Shown piece by piece: positions 1 through 57,224 of a DNA stretch of 57,224 bases. Below the pieces are notes generated by a model. It saw only the letters and a list, made by a program, of their open reading frames with translations. It made no database searches and had not been told where the DNA came from. Source of the stretch: an uncultured Lachnospiraceae bacterium (GTDB taxonomy: Bacteria; Bacillota; Clostridia; Lachnospirales; Lachnospiraceae); NCBI GenBank assembly GCA_947629865.1, contig CANRFJ010000020.1:1-57224 (forward strand), given 5' to 3'. How positions within the stretch are numbered: position 1 is the first letter of the stretch; each line of letters starts with the position of its first letter. Made by a program: the position numbers and the translations under genes.

Positions 1-32
1 TATTATGATTTACTCTCCGTTGCTGCTTAGGC

Positions 33-59
33 ATTATATCCTTGAGAAAAAAGTGTCAA
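33..59 (-). promoter_or_regulatory. Possible leftward promoter at the truncated kinase end
   Basis: On the minus strand a perfect TTGACA (59-54) and a perfect TATAAT (38-33) are separated by 15 bp. The -35 overlaps the stop codon of the truncated sensor kinase. A 15-bp spacer is shorter than the optimal 17, so strength is uncertain. It would drive transcription out of the left edge, where an ATG follows directly. Confidence 0.35.
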
Positions 60-1006
60 CTAATATTGACAATTTCAATCCCCTTTGACTTCGCCAGGCG
101 GTATTTCTGGTTCAGCAACACGTTGATGATTGGATTTTTGACGTCAATCTCCTCCCACCAGTCCGGAAAAGAGCCAGCCAGCTTGTCCACATACTCCTCC
201 GCCTTTTGCAGTTCCTTCTGTTTTAACAAGCCCCGGATACAGCAGAGCTGATTATTGTAATCGTGTAAAATCCGTTTTGACTCCTGGTAATCCACATCAA
301 TTTCATGATATGCCTGCATCCTTATCTTGTTGTTCTCCTGCAGCAACCGGATCTGATTCCATTTTTTCTCCTGCTCAGAAATATGCATAAGCCACCCAAA
401 CATAAGGACATTGACAAAAACAATGCCAAAAGAGACTGCAAGATACCCCGCCTGTGTCCCTCTGCCCTCATAAGAAAATATCATGAGTATCTGAATCATC
501 AGGGACAGCACGGGAAAACACAGCAGCAGAATCCATTCTGTACTTCGTATCTGTATCTCCCGAATCCGGTCGCGGCTGTGAGCCAGAAACAGAACTACGA
601 TAAACAGTACGGTTTTGGACAGCAAGCCAATCATGATACCTGTGACATCCGAAATAGTTTCCACTTCAAAAATAATATCTGCCAAAAACACAAACAGATA
701 ATCTACTCCGCACACGATGCCGTAAAATGCGCCGCTGATAAATAATTTCTTTACCCAGCGGCCTTTGTAGAACAAGAGACAGAACAAAAAAACACTGGCC
801 ACCACTCCCAAACTGCGGTATATATACTCGCTCTGAGCATACGTTCCCAGCGCCCATCCTGAAAACAAACCAGCTAATAACACTACAGACAAGAGTTTTG
901 CGCCACGGAAGGAAAACCGTTCCCGCAGAAAAGCCCCCGTAAAAATACGGCAGCAAAGCGCCTCGTAAAGAATTATACTAATGCTTTCCAAATACTTGTA
1001 CAGCAT
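56..1006 (-). CDS. GHKL-type sensor kinase, C-terminally truncated
   Basis: AgrC-like membrane sensor kinase lacking its catalytic domain. The N-terminal 210 residues hold about six or seven hydrophobic segments, followed by a cytoplasmic helix with the phospho-acceptor box (RILHDYNNQL, His about residue 248). The protein stops about 65 residues later, just after KGIEIVNIS, where family members continue into a HATPase_c domain with N and G boxes. At 316 residues it is roughly 100 short. The ATG at 1006 is chosen over a GTG at 1021 because GGAGGAG lies 6 nt upstream of it. It lies 25 bp downstream of the LytTR regulator gene, so they form an operon. As it stands it cannot bind ATP and could act only as a dimer partner, or it is a remnant left by an insertion or rearrangement. 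Confidence 0.8.
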   Translation of the reverse strand: MLYKYLESISIILYEALCCRIFTGAFLRERFSFRGAKLLSVVLLAGLFSGWALGTYAQSEYIYRSLGVVASVFLFCLLFYKGRWVKKLFISGAFYGIVCGVDYLFVFLADIIFEVETISDVTGIMIGLLSKTVLFIVVLFLAHSRDRIREIQIRSTEWILLLCFPVLSLMIQILMIFSYEGRGTQAGYLAVSFGIVFVNVLMFGWLMHISEQEKKWNQIRLLQENNKIRMQAYHEIDVDYQESKRILHDYNNQLCCIRGLLKQKELQKAEEYVDKLAGSFPDWWEEIDVKNPIINVLLNQKYRLAKSKGIEIVNIS

Positions 1007-1031
1007 AAAAAACTCCTCCACTCGTATATTT

Positions 1032-1742
1032 CTATATTTCCTTGTACCTCAAATAACATCTTCTTACTTCAGCGCTCTTTGCCCGGGAAACGGGGATCTC
1101 TGTCCCATTGGATAAATAAATGATGTAATTATTGATGCGGGCGATATGCTCCAGATTTACCAGATAACTCTGATGGCAGCGGATAAAACAGGTGTCCGCC
1201 AGCTTCTGCTCCAATTCCCCGATCTGCCCATACATATATAACGTCTCGTTCTTCAAAGTGAAGCAAAGTCTGTGCGACTGTATCTCAATACACAAGATGT
1301 CCTGCAGCAGGACAGTCCTTTCTCCTTTTACAAAGGGAAATTCCATTTTCCTGCCTTTTCTGAGATGTTTCTGCATCAAGGCATCCAAACACTCCGGGAG
1401 CAGTTTTTCCATATCTTTCTTCATGATATATCTTGCCGCTCCCACCCGGTAGCCCTCAAAGACATACTGCTGCATTACCGTAATGAAAACAATATCAACT
1501 TCGCTGTTTTTCTCGCGGATTTGATGCGCAGCCTCCATTCCATTCTTCCCCGGCATATCAATATCCAGAAAAATGGCGTCATATTTGTGCAGGTTGCTTT
1601 CTTCCTTGAAAAGTCCCAACCCATCCGGGTATGTATCAATATCAAACGGGACTCCTCTCCCCATCAGGTATTCTTCCATTTTTTTCTTCAAGTACTCCCT
1701 GAAATGCTCCTCATCTTCACAGACGGCTATACTTAACTTCAA
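1032..1742 (-). CDS. LytTR-family response regulator
   Basis: Cytoplasmic response regulator of 236 residues. The receiver domain (1-120) has the acidic pair E-D-E near residues 9-11 and the phospho-acceptor Asp at about 60 (IFLDIDMPG). The LytTR DNA-binding domain (about 135-236) carries the typical FIRCHQSYLVNL segment and ends in IPVSRAKS. This is the AgrA/VirR type that usually binds imperfect 9-bp direct repeats. The start is a TTG at 1742 preceded by AGGGGG eight bases away; no ATG fits the conserved N-terminus. It precedes the truncated kinase and is divergent from a second LytTR system. The regulon is unknown. Confidence 0.9.
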   Translation of the reverse strand: MKLSIAVCEDEEHFREYLKKKMEEYLMGRGVPFDIDTYPDGLGLFKEESNLHKYDAIFLDIDMPGKNGMEAAHQIREKNSEVDIVFITVMQQYVFEGYRVGAARYIMKKDMEKLLPECLDALMQKHLRKGRKMEFPFVKGERTVLLQDILCIEIQSHRLCFTLKNETLYMYGQIGELEQKLADTCFIRCHQSYLVNLEHIARINNYIIYLSNGTEIPVSRAKSAEVRRCYLRYKEI

Positions 1743-1781
1743 ATCTTTTGCCCCCTAATGCCGGACAGCCTCATAGTTACA

Positions 1782-1831
1782 ATTATAGTATATCATAATT
1801 CCTGTGCATCATGGAGAACACAGTTCTCCAT
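1782..1831 (-). promoter_or_regulatory. Leftward promoter with upstream palindromic operator
   Basis: A TATAAT box (minus strand, plus 1782-1787) precedes the regulator at 1742 but has no recognisable -35. About 45 bp upstream of the expected start point is a perfect inverted repeat, ATGGAGAAC-aca-GTTCTCCAT (1811-1831), which also contains ACAGTT, the core of many LytTR sites. The position suits an activator site that replaces a poor -35. Regulation by either adjacent LytTR protein is inferred only from proximity. Confidence 0.45.
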
Positions 1832-2022
1832 AATGAACATATTTATGTATTCATTTTACCATAACTGTAACCGGATTTCGATAATTTTTTACATAAAAAA
1901 TCAGAGGTTTTATTTCTTACGGCCGCGCCATCATGCCGCCCCCATTTTTATCTGAATACAACGCGACAGTCACCAACGGTATGAATTTGGCCATGAATGA
2001 CACTTATATCTAAAAAAATAAT

Positions 2023-2051
2023 TTTACATTCTTACTCTTTTTCGATATAAT
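2023..2051 (+). promoter_or_regulatory. Sigma-A promoter of the rightward two-component operon
   Basis: TTTACA (2023-2028), a 17-bp spacer and TATAAT (2046-2051) lie 77 bp upstream of the LytTR regulator start. Only one base departs from consensus. Confidence 0.65.
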
Positions 2052-2128
2052 TATGTGATGTAATGGTTAAAACCTTACAATTACTTCCAAAAAGTGGCAG
2101 AATTTATCGCGAAATGAGGTAGACATAA

Positions 2129-2842
2129 ATGAAAAACTTATTGATCCTTGAAGACAACCTGGAACATTGCCGGCAGCTTGCGCATTTAGTCCAGCTGTAT
2201 AATTCAGAATCGGATATCGTTTTTGACGTGACCGCCGCCACTTCTGTGACGGACGCCGCAAACTGGTTAAAAAAACACCCGGCCGATGCTTTTTTACTGG
2301 ACATATCTATGGATAACACTCCAGGGAACAATGAGGGGATTGCCTTTGCCCGCTACCTGAGAAGCACTCCCGAGTATCAGAAAAAACCTATCCTCTTTAT
2401 CACAGCTTACGGTTCTTTTCTTCCGGAGGCCCTCAATGAACTCCACTGCTACGCATTTCTCATGAAGCCCTATACAAAAGAAGACCTTTTCCGGCAGTTA
2501 TACGATCTGTCACACAGCCGGGAAGAACTCTATATAAAGAATCGGGACAACATTTATATCCGGTGTCCCCTCGACTCCCTGCAATACATACAGGCCAACG
2601 GCCGTTACTTAAAATATGTGACTACAGACGGCGTCTTTTACTCGCGTCAGTACACGCTGAACGGGCTTACGGAGAAGCTTCCGGCCGATTTTGTGCGCTG
2701 CCACAAATCCTACGTCATAAACAAAAAGCAAATTGACAACTGCGATTTTGTAAACCGCTATATAGAGCTACGGGATTGCCCTGAAAAAATCCCTGTGAGC
2801 CGGAACATAAAACCGGACGCTATTTTTGAAAAAAATCTTTAG
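2129..2842 (+). CDS. LytTR-family response regulator (second system)
   Basis: AgrA-like regulator of 237 residues. The receiver domain has acidic residues E8-D9, the phospho-acceptor Asp about residue 58 (FLLDIS) and the conserved Lys in FLMKPY. The LytTR domain starts near residue 135 and includes FVRCHKSYVINK. The ATG at 2129 is preceded by GAGGT about nine bases upstream. It lies 12 bp before its cognate kinase, so the two form an operon. It is distinct in sequence from the regulator at 1032-1742, so the locus holds two different systems rather than a recent duplication. Confidence 0.9.
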   Translation: MKNLLILEDNLEHCRQLAHLVQLYNSESDIVFDVTAATSVTDAANWLKKHPADAFLLDISMDNTPGNNEGIAFARYLRSTPEYQKKPILFITAYGSFLPEALNELHCYAFLMKPYTKEDLFRQLYDLSHSREELYIKNRDNIYIRCPLDSLQYIQANGRYLKYVTTDGVFYSRQYTLNGLTEKLPADFVRCHKSYVINKKQIDNCDFVNRYIELRDCPEKIPVSRNIKPDAIFEKNL

Positions 2843-2854
2843 GAGAATACAATT

Positions 2855-4153
2855 ATGACAACCCGCATCTTTCTTACCTACCTTATATCCAGCATTTTAC
2901 AACACATCGAATTTATCCTTGCCTACCTGTACATTTTAGAGACAGACAAAAAAACCGCCACACGCCCCATGGCGCTTCTTATCTATGTGCTCATGTGGTT
3001 TCCGCTGTTTACAATACAATTGACGAATAAGAGCTGGGTTATCTTATCCATTATACCCTTTCTCTTGATCTATGCGCTGGCCCTGCACTTCGTCACACAC
3101 CGCCCCCTCCTGTCCACGATTATCTGTAGCGCATTCGGCTATTTTGTCATAGTACTGACAGACCAGCCCGGAGTTATTTATTATCTGCTTTTTATTCCTT
3201 CTGCCGCCATCACAGAGGGTTGGCCCTCGCTTGTCTTTGCCATTCCCGGCGCCATCCTTCTTTTCTTTCTTTTGAAGTATGCGCCCGTGCGTAAAATCTT
3301 CAGAAGTCTGTGTAAAATACCGGTCTCCATTGCCTATTTCCTGTTGACCGTCTTTGCCTTCGTAGCGATTTTTTGCCAGTTTCCCGAGAATTCTATTTCT
3401 TTCGTATCGGCCTCCTTTTTTGCACTCCTCAGCATCTTTCTCTGCACCTCCGCTGTATTCCTGATGTTTCAGATTTTTTCCAATCAGAAAAACCAGGCTG
3501 CTCTCCGCTATTACCGCCAATACCTTCCCATTCTGGACAACCTGATTCAGAAAGTGAGGGACACCCAGCACAGCCACAACAACATGGTGCAGTCTCTGGT
3601 TCATCTCTCGGAACTGGACATGGACTCCGAACAGCTGCGGTCTCATCTGGCCGCATACACAGAGGATATGCAGCAGGCCATTCTGCCATCTTCATTCCTC
3701 ACACTGGAGAATAAGCTGCTGGCCGCCCTGTTTTATTACAAATATTGTCAGGCGGAAAGCGCCGGTATCCACATGGATTTCGCGATTGAGAACCCGCTCT
3801 GCCCGAGTCGGGCCGGTGAATTTGAACTGGTGGACGCCGTAGGCGTCCTGTTAGACAACGCACTGGAGAATTCCCGACCGGGGGAGACAGTCTATGTGCG
3901 CATTGGAGTACAGGAAAAAGAGGGAAGCCCCCGCACCCATCTCACAGTGGAGAATCCGGGCCCGGCAGCAGATGATTCATTTTTGCACCGCATTTTTTCC
4001 AAGGGCTATACGACCAAAAAGACAGATGAAGACAGCCACGGAATCGGTCTTCACTCGCTGCAGAGCCTGACCAGAAAGCATCATGGCCTTATTATCGTGT
4101 CCAACACGCAGAGACAGGACAGCCAATATATCTGCTTTGAACTGCTTCTCTGA
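2855..4153 (+). CDS. GHKL-type sensor histidine kinase (AgrC-like)
   Basis: Intact membrane kinase of 432 residues. Six or seven hydrophobic segments occupy residues 5-210. A helix with the phospho-acceptor His follows (QHSHNN, His about 239). The HATPase_c domain carries an N box (LLDNALENS, about 331-339) and a G box (HGIGLHSL, about 394-401). It should phosphorylate the regulator encoded 12 bp upstream. AgrC-type kinases commonly sense exported peptides, but no agrB or agrD gene is in the window, so the ligand is unknown. Confidence 0.9.
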   Translation: MTTRIFLTYLISSILQHIEFILAYLYILETDKKTATRPMALLIYVLMWFPLFTIQLTNKSWVILSIIPFLLIYALALHFVTHRPLLSTIICSAFGYFVIVLTDQPGVIYYLLFIPSAAITEGWPSLVFAIPGAILLFFLLKYAPVRKIFRSLCKIPVSIAYFLLTVFAFVAIFCQFPENSISFVSASFFALLSIFLCTSAVFLMFQIFSNQKNQAALRYYRQYLPILDNLIQKVRDTQHSHNNMVQSLVHLSELDMDSEQLRSHLAAYTEDMQQAILPSSFLTLENKLLAALFYYKYCQAESAGIHMDFAIENPLCPSRAGEFELVDAVGVLLDNALENSRPGETVYVRIGVQEKEGSPRTHLTVENPGPAADDSFLHRIFSKGYTTKKTDEDSHGIGLHSLQSLTRKHHGLIIVSNTQRQDSQYICFELLL

Positions 4154-4213
4154 CTCCGTGCCGTTTCCTTCCGTGGAATTGGTGATGACGGCCGCATTTC
4201 CAGGGCGGGACAT

Positions 4214-5218
4214 TCAGGATTCGGACTTGAGAAGCACCCTTGCCAACCCATCAAAAAATCTCTGATAGAGGCGGACTACCCACTTTCGGGAGCATATGTA
4301 TACGATCAGCAGGGTAGCCGGAATTGCCACTGCAAGCAACAGTCCAATCTGACTCTGAATGTCTGCCGTCACGCCAAGCCTGTCTGCCGCACTCCGCAGA
4401 AACCGGACAAAGAAGGCTGATAAAAGATAGACTACCACCGTCCTCTCCCCCAAAGAGGTAAAGAAAAATCTGCGCCCGGACATCAGATTGAGCAGACCGA
4501 GCAGAATTACCGCCGCCACGATTCCAGTCAGAAGGCGAATCCCAATCCCCTCCAGATTTCCGATGCCGCTACAGTGATAGCACTGTAGATTTTCATAGGT
4601 TTTTACCGGCGCTCTGCCGGAGATATTGAGCCACAGGGTGAGGGCAAGACCTGCGCACACAGCCCCGGCTCCGGCCAACCGGCTGAACGAGCGGATTCTT
4701 TTTACTGTTTTCTCTGTCATATAGTATCCCAGCAGGAAAAACGGATAATAGACAAATGTTCTGGATATGCTGAAAAAGCGGTCAGCCTCGTGGAAACAGC
4801 CTATATACAGAGATATGAAAAGCGTGAGAGGAACGGCAAATCGAAGGCGCGATATAGACGGCGCCGTAATGCGCCATATATACAGGCTCAGCAGATACCA
4901 GAACTGATATGCCGGCATAAACACATCGACGAAGCCCGTCCTCAGATTCAGGACAAGCCAGATTCCGTTGAATACCAGAAAGGGAAGGAGACAGTTCTTC
5001 AAAGCCCGTCCATAAGCGGATTGGATATTGCGGGAAAAATACCCGGATATAAATATAAAGGCCGGCATGTGGAAACTATATATAAGAGCGCGTATGCACT
5101 CTGCGTCTCCTCTCATCGTAAAAATCTCCAGGATATGTCCAAATACCACCAAAATAATCAGAAGAACCTTGTAGTTGTCAAATTCATATTTCCGTCCGTT
5201 CTGTATGTCTCTATCCAT
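4214..5218 (-). CDS. Acyltransferase 3 family membrane protein
   Basis: Integral membrane protein of 334 residues with about ten hydrophobic segments. It opens with EFDNYKVLLIILVVFGHILE, the acyltransferase-3 start with the conserved His in the first membrane helix, followed by SFHMPAFIFISGY. Such enzymes O-acetylate or succinylate extracellular glycans. An ATG at 5218 with GGGAAG upstream is preferred to a longer reading from 5272, whose first 18 residues look non-coding. It lies downstream of the two CobW-type GTPase genes on the same strand and may be cotranscribed, although a functional link is not apparent. The substrate is unknown. Confidence 0.8.
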   Translation of the reverse strand: MDRDIQNGRKYEFDNYKVLLIILVVFGHILEIFTMRGDAECIRALIYSFHMPAFIFISGYFSRNIQSAYGRALKNCLLPFLVFNGIWLVLNLRTGFVDVFMPAYQFWYLLSLYIWRITAPSISRLRFAVPLTLFISLYIGCFHEADRFFSISRTFVYYPFFLLGYYMTEKTVKRIRSFSRLAGAGAVCAGLALTLWLNISGRAPVKTYENLQCYHCSGIGNLEGIGIRLLTGIVAAVILLGLLNLMSGRRFFFTSLGERTVVVYLLSAFFVRFLRSAADRLGVTADIQSQIGLLLAVAIPATLLIVYICSRKWVVRLYQRFFDGLARVLLKSES

Positions 5219-5305
5219 AAAAACACTTCCCGCATCAGTCTGCCATTTTCTCCGTGCGGGCGCACGACGCACGCCGTCTGTGCGCCAAACGGGTTCTCTG
5301 ACAGA

Positions 5306-6259
5306 TTAACTAAAATATACAACTTCCTCCTCCGGCGGAGTGGACGCCTCTACGCTGTCCGCCCAGAGAACCGGATACAGGCTCTGCTGCTGCCTTGAAA
5401 ATTCCGGTTTTACCCTGACAGATACCATAACCCAGTCGTCCACGGAGAATTTCTCCGCCTCCTTATAGTGACAGATAAACCCGATTTTGGCTATGTCGTC
5501 CGCACAGCATGTCATGGCCGCGCGAGCCGGCACGAACGCGTCGGCCGGAAATGATTTATTGCGGTAAACCTGCCCCTTGAATGTGATGATTTTCCCCTCG
5601 TATTTTTCCGGGTGCTCGCTGACGTCCAGATACCACAGCCCGAAATCGTCGTCCTCCAGCACGATCTCACTGGCGTTGACGTCAAAGGGAAGCTCCTCCT
5701 CTATATTGCTCTCCACGCTGCCGTCCTCTGATTCAAAGAGAACCTGGGCGCGGCGGTTAATGGCCTTGACATTGCGGCGGGCGGACGCCCTGTCCATGTC
5801 CGTGGTGCATCGGTTGAAAATCACCAGATCCGCCTGCTGGAAATGAGCCATCAGCAGGTATTTCATATTGTTAATATACATGGAAAACGTCTCCGCATTG
5901 ACTGTGGTAAAGGTCTGTACTACCACCCAGTTCTCCGGTATCGTCTCGTTGATAAGCTTCGCCAGGTTCCACATTCCATTGACTTCCATCATAATGCGGG
6001 CCGGTTTGTGCTCGCGCACCAGCGCATTACATTTTTCCTCCGTCAGATCCTCCTCGTCCTCAATGACGACGGGAGTCACCTTATTGTAGCGGAGCAGGTT
6101 CTCATCTACTTCCTTTTCCCCTTCCTCCGTGATGAGAAAGAGCGTCCTGAGGCCGTCCTCAAAATTCCCCTCCTCCAGTATCTCCTGTATGCAGGTGGTT
6201 TTCCCACTCTCCAGAAAACCGGTAAAAAGATATACCGGTATATCGCGGTTTCCAAACAT
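5306..6259 (-). CDS. CobW/G3E GTPase fused to a DUF1980-like domain
   Basis: Two-part protein of 317 residues. Residues 1-205 form a COG0523 P-loop GTPase with Walker A GFLESGKTT (14-22) and a degenerate base-recognition motif (FNRCTTD, about 148-154). It lacks the CxCC metal motif of zinc-related COG0523 proteins. Residues 206-317 resemble the C-terminal domain of the YcgQ/TIGR03943 family (DUF1980): WYLDVSEHPEKYEGK, ITFKGQVY and MTCCADD. In other Firmicutes that domain sits on a membrane protein paired with a DUF318 permease. The gene lies 39 bp downstream of the His-rich CobW gene. A role in metal handling is inferred from family and neighbour. The fusion is the unusual point. Confidence 0.8.
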   Translation of the reverse strand: MFGNRDIPVYLFTGFLESGKTTCIQEILEEGNFEDGLRTLFLITEEGEKEVDENLLRYNKVTPVVIEDEEDLTEEKCNALVREHKPARIMMEVNGMWNLAKLINETIPENWVVVQTFTTVNAETFSMYINNMKYLLMAHFQQADLVIFNRCTTDMDRASARRNVKAINRRAQVLFESEDGSVESNIEEELPFDVNASEIVLEDDDFGLWYLDVSEHPEKYEGKIITFKGQVYRNKSFPADAFVPARAAMTCCADDIAKIGFICHYKEAEKFSVDDWVMVSVRVKPEFSRQQQSLYPVLWADSVEASTPPEEEVVYFS

Positions 6260-6298
6260 AACTAATCTCCATTCTGCTGATAAGCGCGTATATGCTTC

Positions 6299-7327
6299 TT
6301 ATACATGAAACAACTCTTTTATCCTGTCCTCCGCCAGTTCCGCCCCGATTACACAGATGCGTCCCGTATAGTCTGCGCTGCCACGGCGCACCTCGTACTC
6401 GCCCGGCACCAGATCGAAGTGGAACCACTCGCCCTCTGCGGCCGGTACAATTCCCTTGGCGCGGAGGATATTTCCATAACCGGCTCCCTCCGCCGACAAT
6501 TTCTTCAGAATCTCCGTCAGTTCTTCCTCGGAATATTTATGAGGGCCCTCCATGCCCAGACTGGTGAATACGTCGTCCGCATGATGGTGATGGCCGTGGT
6601 CATGGTCGTGATGATGTTCGTGCTCATGCTCGTGGTCGTGGTGGCAACATTCCCCGTGCTCATGCCCATGGTGATGGCCGCACTCCGGACACACATCTTC
6701 CTCCTCCAGAAGTTCCATTTCCAGTGAACGGCTCTCCTCGATCGCGCCGAGGATCTGTCGGCCGTCTATCTCCTCCCAGGGGGTTGTGATGATGGCCGCC
6801 TTATCGTTTTTCTCCCGAAGCAGAGCCAGACAGGCCTCCAGTTTTTCCTGTGTGATATTGCCGGTTCGGCTGAGAACGATGGTTTTGGCATGTTCGATCT
6901 GGTTATTGTAAAACTCGCCAAAATTCTTCATATACATTTTACACTTTGTGGCGTCCGCCACCGTCACATAGCCGTTTAACACGACATCCTCGTTGTTCTC
7001 CATCACGCCGGACACGGCCCGGATTACGTCCGAGAGTTTGCCCACTCCGGACGGCTCGATCATAATGCGGTCGGGACTGTATTTATCCAGCACTTCCTGG
7101 AGGGCGGTTCCAAAATCCCCCACCAGGGAGCAGCAGATACAGCCGGAATTCATCTCTGTGATATTGATTCCCGCCTCCTTGAGAAACCCGCCGTCAATGC
7201 CGATTTCCCCAAATTCGTTCTCAATCAGCACCAGCTTTTCTCCCTGAAAAGCCTCCTTGATAAGTTTCTTGATCAGTGTCGTCTTTCCGGCCCCCAGAAA
7301 GCCGGAAAAAATATCAATCTTTGTCAT
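6299..7327 (-). CDS. CobW/COG0523 GTPase with His-rich metal-binding loop
   Basis: Putative metallochaperone GTPase of 342 residues. Walker A is GFLGAGKTT (9-17), followed by ENEFGEIGID (36-45), the metal-binding CICC motif (63-66) and EPSG (91-94). The usual NKxD base-recognition motif is replaced by LSRTGN (about 152-157). Residues 213-249 form a very His-rich stretch opening with CPECGHHHG and rich in HDH/HEH units, well placed to hold Zn, Ni or Co. The C-terminal CobW_C-like domain follows. COG0523 members of this form often serve zinc homeostasis. The nearby ZIP transporter gene at 9212-9997 suits this, but is in a separate transcription unit. Confidence 0.9.
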   Translation of the reverse strand: MTKIDIFSGFLGAGKTTLIKKLIKEAFQGEKLVLIENEFGEIGIDGGFLKEAGINITEMNSGCICCSLVGDFGTALQEVLDKYSPDRIMIEPSGVGKLSDVIRAVSGVMENNEDVVLNGYVTVADATKCKMYMKNFGEFYNNQIEHAKTIVLSRTGNITQEKLEACLALLREKNDKAAIITTPWEEIDGRQILGAIEESRSLEMELLEEEDVCPECGHHHGHEHGECCHHDHEHEHEHHHDHDHGHHHHADDVFTSLGMEGPHKYSEEELTEILKKLSAEGAGYGNILRAKGIVPAAEGEWFHFDLVPGEYEVRRGSADYTGRICVIGAELAEDRIKELFHV

Positions 7328-7402
7328 GGCAATATCAGCCTCCCTCTGTAAAAATCCTTTTGTTGAAAAACTTTCCCGTCTATGAAATAAAAACAGACTC
7401 TC

Positions 7403-7663
7403 CTATGTCACAATGATCGCCTGCTGCTCTGACAGCCACTGGCTGGCCGCCCGAATCCCCTCGTCGCTGAATTCAAACTGCCGGATATATTTTTCTTCTT
7501 CCGTCTTTTCGTATATGAACGGCCCCTTCCACGCCACGGCCTCCAGCACCGGAGCCCCGTCCTCTCCCGCCTTTTGGAGACGGAAGTTCATGCCGCGGTA
7601 GCTTCCCTTGAACACATTGCGCTCATAATACGGTATGGAATAGAGTGTAATATTTTCCAGCAT
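7403..7663 (-). CDS. Small uncharacterised protein, first gene of the CobW operon
   Basis: A soluble 86-residue protein with no signal peptide or membrane segment. I do not recognise the family. It is acidic and has aromatic-rich segments such as YSIPYYERNVFKGSYRGM and a helical C-terminus. The ATG at 7663 has GGAGG about five bases upstream. It is the first gene after a predicted leftward promoter and is followed 75 bp later by the His-rich CobW gene, so a link to metal or cofactor handling is possible by context only. Confidence 0.65.
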   Translation of the reverse strand: MLENITLYSIPYYERNVFKGSYRGMNFRLQKAGEDGAPVLEAVAWKGPFIYEKTEEEKYIRQFEFSDEGIRAASQWLSEQQAIIVT

Positions 7664-7704
7664 ATGGTTCCTCCGTTTGCATTATTTTCAAGCAACTATT
7701 TAAC

Positions 7705-7733
7705 AGTATAGCACAAATTTGAAAATTCTTGAA
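7705..7733 (-). promoter_or_regulatory. Predicted promoter of the CobW operon
   Basis: On the minus strand an extended -10 (TGCTATACT, -10 at plus 7705-7710) is preceded at 17 bp by a weak -35 TTCAAG (7728-7733), 42 bp upstream of the 86-residue gene. No Zur-type operator was recognised. Confidence 0.4.
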
Positions 7734-7838
7734 GATATTATACAAAAAATTCTTGAAAATCAAAGAAAAACGTGGTTTACTATATTCGTATGGCTTTTAG
7801 GCCGTCATATGATTTTGTTTCGCAGAATGGAGGAAATT

Positions 7839-9158
7839 ATGATAAAGGTCGTAAAGTTTGGCGGAAGTTCTCTGGCAAATGCAGAGCAGTTTACAAAGGT
7901 CGGCAATATTATACGCGCCGATGAATCCCGCCGTTATGTGGTTCCCTCGGCGCCCGGCAAACGCTTTTCCGGCGACACCAAGGTGACAGATATGCTGTAT
8001 CACTGCTATGAACTGGCCGAGGCGGGCCAGGCGTTCACCAAGCAGCTGAATCAGATCAGGGAGCGCTATAACGAGATTATCCGTGGACTGAAGCTGGATT
8101 TCTCACTGACTGAGGATTTTGAGGTGATCAAAAAACAGTTTCTGTCCAAGGCAGGCTCTATGTACGCCGCCTCCCGCGGAGAGTATCTGAACGGGAAAAT
8201 CATGGCGAAGTACCTGGGATATGATTTTGTGGACGCCGCCAATGTCATTCGCTTTGACGGGGACGGCAATTTTGATCCGGACACCACGCAAAAGCTTTTA
8301 TCCCAGCGGCTGGCGGCTTCTGAACGCGCCGTCGTCCCCGGCTTTTACGGAGCGATGGCCAACGGGACGGTCGTCACTTTTTCCCGTGGCGGCTCCGACG
8401 TCACCGGCTCTCTCGTGGCGCGCGCAGTAAATGCCAATCTGTATGAGAACTGGACGGACGTGTCCGGCTTTCTGGTCGCCGATCCAAGGGTTGTGAAAAA
8501 TCCGGAGATCATACACACCATTACCTATACTGAGCTCCGCGAGCTCTCTTATATGGGCGCATCGGTTCTTCACGAGGAGGCGATTTTCCCTGTCCGCCAG
8601 GCCGGAATCCCCATTAACATAAAAAACACCAATGCCCCGGATGAGGACGGCACCATGATTGTGGAGAGCACCTGCCGCATCCCCGCCTATACCATTACAG
8701 GTATCGCCGGTAAAAAGGGATTCGTGGCAGTCAATATCGAAAAGGATATGATGAATTCCGAGGTTGGCTTCGGGCGGAAGGTTCTGGGCGCCTTCGAGGA
8801 CAACGGGATCTCCTTTGAGCATATGCCCTCCGGCATCGACACTATGACAATCTTTGTCCACCAGGACGAGTTTGAGGAAAAAGAACAGAAGGTAATCGCT
8901 GATATACAGCGCGCCACCCATCCGGATTCCATTGAACTGGAGTCCGATCTGGCTCTGATTGCCGTGGTGGGACGCGGCATGAAAAGCACCCGCGGAACCG
9001 CCGGACGGCTTTTCTCGGCTCTGGCACACGCCCACATCAATGTAAAAATGATCGACCAGGGCTCCAGCGAGCTCAATATCATTATCGGCGTCCGCAATGA
9101 CGACTTCGAGGGTGCCATCAATGCCATATACGATATTTTTGTGCTGGCAAGATTGTAA
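7839..9158 (+). CDS. lysC: Aspartate kinase
   Basis: Phosphorylates L-aspartate, the first step to lysine, threonine, methionine and diaminopimelate. The 439-residue protein starts KVVKFGGSSLANAEQ, the amino-acid kinase signature. It has the FSRGGSDVTG segment of the active site and two C-terminal ACT-type regulatory units, with VGRGMKSTRGTAGRLF and a final INVKMIDQGSSELNI stretch. The ATG at 7839 is chosen because GGAGGA lies immediately upstream; the longer open frame from 7719 has no homologous N-terminus. It appears monocistronic. I saw no lysine riboswitch or T-box in the short leader. Which of several aspartokinase paralogues it represents is uncertain. Confidence 0.93.
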   Translation: MIKVVKFGGSSLANAEQFTKVGNIIRADESRRYVVPSAPGKRFSGDTKVTDMLYHCYELAEAGQAFTKQLNQIRERYNEIIRGLKLDFSLTEDFEVIKKQFLSKAGSMYAASRGEYLNGKIMAKYLGYDFVDAANVIRFDGDGNFDPDTTQKLLSQRLAASERAVVPGFYGAMANGTVVTFSRGGSDVTGSLVARAVNANLYENWTDVSGFLVADPRVVKNPEIIHTITYTELRELSYMGASVLHEEAIFPVRQAGIPINIKNTNAPDEDGTMIVESTCRIPAYTITGIAGKKGFVAVNIEKDMMNSEVGFGRKVLGAFEDNGISFEHMPSGIDTMTIFVHQDEFEEKEQKVIADIQRATHPDSIELESDLALIAVVGRGMKSTRGTAGRLFSALAHAHINVKMIDQGSSELNIIIGVRNDDFEGAINAIYDIFVLARL

Positions 9159-9189
9159 AGCGCTTATTTTAATAACGGGCAGCAGCCTC

Positions 9190-9224
9190 AAAAAAATAGC
9201 GGGAGGGGCGATTAATCCCCTCCC
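9190..9224 (-). terminator. Intrinsic terminator of the ZIP transporter gene
   Basis: Minus-strand stem GGGAGGGG / CCCCTCCC with an 8-nt loop, then GCTA and seven Ts. The stem overlaps the stop codon of the gene at 9212. There is no T run on the plus strand, so it serves mainly leftward transcription. Confidence 0.75.
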
Positions 9225-9997
9225 AGCGCTACGTCTAATATCATCATAATGAGAAATCCCACGACAAATCCAAAGGTTCCCACCGTCTCCCGACCGCCCA
9301 TATGGGCTTCCGGAATCAGTTCCTGTACCACCACATAGATCATGGTTCCGGCCGCCACGGAGAGAAACAGAGGCATAAGACAGGATATTGTGCCTGACAG
9401 AGCGGCCGCCATTACGCCGAACACCGGCTCCACTACGGCTGAGAGGCTTCCAATCAGGAAGGCTCTCCTTTTTTTCATTCCGTCTGCCGCCAGGGGCAGG
9501 GCGACCGCCGTGCCCTCCGGATAGTTCTGGATTCCGATTCCCAGCGCGAGCGCAATAGCTCCAGACAGCAGGCTGCTGTCCGCAGGACTTCCCGCCGCCA
9601 GTGCAAATGCGAGTCCAACCGCCATCCCCTCCGGAATATTGTGGAGAGTGACCGCCAGAACCAGCATCTCTGTGTGTGACTTCAGTGAAACCCTATTCTT
9701 TTTATTAAATTTATTTTTAACTATCCAATCGCCGCCCAGCAGCAGGAGAACGCCCGCCACAAAGCCAAAGGAGACCACAAGCCAGCTCACCTGTCCCGCC
9801 TCCTCCGACCGCTCAAGCGCCGGAATCAGAAGCGACCACACGGAGGCAGACACCATGACGCCCCCGGCAAATCCAAGCATGGCGCATTGGAAGTCTCCCG
9901 TCATATTTCTCTTTACAAGAAATACGTTCAACGCCCCCAGCGCAGTCACCGAAAGGGTAAAAAAGGTACCCAGAAACGCCATGAAAACTCCGCTCAC
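9212..9997 (-). CDS. ZIP-family divalent metal transporter (ZupT-like)
   Basis: Imports divalent metals such as Zn, Fe or Mn across the cytoplasmic membrane. The 261-residue protein has about eight membrane segments and the two metal-site motifs of ZIP helices 4 and 5, HNIPEGMAVG and QNYPEGTAV. The start is a GTG at 9997 with GGGAG upstream; an ATG at 9982 is also possible. It is last in a leftward run 46 bp after sbcC and ends in a strong terminator. There is no visible metal-regulated operator. Confidence 0.9.
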   Translation of the reverse strand: MSGVFMAFLGTFFTLSVTALGALNVFLVKRNMTGDFQCAMLGFAGGVMVSASVWSLLIPALERSEEAGQVSWLVVSFGFVAGVLLLLGGDWIVKNKFNKKNRVSLKSHTEMLVLAVTLHNIPEGMAVGLAFALAAGSPADSSLLSGAIALALGIGIQNYPEGTAVALPLAADGMKKRRAFLIGSLSAVVEPVFGVMAAALSGTISCLMPLFLSVAAGTMIYVVVQELIPEAHMGGRETVGTFGFVVGFLIMMILDVALGGD

Positions 9998-10043
9998 ACC
10001 TGTCTCCCCCTGCAGAACGCCCTGTCACTTATATTCAATATAT

Positions 10044-12701
10044 TCAGGGGCGGGCAAAAGGTACCTCAATCCGGCTCCCAAACATACCTTTCTCAATCAC
10101 AATCTTATTGTCAATCCGGTTCTTCAGCTCCTCCACATGGGAGATGACTCCGATCAGGCGGTTTCCTCCTGCCAGCTGATCCAATAAAGTTAATGCCTGT
10201 TTTAATGATTCTTCGTCCAGACTGCCGAATCCTTCATCGATAAACATGGACTCCAGCCGTATGCCGCCCGCCTGTTCCTGCACCACGTCCGAAAGTCCCA
10301 GCGCCATGGCGAGCGCCGCCATAAAGGACTCGCCGCCGGAGAGAGTGCTCACATCGCGCCACTTCCCTGTATTGCAGTCAAATACGTCCAGATCCAGCCC
10401 CGACTGGGAGCGGTTGTTTTTTGCCTCCTCCTTACAGCGGAGCACAAACGTCTCACCTGTCATAACGCGAAGCCGCTGATTGGCCGCCTCGATTACTCTC
10501 CGGAAATAGTGGCGCTGGACATAGGCCTCCAGATTGATTTTGGCCTGTCCGGTCCTCTTTCCGTTAAATGTCTCGGACAAATCCTGCGTCATCGTCCACT
10601 GCTCCCTTAGTTTTTCCATCTCCTCTCTATTTTTACGGAGCATTTCCACGCATTCACCGTCCACCTCGCAGATCTGCTCCAGACTTTTTATTTCCTTCTC
10701 CAGAGCTTCGCTCCGGCTTCTGAGTTCTCCCTGCCTCCGTCGGTTTTCCTCCAAATCCACTGGCACAAGGCCCTCTGCATCTGCCCTCAGCGTCTTCAAC
10801 GCCCCTTCCGCCTCGGACATAGCCTGACGGTACTTCTCTATAACGTTCTGCAGTTCTTTCTGTTCTTCCTCCTCCATGCGTGCTCTCTGGTATCCCTGCT
10901 CCGAATCAAAACCGGCCTGCGAGAGTCCCTCCTTATATTCGGCGGCCAGCCGCTCGCCCTCTTTAGTCAGCTTTTCTATCTGGCGCCTCTTTTCTTCCAG
11001 ACGAGCCCGTAAATCCGATATTTTCTCACGGCACTCAGCCGTTTTTTTCTGGATTTTCTCCCACCGGACGTCATATTCCTCACAGGCGCTCTCCATATTC
11101 CGGATTTCTGCCTCTATCTCCTGTTCCGACGTATCCTTTGCAATACCGGCGTCCGACAACTGCTTTTCCAACGCCTCTTTCTTCGCCTTCAGCGCAGCCG
11201 CAGCTTCCATCGCCTGCTCCGTGGCTGCCTTCGCCTGTTCGTAATCGCTCTCTGCCTGATCCAGTTCCTCCTTCCGCGGTATGTCCGGAGAGAGGGCCGC
11301 TGGCGCGGGGTGCAGCGTAGAGCCGCAGACCGGACAGGGAACTCCCTCCTGCAACTCCTCCGCCAGAAAACCGGCGCTTGCAGCCAGATAGCTCTCTCTC
11401 AGACGACGGTACCGCTCGTTTGCCACCCGCTCCTTCTCCTGACATTCCCGGTATTTTTCCTTCTTCCGGTCATGACTCTGCTCTGTCTGTCTGTACTCCT
11501 TCAGGCCCTCCAGTGCAGTCCTCCGGCTCTGGATCTGAACCGGCCACTGCTTCTCGCGCTCCTCCTTTTGCGCAAGCGCCTGGTTTTGATTTTCCTCCCA
11601 CTCGTGCAGCTCCCTCTCTGCCCGCACTTTCTCATCCGCCGCTTTTTTCTCGTCGTCGCGCTCCTTCTCCAGACTCCGCACATTTTCCACTCCGGCCTCC
11701 GCTAGCGGAATGAGTCTGTCTGCCTTCTGAGCCAGGTCAAACCGCTTCTCTCTCTCCCTCTGCTCTCCGGACTTCTCCGCCAGTCCTTTCCACTGTTCTT
11801 CTGTCCGGCGCAGTTTCTCCAGTTTCTCATTATCCTGCTGTCCCTTTTCTTCCGCCCGTACCAGGTCTTCCCTCTCCCTGTCCAGAGCCTCCTTCTCACC
11901 CGTCAGGCGCGCTCTCTGCTTCCGTCTCTCCTCCGTGTACTCTACAAGGAGCGGCAATAATTTCCCCGCAGAGCGGAACCCCTCCTCCTTCAGGCTGAGA
12001 ATCTGCTCCTCCTGTTCCGACAATTCCTCCTGTCCACACAGCCGGATCCGGTCGATCCAGTTCTCCGTCACTGCTCCCAGATTATCATATCTGCCTTTAA
12101 CTTCTGCCTCCTCCTCCTGGAGTTTCTTCTGGATTTTCTCGTAGCGTCCGGTGCCAAATATTTTGCGAAAAATCGCCTGTCTGTCCGTACTTTTGGCGTT
12201 CAGAATTCGCAGGAAATCCCCCTGGGCCACCATGACGGTCTGGGCAAACTGCTCCCTGTTCAGGCCGATTATCTCCTGAATTTTTTCATTTACTTCCCCC
12301 ATTCTGTCATACTTCTCACCGGTTTCCTTACACTCCAGTTGCGCAGCCGGTTTCTCACTGGTCATCCCGTCCCCCCGCTGGCTCTTTCTCTCGTATTCCG
12401 GATTTCTCACGATATGGTACGTTCTGCCCCGCTGGCAAAAGGTGTACTCCACAGACGTCCTTTGCTCTGCCGAGGCGTAGTCTGAGCGAAAGCTCCTGCT
12501 CTCCCTCCGCTCTTTTCCCCCGCTCCCCTCTCCGTAGAGAGCGAAAGAAATGGCGTCGAAAATCGTAGTTTTGCCGGCTCCGGTATCGCCTGTTATGAGA
12601 AAAAGGCTTTTCCCGCTCTCTGTATCAAAGGCGGCAAAATCTATCGTTTCCTCTCCCCCGTAAGGGCCGAAGCCTGTCATTTTCAAATATAGCGGTCTCA
12701 C
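10044..12701 (-). CDS. sbcC: SbcC, ATPase subunit of the SbcCD nuclease
   Basis: Rad50-type ATPase that pairs with SbcD to open hairpins and protein-blocked DNA ends. Walker A is GDTGAGKTT (38-46). Two long Glu/Lys/Arg-rich coiled-coil arms flank a zinc hook CPVC (456-459). The C-terminal half-domain has LSGGES (about 787-792) and Walker B MFIDEGFGSLD (about 819-829). At 885 residues it is on the short side for SbcC, through shorter arms. It starts with GTG overlapping the sbcD stop by 4 nt, so translation is probably coupled. Confidence 0.95.
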   Translation of the reverse strand: MRPLYLKMTGFGPYGGEETIDFAAFDTESGKSLFLITGDTGAGKTTIFDAISFALYGEGSGGKERRESRSFRSDYASAEQRTSVEYTFCQRGRTYHIVRNPEYERKSQRGDGMTSEKPAAQLECKETGEKYDRMGEVNEKIQEIIGLNREQFAQTVMVAQGDFLRILNAKSTDRQAIFRKIFGTGRYEKIQKKLQEEEAEVKGRYDNLGAVTENWIDRIRLCGQEELSEQEEQILSLKEEGFRSAGKLLPLLVEYTEERRKQRARLTGEKEALDREREDLVRAEEKGQQDNEKLEKLRRTEEQWKGLAEKSGEQREREKRFDLAQKADRLIPLAEAGVENVRSLEKERDDEKKAADEKVRAERELHEWEENQNQALAQKEEREKQWPVQIQSRRTALEGLKEYRQTEQSHDRKKEKYRECQEKERVANERYRRLRESYLAASAGFLAEELQEGVPCPVCGSTLHPAPAALSPDIPRKEELDQAESDYEQAKAATEQAMEAAAALKAKKEALEKQLSDAGIAKDTSEQEIEAEIRNMESACEEYDVRWEKIQKKTAECREKISDLRARLEEKRRQIEKLTKEGERLAAEYKEGLSQAGFDSEQGYQRARMEEEEQKELQNVIEKYRQAMSEAEGALKTLRADAEGLVPVDLEENRRRQGELRSRSEALEKEIKSLEQICEVDGECVEMLRKNREEMEKLREQWTMTQDLSETFNGKRTGQAKINLEAYVQRHYFRRVIEAANQRLRVMTGETFVLRCKEEAKNNRSQSGLDLDVFDCNTGKWRDVSTLSGGESFMAALAMALGLSDVVQEQAGGIRLESMFIDEGFGSLDEESLKQALTLLDQLAGGNRLIGVISHVEELKNRIDNKIVIEKGMFGSRIEVPFARP

Positions 12702-13828
12702 AGCGATTCCTCCCCTTCCACAGATTCCAGCAGTCTGCTCAGAAGCGCCCTCTTTGCACTGTTCATGGACTCTCCGTTATTCTGCTCTCTGTAAAAATCT
12801 TCCATCATGTCGAGCGGAGTCTTCCTCTCCAGAAGCTCCTCCCCGCCGGACGCCTCCCACGCCATTCCCGTTCGGGAATTTTTTACGCTGAATTTCAGCA
12901 TGTTGGGAAAAGCAGGCGCCAGCTGCAGCCTTGTGTCCGGCGCCACCTCCTCGTCTGTCACAATAATATGTACATAGTCCTCCGAATACGGCATTTCCAG
13001 CAAATCCGCCACGCTTCCCTCCAAAACCCGCATATCGCGAAGCGGCTTTAACGGAATCTGGCGGCAGTCGACTTCTCCCTTTGCCCCTATATCCACGATT
13101 GTCACCGATTTTTTGTGGGAAACTTCCGAAAAGGAATACTTCAACGGCGTACCGCTGTAGCGCATGGTATCCCGCTTGATCCTCTGGGGGCCGTGAATAT
13201 GGCCCAGCGCTACATAGTCAAAGCCCTCGAACACTGTATCGGGAATACAGTCCAGCCCGCCGATGGCAAATTCCTCGGAGTCGCAGGTGGCGGCGCCGGT
13301 CACAAACTGATGGCTCATCAACACCTTTCGCCGTCCGTCCCCAAAATCTACCTCCCGCAGCACCTCCCGCAGGGCGTCCTCGTAGGTAACAATCTCTGAA
13401 TCCGGAAAAAATCCCCGCACCGTCAGCGGCTTCAGGAAGGGAAGCAGATACAGATCCATCTCTCCATACTGATCCCGCAAAACCCGCCGGCAGAGCCTGC
13501 CCTCATACCTGCCCTGGATAAACACGCCCCGTTCCTCAATGAGGCCGGAGAGATAACTCACCCTCTCGCCTGAATCGTGGTTTCCGCTGATGGCGTAAAC
13601 CGACACTCCCCCCAATACAAGCGCAGAGACAAAGGTATCAAAGATACTCATTGCCTCTGCAGAAGGAGTTGGTCTGTCATAAATATCGCCGGCAATGAGC
13701 ACTGCATCGCAATGTTCATTTACCGCAATTTCTGCTATCTGTCTGAGGATTTCCCTCTGATCCTCAGACAGACTGGTTTCAAACAGCCTTTTGCCAATAT
13801 GCAAATCCGCCGTGTGTAAAAAACGCAT
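12698..13828 (-). CDS. sbcD: SbcD, nuclease subunit of the SbcCD complex
   Basis: Mre11-type metallophosphoesterase of 376 residues. The motifs are in order: HTADLHIGK (DxH), AGDIYDRPTPS (GDxxD), SGNHDSGER (GNHD) and later GHIHGPQ (GHxH). Together they bind two metal ions for exo- and endonuclease activity. AGGAGG lies five bases before the ATG at 13828. It overlaps sbcC and starts 34 bp after fabV. Confidence 0.95.
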   Translation of the reverse strand: MRFLHTADLHIGKRLFETSLSEDQREILRQIAEIAVNEHCDAVLIAGDIYDRPTPSAEAMSIFDTFVSALVLGGVSVYAISGNHDSGERVSYLSGLIEERGVFIQGRYEGRLCRRVLRDQYGEMDLYLLPFLKPLTVRGFFPDSEIVTYEDALREVLREVDFGDGRRKVLMSHQFVTGAATCDSEEFAIGGLDCIPDTVFEGFDYVALGHIHGPQRIKRDTMRYSGTPLKYSFSEVSHKKSVTIVDIGAKGEVDCRQIPLKPLRDMRVLEGSVADLLEMPYSEDYVHIIVTDEEVAPDTRLQLAPAFPNMLKFSVKNSRTGMAWEASGGEELLERKTPLDMMEDFYREQNNGESMNSAKRALLSRLLESVEGEESL

Positions 13829-13862
13829 GACAACCTCCTAAAATTATTAAATTATAATTTAA

Positions 13863-15017
13863 TTATATTTCAACATCTGCTCCGTAATCCACGTTGTCAT
13901 ACCGGAAGCCAAACATATGGTAAAAATCCTCCCAGTATCCGTCTATGTCTCCATATTTCTGAATATTTTCCGTAGTTATCGAGTCCCATACTCCGGCAAT
14001 CTCCGACTGTACCTCCTCCCGAAGTTCCCAGTCGTCCAGCCGTATGCGTCCCTCCGCATCCGTTTCCCTGCCCGGCAGTTTCTCCGTGAAAAGACGGTAC
14101 ATCTGCTCAATGCAGCCCTCGTGCAGTCCCTTCTCCTTCATCACCTTATACACAAGGGATATATACAGCGGAACAATCGGAATCGCGGCGCTGCTCTGTG
14201 TCACCAGCGCCTTGTTGACAGAAATATATGCCTGTAAGCCCCTGTCGGCAAATTCTTCTGTGAGTTTGACTGACGTATCGTACAGATGCTTCTTTGCCTG
14301 TCCGATGCTGCCGTCCTTGTAGATAGGGTGAGTCACCACCGGGCCGATATAGGAATATGCCATCGTCACGGCGTTGTCCGCCAGCACACCGGCTTCTGCC
14401 AGCGCCCGAATCCACTCCTCCCAGTCCTCGCCGCCCATCACTTTGATAGTATTGGCGATTTCCTCCTCGTCTGCGACCGGCACAGTGACCTCGGTAATCT
14501 CATTGGTGCGCAGATCGATTGTCTTATTGGTAAACGCCTCTCCCACCGTCTTCAGAACGCTGGATACCGCAGTCCCGTCCGCCAGCGTGCGGCGCGGCGC
14601 CGCCATGCTGTAGACCACCATCTCCACCTGGCCCCAGTCGCTCCGGATCGTCTCAATTACCTGTTCCTTCATTTCCTTCGAGAAGCCGTCCCCGTTAAAG
14701 GATTTGGCATAGTATCCATCTTCTGAGGCAAACTGCTCAAACGCCTTTGTGTTATACCAGCCCGCCGTGGCCGTGCGCTTTCCCTTGGCCTCCTTTTCAA
14801 AAGAGACGCCGATCGTAGCCGCACCATAGCCATAGGCCGCCGCGATCCGGCTGGCCAGGCCATAGCCTGTGGAAGCGCCAATCACCAGCACTTTTTTGGG
14901 GCCCTTTACCAATCCTTTCTCCTTGCAATAGGCAATCTGCCTTCTGACGCTCTCCCGACAGCCTTCCGGGTGGGCTGTCGTACAAATAAATCCTTTTACC
15001 TTTGGTTCTACTATCAT
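13863..15017 (-). CDS. fabV: FabV-type trans-2-enoyl-CoA/ACP reductase
   Basis: NAD(P)H-dependent reduction of trans-2-enoyl thioesters, in fatty acid synthesis or as trans-2-enoyl-CoA reductase in butyryl-CoA formation. The 384-residue length is typical of the FabV/TER family. The nucleotide-binding motif GASTGYGLASRIA (about 48-60), VYSMAAPRR, and the catalytic Tyr-x8-Lys in PIYKDGSIGQAKK are all present. The ATG at 15017 follows GGAGAGGAAGG. It begins only 15 bp after the nuclease gene of the ATPase/nuclease pair, so it may be read from their promoter as well as its own. Confidence 0.95.
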   Translation of the reverse strand: MIVEPKVKGFICTTAHPEGCRESVRRQIAYCKEKGLVKGPKKVLVIGASTGYGLASRIAAAYGYGAATIGVSFEKEAKGKRTATAGWYNTKAFEQFASEDGYYAKSFNGDGFSKEMKEQVIETIRSDWGQVEMVVYSMAAPRRTLADGTAVSSVLKTVGEAFTNKTIDLRTNEITEVTVPVADEEEIANTIKVMGGEDWEEWIRALAEAGVLADNAVTMAYSYIGPVVTHPIYKDGSIGQAKKHLYDTSVKLTEEFADRGLQAYISVNKALVTQSSAAIPIVPLYISLVYKVMKEKGLHEGCIEQMYRLFTEKLPGRETDAEGRIRLDDWELREEVQSEIAGVWDSITTENIQKYGDIDGYWEDFYHMFGFRYDNVDYGADVEI

Positions 15018-15032
15018 AATTCCTTCCTCTCC

Positions 15033-15617
15033 TTACTTATCAAAAAGCAGTTTCATAAAATCCTGTCTGAATTGTTTTATGTCGACAGTATATACACTTT
15101 TATAAAAACTGCCCTCATATTTTTCCATGCCAAATTTTTGAGGATATACGTTAACCCCTCTCTGATTTGCAAATCCCTTCATTTTACCAATAAGCTTGTC
15201 CGTTGAATCCGAAGGATCGTAAGATCCCTTGCCCCTTTCACAGTTTTCATTGTTGTAAACAATAATAAGAACGGTATTCTCTGCCAGTTTCTGCCGTGTT
15301 ATATTCTCATTTAATGCCAGCAGCGACAGACTGTCAAAGGCTTTTTCCCGCAAAATAGCTTTATCCAGATTACCCTCGCTCTGATTCTTAAATTCAATCA
15401 GATAGCGAGTGCCATTATTCACAATATAACCGTCGCAAGAAGCAAGCAGCTTTCCGCCCCTGTATTTCTTACAGATTCTTTTTGTCACCCCGTCAAAATT
15501 AATCAGGCTGTGTTCTACGTCTGCGTCCGGCACCATGGATACATTGTTATCACTGTCTCTGGAAATTTCCTCCAATGTGCCCTTGCATACATTATAATCT
15601 TCCAGTAAATATCCCAT
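15033..15617 (-). CDS. PD-(D/E)xK-like nuclease, partner of the adjacent ATPase
   Basis: Soluble protein of 194 residues that I do not recognise as a named family. The core fits a PD-(D/E)xK nuclease: an early Glu (VEHSL, E35), an Asp on the second strand (ASCDGYIV, D62), the ExK pair (LIEFKNQ, E75 and K77), then a helix with LREKAFDSL and a beta strand (TVLIIVYNN). This is the order found in Holliday-resolvase-like and Mrr-like folds. It starts 8 bp after the ATPase gene, on the same strand, and has A+T-richer composition than fabV-sbcDC. With an ATPase partner it is best read as the effector of a two-gene immunity or repair module; substrate and trigger are unknown. Confidence 0.6.
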   Translation of the reverse strand: MGYLLEDYNVCKGTLEEISRDSDNNVSMVPDADVEHSLINFDGVTKRICKKYRGGKLLASCDGYIVNNGTRYLIEFKNQSEGNLDKAILREKAFDSLSLLALNENITRQKLAENTVLIIVYNNENCERGKGSYDPSDSTDKLIGKMKGFANQRGVNVYPQKFGMEKYEGSFYKSVYTVDIKQFRQDFMKLLFDK

Positions 15618-15625
15618 TTTTTCAC

Positions 15626-16879
15626 CTATAAATTTTCCAATGGCATATAAAATGCCTTGTATATTCTCTCCTTATCGTCTGTCACGTCCAGACAATTGTA
15701 GCGATTATCCTCTGTCTTATCCATGAAATAAAATCTGCCCCGATCAGCGATTTCACACTCCGCCATCTTTATCTCCAGCGCCCTGGCAAAGTAGGGGCTG
15801 TGGGTATTGACATAAATCACTACCCCCAGTTTTTTCTGCATGAGAACAAGAATCTCCGCAAAGACAATCTGCCATTCTGGGTGTAGATTTACCTCCGGTT
15901 CATCAATGAGAAGGATATCGCCTTTTTTAAGCGTGCCATTTTGCAGCAGCCGCTGTATCAGCGTAAATACTTTTATCCCTGCCGATAAATTTGAAATCTC
16001 TACCGGCTGTTCCATATCAGCATCGTAAAACTGCATCTTCCTGCTCTGATCCACGTCCAGATTTCCGTGAGTTACCTCCCGGATAATACAGTCGACGATT
16101 TCTTTGGTCTCCGTTTCATTTTCATATTCCTCTATCGAGTCTGCCGAATCCGGCTCCCGCATCATATAGCGGAGCAAATTGCTGGTGGCCGGCGACAACA
16201 TCGGCCCACTATCTCCAACCCTGCGCACATTATACATATCAAGGACATTACAGGATTCAATATAGACAACCTTCCTGTCAAAATTTACATTCCCCCTGTT
16301 TTCCGTCAACTTATTTTCCATAAATTCTGTAACCAGTTCCATATTGCCCTGATTTAATTTTATCCTTGCCGGTTCTGAATTCATAAAACAATTAATTTGC
16401 TTTTTGAAAATTTTGGTAAAATATGAATCAACGAGGAACCTGACATACTCCTCGTCCGTCCGGTCCAGCACCTGACAGACTCCTTCCTCTATATGCCGCA
16501 TCTCCGGTTCTTCTATGCCCTTTTCCCCGAACCATTTAGTCAGATAGGAATGCATACTGTCCCGGTCTTTCATCCAGTCTGATATAGATTCATCGCTCAG
16601 GCTGTCTATAAATTCATATCCCATACTCCAGAAATCATAGTCCCATTCGCCATCAGAGTCCCTTTTGCGAAAAAAATCATTTATTACTCTCCGAATACTG
16701 CTTTTCCTGGAAACCAAAATCCGCCTGGGCAGTGACTTATAGGCATTGACAACTGCATATATCGCCTTGCTGAGCGTGGTTTTACCCGTCCCGTTCTGAC
16801 CGGCTACCACCGTGATACCCGCCAGCTCCAGCTCAGCGCTCTTAACACGCGCAATATTCTCTATCGATACCTTTACCAT
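15626..16879 (-). CDS. ABC-type AAA ATPase of a putative two-gene defence module
   Basis: Soluble ATPase of 417 residues. Walker A is GQNGTGKTT (27-35), the ABC signature NLSAG is at 297-301, Walker B DILLIDEPEVNLHPE lies at about 321-335 and the switch His is in NTHSPYFARA (H360). These are the features of the AAA_15/AAA_21 group seen in OLD, PtuA, AbiL-type and PARIS proteins. No TOPRIM domain follows, so it is not an OLD nuclease. A middle insert (about 60-290) is poorly conserved. The ATG at 16879 is chosen because GGAGGG lies eight bases upstream; a longer GTG start at 16897 has no such site. It has its own promoter and is followed by the nuclease gene at 8 bp. Confidence 0.8.
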   Translation of the reverse strand: MVKVSIENIARVKSAELELAGITVVAGQNGTGKTTLSKAIYAVVNAYKSLPRRILVSRKSSIRRVINDFFRKRDSDGEWDYDFWSMGYEFIDSLSDESISDWMKDRDSMHSYLTKWFGEKGIEEPEMRHIEEGVCQVLDRTDEEYVRFLVDSYFTKIFKKQINCFMNSEPARIKLNQGNMELVTEFMENKLTENRGNVNFDRKVVYIESCNVLDMYNVRRVGDSGPMLSPATSNLLRYMMREPDSADSIEEYENETETKEIVDCIIREVTHGNLDVDQSRKMQFYDADMEQPVEISNLSAGIKVFTLIQRLLQNGTLKKGDILLIDEPEVNLHPEWQIVFAEILVLMQKKLGVVIYVNTHSPYFARALEIKMAECEIADRGRFYFMDKTEDNRYNCLDVTDDKERIYKAFYMPLENL

Positions 16880-16909
16880 CACGCATCCCTCCATCACAGT
16901 TCAAGTCTT

Positions 16910-16938
16910 ATTATAATACATCGCCTTTTAATACGCAA
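16910..16938 (-). promoter_or_regulatory. Promoter of the ATPase/nuclease module
   Basis: Minus-strand TTGCGT (16938-16933), 17-bp spacer, perfect TATAAT (16915-16910), 31 bp upstream of the ATPase start and just after the terminator of the hemolysin III-like gene. Confidence 0.55.
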
Positions 16939-16993
16939 GATGATTCACTTATTTTTGATACTGCCCTAATCCGCCGTAATCTAGCGCTTTACA

Positions 16994-17018
16994 GAAAAAA
17001 GAGGCGTATGCCGCCTCT
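16994..17018 (-). terminator. Intrinsic terminator of the hemolysin III-like gene
   Basis: Minus-strand stem AGAGGCG / CGCCTCT, 5-nt loop, followed directly by TTTTTT, 8 bp after the stop codon. It isolates the downstream ATPase/nuclease unit. Confidence 0.85.
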
Positions 17019-17025
17019 CTGGTTT

Positions 17026-17706
17026 CTACATCAACACATAAAACAGAATCATAAAGAAATGGAGTATGCTGCCCGCCAGGACAAACAGGTGAAACACCGA
17101 GTGGACATACTTCTTTTTCTTTCCCACGCCGTAGAGAATAGCCCCCACCGTATAGGCCAGTCCGCCCGCCACCAGAAAAACCGTCCCGCCGGTTCCCAGA
17201 CACCGGACTGTCGCCGGAAGGAAGAAAATAATGCACCAGCCCATAGCCAGATAGCAGATCATGGACAGCCGCTGATATTTTTTCAGATCAATAGCCGTCA
17301 GAGTGGCCGCCGCAAAGCAACAGGCCCACACGATGCCAAAGATCACAAAGGCCTGTACCGGATACAGGGGCCGCAGAGCCGCCAGTGTGACCGGCGTATA
17401 GGTTCCGGCTATCAGAAAATAAATGGTACAGTGGTCAATGATTTGGAATACCTTTTTCGGCATCTCCGGTTTTAAGCCGTGGTAAATGCTGGACATCGTA
17501 TACAGCACAATCATCGTGCTGCCGTAAATTGCGGCTCCCACCACCCCCCAGGCGTCGCTGTTCAGGGCTCCGAAAACCACACACAGAACCAGGGCGGCGA
17601 TGGCAAAAGCGCCCCCCACAATATGGGAAATCATATTGAAAATTTCCTCTCCTCTTGTGTAGGAAGGAAGCACTCTGTCTTCCAATCTTGTTCGCACCGT
17701 CTTCAT
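17026..17706 (-). CDS. Hemolysin III-like membrane protein (PAQR/YqfA family)
   Basis: A 226-residue membrane protein with seven predicted helices. The conserved features of the YqfA/HlyIII branch of the PAQR superfamily are visible: GEEIFNMISHIVGG near the start, SSIYHGL, IIDHCTIYFLIAGTYTP and HSVFHLFVLAGSILHF at the end. The Ser/His/Asp residues of these motifs form a predicted metal site. The cellular role in bacteria is poorly defined and haemolysis is not implied. Confidence 0.9.
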   Translation of the reverse strand: MKTVRTRLEDRVLPSYTRGEEIFNMISHIVGGAFAIAALVLCVVFGALNSDAWGVVGAAIYGSTMIVLYTMSSIYHGLKPEMPKKVFQIIDHCTIYFLIAGTYTPVTLAALRPLYPVQAFVIFGIVWACCFAAATLTAIDLKKYQRLSMICYLAMGWCIIFFLPATVRCLGTGGTVFLVAGGLAYTVGAILYGVGKKKKYVHSVFHLFVLAGSILHFFMILFYVLM

Positions 17707-17750
17707 GCGGCCATTACCTCCGTTCCCTGTTCATAATCATTCATACCCTT

Positions 17751-17779
17751 AGACTATCACGTTTGAACGCTGATGTCAA
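17751..17779 (-). promoter_or_regulatory. Predicted promoter of the hemolysin III-like gene
   Basis: Minus-strand perfect TTGACA (17779-17774), 17-bp spacer and an extended but poor -10 (TGATAGTCT, -10 at 17756-17751). It starts just after the terminator of the upstream surface-protein gene. Confidence 0.45.
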
Positions 17780-17782
17780 CAT

Positions 17783-17820
17783 AAAAACCACGGCAAGTAG
17801 TTTTGAAAACCACTTGCCGT
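17783..17820 (-). terminator. Intrinsic terminator of the large surface-protein gene
   Basis: Minus-strand arms ACGGCAAGTGGTTTT and AAAACTACTTGCCGT (17820-17790) pair over 15 positions with one G-T wobble and a single-base centre, followed by GGTTTTT. It lies about 70 bp downstream of the stop codon. Confidence 0.8.
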
Positions 17821-17887
17821 ATATATCTTCTGTCCATTCTCCGCATCTTCGGGCGGCATACTCATTTTGTCCTGCCGGACGCATACG

Positions 17888-20800
17888 CTAAATCCATCTT
17901 TTCCTTGCGAACAGCGTCGCCACAATACCAATCCATGATAAGATAAAGGCTGCTGTCATCGGAAACAGCGGCGTGTCGTCGCCCATCTCAGGCGACGCTC
18001 CGTCCCCTGAACCATAGTCCCCTGAACTGCCTGTACTGCTGCCCGTACCGCCGGATGTGAACGTGCTGTCCCCATTTTTCATATCCCTGTACACAAGCGC
18101 ATATGTTGAAAATTTATCCGTGGATATCGTGACGGTGTTCTCCACAGAATCTCTGTCCTCTAGCACGGATACCGCGCCGTTGTGGATTCGGAAAACAGCA
18201 AATGTCCTCTTGCGGGACGGAACGGTGTTGCGCAGCTTCTCCGGCACCGTAATCGTCACAGAAATCGGCTTGGAGGTGTTGTGCACCGCCTTTTCCCCGC
18301 TGCTTCCCACTGTCTTCCAGAGCGTGATATCCAGATATTCTCCGACCACATAGTCACCCAGACTGGCAATGATCAGCTCTTTATCCGCCTGGCTCACGCT
18401 GCCGTCGATTCCCCGGACGCGCAGGCCAATATCCGCATCGCTTCCATTATTTACAGCCTTCTTCTCTCCCGCTGTCAGCACGGAGTCAACCAGATTGTCC
18501 GTGGAAGTTGTCAATACCGTAGACGGCGCATCTTCCGCCACCTGTACCTTTTTCTTCACAGTCCCCTGGGTATCCTTCCCGTCCTGGGAGTCCGCATTGT
18601 CCGTTGAATCCGAAACCGTGGACGGCTGCTTCATCACCACTGTGACTGTTCTCACATTACCGGCCCGGTCAGTCGCCGTGAGGACATAGACCGTGCTGGT
18701 CTGATCCGCAGAGAGGGTAAACACAGAGCGTCCGCCACTTATCTCCTGCGCCATTCCGTTCACTATCACGCTGGACAGGCAGGCGTCCTCTGCCGTTACC
18801 TGAAGGCTGTTCGCCTCGTAACTCTCACCGTCCGCAACGCCGCGGAACACCGGAGCTACACTGTCTTTCTTATATTCAAAACAGATTTCCTCATAAATCT
18901 CTCCTGTCTTCTCATTCATCAGACAGAATTTCTGCTCGCCATTATCCGTATCCTTTGTCAGTGTGATTTTCTCCGCCGTGTCCTTTCCCTCCTCGTCCAG
19001 CGCAAGGGCAAAACCGGCGGCCGGTTCAATCGAAATGTCGGAGGTGTACCAGCCCGTATCCGACAGAACACCCCGTATGTCGTACTGACCGTCCCTTCCT
19101 CTCTCAGCCGCTCTCCTCCTCACCACGAGAACGCCGCTGTTATAGGAAAATGTATAATTGTCTGCCTTTCCGCCGGACGGCGTCAGTACCGCCGTCTCTT
19201 TTACCGGCTCCTCAAGGGAGATGACCGGCGCCTCATATCCGGCCGCCGTCGCGGCGCTCTCTCCTCCCACAAAGCCTGTCACGGTAATAGCCTCTGCATA
19301 GTCCGGCCTCGTGTGGTAATATGCATCCTGCCCGGCATACTTAGCCGTCAGAATCGCCTTCTCCACTGTAAAGCGGCAGGTAGTCTGCGCCTCCTGTTTG
19401 TCTCCGTATAAAATGGTTACGTCCGTCTGATAATCACCGGCCGCAAGCCCCTGCCTCGGCACGATAAAGAAAGTACCGTCGCTTTCCTTCACGGAAAAAT
19501 GCTGGGTGTCGCGCACCGCCACATCAGCGATCACGGCCGGAGCATTGGCTGTCTCCGTCTCCTTCCACGTGACGCTCACAGCCGGCCCGGTTGAATAGCC
19601 GTATACCGCCGGCTGAATCTCTAACTTATCCGGCTTAATATCATATATCGGGTGGGTGAGCCGGAAGGTCTTCTCCGTCATGTTTCCGGCATTGTCCGCA
19701 GCCAGAATCGTGTAGTCTTTCGATCCGGAGGCCGGGCTGTCCACCGTCAGTTTTAACTCGGTGCTTCCCACAGGCGGGATATGCGTATTCCCCGCACCGG
19801 AAATCTCCTTTCCCTCATACAGGGTAACATCTTTGAGATTTTTATCTGTTATAAGAATTTCCTTGTGCTCGGCAAAATATTCCTTTCCGTCCGTCACCGC
19901 GGCAATCTCCGGAGCCCTGTCGTCAAAGACGATACCGTCCGAGGATATATACGTCCTGATTCCTGCCCCGTTTGTAATCCTGGCATAGATCACGACATTT
20001 TCCACCTCGGTCGGCGACAGGCTGAAGCTGGAACCGTAGCTGCTCCATGTATTTTCTGGCAGCGCCTTAACCCCCGCCTCCGACAGTGAGTTGGCCGACA
20101 TATAATACCGGATATCCTTCACGCCGCTGATGTCGTCGCTTCCCTTGATGCTCACGCTCATAACGTCATTGAAATACATTCCAAATGTGACAGCATTGGC
20201 GAAAGAATTCCACAGGCTCTTGGAAATCCGGATTCCCTCGTCCTCTGCAAAGACCGGCCCGGTCTTATCGATCCGGATATTCCTGGTCATCTTCGCTGAG
20301 ATCTCCCCTGTCTTCGTATTCATCAGATAGAAGTAGGAATCCTCCCCCTTTGTCTCCTTGTCAACAGACAGCGCTGTTCCGGAAAAAGAACCTTCTGCCT
20401 CTGTGGAACTAATCTCATATCCCTCTCCGGGGGCAATCTCGACGCCGGATATATACCATCCGTCCTCGCCCTCTGTTCCGAGAATCTGATAGCACTCCGG
20501 CAGTTCTCGGCGCTCCACCGCCATGGTGCCGGACTGGTACTCAAAATCATAATCCGCAGCGCTCCCCTTGTCCGGCATCAGATTAGCCGTCGTCTCAAGG
20601 GCGCGCTTCTGTGTTCCATCGCCCTCCTGATAGGAAATTACCGGCGGGATGTACTCCTTGGCCGTCTGAGCGGTGTCTCCGTTCACAAATCCCGTGACCT
20701 GGATGTGCGGGGCAAAATCCGGTATCGTATGATAATATGCCGTATGCCCCGTATACTTTGCCGTCAGAGTGGCCTTCTTTACCTCAAAGGTACACTTACA

Positions 20801-23164
20801 GGTAGTGGCAGAGTGTACATCCTGATTGTAGCGGATACGGACTACTCCCACATGGGTTCCCACATGCAGTCCGTCCTTTGGCCGGACAGTAAAGCGTTTC
20901 CCCTGGTCGTTCGCCACAACTTCAAAATCTTCACTTCCCGTCTCCATCGCAATATCATAGATTTGGGGCTCCTCTTTTGTTTTTACATTCGTGAGGACAA
21001 TCTCCTTGGGCTCAACCGTATCATAGCCGTAGACGGCCGCCGTCTCCCCTATGCCAAAATCCAAATCGTCTGCGTTTACCTCTGAGCGGGGATTATTCAG
21101 TGTGACCGTATACTGTTTCGTGTTCCCCGCATAGTCTTCGGCCACAATCGTATAGGTAACGCTTTCTCCCTCAAGCTGTACATCAAACAACACCCGGCTT
21201 CCATCCGAATCCGGCTTATAGCTGGCAGGGTTCCCGTCCGTCTGAGTGTCCGTTCCCTTGTAGACGCGCACCTCCTTTATATTTGCGTCCGACGCCTCAA
21301 AACTCTTTTTGTCCGCCGTATAGGATTTCGCCGGCTCCCCGCCATCGCAGGAAATCTTCGGATCCTCTCTGTCTATCACAACCCTGATGGAATCCGGATA
21401 CCCCGTATTGCCTGCCTTGTCCCTCACTTTCCCATATATATAGTACCGGCCGTCTTTGCTCAATGAAAAGGAATTGGTATCTCCACCTTTATTACTTTTC
21501 CAGCCGCTTATCTGGTCTTCCTTCATCTCAGAATTTGAATAGTAATAGGACACCTCCTTCACACCGCTTATCCTGTCCTCCACGTCGCCAATCGTAACAG
21601 TCACCCCACTGTTATAATAGGCGAATCCGGCGCTATCATGCCCTTTTGCATCCGGCGCCGCCGTAATCTTGCCCGTGGGCGGCGTTTTGTCAATATGGAT
21701 TGACTGATATACAGGGATAGCCTTTGTGATACGGCCATTTTTGTCCTGAAGATATATCTCGGATGGCTGCACATTCTCCCCCTCGGTCTCTATTACCAAC
21801 GCGTCGGCAAAAGCGTCCGGATTGTCATCGTTCTCTGCAATCCGGTACCCGGTCATAGAAGGGACGAGTTTGACATCCGACTTATACCAGTAGCCGGTTT
21901 TCCCCTCATGTGCATCTCCCTGAACTGCTTCCGAAATTCTGTAAGCAGTAACCCCGCTTGAGAGCGTAATACGCGTCATCTTTATCGTGTCCTCTGTATC
22001 AAAGGTCGCATCCTTGTAATTTTTGCCCTCATTTACATGGAGTTTTAGCGTATAGTCGCCGTCTTTCTTCAGTTCTACCGGGCCCTCCCCGCCGGCTCTG
22101 TAATACTGAAATTCCGCCTCTCCCATACCCCTGACTCCGTCTTTGACAGCGACGGATACCGTCTGCGCCTTCGCTGTGTAATAAAGTGTGCCCGGGTTCT
22201 TATAGGTAAAATCCGTAAGAGCCGGCTCCGCTTTTTCAATCTCCAGCGACACCTCCTCTGAACTGGCGGTGGCGGAGATTGCCGGATCCTTCTCACTGGT
22301 ACTCGTCACCTTGCAGTAATATGTATATTCTCCCGCATCTGTATCGCTGCTAATCGTGTACTGGCGGTCTGTGGCTCCACTGACGGCCTCATCGCTACTT
22401 CCCTTCTTCACATACCACTGATAGGAAAGTCTCTCCCCATCTCCCGATGCATTTGCTGTTACCGATATTGTAAGTCCCTGGGACGGCAGCTGCCCATATG
22501 TATATTTTGGAGATGAAAGGTGCGGTTGAGTCTCAATGACTGGCGGCTTCACTGTGACAGGTTCCCCTGCCTTCTTCAGTCCGCCTGCCTTCTCAATCCG
22601 GCTGTACGGCTTCGCACTGGCAGCCGGTCTCTGCGTCCCGTCCGGCTCCCCTGTCTGTGCGGGCGACATGACCTCCTCCGGCTCAGGCTCCTGCACCTGC
22701 TCCGGTTCCGCTGTGATCTCCGGTTCTTCCGTCTGAACCGGCTCTCCGCTGCTCTCCGGCTCCTGCGTCTCTGCGGGCGCCGTGGGAACTTCCGTAGCCT
22801 CCGGCCCCTCATCGGTCTCCGGCGCTTCCGTAGCCTCCGGTTCTTCATTGGCCTCCGGCTCCACCGTCATCTCAGGCGCCACCGTGCTCTCCGGCTTTTC
22901 CGTCTCCTCGACGACCTCAATCACCGGTTCTCCCGACTGTTCCTCCGCCATCGTCGGCCAGACGAACAGGGCAAGTACCAGAGCCGCGGCCGCGGCGCCG
23001 CCGCAAACCATTCTGTAAAACTTCTGGCGTCCCATATTCAAAAACACTCTCCGGCATGTATGGTACACACTCACAAAAAATACCATGACAAAAAAGACCG
23101 GATAGGCCAGCGGCCGGCATTTTCTCCCTAGCTTCACCAATATTTTTCTCATTTTTTCTTTCAT
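17888..23164 (-). CDS. Large Ig-like/MBG repeat surface protein with C-terminal anchor
   Basis: Predicted cell-surface protein of 1758 residues. The N-terminus has two hydrophobic segments (about 19-34 and 52-72), then a Pro/Glu/Thr-rich low-complexity stalk to about residue 185 and a series of Ig-like and MBG-type beta domains. Two MBG-type units are close copies: both begin LTAKY-(T/A)-G and contain YYHT-x-PD followed by VTGFV. Two DKTPP/DKTGP-type modules each precede a SG-V-K motif. The C-terminus has a Gly/Ser spacer, MGDDTPLFP, a hydrophobic helix and RKRW, resembling the 'GD-TPL' anchors common in Lachnospiraceae rather than LPxTG. The ATG at 23164 follows GGAGG; a longer frame from 23311 lacks a site. 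Adhesion or wall function is inferred. Composition is G+C rich. Confidence 0.85.
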   Translation of the reverse strand: MKEKMRKILVKLGRKCRPLAYPVFFVMVFFVSVYHTCRRVFLNMGRQKFYRMVCGGAAAAALVLALFVWPTMAEEQSGEPVIEVVEETEKPESTVAPEMTVEPEANEEPEATEAPETDEGPEATEVPTAPAETQEPESSGEPVQTEEPEITAEPEQVQEPEPEEVMSPAQTGEPDGTQRPAASAKPYSRIEKAGGLKKAGEPVTVKPPVIETQPHLSSPKYTYGQLPSQGLTISVTANASGDGERLSYQWYVKKGSSDEAVSGATDRQYTISSDTDAGEYTYYCKVTSTSEKDPAISATASSEEVSLEIEKAEPALTDFTYKNPGTLYYTAKAQTVSVAVKDGVRGMGEAEFQYYRAGGEGPVELKKDGDYTLKLHVNEGKNYKDATFDTEDTIKMTRITLSSGVTAYRISEAVQGDAHEGKTGYWYKSDVKLVPSMTGYRIAENDDNPDAFADALVIETEGENVQPSEIYLQDKNGRITKAIPVYQSIHIDKTPPTGKITAAPDAKGHDSAGFAYYNSGVTVTIGDVEDRISGVKEVSYYYSNSEMKEDQISGWKSNKGGDTNSFSLSKDGRYYIYGKVRDKAGNTGYPDSIRVVIDREDPKISCDGGEPAKSYTADKKSFEASDANIKEVRVYKGTDTQTDGNPASYKPDSDGSRVLFDVQLEGESVTYTIVAEDYAGNTKQYTVTLNNPRSEVNADDLDFGIGETAAVYGYDTVEPKEIVLTNVKTKEEPQIYDIAMETGSEDFEVVANDQGKRFTVRPKDGLHVGTHVGVVRIRYNQDVHSATTCKCTFEVKKATLTAKYTGHTAYYHTIPDFAPHIQVTGFVNGDTAQTAKEYIPPVISYQEGDGTQKRALETTANLMPDKGSAADYDFEYQSGTMAVERRELPECYQILGTEGEDGWYISGVEIAPGEGYEISSTEAEGSFSGTALSVDKETKGEDSYFYLMNTKTGEISAKMTRNIRIDKTGPVFAEDEGIRISKSLWNSFANAVTFGMYFNDVMSVSIKGSDDISGVKDIRYYMSANSLSEAGVKALPENTWSSYGSSFSLSPTEVENVVIYARITNGAGIRTYISSDGIVFDDRAPEIAAVTDGKEYFAEHKEILITDKNLKDVTLYEGKEISGAGNTHIPPVGSTELKLTVDSPASGSKDYTILAADNAGNMTEKTFRLTHPIYDIKPDKLEIQPAVYGYSTGPAVSVTWKETETANAPAVIADVAVRDTQHFSVKESDGTFFIVPRQGLAAGDYQTDVTILYGDKQEAQTTCRFTVEKAILTAKYAGQDAYYHTRPDYAEAITVTGFVGGESAATAAGYEAPVISLEEPVKETAVLTPSGGKADNYTFSYNSGVLVVRRRAAERGRDGQYDIRGVLSDTGWYTSDISIEPAAGFALALDEEGKDTAEKITLTKDTDNGEQKFCLMNEKTGEIYEEICFEYKKDSVAPVFRGVADGESYEANSLQVTAEDACLSSVIVNGMAQEISGGRSVFTLSADQTSTVYVLTATDRAGNVRTVTVVMKQPSTVSDSTDNADSQDGKDTQGTVKKKVQVAEDAPSTVLTTSTDNLVDSVLTAGEKKAVNNGSDADIGLRVRGIDGSVSQADKELIIASLGDYVVGEYLDITLWKTVGSSGEKAVHNTSKPISVTITVPEKLRNTVPSRKRTFAVFRIHNGAVSVLEDRDSVENTVTISTDKFSTYALVYRDMKNGDSTFTSGGTGSSTGSSGDYGSGDGASPEMGDDTPLFPMTAAFILSWIGIVATLFARKRWI

Positions 23165-23234
23165 GCCTTTCCCCTCCATGGAAAAAACTTTTCGCTCCGC
23201 AAACGACAGATTCCCCTGTCCTATAATTGTCATT

Positions 23235-23264
23235 ATTATACAACAAAAGGGACAGATAATGCAA
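23235..23264 (-). promoter_or_regulatory. Promoter of the large surface-protein gene
   Basis: Minus-strand TTGCAT (23264-23259), 18-bp spacer, perfect TATAAT (23240-23235), 70 bp upstream of the start. The -35 lies in the loop of the terminator of the preceding transporter gene, so the two signals interleave. Confidence 0.6.
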
Positions 23265-23291
23265 GTCTGAAAGCCATATCCGTCCCCTTTT
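23245..23291 (-). terminator. Probable terminator of the NSS transporter gene
   Basis: Minus-strand arms AAAAGGGGACGGAT (23291-23278) and ATCTGTCCCTTTT (23257-23245) pair with one wobble and one bulge around a 20-nt loop, ending in TTTTGTTGT. It lies 54 bp downstream of the stop codon at 23346. Confidence 0.5.
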
Positions 23292-23345
23292 TTCACTTCT
23301 CTTTTTTTCACTGTCCCGCGTCCGGTTTCAGCACGTCCGACAATT

Positions 23346-24737
23346 TCACATCACGCCCAGTGACTTCAGAAACAGCACCACGAGCATCACCGGCGCCACA
23401 AATTTTATCATGAGCACATACAGGTTTCTTCGGGGCATGGCCTCCCCGTTTTTTTGCACCTCATCAATTACCGTCTTCGGCTTCAGCACCCAGCCAATCA
23501 GGATACAGGTACCGACCGCCACCAGAGGCATCAGTATATTGTTGCTGATGTAGTCCATAATATCCAGAACCTGCGCCGTGGCCCCTGTCGGCAAAGGCAG
23601 TTCAAAATACAAGTGGTTGTAGCCCGCGCACACCAGACCGCCCGCCACGACCGCAATCACTACATTGATGGCAATGGCCCTTGTGCGGGATATCCCGAAG
23701 CGATCCATCAGGCTGGATACCACCGCCTCCATAATGGAGATGGCGCTTGTCAGAGCCGCAAACAAAACCATGGCAAAGAACAGAAGCCCCACGAATTTCC
23801 CGATTCCGCCCATGGCGGAAAAAACCCTCGGCAAAGCCTCAAACATCAATCCCGGCCCCGAAGCCTCCATTCCCTCCGCACCGGCAAAAGCATATACGGC
23901 CGGAATAATCATAGCGCCCGCCAAAAGAGCGATCACCGTGTCAAAAATCTCTATCTGGTTCACGGAGGTGCGTATGCTGGCATCTTCCGGCACATAAGAG
24001 CCATAGGTAATCATAATGCCCATCGCCACGCTCAGACTGAAAAATAACTGCCCTGTCGCATCAAGGAGAATGGATCCAAAACGGCCGGGCGTCATGCCGC
24101 TGAAATCGGGAATCAAGTAAATCCCCAGCCCCTGAAGTCCGGTACGGTTCGTTCCATCCGGCTCGGTATGGCTTATCGTCAGGGAGAACACAGCGATAAC
24201 CACCACAAGCAGAACAAGGATTGGCATGAGAATCCGGGAGGACGCCTCAATCCCTTTATTGACGCCTCTGGCAACGATGAACGCAACCATGGCGAGAAAC
24301 AAGAACAGCATGATAAGCGGCTCCACATCGCCGGATATATAAGAGGAAAAATAATCCTCCGCCGCAGCCCCCTTCCAGTCACCAAAGGCATACAGGAAAA
24401 AATATTTTACCACCCAGCCGCCTATGGCGCAATAATAGGGAAGGATAATCATGGGAATCAGGCAGGCGACCGCGCCAAGCCCCTTCCATTTCCGGTGAAG
24501 TTTCCCGTAGGCAGTAAGAGGGCTCTGCCTGGTTTTCCGCCCAATCGACACCTCAGTAATCAACAGGGTAAATCCGAATGTCACCGCCAGTATAATATAA
24601 ACAATCAGAAACGTCCCGCCGCCATCTCTGGCTGCAAGGTAGGGAAACCGCCATATATTGCCAAGGCCCACGGCGCTTCCCGCTGCCGCCAGCACAAAAC
24701 CGATGGAGCCCCGGAATGAATTTCGTCTGGTATCCAT
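23346..24737 (-). CDS. Neurotransmitter:sodium symporter (NSS) family transporter
   Basis: Sodium-coupled uptake of an amino acid or related amine across the membrane (LeuT fold). The 463-residue protein has 11-12 helices. The first helix carries AAGSAVGLGNIWRFPYLA, holding the unwound Na+/substrate site, followed by GGGTFLIVY. Later helices include a SLSVAMGIMITYGSY-type segment of helix 6. Substrate cannot be read from sequence. GGAGGAG precedes the ATG. It is monocistronic, downstream of the flagellar operon on the same strand. Confidence 0.92.
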   Translation of the reverse strand: MDTRRNSFRGSIGFVLAAAGSAVGLGNIWRFPYLAARDGGGTFLIVYIILAVTFGFTLLITEVSIGRKTRQSPLTAYGKLHRKWKGLGAVACLIPMIILPYYCAIGGWVVKYFFLYAFGDWKGAAAEDYFSSYISGDVEPLIMLFLFLAMVAFIVARGVNKGIEASSRILMPILVLLVVVIAVFSLTISHTEPDGTNRTGLQGLGIYLIPDFSGMTPGRFGSILLDATGQLFFSLSVAMGIMITYGSYVPEDASIRTSVNQIEIFDTVIALLAGAMIIPAVYAFAGAEGMEASGPGLMFEALPRVFSAMGGIGKFVGLLFFAMVLFAALTSAISIMEAVVSSLMDRFGISRTRAIAINVVIAVVAGGLVCAGYNHLYFELPLPTGATAQVLDIMDYISNNILMPLVAVGTCILIGWVLKPKTVIDEVQKNGEAMPRRNLYVLMIKFVAPVMLVVLFLKSLGVM

Positions 24738-24959
24738 AAATTATTTTTCTCCTCCATTATATCTTCCTTTCCGATCTCCCAGTGCCCTTAACTGAAAAAA
24801 AGAGGCTCTCTGGCAGCCGAAAAGATTTCCCGTCTCATAACCACCATGAGTGCCTCCATGTAATAATCACAATGTTTTTGAATGTAATACAACCGTCTTC
24901 CTAATTGTCTGCCTCCTGTATTCCAGAAATTTCAAAGAAACATCCAAATCACAAATCTT

Positions 24960-25454
24960 TTACTTCTTCTCATTAAAGAAGTAGGATTGCTCCGCCTTAT
25001 GCGTATTGGCCATGTTCTGATAATACCCAGAAGCCGTTTTGCTGTTCAGTCGGTAATCGTGAATTATCTTCCTCTCCCTGGCAAGATATTTTTTGAACCG
25101 CTCGCTGTTCTGCCGCTCTAACGCCTGAATCTTCATTCCCAGTTCAGAGACACGGCCAATCAGAGTCTGCATTGTCTGTATCTCGTCCTTATAGGGAGCG
25201 GGATCATTGATAATTTCCCTCTCTACCATTTTGAACATGGCGTCGAATCCCTCGTCAATGGTGCCCAATTCATCAATTCGGGTTCCCTTTAACTCCAGTG
25301 TCTCATTAAATCGGTCGGCGTCCAATTCATCCTGCTTCAGAAGCTCCTCCTGCTCCTCTGTAAAGGAGAGTAACTCAGATAGAAGAACTTCCTTCCGCTT
25401 CATGGCGTCTACCATCATATTGACATATACGCTGTTTTGGTTTTCGGCAGCCAT
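24960..25454 (-). CDS. fliT: FliT-like flagellar chaperone
   Basis: A 164-residue, highly charged, nearly all-helical protein. It has the layout of FlgN/FliT-type export chaperones: long antiparallel helices with SELLSFTEEQEELLK near the start and an amphipathic middle helix. Sequence similarity alone is weak. The call rests on being directly after fliD and fliS, the same order as B. subtilis fliD-fliS-fliT, while the flgN counterpart occupies its own usual place after flgM. The likely partner is FliD. It is the last gene of the flagellar unit. Confidence 0.65.
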   Translation of the reverse strand: MAAENQNSVYVNMMVDAMKRKEVLLSELLSFTEEQEELLKQDELDADRFNETLELKGTRIDELGTIDEGFDAMFKMVEREIINDPAPYKDEIQTMQTLIGRVSELGMKIQALERQNSERFKKYLARERKIIHDYRLNSKTASGYYQNMANTHKAEQSYFFNEKK

Positions 25455-25503
25455 AGTTCACATCCTTACTGTTCAGAATTATATCAAACCAATGCGTCAC
25501 AAT

Positions 25504-25905
25504 TTATTTCTCTTTGCCTTCGCCCTCTTTATTGATGCGCATGACTTCCTGCCAGGTGTCCCGCATCTCACGGATATATTTCAGGGCTTCTTCCAAAATC
25601 TCCCTGTCTTTCTGGATATTTGCATCTACCAGGCGCCTGGAAATGTAATCATACACCCGTTCAAAATCCTCCCAGACCGGATATTTTCTGTCCAGTGAAG
25701 CTCTCAGTTCCGTAATGATGGCGTTAGCCTTTTTAATATTTGTATTAGCTCCCTCATAATCATTCTTTTCAATAGCGGCAATCCCAATATTGCAAAATTT
25801 GATTGCTCCATTGTAAAGCATCAGTGTAAGCTCTGCGGGCGAGGCCGTTAAAATCGCATTTCTCTGATAGGCATTGATTACGTTCGATTCCATTCGCTCC
25901 TCCAA
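25504..25905 (-). CDS. fliS: Flagellar export chaperone FliS
   Basis: A 133-residue helical protein that caps flagellin before export. It has the FliS signature: NAYQRNAILTASPAELTLM near the start, LYNGAIKFCNIGIAAIE, then an ANTNIKKANAIITELRASLD helix and YDYISRRLVDAN. In organisms with FliW it also takes part in releasing FliW from flagellin control. It lies 29 bp after fliD and 49 bp before the fliT-like gene. Confidence 0.95.
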   Translation of the reverse strand: MEERMESNVINAYQRNAILTASPAELTLMLYNGAIKFCNIGIAAIEKNDYEGANTNIKKANAIITELRASLDRKYPVWEDFERVYDYISRRLVDANIQKDREILEEALKYIREMRDTWQEVMRINKEGEGKEK

Positions 25906-25934
25906 TCGCTGATTACGTCATTTACAGACATATA

Positions 25935-28193
25935 TTAATTTCCGCCAAACAGACTGGCCAACGAACTCTGCTGCGACTGCAACTGTGCCAGCGCCTTCTC
26001 CATAGCGGTAAATTTACTGTAATAGGCATCTTCCATGCTGGCAAGCCGGTCTTCCCAGTCTTTGATCTGCTCCTCGTAATCCCTCACGTCCTCCTTCATC
26101 TTTATGTCATTGTAGAAAGTAAGGGCGCTGCTCACTTTGGAGCCGGCCATCTTGTCGCTCATCGTCTGACGAAGATTGGTGAACACACCGCTGAGTACGG
26201 AAATCACTGCCTCCGGATTATCGGCCAGAGCTGCTTTCAGTTTATCCGGCCGGTCTGCAAAAGTAGAGTCGTCCGAATCACCATAAATGTGAAGCAGTCC
26301 GTTTTCCGTAAAATCCGTAGATGTCATGATTCCAAAACTTGCCAAGGAATAATTCTTGCCGTTATAGTTGACCTGACTCATCATGGCCATTCGCATACCG
26401 GACATAATGTCGCGCAGGGTAGAATCACCACTGAGCAGACCATCTTTTATTTTATCTTCCCAGAGTTTGACGTCATCATCCGTCATCGCTTCCTTTTCTT
26501 CGCTGGTCAGCGGTTCGTATCCCTTTGCCTTATCTGCATTGTAAAGAGTGTTCATCTCCTTGACAACGGAATTGTACTCCTTCAGGAAGTCCTTAATCGT
26601 ATTGTATACGCCGTCCACGTCGCTGGCAACAGAGAAGGTGATGCTCTCTCCCTCCTTCGTCAGACCAGTAAGTCCAATCTCCAGTCCGTTTACCGATACG
26701 GTAGAAGATGATGAGGTGAGCTCCGCACCGTTCAGAATAATCCTGCTGTCGGACGCCTCTACCAGCGCCATGCCAGCCGGCGCTCCCTGACCGCCGTTTA
26801 TCGTCACCTGTCCGTCCTCTGCCACGGATATATCCGCCAGTCCGAGGGAGGACAAGGCAGAACCGCCAAGAGACGGATAACGATCCGTCACACCCGCATA
26901 GGCACTGACGGTAGGAGTGATATCTGTCTTTACGCTCTCAAGGTCATAGGTGGAGGTTCCCTCTACCGTGTGGGCCTCCGGTGAATCCACGGCGCCGGCG
27001 CCATAATATTTTTTCACGGCGCCCTCGCCCAGGCCCGCAATATCGTCTTTGGAAACGCCTGCATAGGCGGCGGCGTCTATCTCAAGTTTCACACTCTCGT
27101 CGTTTGCCACCTGCCCCTTTACATAACTGGTAGTGTCTGCATCCGCCTTTTTGGCGACAGCGTCGTTGTACGCTTTATCGGCGCTCCACTTGATATATTC
27201 CTCTTTGGACATGTCCTGCACGCCCATCTTCGTCTTGTCTTCTTCCGTGAGGATATCAAAGTTGTTGCCGTATTTCTCTGCCAGTTCCGCTTTTACATTG
27301 CCGTCCTCGTCATAGTAGTCCGCTTTCAGACTATCCTTGGCCGCCGTCTCATACTCTGCATATTTTTCAGAGTAAATCTTGGCAGAGACATATTTCTCCG
27401 CCCCGGCTTTGGAAGCCGCTGTCTTCGTATTGTAAGCCATCTTGGCAATGTCGTCCAGAGCCTTATTGTAGGCCTCCGTCCCCACGCCGGATGTCTCCAG
27501 CGCCTTGATTGCCTTATCCACAACGGCCTTATTCTCAGCCGTCATGCTGCTGTAGCCGACCTGACTGCGGATTGCCTCTCTGCCCTGTAGCTCCTCAGCG
27601 CTAATCTCAGTACTCGTTATGGAGAACGCATTGCTCACTCCGCTATCCTTGCTGGAGATGAAAAACCTCTGCTGTGTCGTGTCATAACTGGCATTGAGTC
27701 CGGCGCTCTTTAAACTGTTGACAAAATCCGATATCTTTGTATCCGCCGTAATCTCAAGTTCAGTATTCTTCCCGCCTGCTGTGATGGTAATCTTCTTATT
27801 CAGAAGAGAGGGATCTAAATCCACCAGCTTTGCGCTGGTACTGGTGGCGCCTATTTTTGCGCCGGTCAGATACTGCGCCGTGGCAATATTCTTCACTTCC
27901 AGGCTGTAATTGCCGTTGGCCGCATTGGTGTTGGCCTTAACACTCACCTTAGAAGGATCGGAAACAGTTGCCTTCTTAGTCATATAGGTGGACTGCAACT
28001 GCATCTTAGTGGCATAATCCGTATATAATTTGTATAATTTTGTGTTTAAATCAGCCCATTTGGTCTGTGTCCACTCCAGTTTGGTCTTGGACTTCTCGAT
28101 TTTGGTCTTTTTCATCTTCTGCGCCGACATAAGCGCTCCGACAATCGCCTCGGTATCCAGTCCGGAAGACAGACCGCTCATACGAATTCCCAT
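25935..28193 (-). CDS. fliD: Flagellar cap protein FliD with large variable insert
   Basis: Caps the filament and promotes flagellin polymerisation. The N-terminal FliD_N domain starts GLSSGLDTEAIVGALMS. The C-terminal domain includes EYNSVVKEMNTLYNADKAKGYEPL-like sequence and a closing coiled coil (about 700-750). At 752 residues it is far longer than the 450-500 usual in model organisms. The excess is an Ala/Asp/Lys-rich region, about residues 200-440, expected to form surface-exposed domains. It is 11 bp downstream of flaG and shares its sigma-28 promoter. Confidence 0.95.
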   Translation of the reverse strand: MGIRMSGLSSGLDTEAIVGALMSAQKMKKTKIEKSKTKLEWTQTKWADLNTKLYKLYTDYATKMQLQSTYMTKKATVSDPSKVSVKANTNAANGNYSLEVKNIATAQYLTGAKIGATSTSAKLVDLDPSLLNKKITITAGGKNTELEITADTKISDFVNSLKSAGLNASYDTTQQRFFISSKDSGVSNAFSITSTEISAEELQGREAIRSQVGYSSMTAENKAVVDKAIKALETSGVGTEAYNKALDDIAKMAYNTKTAASKAGAEKYVSAKIYSEKYAEYETAAKDSLKADYYDEDGNVKAELAEKYGNNFDILTEEDKTKMGVQDMSKEEYIKWSADKAYNDAVAKKADADTTSYVKGQVANDESVKLEIDAAAYAGVSKDDIAGLGEGAVKKYYGAGAVDSPEAHTVEGTSTYDLESVKTDITPTVSAYAGVTDRYPSLGGSALSSLGLADISVAEDGQVTINGGQGAPAGMALVEASDSRIILNGAELTSSSSTVSVNGLEIGLTGLTKEGESITFSVASDVDGVYNTIKDFLKEYNSVVKEMNTLYNADKAKGYEPLTSEEKEAMTDDDVKLWEDKIKDGLLSGDSTLRDIMSGMRMAMMSQVNYNGKNYSLASFGIMTSTDFTENGLLHIYGDSDDSTFADRPDKLKAALADNPEAVISVLSGVFTNLRQTMSDKMAGSKVSSALTFYNDIKMKEDVRDYEEQIKDWEDRLASMEDAYYSKFTAMEKALAQLQSQQSSLASLFGGN

Positions 28194-28204
28194 AACACTT
28201 CCTC

Positions 28205-28612
28205 CTATCTTCTCTCGTCAACAAGAATTCCCGCCATCTCCCACATCTTCTGGAGCATATCCAGTGATTTCTCCGGCGGAATCTCACGAATCACTTCATC
28301 TGTATCGGCATTCAGGACCTTAATGGAGACACGGTTGGTCTCTTTATGGTAGGAATACTCGCAACGGGTTCTCACCATCTTACGGTTGGCGCTCTTTACT
28401 GCGTCGTCAATGGTGGCCTCGCTGGCTGCGCGCTCCTTCTGCTCACCCTGTTCGCCGCCCTTTCTGTCCTCTGCTTTGGACGCAGGAGACGGCGCATTCT
28501 CTATGACGGCAGCCGTCTTGACCGATTCGACCGGCTCCGGTCTGCTCACTGGCGCCTTCGGCGACTCTGCCGAACTGAAACCTGCGCTTGTATTGATTGC
28601 TTCAATTTCCAT
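28205..28612 (-). CDS. flaG: FlaG family flagellar protein
   Basis: A 135-residue protein. Residues 1-70 are low-complexity Ser/Ala/Glu. The FlaG domain (about 75-135) has SYHKETNRVSIKVLNADTDE, VIREIPPEKSLDMLQKMW and a final GILVDERR, typical of family members that influence filament length. The start is the ATG at 28612, eight bases after GGAGG, rather than the upstream ATG at 28627. The Shine-Dalgarno lies in a predicted CsrA hairpin. It is followed by fliD at 11 bp. Confidence 0.9.
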   Translation of the reverse strand: MEIEAINTSAGFSSAESPKAPVSRPEPVESVKTAAVIENAPSPASKAEDRKGGEQGEQKERAASEATIDDAVKSANRKMVRTRCEYSYHKETNRVSIKVLNADTDEVIREIPPEKSLDMLQKMWEMAGILVDERR

Positions 28613-28617
28613 TTCCA

Positions 28618-28631
28618 ACACCTCCATGTGT
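28618..28631 (-). promoter_or_regulatory. Predicted CsrA-binding hairpin over the flaG ribosome binding site
   Basis: On the minus strand ACAC-ATGGAG-GTGT folds as a 4-bp stem with a 6-nt loop showing GGA, and the sequence matches the CsrA core ACA-n-GGA-n-GU. The GGAGG Shine-Dalgarno of flaG lies mostly within the loop. csrA itself is the gene upstream. Binding is an inference. Confidence 0.5.
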
Positions 28632-28665
28632 ATCTTATAAAAAGATTTTCCTTACCTTATCATTT

Positions 28666-28693
28666 TTATCGGCACATAAAGGTGTAAAGTTTA
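28666..28693 (-). promoter_or_regulatory. Sigma-28 (SigD/FliA) promoter of flaG-fliD-fliS-fliT
   Basis: Minus-strand TAAA (28693-28690), 16-bp spacer and GCCGATAA (28673-28666), matching the flagellar sigma consensus TAAA-N15/16-GCCGATAA at every defined base. It lies about 54 bp upstream of the flaG start. The -35 is inside the inverted repeat at 28675-28725. Confidence 0.75.
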
Positions 28694-28725
28694 CCCCTTC
28701 TCTGGGAAAACTTTACACCTTTATG
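28675..28725. repeat. Perfect 18-bp inverted repeat between csrA and flaG
   Basis: Arms CATAAAGGTGTAAAGTTT (28675-28692) and its exact complement (28708-28725) flank a 15-nt centre that can itself pair CCC with GGG. No T run follows on the minus strand, so it is not a standard terminator for csrA. It may be a factor-dependent terminator, an RNA-stabilising 3' hairpin or an operator over the sigma-28 promoter. Confidence 0.7.
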
Positions 28726-28749
28726 AAAAATTTTATGCCGGAATATCTC

Positions 28750-28968
28750 TTATTTCATGAGGCCGGACAACGTCTCCGGACTCGCTGTGCTGGCAGAATC
28801 CCTGTTTTCCTTCTGTATCTGCTGATAGATTTCCTTGCGGTAAATGGGTACCGACCTCGGAGCCTCAATTCCAATCTTTATCTGGTCTCCCTTTATCTCC
28901 AGCACCGTCACCTCGATGTTGTCGTTTATAACGATGGATTCATTGGCTTTTCTCGCTAATGCTAGCAT
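28750..28968 (-). CDS. csrA: Carbon storage regulator CsrA
   Basis: RNA-binding dimer that blocks translation by binding GGA motifs in ribosome binding sites; in Gram-positives its main target is flagellin mRNA. The 72-residue protein begins MLALARKANESIVINDNIEV and has IKIGIEAPRSVPIYRKEIY, covering the conserved RNA-contact residues at both ends of the beta fold. It starts 4 bp after fliW, its protein antagonist, as in B. subtilis. Confidence 0.97.
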   Translation of the reverse strand: MLALARKANESIVINDNIEVTVLEIKGDQIKIGIEAPRSVPIYRKEIYQQIQKENRDSASTASPETLSGLMK

Positions 28969-28972
28969 ACTG

Positions 28973-29425
28973 TCATTCCCCCCTCCGCGCTTTGAGGAGT
29001 TCGTAAATCTTATACTTCACCTCATAATCTTCGTTTTCAACTACGATCTGCGCTCCCTTTCTCGTATCCGAATTAATGATAATGGGCGCCTTGAGATTTA
29101 CAGACATCTCTTTCAGATTCGGGGGCACGTTCATCGTCAGCAGGATTACCAGATTCTCCTCTGTCAGCTCGCCGATATGAGACAGGAGCTCATCTTCTAC
29201 GACCGGATTGTAATCCTCTTTGACAATCCACGGCTTGATGACAGGCATCGCAAGCCATGGCTCCTCAATGCTCTGAAACCAGGAGATATTCGTCTCCTCC
29301 TTCTCACAGTCGTACAAAATGGTAAAACGGGTATAATCCCCCAGGCCGATCAGTCCGCGCTCCAAAGTCACAATCTTTTCCTCCGGCAAATCTACTTCCC
29401 CAAAAAATTTTGTCTTCACTAACAT
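28973..29425 (-). CDS. fliW: Flagellar assembly factor FliW
   Basis: Sequesters CsrA and binds flagellin, so coupling filament export to flagellin translation. The 150-residue protein shows FFGEVDLPEEKIVTLERGLIGL near the start, WFQSIEEPWLAMPV, and LKAPIIINSDTRKGAQIV, all characteristic. It lies between flgL and csrA, 4 bp from the latter. Confidence 0.96.
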   Translation of the reverse strand: MLVKTKFFGEVDLPEEKIVTLERGLIGLGDYTRFTILYDCEKEETNISWFQSIEEPWLAMPVIKPWIVKEDYNPVVEDELLSHIGELTEENLVILLTMNVPPNLKEMSVNLKAPIIINSDTRKGAQIVVENEDYEVKYKIYELLKARRGE

Positions 29426-29459
29426 CGTTTCATCTCCTTTTTCCCATCATAACATATTT

Positions 29460-30950
29460 TCAGATAAAATCCAAGAGGGACTGGCCCAGAACCTTGGAGG
29501 TGGCGTTCAAAATCGCCTGATACAACAGATCCGCCTCATTGAACTTAATATAGGCCTCTCCCAGATTCGCGTCGATGTTGTCCGAGCGGGCCTCATCCGT
29601 ATCTATCTCCTGATTATCGAGCCGCGTCTTCGTCATCTCCAGTCTGGCATACCGGGCGCCGTGATCCGCCACAGCCACGCCCATATTGGTTATCTCATTG
29701 TCGCAGAGCGTAATGGTAGAACCGAAACTGTTAGTCAGAACCGTCTTTTCCAGCGCTAACTGCGTCTCGATTTGCCCGCGCAGTTCATTAAGATTTGCCA
29801 GTGTCTCCGTGTCTCCCTCGTCGCAGTCAGAAATTCTCTTTTCCACCGATGCCAGTTTCTCCTCTATCACTTCGATATCATTGCAGCGGTTCATGATGTC
29901 CTCCACGGCGCGGCCAATCGACAGGCTGATCGCATCTGTGGCCTCTGTGTTGACCGTCAGAGTCTGGCTGAAATTTATCTGATAATTTATCTTCTGATTC
30001 CCCGCATTCGTGTATTTTGCAGTAACTCCCGTCACGTTGTCCACCGTGGAGCAGACAAAATAGTGCTCCGGACGCGCGTCATCTTTTTCAAATGCGGTCT
30101 TCTGATAGGTGACGCTCAAATCGGAACCGGCCCGGACATCGTCGTATACCGCGTCTCCAAACACAATTTCCCCCGTCTCCGGCACATAATACACCTCATT
30201 TTCCGCCGGATGCAGATGTTCATTATATGTGCTGTCATCCGAGACGCTCTTTGTGATGGCAGTGACTGTCTTTGTATTGCCGGCGGCGTCCGTATAGGTA
30301 AGCGTCACATCCTGTCCGTCCTTGTCACAGCTGTCGTAGGAGAGCAGCGCCCGGTGGGTACTCTCAAACATGGAGGCCTCGTTGGCATAGTCAGTCCCGC
30401 TCTTGCCGTCATCATACTCTGCCTCTCCATAGACATACTGGTATTTATTGATGCTGTTGATTTCTATGTTTTCCGTGATTGTATAGGTGACATTATCCTG
30501 TGCGTCCTTGAACAAAAGCGGCACGTCCGTGCGGTAGCCGGTAAAGAGATAGCGTCCCGCATAATCATGGTTTCCGCACTGCTCGTAAATATAGTCCGCC
30601 AGTTCCTTTAACTGCGCCACGATGTCTGCCCGCTGTTTTGCGTCATAAGTCCCTGTAGCGGCCTGCGTGCAGTAATCCTTTATATCGGTTATGCCCTTTG
30701 TCACATGGTCCATGACCGTCTCCGTCTCATTCATCCACGAGACAGCGTCCTCAATATTGGTCTGGTACTGCTCTATCTCCGCTATCTCCGTGCGGAATTT
30801 CAATTCCCGGACTGCCACTGTGGGATCGTCGGACGGGCGTTGTATCTTCCGCTGGGTATTGTACTGGTTCAGATATTCGTTGTATACATTTTTGTTTTTC
30901 TGCATGTTCATCAACGAATTGTCACGCATCATATTGTTCGTTACTCTCAT
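29460..30950 (-). CDS. flgL: Flagellar hook-filament junction protein FlgL
   Basis: Hook-associated protein 3, joining hook-associated FlgK to the filament. The 496-residue protein has a flagellin-like N-terminus (MRVTNNMMRDNSLMNMQKN, then PSDDPTVAVRELKFR) and a C-terminal coiled-coil segment ending LYQAILNATSKVLGQSLLDFI. It is longer than the usual 300-400 residues because of a beta-rich middle region (about 160-330). It follows the first flgK and precedes fliW by 34 bp. Confidence 0.95.
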   Translation of the reverse strand: MRVTNNMMRDNSLMNMQKNKNVYNEYLNQYNTQRKIQRPSDDPTVAVRELKFRTEIAEIEQYQTNIEDAVSWMNETETVMDHVTKGITDIKDYCTQAATGTYDAKQRADIVAQLKELADYIYEQCGNHDYAGRYLFTGYRTDVPLLFKDAQDNVTYTITENIEINSINKYQYVYGEAEYDDGKSGTDYANEASMFESTHRALLSYDSCDKDGQDVTLTYTDAAGNTKTVTAITKSVSDDSTYNEHLHPAENEVYYVPETGEIVFGDAVYDDVRAGSDLSVTYQKTAFEKDDARPEHYFVCSTVDNVTGVTAKYTNAGNQKINYQINFSQTLTVNTEATDAISLSIGRAVEDIMNRCNDIEVIEEKLASVEKRISDCDEGDTETLANLNELRGQIETQLALEKTVLTNSFGSTITLCDNEITNMGVAVADHGARYARLEMTKTRLDNQEIDTDEARSDNIDANLGEAYIKFNEADLLYQAILNATSKVLGQSLLDFI

Positions 30951-31000
30951 GGCAGCCTCCTTACCTTGCTTTACTTTGCTTTACATTGTCTCATGTCGGA

Positions 31001-32896
31001 TTATATTGCCGTCTGGTTGATCAGTTTATCCAGCACTTCATTCATCACCGACAGCACTTTGTACTGATTCAGAAGCATCTGCTGGAAAATAATCATATTT
31101 GCGCCTTCCTCGTCCTCGTCCACACCGGATACGGACTGGCGGTTGATGTCAATTGAATAGAGCAAATCGCTCTGGCTCTTAGCCAGCGTGATGGATTTTT
31201 GCGCATCGACTCCCAGAGTAGCCGTCATCGCCTGGATAAATTTGTCCGGCGCACCGTAGACAAACATATCTGCTTTATCCTTCAGCTCCGTGAGTTTCTG
31301 GAGATTGTCCGCATTGTCGCTTCCGAGACTTCCTCCGTCCTCCAGCCTGCCCTTGGCGGCAATGAGATCCGAATTGTCATGTAATTTCTTCGTCACGCTG
31401 AAATTCAGCGCCGTCATGTAATAATAAGATCCGGCAAAGACGCCGTTCTCATCCGCCTCCGGCACGGAGGAAAACGCAGAATAGCGGCCGTCTGTCTTTT
31501 CCGTGAAAACAAAGTTGTCACCCGTTGCGGCAACCGTTGCATTGAAAAAGTCAATGCCCTGATTATCGTTCAAATCGTATCCCTGTTTGTGGACGGTGTT
31601 GAACTCCTGGGAAAAAGTCCTCACGAATTCATTGAGCTGCGCCATGTAATAGGGAATCCCCTTCATGTCAATCGCTCTGCCCACGCTCACATTGTACTCA
31701 CCGGCCACTGCGATATTCAGCAGAGTGGCCTCATCTGCCGGCACCTTGTTGGAAAGGGTAAACTGATAAGTAAAGTTTCCGTCCTCTCCTACCGTCACCT
31801 CAAAACTCTCATAGGCGTAAGTTCTTCCGTTAATGATGATCTCGCCGTCCTGGGCCGGAATATTTAACTGCTGCACATCATTGCAGTTGGCGTCGGTAAT
31901 TGTGAGTACCAGATTTCCGTCTGCATTGTTTGAGACAGCGTTGGCCTTTCCCTGCAGCACGGTGCCGTTGTTGCCGTCTCTCATCTCAAACAGAGCCTGT
32001 AACTGCCCGCCCAGTTCATTCGTATAAGGGTTGAGAGGAGTGCCGTCCTCCCACTGAATGGAATAACAGCCCTTAATGTCGTTAATACTGCTGTACGTCT
32101 GTTTCTGCACTATCTCCATCTTGTTGGTGGTATAGGTATCCACCAGGACGCCGCCATTGACATATACATAGTACTGGGGCACGCCCACGCCGTCCGGCGG
32201 CATTTTTTCAGACACCGTCACATTACAGTACTTGGAAAGTTCGTCAATCAGCTGACTCCTCTGGTCGCGCAAATCGTTGGCCGTGGAGCCGTAGGCCTCA
32301 ACTGTGTTGATCTGTCGGTTAATGGAAACTATTTTATCTGCATAGGCATTAATCTGCTCCACCGTGATCCGAATGTTGTCATTCGCCTCCTGCTGCAGAT
32401 TCTGCAGCGATGTGGCGGCGCTCTGGATTGCAGAAGCAAAGGTCTCCGCCACCGATATCGACTGCCTGCGCACGGTGCCGTTGTTGGGGTTTCCCGCCAA
32501 ATTGCTCAGGGCCGCATAGAAGGTGTCAAAGGCGTCGGTCAGCAGTGTCTTGTCCTTATTCTCGTCTCCTTCGTTCGCGATTCCACTGCACAATTTATCC
32601 TGAATCTTATTCAGATAATAACTCTGCATATCGTACCGGTAATACGTAGAGGTAGTCTTCTGGAATTTGGTATCATAGTATTCATTTCTTTCCCTGTAAA
32701 TCTCATCAACCGTCACTCCATAGCCCTGCACCATCAGAGAGCTTCTGTTTGCCACCATGGCAGACATTCTCACCTTCTGTCTGGAATAGCCCTTTGTATA
32801 GACATTTGCAACATTATGGCCCGTGACCTGAATAGCCTTGTTGTAAGTCATCATGCCGGATTTTGCAATCTCAAGTCCTCCAAATGTAGATGCCAT
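31001..32896 (-). CDS. flgK: Flagellar hook-associated protein FlgK (paralogue 1)
   Basis: Hook-filament junction protein of 631 residues. The N-terminus has GLEIAKSGMMTYNKAIQVTG then HNVANVYTKGYSRQKV. The C-terminus has SGVDEDEEGANMIIFQQMLL and a final coiled coil, the paired ends typical of rod/hook axial proteins. It lies 50 bp before flgL and follows a second, diverged flgK. Two consecutive full-length copies are unusual. Confidence 0.93.
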   Translation of the reverse strand: MASTFGGLEIAKSGMMTYNKAIQVTGHNVANVYTKGYSRQKVRMSAMVANRSSLMVQGYGVTVDEIYRERNEYYDTKFQKTTSTYYRYDMQSYYLNKIQDKLCSGIANEGDENKDKTLLTDAFDTFYAALSNLAGNPNNGTVRRQSISVAETFASAIQSAATSLQNLQQEANDNIRITVEQINAYADKIVSINRQINTVEAYGSTANDLRDQRSQLIDELSKYCNVTVSEKMPPDGVGVPQYYVYVNGGVLVDTYTTNKMEIVQKQTYSSINDIKGCYSIQWEDGTPLNPYTNELGGQLQALFEMRDGNNGTVLQGKANAVSNNADGNLVLTITDANCNDVQQLNIPAQDGEIIINGRTYAYESFEVTVGEDGNFTYQFTLSNKVPADEATLLNIAVAGEYNVSVGRAIDMKGIPYYMAQLNEFVRTFSQEFNTVHKQGYDLNDNQGIDFFNATVAATGDNFVFTEKTDGRYSAFSSVPEADENGVFAGSYYYMTALNFSVTKKLHDNSDLIAAKGRLEDGGSLGSDNADNLQKLTELKDKADMFVYGAPDKFIQAMTATLGVDAQKSITLAKSQSDLLYSIDINRQSVSGVDEDEEGANMIIFQQMLLNQYKVLSVMNEVLDKLINQTAI

Positions 32897-32948
32897 AGCA
32901 TTTCGCCTCCTAATCGAATTTCGTATCTATCTGTCATACCGTTCCGTA

Positions 32949-34736
32949 TTATGCCAGTCTCTCTATCAGATATTCCAGCATTTCGTCCACCACTGTGATA
33001 TAGCGGGAAGACGCGTCGTAGCAGCGCTGGAATTTAATCAGATCAGATAATTCCTCCTCCGAGGAAACGCCCATCACATTCTGGCGCTCATCATCTGCGG
33101 TGGCAACGGTGAGTTCCTGGTTTTCCACAATCCCATTCCACACATTTCCGAGCAGCGCCATATCTGACACCATTGCCTGATAATAATTCATCACCGTATA
33201 GGTCGACATGGAATCGGGAGCCAGTGCGCCGATTTTCTCACTGAACACATCATCAAAAGCCCCCTCCAGCCTGTCATTGGCATAACAATCCTTTTCTCCG
33301 GTGTTGTCGCCGTGTTTTACACCGAGGCGGCATGGATCCTGCATGACGTCGGGATTAATCACCAACTGGCTTATTGTATAAAGGGAATATCCGTCGGACG
33401 GATCCTCCTCATTGTACTTCCACACCTCTATCTCCTGAGGATTTCCCTCATCATCCAGAATATTTATCTTTGTCCTCGTATAGCGCTCGCAGCCCCTTCT
33501 TGAGAAAAGTTCCGCCCCCATCGTCTTGTCGGCGTCATCTCCGATCAGGGCATTTTCCTCGTCCAGTATCCGAATCGTCTCGCCGTCAGCTGTCTGCACT
33601 TCTTTCATCGGGCTGAATACGTCGTTTATCCTCGTAACGATTTCGTGTACCAGTGTGTCCAGCTGACACTGCGCCTTCTGTACCACCGAGGCGCCTGCGC
33701 CCTTATTGTATATCTCCACGTCCTCGCGGTATTTCTTCATGGCCGCATTGTAAGCATTTGTGTCCACGATGCCATCTGCGTTTTTGAAATCATCCTGCTC
33801 CGGCTTCTGAGGCATACTGGTATAGTCGGCGGCATAAGAACCGCGCGCCACGAGCAGTCCCCGGAGAGAGCCCACGTCCGTCTCCTGTTCGGAGGAGTAT
33901 TCCAGACTCTGTCTCACAAAATAATCGCCCCCGGTCGCCCACACCGGCTTCAGCAGCTGGGATTTATTGCTCTCATACTCCGTGGTGAGGAAATACTGAC
34001 TGGTATCGTCGAGAAGAAAACCTCCCTCTGAGTATATGAGCACCGTTCCGTCCTGCTGCTCCTGAACCTCGAAGTTTATAATTCCGGACAGCTGATCCAG
34101 CAGATCGTTCCGGCTGTCCCGGTAGTCGTTGGCTGACTCGCCGGTCGCCTCGTATTTCTGTATCTTTTTATTCAAATCCTTGATTTCTGTCACGATGCTG
34201 TTAATGGTATCGACCTGCTTCTGCACCTCCTGGTTCAGACTGGTCTGATAATCATTCAGATCCTTCTGCAGAACCTGGGCGCGCTCAATAAACTGGCTGG
34301 CCACCGATACCATCTGCTGCTTGTATACGACGTCGTCGCAATTCACGCCAAAGCTCCTCAACATTCCCTCCAGTTCCAGGATGCCGTCCTGAAAGCTCTG
34401 TCCGTCCATTTCTCCCATCATGTTGTATATATCAAACACCGTGTCGCGATTTGCCTCATAGAAATTCTGCCGTCCAAACTGAAGGCGGTACTGGGCGTCC
34501 AGAAAGATGTTGCGCACCTGTCTGGTAGTCACAACCCTTGTTCCGGTTCCCACCTGCAGCACATTGTCATACTGTCCGACCGTATTCTGATAAAAGGAAT
34601 CCGTCACGACGGTCTGCTGCCTTGTGTATCCCTGCGTCTGTGCATTGGCGAGGTTATGTCCTGCCGTATACAGCGACGACTGGGCCGAGCGCAGGCCGGA
34701 CACTCCGGCGTTAAAACTCGTCATCAGATTTCCCAT
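32949..34736 (-). CDS. flgK: Flagellar hook-associated protein FlgK (paralogue 2)
   Basis: A 595-residue FlgK. It begins MGNLMTSFNAGVSGLRSAQS and has HNLANAQTQGYTRQQ; the C-terminus has MGVSSEEELSDLIKFQRCYD followed by the terminal coiled coil. The ATG at 34736 with AGGAG nine bases upstream is preferred to a frame opening at 34811, whose first 25 residues do not fit the family. It differs strongly from paralogue 1 in the middle domains, so this is an old duplication or a specialised second junction protein. Confidence 0.93.
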   Translation of the reverse strand: MGNLMTSFNAGVSGLRSAQSSLYTAGHNLANAQTQGYTRQQTVVTDSFYQNTVGQYDNVLQVGTGTRVVTTRQVRNIFLDAQYRLQFGRQNFYEANRDTVFDIYNMMGEMDGQSFQDGILELEGMLRSFGVNCDDVVYKQQMVSVASQFIERAQVLQKDLNDYQTSLNQEVQKQVDTINSIVTEIKDLNKKIQKYEATGESANDYRDSRNDLLDQLSGIINFEVQEQQDGTVLIYSEGGFLLDDTSQYFLTTEYESNKSQLLKPVWATGGDYFVRQSLEYSSEQETDVGSLRGLLVARGSYAADYTSMPQKPEQDDFKNADGIVDTNAYNAAMKKYREDVEIYNKGAGASVVQKAQCQLDTLVHEIVTRINDVFSPMKEVQTADGETIRILDEENALIGDDADKTMGAELFSRRGCERYTRTKINILDDEGNPQEIEVWKYNEEDPSDGYSLYTISQLVINPDVMQDPCRLGVKHGDNTGEKDCYANDRLEGAFDDVFSEKIGALAPDSMSTYTVMNYYQAMVSDMALLGNVWNGIVENQELTVATADDERQNVMGVSSEEELSDLIKFQRCYDASSRYITVVDEMLEYLIERLA

Positions 34737-34876
34737 ATCCGCAACTCCTTTCCTCTCTGTCAGGTTCTGTCCCAGGCAACGGCCATCCTGTTTTGCGGGC
34801 CGTCCTGTCATATAAAAAGTACACCGATACCGGGAACCGTATCCAGCAGGAGACAGCCTTTCAATCCGCCGTCATC

Positions 34877-35392
34877 CTACTGTTTGGCATCAAACATTCC
34901 ATGCTGTGGTGCCATTCCCGCAACTTCTGAAGCGTCGCTGGAATAATTACTGCTCCCCGAGGACATCCGTGTACTCCGAATCACATTCATATTAAATTCA
35001 ACCATTTCCATGGCTTCTTTCAGTAAGTTTTTGTTCTGGTCGTTTATCTCCCGAAGGCGCGCCACCGTATTCCGTAGCCGGTCGTGCACCTCCTGCACCT
35101 TCGCCTGATCCTTCGGCTGATTTTTCAACGCCTCCGCAATCCTCTCCAGAGTAATCGTCTTCGGATCCCGGCCAAGAACGGTAGCAATATCAACCGCTAC
35201 CTGTTCCCGTTTCTTTTCGAGGGCGGACGTCTTATCCACCAGCTCGCGCTCCCGGTTCGTTATCTCCTGCAGAGAGTCCAGATCGTTGGCAATAATCGCC
35301 CTCGTCTTCTCCTCTCCCACAGGAATCAGTTCTCTGTAGAGCATCTCCTCAGCGTTTAAGGTGTCAATCAACTCTTGCATCAAACTCGCCAA
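34877..35392 (-). CDS. flgN: FlgN-type export chaperone for hook-associated proteins
   Basis: A 171-residue helical protein that should escort FlgK and FlgL to the export gate. It shows LMQELIDTLNAEEMLYRELI, then EKTRAIIANDLDSLQEITNRE with the conserved basic-acidic helix, and LREINDQNKNLLKEAMEMVEF, as in FlgN/YvyG. It lies between flgM and the flgK pair, as in B. subtilis. Confidence 0.92.
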   Translation of the reverse strand: MASLMQELIDTLNAEEMLYRELIPVGEEKTRAIIANDLDSLQEITNRERELVDKTSALEKKREQVAVDIATVLGRDPKTITLERIAEALKNQPKDQAKVQEVHDRLRNTVARLREINDQNKNLLKEAMEMVEFNMNVIRSTRMSSGSSNYSSDASEVAGMAPQHGMFDAKQ

Positions 35393-35413
35393 ATGAAACT
35401 CCTCCTGTCCGGA

Positions 35414-35683
35414 CTAAGAAAGTAACTGATCCGCCAATTTGTCCGCAACATCTTCTATTGATACATTATAGGTGCCGGCAGCCATCTGCGCCTGAATCTC
35501 TTTCACGCGGTCTGCCCGCACATCTGAGCCCTGGCTCACAGCCTGTTTTGCCACCTGGTATGCATTTCCGAAACTGGAAATCTCCAGCGAATCTCTGTTG
35601 CTTGCTTTACCTGGCTTCGTACTCCTTTTGGGTTTGTTGGCATTATAGAGTTGATTTACCTGCATATAAGCATCAATCTTCAT
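35414..35683 (-). CDS. flgM: Anti-sigma-28 factor FlgM
   Basis: An 89-residue protein that binds flagellar sigma-28 until it is exported through the finished hook. It has the short N-terminal motif MKIDAYMQVNQLYNANK and the C-terminal sigma-binding helix segment DRVKEIQAQMAAGTYNVSIE, followed by DVADKLADQLL. It is the first gene after a sigma-28-type promoter and so is autoregulated through the factor it inhibits. Confidence 0.95.
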   Translation of the reverse strand: MKIDAYMQVNQLYNANKPKRSTKPGKASNRDSLEISSFGNAYQVAKQAVSQGSDVRADRVKEIQAQMAAGTYNVSIEDVADKLADQLLS

Positions 35684-35741
35684 ACTCTTTCCTCCATTCT
35701 TCCAACTTTAATAAGCATAAGTATAACGTTCCTTACTATAT

Positions 35742-35768
35742 TTATCGGACATTACCTCAGATACCTTA
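35742..35768 (-). promoter_or_regulatory. Sigma-28-type promoter of the flgM operon
   Basis: Minus-strand TAAG (35768-35765), 15-bp spacer, TCCGATAA (35749-35742): two changes from TAAA-N15-GCCGATAA. It lies about 59 bp upstream of flgM and just after the topoisomerase IV genes. Confidence 0.65.
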
Positions 35769-35875
35769 GTCCTTTTGTGAATCTTTTTTCCGGCTCAAAA
35801 GGAGGCTTTTCCTTTATAAGGCTTCTTCTTTCTGAGGTTTCTTCTCTATAAGGCCTCCCCTTTCGAGGGCCTCCC

Positions 35876-38149
35876 CTATTCCAGCGACGCCTTCTGTCCC
35901 CTGGCCGCCCGCTTCCGGTTGCGCACCCTACGGGCATTCAGCGTCCTGCCATTGAACACAAAGGTTTCGGCCGACGGTTCCACCGCCGTGGCAAACACAA
36001 GGAAATCATCTTTGTCCAGGGAAATAGCTCTGACTCCGCGGCTTGTCTTCTTAAACTCACTGACTTCACCCACGGGAAATCCGAGGGACAATCCCCTGTC
36101 CGTCAGAAGGATTACCTTTTTTGTGCCGGCAAGCACCTCGCTGGCCGTAAGCATGGACACGTCTATCAGTTCATCTCCCGCGTCCAGCTTTGTGGCCGCC
36201 ACCTGCAGCCTCGCCGTATCAAACTCCGCGCCCGATACCAGTTTAATATACCCGCTTTTGGTGGTAAACATAAGCATGGATTCAAATAAATCCTCGAAGC
36301 CCACATAGAGCAGCCCCTCATCCTGATTATCCATCTTGCAGAGCGAGTGGATCAGCGTGCCTTTATCCTTGATCCGGCAGCGGGGAATCTTGTCCACCCT
36401 GACCTGATGCATACTTCCCGTGTTGGTAAAAATGCAGAGTTTGTCTGTATTTTTCACTTTTACGGTACAGGAGAAATCTTTTTTTACGTCTTCACCGGCG
36501 CGTGCAAAGGCAGCTGCGTCCACCGCCCTGGTGTATCCAAACCGGTCGATGCATATGTAGATATCCTCAACCACCACTTTTTCCACATAGGCGCCGGCGG
36601 TAGCGTCGGTGAGCATGGTTCTCCTGGCAGTGGCAAATTTCTTTTTGTACTCGCGAAGCCGCGCCTTGATTACCTTATACAATTCCCTCACATCAGAGAG
36701 CACCTTTTCATAGCCGGCAATGGAGGCGAGCAGCTCGTCATTCTCCTCGTGCAGCTTCAGGATTTCCAATCCGATGAGTTTGCTCAACGGCATGGCCAGA
36801 ATCGCATCTGCCTGATTTTCGGTAAATAAGAGTTTCTTTGCCTGCCTCTCCGATTCCGGACTCTTAAATTTTATGCCGTCCGTGATTCCCTCGATTAGGC
36901 AGCCCTTTGCCTGCTTTACCGAGGAGGAGCCGCGCAGGATCTCTATAATCAGATCGATCACGTCGGTGGCCTTCATCAGGCCCTCCACGATCTCCAGCCT
37001 CTTTTTTGCCTTCTCCAGCAAAAACTGATGCTCCCTGGTATATAAATCCTCCTGGAAAAGGACAAATTCCTCAATCATGGACTTCAGATTAAATACCTTT
37101 GGCTGCCCGCTGCCGCTCTCATCCGAAGACGGCTTTATGGCCAGCAGATTTACGCTGTAGGTATCCTCCATCTGTGTCTTCTTATATAAACCGTTCAGAA
37201 GATTTTCGATGTCGCGGTCCTTTTTCACCTCGATAACTATGCGCACGCCCTCCTTGGAGGATTCATCGCGGACGTCATATATCTCGTCAAAGACTTTTTC
37301 TCTGGACAGACTTGCCAGGTTCTCCACCAGTTTGGCCTTGTTGCCGGAGATTGTATAGGGTATTTCGGTGATGACAATATTTTTCCGCCCGTTGTCCCCC
37401 TTCTCCACTTCTGTCCTGGCGCGGAGCCGGATCCGGCCCTCGCCCCTCTCGTAAATTTCCCTCATCTCCGATGCATTGACAATGATTCCTCCCGTGGGAA
37501 AATCCGGCGCCGGCACATAGTCCATCAGTTTATCCACCGAAATGCCGGGGCGATCCATGTATGCGATCACCGCATCGATCACCTCGCCCGGATTGTGGGG
37601 CGGGATATTAGTGGCCATGCCGACGGCAATGCCGGTCGTGCCGTTGATGAGGAGGTTGGGCATCATGGCGGGCAGCACCCGCGGCTCCTTCTCGCTGTCG
37701 TCGAAATTGGGGGCGAAGGGCACAAGTCCCTTTTCCAGATTCTCCAACATCGTCATGGCGGCCGGAGACAGCCGCGCCTCGGTATAACGCATGGCGGCCG
37801 CCCCGTCTCCGTCCATCGAGCCAAAGTTGCCGTGTCCGTCTACCAGCGGTGCATTGAGGGAATAGTTCTCCGTCATGTGCACCAGGGCGTCATAGATCGA
37901 CGAGTCGCCGTGCGGGTGATACTTACCCATCGTATCACCGACAATACGAGCGCTCTTTCTGTGGGGCTTGTCCGGAGACAGTCCCAACTCCTTCATGGCA
38001 TATAAAATTCTTCTCTGCACCGGCTTCAAGCCGTCCCTGACATCCGGAAGGGCGCGGTCTACAATGACACTCATGGCATAATCCCGGTACGAGTTTTTCA
38101 TCTCCTCTGAAAAATCGAGTTGAATAATATTATCGGTATTCCGGCTCAT
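35876..38149 (-). CDS. parC: DNA topoisomerase IV subunit A (ParC)
   Basis: DNA-breaking subunit of a type II topoisomerase. The catalytic Tyr is in [10 protein letters not shown] (Y122). The quinolone region reads [13 protein letters not shown], with Ser and Asp in the sensitive configuration. The C-terminal beta-pinwheel (about 500-745) lacks a clear QRRGGKG GyrA box; the nearest sequence is [11 protein letters not shown]. That favours topoisomerase IV over gyrase. It is 757 residues, 15 bp after parE. A second, diverged gyrase-like pair would be the alternative reading. Confidence 0.85.
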
Positions 38150-38164
38150 TTTGTTCTCCTCCCG

Positions 38165-40093
38165 TTAAATATCCACATTGGCATATCTTGCTTCTTCCAT
38201 AATAAACTGCCTGCGGGGCGGCACGCTGCTTCCCATCAGTATGTCCGTCACCTCGTCGGCCTCCACGGTATCGCTGATAGAGACCTGTGCCAGTATACGG
38301 CTGTCCGGATCCAGCGTCGTCTCCCACAGCTGGGTGTCGTCCATCTCTCCCAGGCCCTTATATCTCTGCAGATCCAGTATCTTCTTTCCCGTCTTTCTGA
38401 ACTTTTCCAGTTCAAAATCGTTGAACAGATATTCCGTTACCTTCTGCTTTTTCTTCTTCACCATATCCTCATAGGACACCCTGTACAGAGGAGGCAGTCC
38501 CCGATACACCTTGCCCTGGTAAATCAGCTCCGGCATAAAGCGGTAGAAAAAGGTCAGCAGCAAGGTACTGATATGGGCGCCGTCCACATCGGCATCTGTG
38601 AGAATAATAATTTTATCATAGCGCAGTTTGTTTATGTCAAAATTTTCGCCAATGCCGCAGCCAAACGCGGCAATCATTGTCTTGATCTCATTATTGACAA
38701 GGATTTTCTCCAGAGGGGCCTTTTCCACATTGAGGATTTTCCCCCGCAGCGGGAGCACCGCCTGGGTTCTTCTGTTTCTCGCCGTCTTCACTGTGCCGCC
38801 GGCGGAATCACCCTCCACGATATAGATCTCACACTCCTCCGCCTTTTTGGAGGAGCAGGCCGCAAGCTTGCTCTTTGTGTCCACGTCCAGAAGCTGCTTC
38901 ATAACGCTCTTTCTTGCCTTGTCGCTGGCTGTCCTCGCCTTGAAGGACTTGTGGATATTTTCAAGGATACGCTTCAGCACTTCTACGTTTTTGTCGAGAT
39001 ACCGCTGGGCCTCCTGTGCAAACACCTCGTCCACCGCTGTCTTCGCATCTGTGTTACCCAGTTTATTTTTGGTCTGGCTCTCAAACTGCGGATCCGGATG
39101 CTTGATGGAGACAATAGCCACCAGGCCGTTCCGTATATCCTTTCCGTCAAAATTCTCCTCATTGTTTTTCAAAAAGTTGAGTTCTCTGGCATACTGGTTC
39201 ATGATTCTTGTCAGGGCCGTCTTAAAGCCCGTCACCAGCGTACCGCCGTCCGCCACGTTGATACGGTTGCAGTAGGCATTGATCTGCTCGCCGTAGTTCT
39301 GCGTATATTGCAGGGCCACCTCCACTTCTATGTCACCGCTCTTTCCCTCGACATAAATCACCTCGTCGTGGAGCACCGCCGCTTCCCTGTTAATATAGCG
39401 GATATAACTCTGGATTCCAAATTCTTCCAGATATACCTGTTCCTCACCGGTATTCTCGTCCCGGAACACAATCTTCAGGTTTTTATTCAGATAAGCAATT
39501 TCCTTTAGCTTTTTACGGATCGTCTCCGGTTTAAATTCCACGGTCTCAAAAATCGTGTCGTCCGGATAAAAAGTAACCTTCGTCCCTGTATTGTTTTTGG
39601 CGCACTTGCCCGCTACCGGCAACAGCCCCTTTTCCAGCTTCGTCACCGGATGTCCGCCATCCCGGTACTCGTCTCTGTATATATTGCCGTCCCGGTGCAC
39701 TTCCACCACAAGGCGGCTTGAGAGGGCGTTGACAACAGAAGCCCCCACTCCGTGCAGACCGCCGGAGACCTTGTATACATTACTGTTAAATTTGCCGCCG
39801 GCATGAAGAATCGTGTAGACGACGCGGACGGTGGGTATCTTCTTTGCGGGGTGCAGATCCACCGGCACGCCCCGCCCGTTGTCCTCAACGACAACGCCGC
39901 CGTCCTTTAGCAGCGTCAGGTGCAGCTCGTCGCAAAACCCTGCCAGATGCTCGTCTATCCCATTATCCAGTATCTCCCAGATCATGTGATGAAGTCCTCT
40001 CGTCCCGGTGCTTCCTATATACATACCCGGACGCTTGCGAACCGCCTCTAACCCCTCTAAAACCACAATATCGCTTCCACTGTAATTACTCAT
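38165..40093 (-). CDS. parE: DNA topoisomerase IV subunit B (ParE)
   Basis: ATPase subunit partner of ParC, 642 residues. The GHKL fold carries EILDNGIDEHLAGF and, further on, GGLHGVGASVVNALS. The TOPRIM domain has EGDSAGGTVKTARNRRTQ and LTDADVDGAHI, and the C-terminus has QRYKGLGEMDDTQLWETT. The long frame on the opposite strand (38120-39508) is a shadow. ParE and ParC share one promoter. Confidence 0.9.
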   Translation of the reverse strand: MSNYSGSDIVVLEGLEAVRKRPGMYIGSTGTRGLHHMIWEILDNGIDEHLAGFCDELHLTLLKDGGVVVEDNGRGVPVDLHPAKKIPTVRVVYTILHAGGKFNSNVYKVSGGLHGVGASVVNALSSRLVVEVHRDGNIYRDEYRDGGHPVTKLEKGLLPVAGKCAKNNTGTKVTFYPDDTIFETVEFKPETIRKKLKEIAYLNKNLKIVFRDENTGEEQVYLEEFGIQSYIRYINREAAVLHDEVIYVEGKSGDIEVEVALQYTQNYGEQINAYCNRINVADGGTLVTGFKTALTRIMNQYARELNFLKNNEENFDGKDIRNGLVAIVSIKHPDPQFESQTKNKLGNTDAKTAVDEVFAQEAQRYLDKNVEVLKRILENIHKSFKARTASDKARKSVMKQLLDVDTKSKLAACSSKKAEECEIYIVEGDSAGGTVKTARNRRTQAVLPLRGKILNVEKAPLEKILVNNEIKTMIAAFGCGIGENFDINKLRYDKIIILTDADVDGAHISTLLLTFFYRFMPELIYQGKVYRGLPPLYRVSYEDMVKKKKQKVTEYLFNDFELEKFRKTGKKILDLQRYKGLGEMDDTQLWETTLDPDSRILAQVSISDTVEADEVTDILMGSSVPPRRQFIMEEARYANVDI

Positions 40094-40158
40094 CTGCCCG
40101 ATTACCCTTTCTTTCTATATTAAAAGTCCACGGATACATACACTTTTTTCTCTTTACG

Positions 40159-40187
40159 ATTATAAGGCAAACATTTGTTTTTTTCAA
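40159..40187 (-). promoter_or_regulatory. Promoter of parE-parC
   Basis: Minus-strand TTGAAA (40187-40182), 17-bp spacer, perfect TATAAT (40164-40159), 66 bp upstream of parE. Confidence 0.7.
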
Positions 40188-40261
40188 CTTTTTTCAAAAT
40201 TTATTTTTTCCGCCCACCTCTTTTCAATCAAAAAAATCCCCCTTTTTCTGCAAATGCCACA

Positions 40262-40290
40262 TTGACAGCCAGTGAAAAACCCTCTATACT
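40262..40290 (+). promoter_or_regulatory. Promoter of lysA
   Basis: Perfect TTGACA (40262-40267), 17-bp spacer and TATACT (40285-40290), 50 bp before the lysA start. The leader is too short for a lysine riboswitch. Confidence 0.8.
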
Positions 40291-40339
40291 ATAAGCGCTG
40301 GAAAATATGACAAAACATGACATAGAAACGGAGGCAATC

Positions 40340-41614
40340 ATGAATAAAACTACGATTCTCAATCTGGAGCAGGTGAAGGAAATCGAAAAAACCTATCCTA
40401 CGCCGTTCCATATTTATGACGAAAAGGCCATCCGGGAGAACGCCCGCGCATTAAAAGAGGCCTTTGCCTGGAATCCGGGCTATCGCGAATATTTTGCCGT
40501 AAAGGCAATGCCAAACCCATTCATTCTGAAAATTCTGCAGGAGGAGGGATGCGGCGTCGACTGTTCTTCCCTGACCGAGCTTATGCTGTCGGAGGCCTGC
40601 GGTTTTACCGGCAGTGACATCATGTTCTCCTCCAATGTCACTCCCATGAAGGAATATAAAAAGGCAAAAGAGCTGGGTGCCTATATCAATCTGGACGACT
40701 ACACCCACATTGATTTCCTGGACAGGGGAGCAGGCATACCGGAGACTATCTGCTGCCGCTATAACCCGGGCGGTGTTTTTGAACTCGGCACAGATATCAT
40801 GGACAACCCCGGAGACGCCAAGTACGGCTTCACCAAGGAACAGCTTATAGACGGCTACAAAGTGCTGATGCAGCTGGGAGCCAAAAATTTTGGCATCCAT
40901 GCCTTTATCGCCAGCAATACCGTGAGCAACGAATACTACCCGACTCTGGCCGCCATCCTTTTTGAACTCGCCGTGGAATTAAAGAGAGAAACCGGCGCGC
41001 ACATTACCTTTATCAACCTCTCCGGAGGAATAGGAATTCCCTATACGCCGGACAAGGAGCCCAATGATATCCGGATCATCGGCGAGGGCGTCCGCAGACA
41101 GTATGAGAAGATTCTGGTGCCGGCAGGCCTCGGCGATGTGGCGATCTTTACCGAACTGGGCCGCTTTATGCTGGGCCCGTATGGGCAGCTCGTAACCCAG
41201 TGTATACACCAGAAACATATATATAAAGAATATATCGGATTAAATACCTGTGCCTGCGACCTGATGCGTCCGGCCATGTACGGCGCCTATCACCACATCA
41301 CTGTCCTCGGCAAAGAGAACGAGCCCTGCGACCATAAATATGACGTGACCGGTTCCCTCTGCGAGAACAATGATAAATTTGCCATAGACCGTATGCTTCC
41401 GGAAATTGAAATCGGAGATTATCTGGTTTTACATGACACAGGAGCGCACGGCTATGCCATGGGCTATAATTATAATGGAAAATTGAAATCACCGGAACTC
41501 CTTCTCAGAGAAGACGGCAGCGTCCAGATGATTCGCAGGGGCGAAACACCCCGTGATTATTTTGCTACCTTTGATTTTTGCGATATTTTGAAAGATATGA
41601 AGTACGAAAATTGA
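40340..41614 (+). CDS. lysA: Diaminopimelate decarboxylase family enzyme
   Basis: PLP enzyme of fold type III expected to decarboxylate meso-diaminopimelate to lysine. The 424-residue protein has the PLP Lys in YFAVKAMPNP (K55), the glycine loop NLSGGIGIPY, TELGRFMLGP and the active-site Cys in SLCENND. The pattern is looser than in E. coli LysA, so a related amino-acid decarboxylase is possible. The start at 40340 has GGAGG nearby; an upstream in-frame ATG at 40307 has none. It is monocistronic and ends 7 bp from the convergent gene. Confidence 0.85.
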   Translation: MNKTTILNLEQVKEIEKTYPTPFHIYDEKAIRENARALKEAFAWNPGYREYFAVKAMPNPFILKILQEEGCGVDCSSLTELMLSEACGFTGSDIMFSSNVTPMKEYKKAKELGAYINLDDYTHIDFLDRGAGIPETICCRYNPGGVFELGTDIMDNPGDAKYGFTKEQLIDGYKVLMQLGAKNFGIHAFIASNTVSNEYYPTLAAILFELAVELKRETGAHITFINLSGGIGIPYTPDKEPNDIRIIGEGVRRQYEKILVPAGLGDVAIFTELGRFMLGPYGQLVTQCIHQKHIYKEYIGLNTCACDLMRPAMYGAYHHITVLGKENEPCDHKYDVTGSLCENNDKFAIDRMLPEIEIGDYLVLHDTGAHGYAMGYNYNGKLKSPELLLREDGSVQMIRRGETPRDYFATFDFCDILKDMKYEN

Positions 41615-41621
41615 GACGGGC

Positions 41622-43892
41622 TCATCCCTTCTTTCTCCCGGACCATTTTCCGTACGCGCGTTGTCCGTTCACGGTTTTCCAGACTCTCACCCGGAAATAA
41701 TATTTTTTTCCGGCTGACAATCCCTTTATCGTAAAGGAAGGTTTGGAAAACCGTTTCTTTTTTGATGCTTTTCCCTTTCTGCTACGGCTATACTCCACCT
41801 CGTATCTCAATTTTTTCACTTTCCGGCAGATGAGTTTTGCCCGTCCGCCCCGACGGATTATTTTTTTTACCCTGCTCTTTGCCGAAAGAGCCTTTGGCTT
41901 AGATTTCCGTATCGTGGAGCGCTTGTCCGCCATTCTGGTAACGATTACCGGCGAGTCGATCCCCGCGGAATCCAGTGTGGACAAGCCGTCCGGCGCCGCA
42001 TTACTCCCACTCGCCGTCGGCAGTGGCACGGGCGAATCCGTGGCTGACTGAAACGGCGCGGACGAGGCCGACGGTACTGCTGGCGCTGACGGTGAGGCTG
42101 ATGCTGACGGTGATACGGATGGTGATGCCGTGGGCGGGATCTCTTTTTTGTGAACCTCCACATATACAGGCATGGCAATTCTTCCCAGCGCATCCGGCTC
42201 ATAAAAAGACCAGTTGTAATTGTCAGAATCGTCTGGCAGAAACAGGGCCGTCTGATTGCCCGACTCAGTGACAACCTTCTCCGGCTCCTGCCACATCACA
42301 ATCCCCGCTCCACTGGCGCTGCCGTACTCCGCCTGTAAAGGCGACTGTTCCAATGTCTGTCCCTCCTGCAAATCACCGGCGGACAGTTTGGGGAGTACTC
42401 CCGTCAGAGGCATAACCTGTATGGGTATGGTGAAAGTCACCGTCTTGTCTTCTTCCCTGTATCCGGCCAGACGGCTCCAGTCATAAATTTCTGTATCAGC
42501 CGGAGTAAATACCACCCTGGCTCCTTTATTCTTCACATCCGGCTTCTCCCTCTCGTCCGCCCATGCAAAGGTTCCGTACTCATTTTTGGTAAAGGACAAC
42601 TCTGACTCAGACAGCGACTCCCCATATGTAATGGCAGAGCTCTCCGGCCAGGATATATCCTCCATTACTTTTGGCAGAGTCGTGACCGTCACTGGCTCCT
42701 CCCTCATCTCATATCCGCTCTTTTCCGGCACAAACAGGGCCGTATAGGTATGTTCTCCCAGTTTCAGGCGCTCTGAGGGATCCTTCCACTCCCATTTCCC
42801 TCCGACCTCGGTTCCATTATATGGATTGGTGCATTTGCCTCCCAGAAGTGCAATGTCCTCCAGTGTCTGGCCGTAACTCCCACGGCTTCTGGCCTGTGGG
42901 TACGCCTGTATCTCCGGTTCTGTGGGGACTACATTGACTTTTACATACTGGCGCACCGCACTGTAATTATTGTCGTTCGGCGTGAACACTGACATCACTG
43001 TCTGCTCTCCCAGATTTTCCGCCGACCAGTTCTCCGTCTCATAGGTAAATTCGCCGGGCACCTCCTCACTGTTTATGGGACTTATAAAACGATATTCCGG
43101 CCGGACATCCAAAAGGTTCTGTCCATAGTGCAGAGTGGGGGCTATATACAGTTCCCGCTTCGGTACTGCCTGACGCACCGTAACTTTTCCGCTGGCCGGA
43201 AAGATTTTTGGATCATATGTCAGCGTGTGTTTGGGCTGGAATACTACATCATATTTTCTTTCCCCGGCCTGGGGCACCAGATCCGGATTCACAAATTTCC
43301 ACTCGCCCTCTATCGGGCTTCTCCACTCCACACATTCTTCCGGAATCCAGGTATCCCCCAGTCTCTGCCCATAGGTTATTTCCCTGGCGCTAAGGCTTGT
43401 ATCCCCCGTTTTTTCAATCTGATATTCTTTCTTTAGATACTTCCCGCTAGAAATGACCTCCACTGTTCCGTTTCCGGTGAGAATCCCCTTTGAATTCTGC
43501 ATATCCAGTGTGCCAAACACGGTGATCTTTCCATTTATCTCCATGCCGGGTGAATTGATGGTCAGTGTAACTCCCTCTCTGATAACCAGACTTGTATTGC
43601 TTTTAATAGTCTTGTACATTATGTAATCCGGAATATTGATATCGCAATCTTTCAATAATTCGATCATACCGCCGCGTGGATTATTATAACATGCGATGAG
43701 GGCATCATCTAATGTGTAAGTATATTTATCAATCCCACCGGGCTGTGTGTAATGGCATAGATATTCCTGTTCTGCGTAAGCATGTGCCGGTATCGGAATA
43801 TGCCCCGCAAGCAGAGCGGACATCAGCACTGCTGCCAGAAGCCGCCGGAGTCTCCCCTTCCCTTTATTTTTCTTTCTGATTCTGATTTTCAT
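41622..43892 (-). CDS. Secreted protein with five MBG-like repeats and Fn3-like C-terminus
   Basis: A 756-residue exported protein. A basic signal peptide (1-39, cleavage probably after AHA) is followed by a parallel-beta-like stretch (VTLTINSPGMEINGKITV). Five MBG-like units then follow, each opening with a Y/E-G-Q/E-x-L motif (ITYGQRL, LHYGQNL, GSYGQTL, ITYGESL, LQEGQTL). A Ser/Pro/Ala linker (about 585-640) leads to a very basic segment and a final Fn3-like unit (FTIKGLSAGKKYYFRVRVWK). There is no membrane anchor, so it is probably released or bound to the wall by charge. The ATG follows GGGAGGA. Confidence 0.8.
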   Translation of the reverse strand: MKIRIRKKNKGKGRLRRLLAAVLMSALLAGHIPIPAHAYAEQEYLCHYTQPGGIDKYTYTLDDALIACYNNPRGGMIELLKDCDINIPDYIMYKTIKSNTSLVIREGVTLTINSPGMEINGKITVFGTLDMQNSKGILTGNGTVEVISSGKYLKKEYQIEKTGDTSLSAREITYGQRLGDTWIPEECVEWRSPIEGEWKFVNPDLVPQAGERKYDVVFQPKHTLTYDPKIFPASGKVTVRQAVPKRELYIAPTLHYGQNLLDVRPEYRFISPINSEEVPGEFTYETENWSAENLGEQTVMSVFTPNDNNYSAVRQYVKVNVVPTEPEIQAYPQARSRGSYGQTLEDIALLGGKCTNPYNGTEVGGKWEWKDPSERLKLGEHTYTALFVPEKSGYEMREEPVTVTTLPKVMEDISWPESSAITYGESLSESELSFTKNEYGTFAWADEREKPDVKNKGARVVFTPADTEIYDWSRLAGYREEDKTVTFTIPIQVMPLTGVLPKLSAGDLQEGQTLEQSPLQAEYGSASGAGIVMWQEPEKVVTESGNQTALFLPDDSDNYNWSFYEPDALGRIAMPVYVEVHKKEIPPTASPSVSPSASASPSAPAVPSASSAPFQSATDSPVPLPTASGSNAAPDGLSTLDSAGIDSPVIVTRMADKRSTIRKSKPKALSAKSRVKKIIRRGGRAKLICRKVKKLRYEVEYSRSRKGKASKKKRFSKPSFTIKGLSAGKKYYFRVRVWKTVNGQRAYGKWSGRKKG

Positions 43893-43988
43893 ATTGATTC
43901 CTCCCTTGTCATTTTGGCGCCCGCCACAACATGTAGCCCGGGCGAACTCTGTCTACGCTTTATCTTGTACCCTTTCGAAAGGAATCCC

Positions 43989-44018
43989 AGTGTAACACAG
44001 AAAAAAAGCCCCTGTCAA
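43989..44018 (-). promoter_or_regulatory. Promoter and structured leader of the MBG-repeat gene
   Basis: Minus-strand TTGACA (44018-44013), 18-bp spacer, TACACT (43994-43989). The -35 lies inside the loop of the terminator at 44001-44031. The roughly 95-nt leader that follows contains a strong CGCCCG / CGGGCG hairpin near 43918-43945; it does not match any riboswitch I know. Confidence 0.45.
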
Positions 44019-44031
44019 GATGTCCGGGGGC
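44001..44031 (-). terminator. Second terminator after the NlpC/P60 gene
   Basis: Minus-strand stem GCCCC / GGGGC with a 14-nt loop, followed by seven Ts. It backs up the larger hairpin at 44054-44111. Confidence 0.7.
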
Positions 44032-44053
44032 CGTATGCAGCGCTGTTTAGACG

Positions 44054-44111
44054 AAAAAAAATCCCCGAAAACACCGGCCAGAAATCTACATGGCCCGTCT
44101 TTTCAGGGATT
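44054..44111 (-). terminator. Intrinsic terminator of the NlpC/P60 gene
   Basis: Two 20-nt arms (44111-44092 and 44079-44060, minus strand) pair with few mismatches, ending GGGGATT and followed by a T run. It lies 13 bp after the stop codon. Confidence 0.85.
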
Positions 44112-44124
44112 CTCTCGTTTTTTT

Positions 44125-45636
44125 CTATGGGCGCACCACAACCGGCACATCTTTTTTCTTAATGAGCCCCCGGTCGCGGATCACCACATTATTATAGGTG
44201 GAACTGCTCTCCATCGTCTTTCCGTTGCCTATGTACATGGCAATGTGATAGATCCTCTTATAACGACCGTTCCGCCTTGCGCTGCTCCCGCCAAAACAAA
44301 TCAGATCGCCGGGGCGTAGTTTCGCCGGATTATATGTCCCGGATCCTTTGACTTTCTTTCCCTTCCGCACATAGTAGCGGGCTATATCCGCCGCCACCGG
44401 CGCCCAGGAGGTACGCCGCACCAGATATTTTCCCGCCGCCCGGTAGCAGCGGTATACAAAGGAGGAGCAGTCAAAATAGTTCCGGCTCATCCGCCTGGCC
44501 TGACTGTAATGTTTCTTTCCCAGACGCTTATAGCCATAGCGCATGGCCTTAACCGCTGTCTTTGTGCTCACTGCCAGATAATATGCCAGGGACTTTCCGT
44601 CCACCTGACAGGAAATAATAGTACTGCCGTACTTTCTGGTTTTGATCGTACCCTTCCGGCTCACCGTGGCAATGGCCGTATTCTCACTGGTCCACTCCTT
44701 CACGCTGTCGCTGTTTATTCCGGTTATTTTCAGCTTTATGGTCTTCTTTTTCTGGTAAAAGCCATACTGTACCTTTAATTTGGGATTTGTGACCGTGACA
44801 GTACAGGAAAGTTTCAATCCGCATATCTCAGCCGTGACAACTGCCTTTCCCTCTTTCCCTGCCCGAAGGGTAGCACCCTGGGCATTAGAACTTTTTACCG
44901 CTATTACTCCTGAATCGGAAGACGTATATACAGCCTGTCCACCCGCTGTGTCCTCCAGCAGAAGAACCGCCTCACACCCCTTTGCCAGATTCATTTTCTT
45001 CCTGGCAAGATGCGGCTCGATAATCCGGACAGGTATGGAAAAATGATAGACTCCCCCATAAGAATCCGTAACTTTTACAGATATTACCGTCTGACCGGCG
45101 CTCACAGGCGTAACCATTCCGTTTGCATCGACTCTGGCAACCTTTACATTCTCCGAGGCATACTGACAGGACATGCCCTCGAAAGCATCGGGAACAATGC
45201 TGAACGGTCCGGCCCCTACGACTCCCGGCGAAAAAGACTGCTCCGTAAAAGACAACCCGTCCAGCAATTCATTGGCCCGCACCTCAATATTACAGTAGAG
45301 AATGGTATCTCCCTTCCGACGGACATACACGGATGCGCGGCCCACTCCCACGGCCCGAATAACCTTTTCCTCTGAAATGCTTACAATTCCTTCCCCTCCT
45401 GACAGGATCTCGCCTTCCGGCACATCTGTCAGTACAACCTCCTGCCCCAGATAGAGCTGATAGGAGATGGGAAGATCCGTTTCCCCATCCTTTGTCTCCG
45501 ACTCACCGGCATCTTCTGCCTCTGCCGCTCTCGTTTTGGCCAGCGCCGGTTCTGTCCGGACGACGCTGCCCGCCAAAAACAGGCCGGTAAAAACAAACAG
45601 CAGAAAGAAAACCCGTTTTCTCACATAAGATATCAT
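44125..45636 (-). CDS. Secreted NlpC/P60 peptidoglycan hydrolase with Ig-like domains
   Basis: A 503-residue wall hydrolase. A signal anchor or signal peptide (about 8-35) precedes bacterial Ig-like (Big_2-type) domains with phrases such as GRASVYVRRKGD, AGQTVISVKVTD and ENTAIATVSRKG. The C-terminal NlpC/P60 domain has the catalytic Cys in YFDCSSFVYR (C390), RPGDLICFGG and the His in YHIAMYIGNG (H464). It should cut the gamma-D-Glu-diamino acid bond of stem peptides. It begins 21 bp after serS with no terminator between, so they may share a transcript. Confidence 0.92.
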   Translation of the reverse strand: MISYVRKRVFFLLFVFTGLFLAGSVVRTEPALAKTRAAEAEDAGESETKDGETDLPISYQLYLGQEVVLTDVPEGEILSGGEGIVSISEEKVIRAVGVGRASVYVRRKGDTILYCNIEVRANELLDGLSFTEQSFSPGVVGAGPFSIVPDAFEGMSCQYASENVKVARVDANGMVTPVSAGQTVISVKVTDSYGGVYHFSIPVRIIEPHLARKKMNLAKGCEAVLLLEDTAGGQAVYTSSDSGVIAVKSSNAQGATLRAGKEGKAVVTAEICGLKLSCTVTVTNPKLKVQYGFYQKKKTIKLKITGINSDSVKEWTSENTAIATVSRKGTIKTRKYGSTIISCQVDGKSLAYYLAVSTKTAVKAMRYGYKRLGKKHYSQARRMSRNYFDCSSFVYRCYRAAGKYLVRRTSWAPVAADIARYYVRKGKKVKGSGTYNPAKLRPGDLICFGGSSARRNGRYKRIYHIAMYIGNGKTMESSSTYNNVVIRDRGLIKKKDVPVVVRP

Positions 45637-45657
45637 ACGCTTTTCACCCTTTCTTTT

Positions 45658-46947
45658 CTATTTATGCGGCGCCTCTATTTTTTCTTTTCCTCCCATATAC
45701 GGGCGGAGCGCTTCCGGAATGTTGACAGAACCATCCTCATTCAGATTGTTTTCCAGAAAAGCAATCAGCATACGGGGCGGCGCCGCCACCGTATTGTTCA
45801 GCGTATGGGCAAAATACTTTCCGCCCTCGCCGACTACGCGGATCTTTAACCGCCTGGCCTGGGCATCGCCCAGGTTGGAACAGCTCCCCACCTCAAAATA
45901 TTTTTTCTGCCGGGGCGACCACGCCTCCACATCAATGGACTTTACCTTCAAATCCGCCAGATCGCCAGAACAGCACTCCAACGTGCGCACCGGTATGTCC
46001 ATGGAGCGGAACAGATCCACCGTATTCTGCCACAACTTGTCAAACCATTTCATGCTGTCCTCCGGTTTACACAGCACAATCATCTCCTGCTTTTCAAACT
46101 GGTGAATCCGGTACACACCTCTCTCCTCGATACCGTGGGCGCCCTTCTCCTTGCGGAAGCAGGGGGAATAACTGGTGTAAGTCTGCGGAAGCGTCTCCTC
46201 CGGCACAATCTTATCAATAAATCGCCCGATCATGGAGTGCTCGCTGGTACCAATCAGATATAAATCCTCTCCCTCAATTTTATACATCATAGCGTCCATT
46301 TCCTCAAAGGACATGACGCCCGCCGCTACATGGGAGCGAATCATAAAGGGCGGCACACAGTAGGTAAAACCGCGGTCGATCATAAAATCTCTGGCATAAG
46401 AGAGAACAGCCGAGTGAAGCCTGGCAATATCTCCCATCAGATAATAAAACCCGTTGCCCGCCACATCTCTGGCAGAATCCAGATCAATGCCCTGCAGTTT
46501 CTCCATGATCTCCGTGTGGTAAGGAATCTCAAAATCCGGCACAAATGGCTCGCCGAATTTTTCAATTTCTACATTTTCGCTGTCATCTTTTCCAATGGGC
46601 ACGCTGGCGTCAATGATATTGGGAATCACCATCATGCGCTCATTGACCTGTTCCGCCAGCTCCGTCTCCTTCTTTTCCAGGGCCGCCAGTTCCTCGGCAT
46701 ATTTTGCCACCTCGGCCTTCATGGCCTCGGCTTCCTCCTTCTTGCCCTGTCCCATCAAAGCGCCAATCTGCTTGGAATTTTTCTTTCTTGCCGCCCGCAG
46801 ATCGTCTGCCCGCTGCTGAGTCTCCCGGCGCTCCCTGTCAAGGGAAATAACCTCGTCTACGAGCGGGAGCTTCGCCTCCTGGAATTTGTTCCGGATATTC
46901 TGTTTTACAATATCCGGATTTTCTCTCAAAAATTTTATATCTATCAT
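45658..46947 (-). CDS. serS: Serine--tRNA ligase
   Basis: Charges tRNA-Ser. The 429-residue protein has the N-terminal tRNA-binding coiled coil (about 30-110). Class II motifs follow: the TSEHSMIG segment, motif 2 (FRKEKGAHGIEERGVYRIHQ) and motif 3 (NNTVAAPPRMLIAFLENN). Length is normal. Its leader is about 75 nt, too short for a T-box. Confidence 0.97.
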   Translation of the reverse strand: MIDIKFLRENPDIVKQNIRNKFQEAKLPLVDEVISLDRERRETQQRADDLRAARKKNSKQIGALMGQGKKEEAEAMKAEVAKYAEELAALEKKETELAEQVNERMMVIPNIIDASVPIGKDDSENVEIEKFGEPFVPDFEIPYHTEIMEKLQGIDLDSARDVAGNGFYYLMGDIARLHSAVLSYARDFMIDRGFTYCVPPFMIRSHVAAGVMSFEEMDAMMYKIEGEDLYLIGTSEHSMIGRFIDKIVPEETLPQTYTSYSPCFRKEKGAHGIEERGVYRIHQFEKQEMIVLCKPEDSMKWFDKLWQNTVDLFRSMDIPVRTLECCSGDLADLKVKSIDVEAWSPRQKKYFEVGSCSNLGDAQARRLKIRVVGEGGKYFAHTLNNTVAAPPRMLIAFLENNLNEDGSVNIPEALRPYMGGKEKIEAPHK

Positions 46948-47018
46948 TTTTTCCTCATTTCCGCACCGGCTCGCACCGGCGCCTTCTTTTAATGTCGACT
47001 GCTTCGCATTTACTGGAA

Positions 47019-47047
47019 ATTATACAACACTTTGAGCGACGTTGCAA
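47019..47047 (-). promoter_or_regulatory. Promoter of serS
   Basis: Minus-strand TTGCAA (47047-47042), 17-bp spacer, perfect TATAAT (47024-47019), 71 bp upstream of serS. Two 16-bp direct repeats (TTCTTTTGCGGTTTTA, 47060-47075 and 47078-47093) lie just upstream and cover the ABC-F stop. Confidence 0.65.
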
Positions 47048-47090
47048 GTGCCGCCCTACTTCTTTTGCGGTTTTAGTTTCTTTTGCGGTT

Positions 47091-48623
47091 TTAATTGACG
47101 CGATGCAGCCCGTTGCCGTCCAGACGGTACACCGTGTCGCATACCTCTCCAATAAATTTCCTGTCATGAGAGACACTGATGATGGCGCCGGGAAAGGCCT
47201 GAAGCATACTGCGGATTACCGGACCAGACAATGGCGACAGGTTTCTGGTAGGTTCATCTAACAGCCAGACGCCTGCTCCGCTTATACTCATCTTCAGGAG
47301 AAACACCTTCGCCTTTTGTCCGCCGGACAGTCCGCCGAGCGGTCTCACCATTTCGTCCCAGGTAAATTTAAGACTTCCCAGAAATGTCTGAATCCTTGAA
47401 CGCTCCTCCCTGTCTCCATCCGGGCATAGGAATTCCACCGGAGACAGTTCCCAGGGCATCTCCTCCTCATAGTTCTGAGGCATATACGCCATGGAAATAT
47501 CCTTCCTGCCGGATAATTCCTGGCGGATTTTTCGCAAAAGCGTTGTTTTCCCCGCTCCGTTTTTTCCTGTCAGACAGATTTTTTCAGACCCCCTCACCCA
47601 GAGGTGAACATTTTCTGCCAGTCTGCGCCCGCCGGCACAGAGAACAGGCAGATCCAGACGCAGCACTGTCTTGCCCTCCGGAATTTTTCCAGCTCCGGAT
47701 ATCCGCAGAAAAATCGCCTCCTCTGCATCGGGAAACTCCGTCATTTCCCCCGCCTCTCTCTCAAACCGTCGCTCCAGACCTTTTACCGCCCTCATTTTCT
47801 TTTTCAAAAGCGCCGCCCCATGGGGATCCTGTCTGGTAATAATCTCCTGTTCATGGTGCACACGCTGCTCAATTCGTCGAAGTTTTTCCTGCTGTAAGCG
47901 GTACTCGCTCCTCTCCTTGCGGGCTAACTGCTCCTGTTTTTTCAGACCAGCGGCCCGACGGCAGGAATACTCCGCATAGCCAGTTCTTTCTACCTGATGA
48001 CGGGCCTTTTGCCTGTTACGAATCTGCTCCAGATGAATGATTACATTGGCGCTATGCTCCAGCAACGTCTCGTCATGGGAGATAAAAATGGCGATTCCCT
48101 GCCACCGGTTCAACCATTTCTCCAGCCAGACAAGAGTTTCTATATCCATATCATTCGACGGCTCATCCAACAGGAGCACATCCGGCCTCCTGCACAAAAT
48201 CCGCACAAACTGAACTTTGATTTTTTCTCCTCCGGACAAACTATCCATCGTCCGGTCTTCATACAGGAGCGAAAGTGGCAGAGCCAGTTCTGCGGCCATC
48301 CCTGCCAGTTCACCCGTGTCCATCATCAAAAATCCCGGCTCCCCGGACAGAAACTCATAGACGCTTTTTTTCCTCTCTCCTCCGGTCAGTTCCTGCCCCA
48401 GATAGCCAAATACATTATTCTGTCTCAGAATTTCTCCCGTATATTCGGCATATTCCTCAATAAGACTCTCATCATAAATCAGTTTGAGCAGGGTGGATTT
48501 TCCGTTTCCCTCCTCCCCGATAACAGCCGCCCTGTCTCCTTTATTTAAGCAGAACGATAATTCTGACACCAACTCCCGCAAATCTTTCTTCTGAAGTATA
48601 CTCACCTTTTTTAACTGTATCAT
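47091..48623 (-). CDS. ABC-F family ATPase, probable ribosome protection protein
   Basis: A 510-residue cytosolic protein with two ABC domains and no membrane segment. The first has GEEGNGKSTLLKL and DSLSGGEKIKVQ, with LLLDEPSNDMD. The second has GKNGAGKTTLLRK, GGLSGGQKAKVF and LLDEPTRNLSP, where one aspartate of the usual motif is changed. A charged inter-domain linker (about 215-300) corresponds to the P-site tRNA interaction motif. Size and layout resemble antibiotic-resistance ABC-F proteins such as Lsa, Vga and CplR. The inducible-type leader supports resistance to ribosome-targeting drugs (PLS-type compounds), but the drug range cannot be read from sequence. Confidence 0.88.
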   Translation of the reverse strand: MIQLKKVSILQKKDLRELVSELSFCLNKGDRAAVIGEEGNGKSTLLKLIYDESLIEEYAEYTGEILRQNNVFGYLGQELTGGERKKSVYEFLSGEPGFLMMDTGELAGMAAELALPLSLLYEDRTMDSLSGGEKIKVQFVRILCRRPDVLLLDEPSNDMDIETLVWLEKWLNRWQGIAIFISHDETLLEHSANVIIHLEQIRNRQKARHQVERTGYAEYSCRRAAGLKKQEQLARKERSEYRLQQEKLRRIEQRVHHEQEIITRQDPHGAALLKKKMRAVKGLERRFEREAGEMTEFPDAEEAIFLRISGAGKIPEGKTVLRLDLPVLCAGGRRLAENVHLWVRGSEKICLTGKNGAGKTTLLRKIRQELSGRKDISMAYMPQNYEEEMPWELSPVEFLCPDGDREERSRIQTFLGSLKFTWDEMVRPLGGLSGGQKAKVFLLKMSISGAGVWLLDEPTRNLSPLSGPVIRSMLQAFPGAIISVSHDRKFIGEVCDTVYRLDGNGLHRVN

Positions 48624-48690
48624 TCAAAGCCTCCTTTTGCACAAAAATCGACGGTTGAAAAGCGCGCCGCTCCGCAAACAGCAGACTTTT

Positions 48691-48852
48691 CTATAAAAAA
48701 ATCTGCTTCCGCATCAAGCCGAAAGCAGATTCTGGTACACAAATATAGTGTATTGCCACAGAAAAGTTAAAAACATCTCTGGCTGGTACAGACCTGATAA
48801 ATAATCTACTATCGGCATCATAACAAGTCCCGGACATGCCGGGCAAAAACAT
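48691..48852 (-). CDS. Possible 53-codon upstream ORF in the ABC-F leader
   Basis: Open frame starting MFLPGMSG and ending LMRKQIFL. It spans the antiterminator segment and the whole terminator, with its stop within the T run. The ribosome binding site is weak (GAG nine bases upstream). If translated, ribosome position would decide which RNA structure forms. It may instead be a chance frame. Confidence 0.35.
   Translation of the reverse strand: MFLPGMSGTCYDADSRLFIRSVPARDVFNFSVAIHYICVPESAFGLMRKQIFL
48694..48731 (-). terminator. Attenuator terminator upstream of the ABC-F gene
   Basis: Minus-strand stem AATCTGCTT / AAGCAGATT (48731-48723 and 48708-48700), 14-nt loop, six Ts. It lies about 70 bp before the gene rather than after one. 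An upstream segment AGTAGATT (48810-48803) can pair with its 5' arm over eight positions with one wobble, giving an antiterminator. Confidence 0.75.
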
Positions 48853-48870
48853 ATGCTGTCTCAAAGTAAA

Positions 48871-48885
48871 TTATTTTATAATCAT
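48871..48885 (-). CDS. Short leader peptide MIIK of the ABC-F gene
   Basis: ATG-ATT-ATA-AAA-TAA, preceded at five bases by a perfect AGGAGG (48896-48891). A strong ribosome binding site before a four-codon ORF in an attenuator leader suggests a drug-sensing leader peptide. Confidence 0.5.
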   Translation of the reverse strand: MIIK

Positions 48886-48927
48886 GTCTGCCTCCTGTCG
48901 TGCATATATGCACCTTTTTATATTTTC

Positions 48928-48956
48928 ATTATAGCGGCCGGATCAGAGATTGTCAA
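48928..48956 (-). promoter_or_regulatory. Consensus promoter of the ABC-F leader
   Basis: Minus-strand TTGACA (48956-48951), 17-bp spacer, TATAAT (48933-48928): a full consensus sigma-A promoter about 305 bp before the gene. A 14-nt palindrome GTGCATATATGCAC (48913-48900) lies just downstream of the expected start point. Confidence 0.85.
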
Positions 48957-48963
48957 TCTACTC

Positions 48964-50133
48964 TTACTCCGTTGTATAGGCGCTATTTTCATTCACCGTC
49001 TGAAGATATTTCTTCTGCAGCTCCAGAGTATACTCCATCGGCTTTTTTATGGTGTTGCTCACCATCTCCGGCGTCTGGTTCATGCTGAACATACGGAAGG
49101 CAACCTCCTTCTTTTCTTCTTCCAGTCCTTCCTTCAGGCCGGATCTACGGCCTTCCTCTAAGCCGGATCTACGGCCTTCCTCTAAGCCGGATCTGCGACC
49201 TTCCTCTAAGCCGGATTTGCGGCCTTCCTCCAAGCCGGATTTGCGGCCTTCCTCCAAGCCGGCAGAATGGCCTTTCTCATAGCACTCCCTCCCGATGCTC
49301 ATCCCAAGTCCTGTCACACTGTCCACCTCCTTCCACAACTCCTCATTCTCCGAGAAGTCGATATACTTTTTTATCTTTGTCAGAAATTCTTCCGTGTGGG
49401 GATACATGATGGCGTGCAGAAACTCCATCATCCCGTTCACTTCTTTCTCCTCCATCTCCCGGAACACACTGTCCCCCAGCCGGATTACCACCAGCGTCAG
49501 CAGATCGTAGTCCGCCCGATTCGGCCGGCAGTTCCCGTAATTCTTCGTGTTATTCATCTCCATCAGGGAGATGCTGAACTTCTCCTCCTCCGGCACGTCG
49601 TCCCGGCAGATCCAGATTGAATAACACTTCTCCAGACAGCCGTAATCCGTCTCGCTCGTCACCACAGACAGCTGCGACGCCAGCTCTCTGGCCAGATAGT
49701 AGAGCCCCCTCTTTTCTACCGGATAGCCCGGACGGTATGTCAGCTGCATCTCCAGGTCGATATGCAGGTTCACCGTAATCTTCCCGCCGGACAGCTCCGG
49801 GTTCACCGCCCGGAACTTTGTGTCAAAAACAGAAAGCTTCTCATCCAGCACCACAAACTCCTTGTCGTCCCCGATAATCCGCGTGGCGGCGCCGGCGTGC
49901 CTGTGTCCCGGCGATACATGCTCACAATCCGTGATGGAGTCCCCCTCGATAAATTCCATGATCTCCGGGTAACTGTAGTCCCGGAACTCGCGCACCACTC
50001 CCTTTAAGATAATGGTGAGTACTTCTTTATTTTTGTATAGTTCCTTGCTGGCACAATCCAGCCCTTCCATCCCCTCTGTCACACGGAGCGAATGGAGGAC
50101 GTCAATGCTGCCAGACAGGTTTTCCTCTGGCAT
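48964..50133 (-). CDS. Rpn/PD-(D/E)xK nuclease-like protein with C-terminal octapeptide repeats
   Basis: A 389-residue protein resembling the Rpn/YhgA-like 'PD-(D/E)xK nuclease family transposase' group. The core has an Asp in FDTKFRAV followed by [10 protein letters not shown], the D...ExQ pattern of this fold. The C-terminal 110 residues are charged and include five GLEEGR(K/R)S repeats encoded by 24-bp tandem units, then [16 protein letters not shown], a tail common in this family. The ATG at 50133 follows GGGAGG. Such genes are often in multiple copies and mobile; the biological role is unsettled. Confidence 0.75.
49136..49262. repeat. 24-bp tandem repeats inside the Rpn-like gene
   Basis: Five full copies (49136-49159, 49160-49183, 49184-49207, 49208-49231, 49232-49255) of a unit like AAGCCGGATTTGCGGCCTTC plus four bases, and a partial sixth. 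The unit is in frame (8 codons), so copy number can vary without a frameshift. There are no spacers, so it is not CRISPR. Confidence 0.95.
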
Positions 50134-50139
50134 CCACAC

Positions 50140-50503
50140 CCTCCCTTTTCATTATAGCTTTTTGGATCTTATTTTACAATATTAATCGCATAAAATCAGA
50201 TGTTTAGAAAATGTAGGATTATCTTAGCACAGAGAGAGAAGAAATACAATTGGAAAGCCTGCACAAAAAAAGAGGTGGGATTTTGTGTGAAAGTGACGAT
50301 TTTTCAGCGCATTACGCCCACAGGGTAGATTTTAAGGCGTAATACGCCAGAATCCTACTGTTTCTGTATTATAATATCCCATCGCGCCCCTTTCACACCA
50401 TCCGCAGCCAAAGCACAACAAAAAAGAGACCAACTTTACAGTCAGTCTCAAATATTTATATGACAGGAAATGGATTTTCCTCTTTAATAACCTTTATGTT
50501 GTC
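50140..50503. other. Intergenic region with paired GC palindromes
   Basis: No convincing gene. It contains the perfect palindrome GGCGTAATACGCC (50336-50348) and a near copy GCGCATTACGCCC (50307-50319), about 29 bp apart, a TATAAT on both strands near 50369-50375, and the terminator at 50420-50449. The palindromes could be operators or RNA hairpins in the leader of the Rpn-like gene. Confidence 0.5.
50420..50449 (-). terminator. Terminator of the polysaccharide cluster
   Basis: Minus-strand GAGACTGACT / AGTTGGTCTC pair over ten positions (two wobbles) around GTAA, followed by TTTTTT. It lies 54 bp after the acyltransferase stop and marks the end of the leftward cluster. Confidence 0.88.
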
Positions 50504-51595
50504 TCATCTTCTGCTCCAAAATCTTCTTTTCAGTTTTCCATACACTTCCGCAAATAAAAGCGAAATGACAAACACGATTACAGAAATGATAACAACAACT
50601 ACCGCCTCAATTGGTGAATTGCCAAACAGCCTGTCCCCCATGAGAATGAAAATCACATCTATTACTCCTGCATGTACCAGATAGATTAAAAATGTGCAGC
50701 CGGACAATCCGGAAAAATCTCGTTTAGTTTTCATAACGGAAAATCCGGCAAAAACCAGACAGGCGGCTATAACCTCAATCGGCGCCAGGGGGCCATAGGA
50801 AAATGGATTTTCCCATAGTTTGGCTGTATCAACCGGCAGCCCTTCCAAACCACGTAAATAATTGATATATGCCAGAACTGTATTTATCAAAAAGCCACTG
50901 ACAATCAACAGAACTGCTTTTCCATTGTCTTTATGGGAATCGCTCCATCTTCTGATCTTATATCCCATTATAAAATAACTCAGAAAGTAAAAAGCATAAC
51001 CAATGTCCCACATTAATTTGTGTTCACTTGTTACATAACCCAGACTTGCAAGTACAAGAAAAATCAGCGTAATATTGCCATATAGTTCTACCCCCCCCCC
51101 CGAAAAATCGGCGTTGAGCCGTATCACAAATGGTACAACCAAATATAAGCCTATAAGCACGGACAAATACCACAGATGCCCCGACGGACGCCCCTGCAGC
51201 AGATCCTTGAAAATGAAAAACAAGGAAGCCAAAAAGGTATCTGTACTGTCTATATGTAAAACAAATACACCCATAACTAATTTCGCCACTCGATACATTG
51301 TATATAAAAGGAAGAACACTGCGCCGGTAATGCCTATATTACGAATTGATTTTTTATAAAAGAAGTTATAGTCCGCATTCCTTTCATCTGCTAGTAGAAA
51401 AGCTCCTGAAAGCATCAAAAAACAGGGAACAGCAAAGCGAACTATATGGTTAATCAACATAACCGGGAGACTACAGTCCGTAGGAATTCCTTCTTCATTA
51501 CACACTAAAAAGCCACCCGAAACATGCAGCATTATCACTGCAAAAGCGCTTATGATCCGAAGCAGATCATAGTTGGATTCTCTTACTTTGAGCAT
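50504..51595 (-). CDS. Acyltransferase 3 family protein with phase-variable poly-G tract
   Basis: Membrane O-acyltransferase of 363 residues with about ten helices. It opens ESNYDLLRIISAFAVIMLHVSG, with the conserved His, and has HIVRFAVPCFLMLSGAFLL and GHLWYLSVLIGLYL. It probably acetylates a surface glycan made by the adjacent cluster. An 11-G run (plus 51091-51101) encodes SGGGV near residue 167 and is in frame, so this copy is intact. A change of tract length by other than three would truncate it at mid-protein. Last gene of the cluster, before a strong terminator. Confidence 0.88.
   Translation of the reverse strand: MLKVRESNYDLLRIISAFAVIMLHVSGGFLVCNEEGIPTDCSLPVMLINHIVRFAVPCFLMLSGAFLLADERNADYNFFYKKSIRNIGITGAVFFLLYTMYRVAKLVMGVFVLHIDSTDTFLASLFFIFKDLLQGRPSGHLWYLSVLIGLYLVVPFVIRLNADFSGGGVELYGNITLIFLVLASLGYVTSEHKLMWDIGYAFYFLSYFIMGYKIRRWSDSHKDNGKAVLLIVSGFLINTVLAYINYLRGLEGLPVDTAKLWENPFSYGPLAPIEVIAACLVFAGFSVMKTKRDFSGLSGCTFLIYLVHAGVIDVIFILMGDRLFGNSPIEAVVVVIISVIVFVISLLFAEVYGKLKRRFWSRR
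51091..51101. repeat. Poly-C/G tract (11) in the acyltransferase gene
   Basis: Eleven consecutive Cs on the plus strand (Gs in the coding strand). The frame is open with 11, and would also be open with 8 or 14. It is a typical simple-sequence contingency tract. Confidence 0.9.
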
Positions 51596-51632
51596 ATTAT
51601 TATTTTATCCTTTCAAAATTCCTCGCAATTAT

Positions 51633-52736
51633 CTATTTCCTTTTTAACACCATTTTTAAACAGGAAACAAATTTATTTGGAAAATATCTTTCTATCAGGT
51701 ACTTCCCTTTTTGCTTAAAACCGGAAATCTCTGATAAACCTGTTCTTTCTTTTGTCAGTTTGTCCATCTGTGCCGAGAATGAATACGGCGCTGCACCAAA
51801 CTCTGGTCTTTTCAAAAATTCTCTCAGACAGTTCTCCATACCAGCCTCCGGTTCTGTAAACTCATAATTTCCCACAGTCTGCAAAAATTTAGCATTATCA
51901 AACCGGCGATTAAAATATCTGTCATAAATCACCTGGTATTTATTTCCCATTACTTCATAAATCGGCTTTGCATCATCTGTGTATTGAATCTTTATATCCC
52001 GATCCATTACATCCCTGAAAACTCTCTGGTATATGGCAAGTACATTATTCCATTGAATTGCTTGATCCGTTGTTATATGAAATGCCTGTCCCAGCGCCCT
52101 TTCATTGCCAATAAGTCCTGATATCCCCTGCGCCACATCTTCGCCGAGCGTCATAGTTGTGTATTTTTCTGCGATGCTTTTCGGGAAAAGCACTGTTCTG
52201 CCATGCAGGGCACGATAGAGCCATAATTCCTTTTCATATACGCCGAGCTGCAGGCGCTGATTACTATAGGTTATGTATGGGCGGATAATCGTCCAGTTCG
52301 TTCTGCCAGATTTCCGAAGCAGATTTTCCTGCCGTGCTTTAGCAAGGGCATACTCATCCGTTCTCAGATACGCCTCCTCATCTATCACATCCAGAAGTCT
52401 TGGCGAATCCTCGGTTATCGGTCTGACTGAATCTGCGTAAACGCGGCTGGAGCTTAAGAACAGATATTGTCCTGTCGCATCAAGAAATAAATCACGTCTC
52501 AGCTTAAATTCATCTGTCTGATAGACCATAAAATCTACTATTGCATCATACTTATCCTTTAACAGCATTTTCAAGAAACCACAATCGTGTGCATTTCCCT
52601 GAATATATCTGATATTTCTAAACTCTGATTTTCTTTCCGTCCGGCTGGTCACAGTTACATCCCAACTGTGCTGTGCCAATATCCTGACAAGATCGACACC
52701 CATCGCGCCGGTTCCACCTAAAACGAGTATTTTCAT
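51633..52736 (-). CDS. NAD-dependent epimerase/dehydratase family protein (extended SDR)
   Basis: A 367-residue Rossmann enzyme starting KILVLGGTGAMGVDLVRIL, the NAD(P) motif of extended SDRs. The region LFLSSSRVYA followed by DEYALAKAR stands where the active-site Ser and YxxxK motif are expected. The C-terminal half is longer than in simple sugar epimerases. Given the neighbours it probably acts on a nucleotide sugar or related cyclic substrate for surface glycan synthesis. It starts after GGAAA and lies between the split SDR gene and the acyltransferase. Confidence 0.85.
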   Translation of the reverse strand: MKILVLGGTGAMGVDLVRILAQHSWDVTVTSRTERKSEFRNIRYIQGNAHDCGFLKMLLKDKYDAIVDFMVYQTDEFKLRRDLFLDATGQYLFLSSSRVYADSVRPITEDSPRLLDVIDEEAYLRTDEYALAKARQENLLRKSGRTNWTIIRPYITYSNQRLQLGVYEKELWLYRALHGRTVLFPKSIAEKYTTMTLGEDVAQGISGLIGNERALGQAFHITTDQAIQWNNVLAIYQRVFRDVMDRDIKIQYTDDAKPIYEVMGNKYQVIYDRYFNRRFDNAKFLQTVGNYEFTEPEAGMENCLREFLKRPEFGAAPYSFSAQMDKLTKERTGLSEISGFKQKGKYLIERYFPNKFVSCLKMVLKRK

Positions 52737-52780
52737 GTCGGTTTCCTTTCTTCTTTTTCATGAAAGAAAACCGAGCGCGT

Positions 52781-53627
52781 TTATCCGTGAAGCGTAATCG
52801 TTCCGCTTCCTCCGGTCATATAGAACGTGTCTCCGACAATCATATCGCCCATATCGCTGACCATAAATGTCGCAAGCGCGGCAATTTCCGAAGGCATGGC
52901 ATAACGCTTTGCCGGCGTGTTTGGATGATAAATAGTGTCACCTTCGTTTTTACCGAGCATGGGCGTGGCTGTCGGACCGGGCGCTATTGCATTAACGACA
53001 ATTCCGTATGGCAGGAGCTTGTCCGCAGTACCAAGAGTAAGCCCCCTGACTGCCCACTTTGACATCTGATAGGGCGTCCATGCAGGGCGAAGAGCCGATG
53101 AAGAAGTCACATTCAGAATATGACCTTTAATCCGGTTTTCAATCATATATTTTGCTACTGCCTGAGACATGAAAAACGTGCCCTTTGCGTTGATATCCAT
53201 GATGCTGTTGTACTCCTGCTCGGACATATCCAAAAAGTCCGAATGAGCGACGACGCCAGCAGAATTAACAAGGATATCGATCCTGTTTTCCGGGAACATA
53301 GCAGCGGCGGTCTTGATTTTCTCAGGCATAGATCTGACATCTGTTACATCAATCACTATGTATGAGAGCGCTACCCCCCCCCGCATTGATTTTTTGACAG
53401 AGAGTTTTCAGCTTCGTTTCATTTGTTCCCGCGATGATTACCTTTGCTCCGCTCTTTATAAAACTTTCTGCCATAGCAAGGCCTATTCCGCCACTGCCGC
53501 CGGTGATAAGCGCGACTTTTCCTTTCAAAAGTTCCGGAGCGTTTATCGGGGCGGGAATGGGGATTTTCTTTTCTTCTTTGAAAAGCATTACCGTTGATTT
53601 AACTATCTTCTTTAATCTGCTAAGCAT
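52781..53627 (-). pseudogene. Short-chain dehydrogenase, frameshifted at a poly-G tract (phase OFF)
   Basis: One SDR gene read in two frames. The N-terminal part (53627 to about 53349) has ITGGSGGIGLAMAESF, the NAD(P) motif. The C-terminal part (about 53386 to 52781) has DILVNSAGVV, the active-site Ser region LNVTSSSALRP and YQMSK. They meet at nine Gs (53374-53382). With 8 or 11 Gs the frame would join as NAGGVALSYIVIDV and give about 281 residues, a normal SDR length. With 9 the product stops after about 92 residues. It sits between flippase and epimerase genes. A reversible phase-variable state is more likely than decay because both halves are otherwise intact; an assembly error in the tract is possible. 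Confidence 0.85.
53374..53382. repeat. Poly-C/G tract (9) in the SDR gene
   Basis: Nine Cs on the plus strand, exactly at the point where the SDR reading frame breaks. In-frame lengths would be 8 or 11. Confidence 0.9.
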
Positions 53628-53640
53628 ATTCATCCTCCCA

Positions 53641-55086
53641 TTAGTTTTTGTTTAGGTGTATCATATTTTTAATTGTTACTATTATTTTTTTATAAAAAAT
53701 CGCAATTACAAGAAATACAATACCCAGTATAGAATATCGGATTATTATATTTTTGTAACTTGCCATAAATACAAATCCGGCAGCCAAAAACAAGCCTGTT
53801 ATTGTCAAATAAATCCTTAATTGATAGGGCTGTTCATTATTCAACTGCTCTCTGCAAATTTTGCGCATAAACAGCATATGAAATGCTGCATATATCATAT
53901 AACAGATCAATGTTGTGTATCCTGCGGCATAATAACCAAAAGCATTGATAAAGATGTAATTCAGTATGATATTTAAAACTGCGCCTACACTTGTCGCTGC
54001 CGCTATAAATTTAGTTTTCTCATAATAAAATTCAAATACAGCAAAAAATACATATGAAAACATAAAGTAAACGCTCATGGCAACTGGAGGAATGATCCAA
54101 ATAGCATCATAATATTCTGGTGGTGCAAAAATCGCTACAGCCTCTGGCGCCAAAACAATAAGAAACAGATTAACCGCTCCAATTCCAATAAATGCAGGAT
54201 ACGCCACTTTCGATATATCTTTTATCTTTTTCTCATTTATTCTTTTATACAGCCAAGGCTCTATTGTCTGGAAAAGCGCATTATTAAACAGTGTCATAAT
54301 CTGTGAAATCGAATATGCAAGCCCATAGATCCCCGCTGATGATGCATCCGCCATTTTCCCAATCATAATCCTGTCTGCACTGCTCAAAACCATAGTAGAC
54401 AAATAATGTGGAATAAGAGGAATATTAAATTTCAATGCGTGTTTCCAATAAAATGCAGAAAAAAACTTTTTTCCTCGGATGGCCTGCAAAACTAACAATA
54501 CAACACAGACAAATGTTTCCACCAAAGCAAGTCCTAATATTCTTGCCGTAACTTTATCTGTAGCAGATTTCACTAAAATTATGCCCAAGACCGGCTTTGC
54601 TAAAGACATCGCAAGCGTTACGGCAACCAGACTTCGATATCTGAAATCAACTCTTTGGCTCATTGACCAAAATCCAAATATGTTTGTGTTTAAAATCATA
54701 ATAAACATACAAAACATCTGAAAAGTAGTCAACGAAAATACAGCGTTCCAAAACTCATGAAAGACAAGATAAACTGCCAGCCATGAAATCATCAGGACTA
54801 CTGTCAGCCCCTGTAGTGCAGATGTAAAAGCTTTTCTGTCATCGGCAAATTTCACCACACCCCTTGAGTACACTCCAGCGCTCAAATTTAACGATACAAC
54901 AACAGTTAAAATCCCAAGCCATGAATTAAAAATATTAAACTGACCATATTCTGACGTGCTGAGCAAACGAGTGAAAATAGGCGTAGTTATAAAGGAAATA
55001 CCGCGCTGCATAAATGCACAAATCAAGAACCAAAATGAGGCTTTTATCTGATTTGGCAACGAACTATACTTCTTTAAAACATTCAT
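53641..55086 (-). CDS. Polysaccharide flippase (Wzx-like, MOP superfamily)
   Basis: A 481-residue membrane protein with 12-14 helices that should move lipid-linked oligosaccharide across the membrane. It begins NQIKASFWFLICAFMQRGIS and has ITTPIFTRLLSTSEYGQFNI, the N-terminal signature of polysaccharide synthesis/flippase proteins. It ends 13 bp before the SDR gene. It is A+T rich, like the rest of the cluster. Confidence 0.92.
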   Translation of the reverse strand: MNVLKKYSSLPNQIKASFWFLICAFMQRGISFITTPIFTRLLSTSEYGQFNIFNSWLGILTVVVSLNLSAGVYSRGVVKFADDRKAFTSALQGLTVVLMISWLAVYLVFHEFWNAVFSLTTFQMFCMFIMILNTNIFGFWSMSQRVDFRYRSLVAVTLAMSLAKPVLGIILVKSATDKVTARILGLALVETFVCVVLLVLQAIRGKKFFSAFYWKHALKFNIPLIPHYLSTMVLSSADRIMIGKMADASSAGIYGLAYSISQIMTLFNNALFQTIEPWLYKRINEKKIKDISKVAYPAFIGIGAVNLFLIVLAPEAVAIFAPPEYYDAIWIIPPVAMSVYFMFSYVFFAVFEFYYEKTKFIAAATSVGAVLNIILNYIFINAFGYYAAGYTTLICYMIYAAFHMLFMRKICREQLNNEQPYQLRIYLTITGLFLAAGFVFMASYKNIIIRYSILGIVFLVIAIFYKKIIVTIKNMIHLNKN

Positions 55087-55145
55087 CTCATTCCTCGTTT
55101 CTTTGCTTTTTATAAATCTGCACTAACAAATATACTTTTATGTCA

Positions 55146-56912
55146 TCACTTCTTTTTTACACTGTTGATTATTCCTTTTATCTTCTGAGTTCCTTTCTCT
55201 CCAATCATATTTTTTGCCACTGCTTTTGCCGCTCCCATAGGTGTTACGCCAATATGATACAAAATATTCAGTGCCTCGCTCTCATCCCTTGAATCTGTAA
55301 AAACCTCAAAAATAATAGGTTTTTCTGACAGATTCTTATCAAGGAAATGGTCTATATGATTAAGATACTCCTGTTTATCAGAAGCACTTATATACTCAAA
55401 GCCAAGATCCTGTGAATAATGCTTTACCAACGCCCTGGACTGACATCCAAAATGGCCGGCTGCCGCCATATAAGCATCTGCATCTTCTCCAAAACGTTCC
55501 GCCGGATGATTAAAATTACGAAACTCTGTTCCACGGCCATTATTCACAATCATCAAACGAATATTATTAGGCATATGTCGGTTCCCCATTGCATTCATAT
55601 CATAGAAAAACGCCAGATCACCAATAATCCCTAAAAATAATTTTTCTGGAGAGGCCAATGCAGCCCCCAGTAAAGCAGAAACCAAACCATCAATTCCAAA
55701 TCCTCCTGTATTGGAATAGATTTCAACTTCTTTCTCATGACTGACTTCAAACAGGCTCCAGCTCCGCAAAGTATTAAGAATGCCCAAATGAAGTTCACAC
55801 TTGTCTGGAAGGCGGTTTCTTGTATTATACGCCATCCACGGATTTGAAAAAGGAAGTTCTGGTATCTTTTCTTCCAATTCAATACATGCCTGATGAAATG
55901 TATTGTAATATGATACGCAAGATACATTTTCCATGCTTTGCATCAAAGCTCTTTTAAAAAATTCAGTCTCTGACATTTCAAATACAGCAGTAAGCCTACG
56001 ATATGTATCTCTTATTTCCCCATCAGGATGTACTCGCCAAATTTCTTTTGGCTTCGCCAAAAAGCCAGCTCCAAACCCGGACACAGTGCCGATGTGAATC
56101 ATAATATCCGGTTTCATATATCTTGACGCTGCACCTGTCTGGTTAGCCAATAATGCTGCATAAACACCATATTTTCCTCTGTAATTACTAATATGCTCGC
56201 AGGAAACAACCGCATTAAATTTTTCGCAAAATTGATCCACCAGTTCCGTCAATTCTTTCGACCACCTGCTATGGGCGCCAATATGGATAAGGCACGTTTT
56301 CCCGACTAAAGACGGCATCTCATCTTCAAAGGTATAACGCTGGATTCCTTTTACCGATGGAAGTTCTTTAACTGAAAAATCTTTACTATAGGTAGTCGTA
56401 AGATTAATGTGAACCGGCTCGCCTCCCTTTCTTTTCATTTCCAGCAATACACTATTGATAGCAACTCCGGCTGCCCATTCTTCTTCATCATCGTGAACGG
56501 TGCCTACTTGGATACTCTTTTTAACCATGTCATTCATCGGATTGGATCGGTCAATCACCTGCTCCATGAGCTGGCCCACTCTGCCCGTATATTGGGTAGA
56601 AGTGATTGCTACAATCGGAAGATTGCTATAATAAGCCTCTGTCAGCCCAGGTGCATAATTCCTTGATGCGGTCGCCCCTGTGCAGGACAACGCTACCGGT
56701 TCCCCGCTCTCACGCGCAAGTCCGCAGGCCATATATGCTGCCGACCGTTCATCAACACAAGAATAAATCTCAAAGTAAGGATCATGCTGTAAACTACCAA
56801 CCAGACATACATTAGTAGCTCCTGGACTTACAACTACCTTTTTTACACCATGAAATTTCATAAGCGCAATCAGTATTAATGTACTTTTCTCTGATGTGTA
56901 GTATTTCTCCAT
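55146..56912 (-). CDS. MenD-like thiamine-diphosphate enzyme of the polysaccharide cluster
   Basis: A 588-residue ThDP enzyme. The PYR domain has VVSPGATNVCLV, the catalytic Glu in VDERSAAYMA and SCTGATASRNYAPG. The PP domain has GDLAFFYDMNAMGN followed by MIVNNGRGTEF, a GD-L...N motif closer to MenD than to acetolactate synthase. No menaquinone genes are near; flippase, SDR, epimerase and acyltransferase are. It may therefore build an unusual sugar or keto-acid-derived glycan residue. The start at 56912 has AGGCGG upstream; a GTG at 56921 is the alternative. Confidence 0.85.
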   Translation of the reverse strand: MEKYYTSEKSTLILIALMKFHGVKKVVVSPGATNVCLVGSLQHDPYFEIYSCVDERSAAYMACGLARESGEPVALSCTGATASRNYAPGLTEAYYSNLPIVAITSTQYTGRVGQLMEQVIDRSNPMNDMVKKSIQVGTVHDDEEEWAAGVAINSVLLEMKRKGGEPVHINLTTTYSKDFSVKELPSVKGIQRYTFEDEMPSLVGKTCLIHIGAHSRWSKELTELVDQFCEKFNAVVSCEHISNYRGKYGVYAALLANQTGAASRYMKPDIMIHIGTVSGFGAGFLAKPKEIWRVHPDGEIRDTYRRLTAVFEMSETEFFKRALMQSMENVSCVSYYNTFHQACIELEEKIPELPFSNPWMAYNTRNRLPDKCELHLGILNTLRSWSLFEVSHEKEVEIYSNTGGFGIDGLVSALLGAALASPEKLFLGIIGDLAFFYDMNAMGNRHMPNNIRLMIVNNGRGTEFRNFNHPAERFGEDADAYMAAAGHFGCQSRALVKHYSQDLGFEYISASDKQEYLNHIDHFLDKNLSEKPIIFEVFTDSRDESEALNILYHIGVTPMGAAKAVAKNMIGEKGTQKIKGIINSVKKK

Positions 56913-56985
56913 AAAAATCACCGCCTATCTTTCATATTACTCTTTAATGCTATTCTGCTTCATTTTAACAATCTGACATTATACT

Positions 56986-57224
56986 TCATTCGTTCCCTTG
57001 CAACATATTTTCCTGCTTTTTCATCAGTTCTTTATATAAATATTGCTTCCCTCGCTCCTGTTCTGTTTTTAAAACTCTATCTACATACTCAAAATCCACT
57101 TTCTGATCAATAAAATCACCATTTTCGCATTGTTCTAACTCAAAAAGTTCGGCTCATCATCAGAATGTGTGGAATAGAAAACTGCTTTAAAGCCGCATAA
57201 GTATTGAAAAAGCATACGATCTCA
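56986..57224 (-). pseudogene. 3' end of a broken gene at the right edge
   Basis: The last 55 codons (57153-56986) read well as coding sequence, from about ELFELEQCENGDF to a stop after MLQGNE. Further upstream that frame meets TGATGATGA. The frame one step away continues to the window edge with plausible coding sequence (EIVCFFNTYAALKQFSIPH). A single-base indel near 57153 would join them. The product is not recognised. It probably belongs to the same glycan cluster. Confidence 0.45.

Follow-up and report, generated by a model that had tools for sequence, protein, structure and literature searches.

The short-chain dehydrogenase (SDR) gene in the analyzed sequence is probably, with an estimated probability of about 0.8, a phase-variable gene of surface-glycan modification that would be switched by slipped-strand mispairing in a G tract and would represent one locus of a multi-gene poly-G repertoire. 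The window, i.e., the whole stretch of 57,224 nucleotides that was analyzed, belongs to the 2.64-Mb assembly (51-contig draft, hereafter G000) of an uncultured Lachnospiraceae bacterium, and the likely habitat of this host is the gut.

A minus-strand run of nine Gs sits exactly at the junction of two differently framed halves of the gene (Table 1). The upstream ORF, which carries the start of the gene and the TGGSGGIG motif, crosses the nine Gs and then stops at TGA (53351–53349), and the remaining SDR motifs NSAG, SSS, and YQMSK are located in the downstream ORF (motifs read by eye). Both halves exceeded the cut-off of the adh_short profile (43.3 and 117.6 bits at a cut-off of 26.6) and matched its consecutive positions, 1–52 and 51–190, which places them in the SDR oxidoreductase families PF00106/PF13561. 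The interval 53349..53386 highlighted by the initial annotation extends from the stop of the upstream half to the ATG of the downstream half. Its description of two SDR halves in different frames meeting at nine Gs was borne out by the ORFs and the profile matches, and frame analysis upheld its statement that a tract of 8 or 11 Gs would join both halves in one frame. As counted by eye, the 8-G length matches the residue number of the intact ortholog from genome G021 across the junction. The tract length thus decides the reading frame of a gene that is otherwise sound, as in contingency genes. Translation from the ATG just before the tract would give a product without the nucleotide-binding motif.

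Table 1. Coordinates of the predicted operon and its G tracts in the window
Feature	Position	Strand	Remark
MenD-like thiamine-diphosphate (TPP) enzyme, 591 aa, intact	55146..56921	-	homologous to the TPP-enzyme genes next to the G222 SDR homolog
Polysaccharide flippase-like protein (Polysacc_synt), 481 aa	53641..55086	-	profile match
Upstream open SDR half, 94 aa, nucleotide-binding motif	53349..53633	-	ends 8 codons beyond the tract
G9 tract in the SDR gene, proposed slippage site	53374..53382	-	SDR out of frame in this assembly
Downstream open SDR half, 201 aa, catalytic part	52781..53386	-	ATG directly before the tract
NAD-dependent epimerase/dehydratase-like protein, 367 aa	51633..52736	-	profile match
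Acyl_transf_3 (PF01757) membrane acyltransferase, 363 aa	50504..51595	-	profile match
G11 tract in the acyltransferase gene	51091..51101	-	in frame in this assembly
Terminator-like hairpin downstream of the final operon gene	50426..50449	-	consensus match only; 6 sites found vs 5.2 expected

The SDR ortholog of G021, a genome of the same genus, is 282 aa long, open throughout, and free of G runs of at least 7. Compared with this ortholog, identity was 78% and dN/dS 0.18 over the 82 codons of the upstream half, and 88% and 0.085 over the 195 codons of the downstream half; these ratios indicate purifying selection on both halves. The claim that nothing else in the gene is damaged agrees with these values and with the open frames. 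When 397 family genomes were searched with the ortholog, five had a match at E ≤1e-55, the window's own and four others, and the homologs in the latter, with identities of 66%, 48%, 50%, and 50%, were all open. The G tract within the SDR gene itself was absent from the homologs found in other genomes. Since intact orthologs lack it, the tract represents a local gain. Such a gain could also mean that a random insertion of one base into a G run turned the SDR gene into an early pseudogene rather than a switch; with one genome per species in the comparison set, no same-species copies with different tract lengths were found, and no length variation was seen within one strain or species. This frozen loss is nevertheless improbable, given the lack of other damage and the low dN/dS in both halves, the presence in one operon of two long tracts, one of them in frame, and the finding, detailed below, that mod genes of two genera are hit at the same codon despite saturated synonymous sites. 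The SDR operon had no match among plasmids (near mode), and no relative of the SDR gene was found among viral contigs. Two neighboring SDR genes with an in-frame G9 in each were observed at locus L086 (G067, contig C16), and locus L037 has SDR genes similar to them but without long G runs.

The minus-strand gene order is MenD-like TPP enzyme, flippase, SDR, epimerase-like protein, and acyltransferase, followed by the terminator-like hairpin. Due to the short intergenic gaps, these five genes were treated as an operon, the start of which is beyond the contig end. The TPP enzyme was named MenD-like and not MenD, since its TIGR00173 (MenD) score of 181 bits is below the equivalog cut-off of 244.2. 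Judging by the gene neighborhood and enzyme families, the operon probably serves the synthesis and decoration of a surface polysaccharide. The glycan step proposed in the initial annotation holds to this extent, as a prediction from the same neighborhood and families, and its chemistry remains conjectural. The G11 run of the acyltransferase gene is located 2.3 kb from the SDR tract in the same apparent operon. In genome G222 the SDR homolog (66% identity) is intact, but one of the two tandem TPP-enzyme genes upstream of it is split by G7. Compared with the intact tandem copy, the first part of the split gene (residues 1–194) is 62% identical and the second (residues 197–549) 27%; with such a low identity of the second part, decay as well as switching is possible for this gene. 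A separate observation concerns L037, a locus of an uncultured Lachnospiraceae MAG with a SerS 79% identical to that of the window: its acyltransferase (L037:8001-8903) is 67% identical to the window's, contains no ORF longer than 136 aa in the match, and, lacking G runs of at least 6, was broken by something else.

The SDR run by itself is unremarkable under a dinucleotide model, which predicts 4.14 G8 matches in the window against 6 seen, a number reached in 30 of 100 shuffles. On the other hand, Markov models of order 2–4 predict 0.08–0.20 C runs of at least 9 in the window, while two, 9 and 11 long, were seen. The G000 assembly contains 22 G runs of at least 7: 15 of length 7, three of 8, three of 9, and one of 11. 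Of the four runs of at least 9, three lie in genes (the SDR gene, the acyltransferase gene, and a mod gene located on contig C26) and the fourth is intergenic, on contig C1. Geometric decay estimated from lengths 7 to 8 predicts 0.75 such runs (P 0.007, rising to 0.04 or 0.13 if a slower decay is assumed); the location of two of the four within 2.3 kb has a P of about 0.01. A repeat length above background, another property of contingency genes, is therefore evident as a genome-wide excess, although the SDR G9 alone does not go beyond the dinucleotide model. According to a mechanical frame rule, two of three genic runs of at least 9 in G000 are out of frame compared with one of 15 genic runs of 7–8 (hypergeometric P 0.056), a weak contrast in this genome by itself.

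An assembly or base-calling error, with a real SDR tract of 8 and an intact gene, would be in line with the draft state of the genome and with the poly-G runs at contig ends of relatives, which reach G43 and resemble read artefacts. We consider it quite improbable: the SDR and acyltransferase runs are mid-contig, the 15 genic runs of 7–8 in G000 include a single break, split genes show lengths of 7 to 13 and both out-of-frame classes, and split genes also occur in single-contig genomes (G178, loci L188 and L217). The contig-end runs themselves, observed in L043, L048, L077, L081, L083, L194, L215, L241, and L258, look like assembly or read artefacts and should be left out of tract surveys.

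The third genic tract of G000, a G9 at positions 33296–33304 of C26, lies in a type III methyltransferase gene. The pieces flanking it match the PADLOC profile PDLC03634 (type III methyltransferase) at 2–32 and 36–123, and among PDB sequences EcoP15I Mod was matched by the second piece. The gene continues on contig C21, where foreign sequence precedes DPPYNTG, the point at which the reading is taken up again; C26 departs from the family just before this point. The G9 split together with the interruption at the DPPY codons makes this mod gene doubly inactive in the assembly, so it differs from a phasevarion in which an otherwise complete gene is switched by a repeat. Insertion of a multi-copy element as the cause of the break was rejected, as the sequence at the end of C26 had neither a second copy in the assembly nor an Rfam match. 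The mod gene of G222, which represents another genus, has an out-of-frame G9 at the same place and codon, and its pieces match PDLC03634 at 2–33 and 36–616. This gene (locus L141) is whole downstream, i.e., here an otherwise complete mod gene is split by a repeat. The G000 and G222 pieces share 79% (34 aa) and 94% (95 aa; 93.7%) amino acid identity, and their synonymous sites are saturated. At a homologous site deep in a mod gene, two species of the window's genus differ: G032 has G7 and an open frame, while G021 has G8 and a split frame, with a downstream dN/dS of 0.027. A third mod site, near the 3' end, is a G7 that splits the gene in G021. Mod tracts are not general: 299 family genomes gave 21 mod matches, located in 18 of them, and among these matches G runs of at least 7 were limited to two G222 loci and one G066 locus (G7, in frame). 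The mod gene matched 102 plasmid records (distant mode), none covering 80%, and six phage records, all without tract variants, and none of its 17 viral contig loci had a G run of at least 7.

Two further mod sequences were noted. Locus L146 (G222, contig C7) contains another mod N-terminus with G9 at the same place, and the masked bases after it leave the frame not judgeable. The mod N-part of viral contig locus L157 is 93% identical, lacks the tract, and ceases to match the mod family at the codon where the G000 gene does so too; the site at the DPPY codons may be a recurrent insertion point.

HG9 was present in 21 of 39 genomes of the genus and HG10 in 47 of 120 family genomes with at least 90% completeness. 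A total of 89 distinct runs of at least 10 were examined, derived from the loci of the HG10 search and 60 further regions, part of those listed; four were at locus or contig ends. The split genes included acyltransferases of G032, with halves on consecutive profile positions (3–64 and 67–322), and of G160 (2–251 and 270–325), as well as an arylsulfotransferase of G028, with the N domain before the G run and the main domain after it. Two GHKL kinases were split in G177 (profile positions 4–47 and 60–101 in one, 4–48 and 61–101 in the other). At the G177 loci L202, L203, and L204, the breaks of both kinases fall within one and the same region of the ATPase domain, and two related exported-looking ORFs are broken close to the start. 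Genes with in-frame G runs included a G210 acyltransferase, a G016 N6 methylase that has HsdM_N, and two G067 SDR genes. In the mechanical test of the collected loci, 12 of 23 genic runs of at least 9 were out of frame versus 33 of 209 runs of 5–6 (P 2e-4), and in a separate family set without the window's own genome, 17 of 28 runs of at least 10 versus 25 of 152 (P 3e-6); these loci were chosen for tracts or homology, and the statistics ignore relatedness. The rule marks about 16% of short runs as out of frame, which means that part of the split calls must be spurious.

The 26 genes chosen for listing cover all three frame states: 14 have one base in excess and six have two, giving 20 split genes with G runs of 7 to 13, and six are in frame. 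Homopolymers can provoke slippage, and slippage at the G run during transcription or translation could yield some full-length SDR, so that the tract would tune rather than switch the gene. Although 14 of the 20 split genes require the same one-base shift, 14 against six is not a significant difference (P 0.12), both shifts are required among the split genes, and the tract is not conserved in the SDR orthologs, which makes recoding very unlikely. The need for both shifts also led us to reject a systematic +1 error or a programmed shift as the general cause.

The phase-variation reading of the initial annotation is very probably right, being supported by the second tract in the operon, the mod G9 in two genera, the mod G7/G8 site, and the family-wide excess. 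Tracts that gain and lose bases, that are found repeatedly in contingency-type gene classes, and outside which the gene stays under selection are most simply explained by slipped-strand mispairing in the G run. Replication slippage would shift the SDR tract length by a base, and within one clone the gene would be in frame in cells with 8 or 11 Gs and out of frame in those with 9 or 10. An OFF cell would make an SDR protein that ends just past the nucleotide-binding part and, having lost the catalytic part, is null. The SDR may reduce a keto intermediate, and the acyltransferase may add an acyl group; with its own switch on each gene, the operon could produce up to four surface types. In the same family, mod genes, further acyltransferases, transferases, and sensor kinases appear to be equipped with G runs as well. 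The benefit is conjectural and could be bet-hedging against phage or immune attack, or mucus binding. Slippage in living cells, its reversibility, the surface chemistry, and this benefit are all inferred. More broadly, it seems moderately probable that Lachnospiraceae, which are abundant in the gut and not pathogenic, carry multi-locus poly-G phasomes comprising surface-glycan enzymes (SDR, TPP enzyme, AT3 acyltransferases, and glycosyltransferases), type III mod genes as candidate phasevarions, and GHKL sensor kinases, and that identical sites are affected repeatedly in different genera.

Intragenic G tracts of about 8–12 switch the reading frame of surface-glycan and restriction-modification genes in Campylobacter jejuni and Neisseria. 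The loci described here resemble these contingency genes in tract length, proposed frame switching, targets, and the presence of several tracts per genome. Unlike them, they belong to a probable gut Firmicute family and are fewer per genome in the window's genus. ModS of Streptococcus suis is a phase-variable type III mod (phasevarion) with GAGCA repeats, which likewise lie near the 5' end of the gene and put it out of frame in some genomes (PMC6265453). The repeat found here is, in contrast, mononucleotide G, and the G000 copy is further interrupted downstream. Clostridioides difficile and Bacteroides are, like the probable host of the window, gut anaerobes with random ON/OFF states, but a 2025 review attributes their phase variation to invertible promoters, i.e., DNA inversion by recombinases, whereas tract slippage is proposed here (PMC11868660). 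The same review regards multi-locus phase-variable species as still relatively uncommon and asks why they are seemingly confined to pathogens (PMC11868660).

No report of homopolymer phase variation in Lachnospiraceae was found in the open-access literature searched, which is consistent with the earlier remark that such variation is rarely described in gut Clostridia. The poly-G switching mechanism is already known, best from pathogens; the proposed multi-gene poly-G repertoire in Lachnospiraceae goes beyond the initial annotation and was absent from the open-access literature searched. If this commensal family does carry many genes switched in this way, the set of glycans and methylases available to a strain would be misrepresented by single assemblies of gut Clostridia, and phage and immune selection in the gut could be followed with the tracts as simple amplicon markers.

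Several minor observations concern repeats and their surroundings. In post hoc comparisons of the genus loci and the window, the context C[G]nTA accompanied nine of 41 runs of at least 9 versus three of 292 runs of 5–7 (P 5e-7), and TA as the next bases followed 12 of 41 versus 19 of 292 (P 6e-5). The fourth long run of G000, a G9 at C1:96610-96618 (L001), lies between sigma-factor-like and AlbA-like ORFs, as judged by eye, and could tune a promoter. At 48964–50139 (minus strand) the window encodes a PDDEXK_2-like protein with an in-frame repeat of about eight residues (GLEEGRRS, recognized by eye) near the C-terminus.
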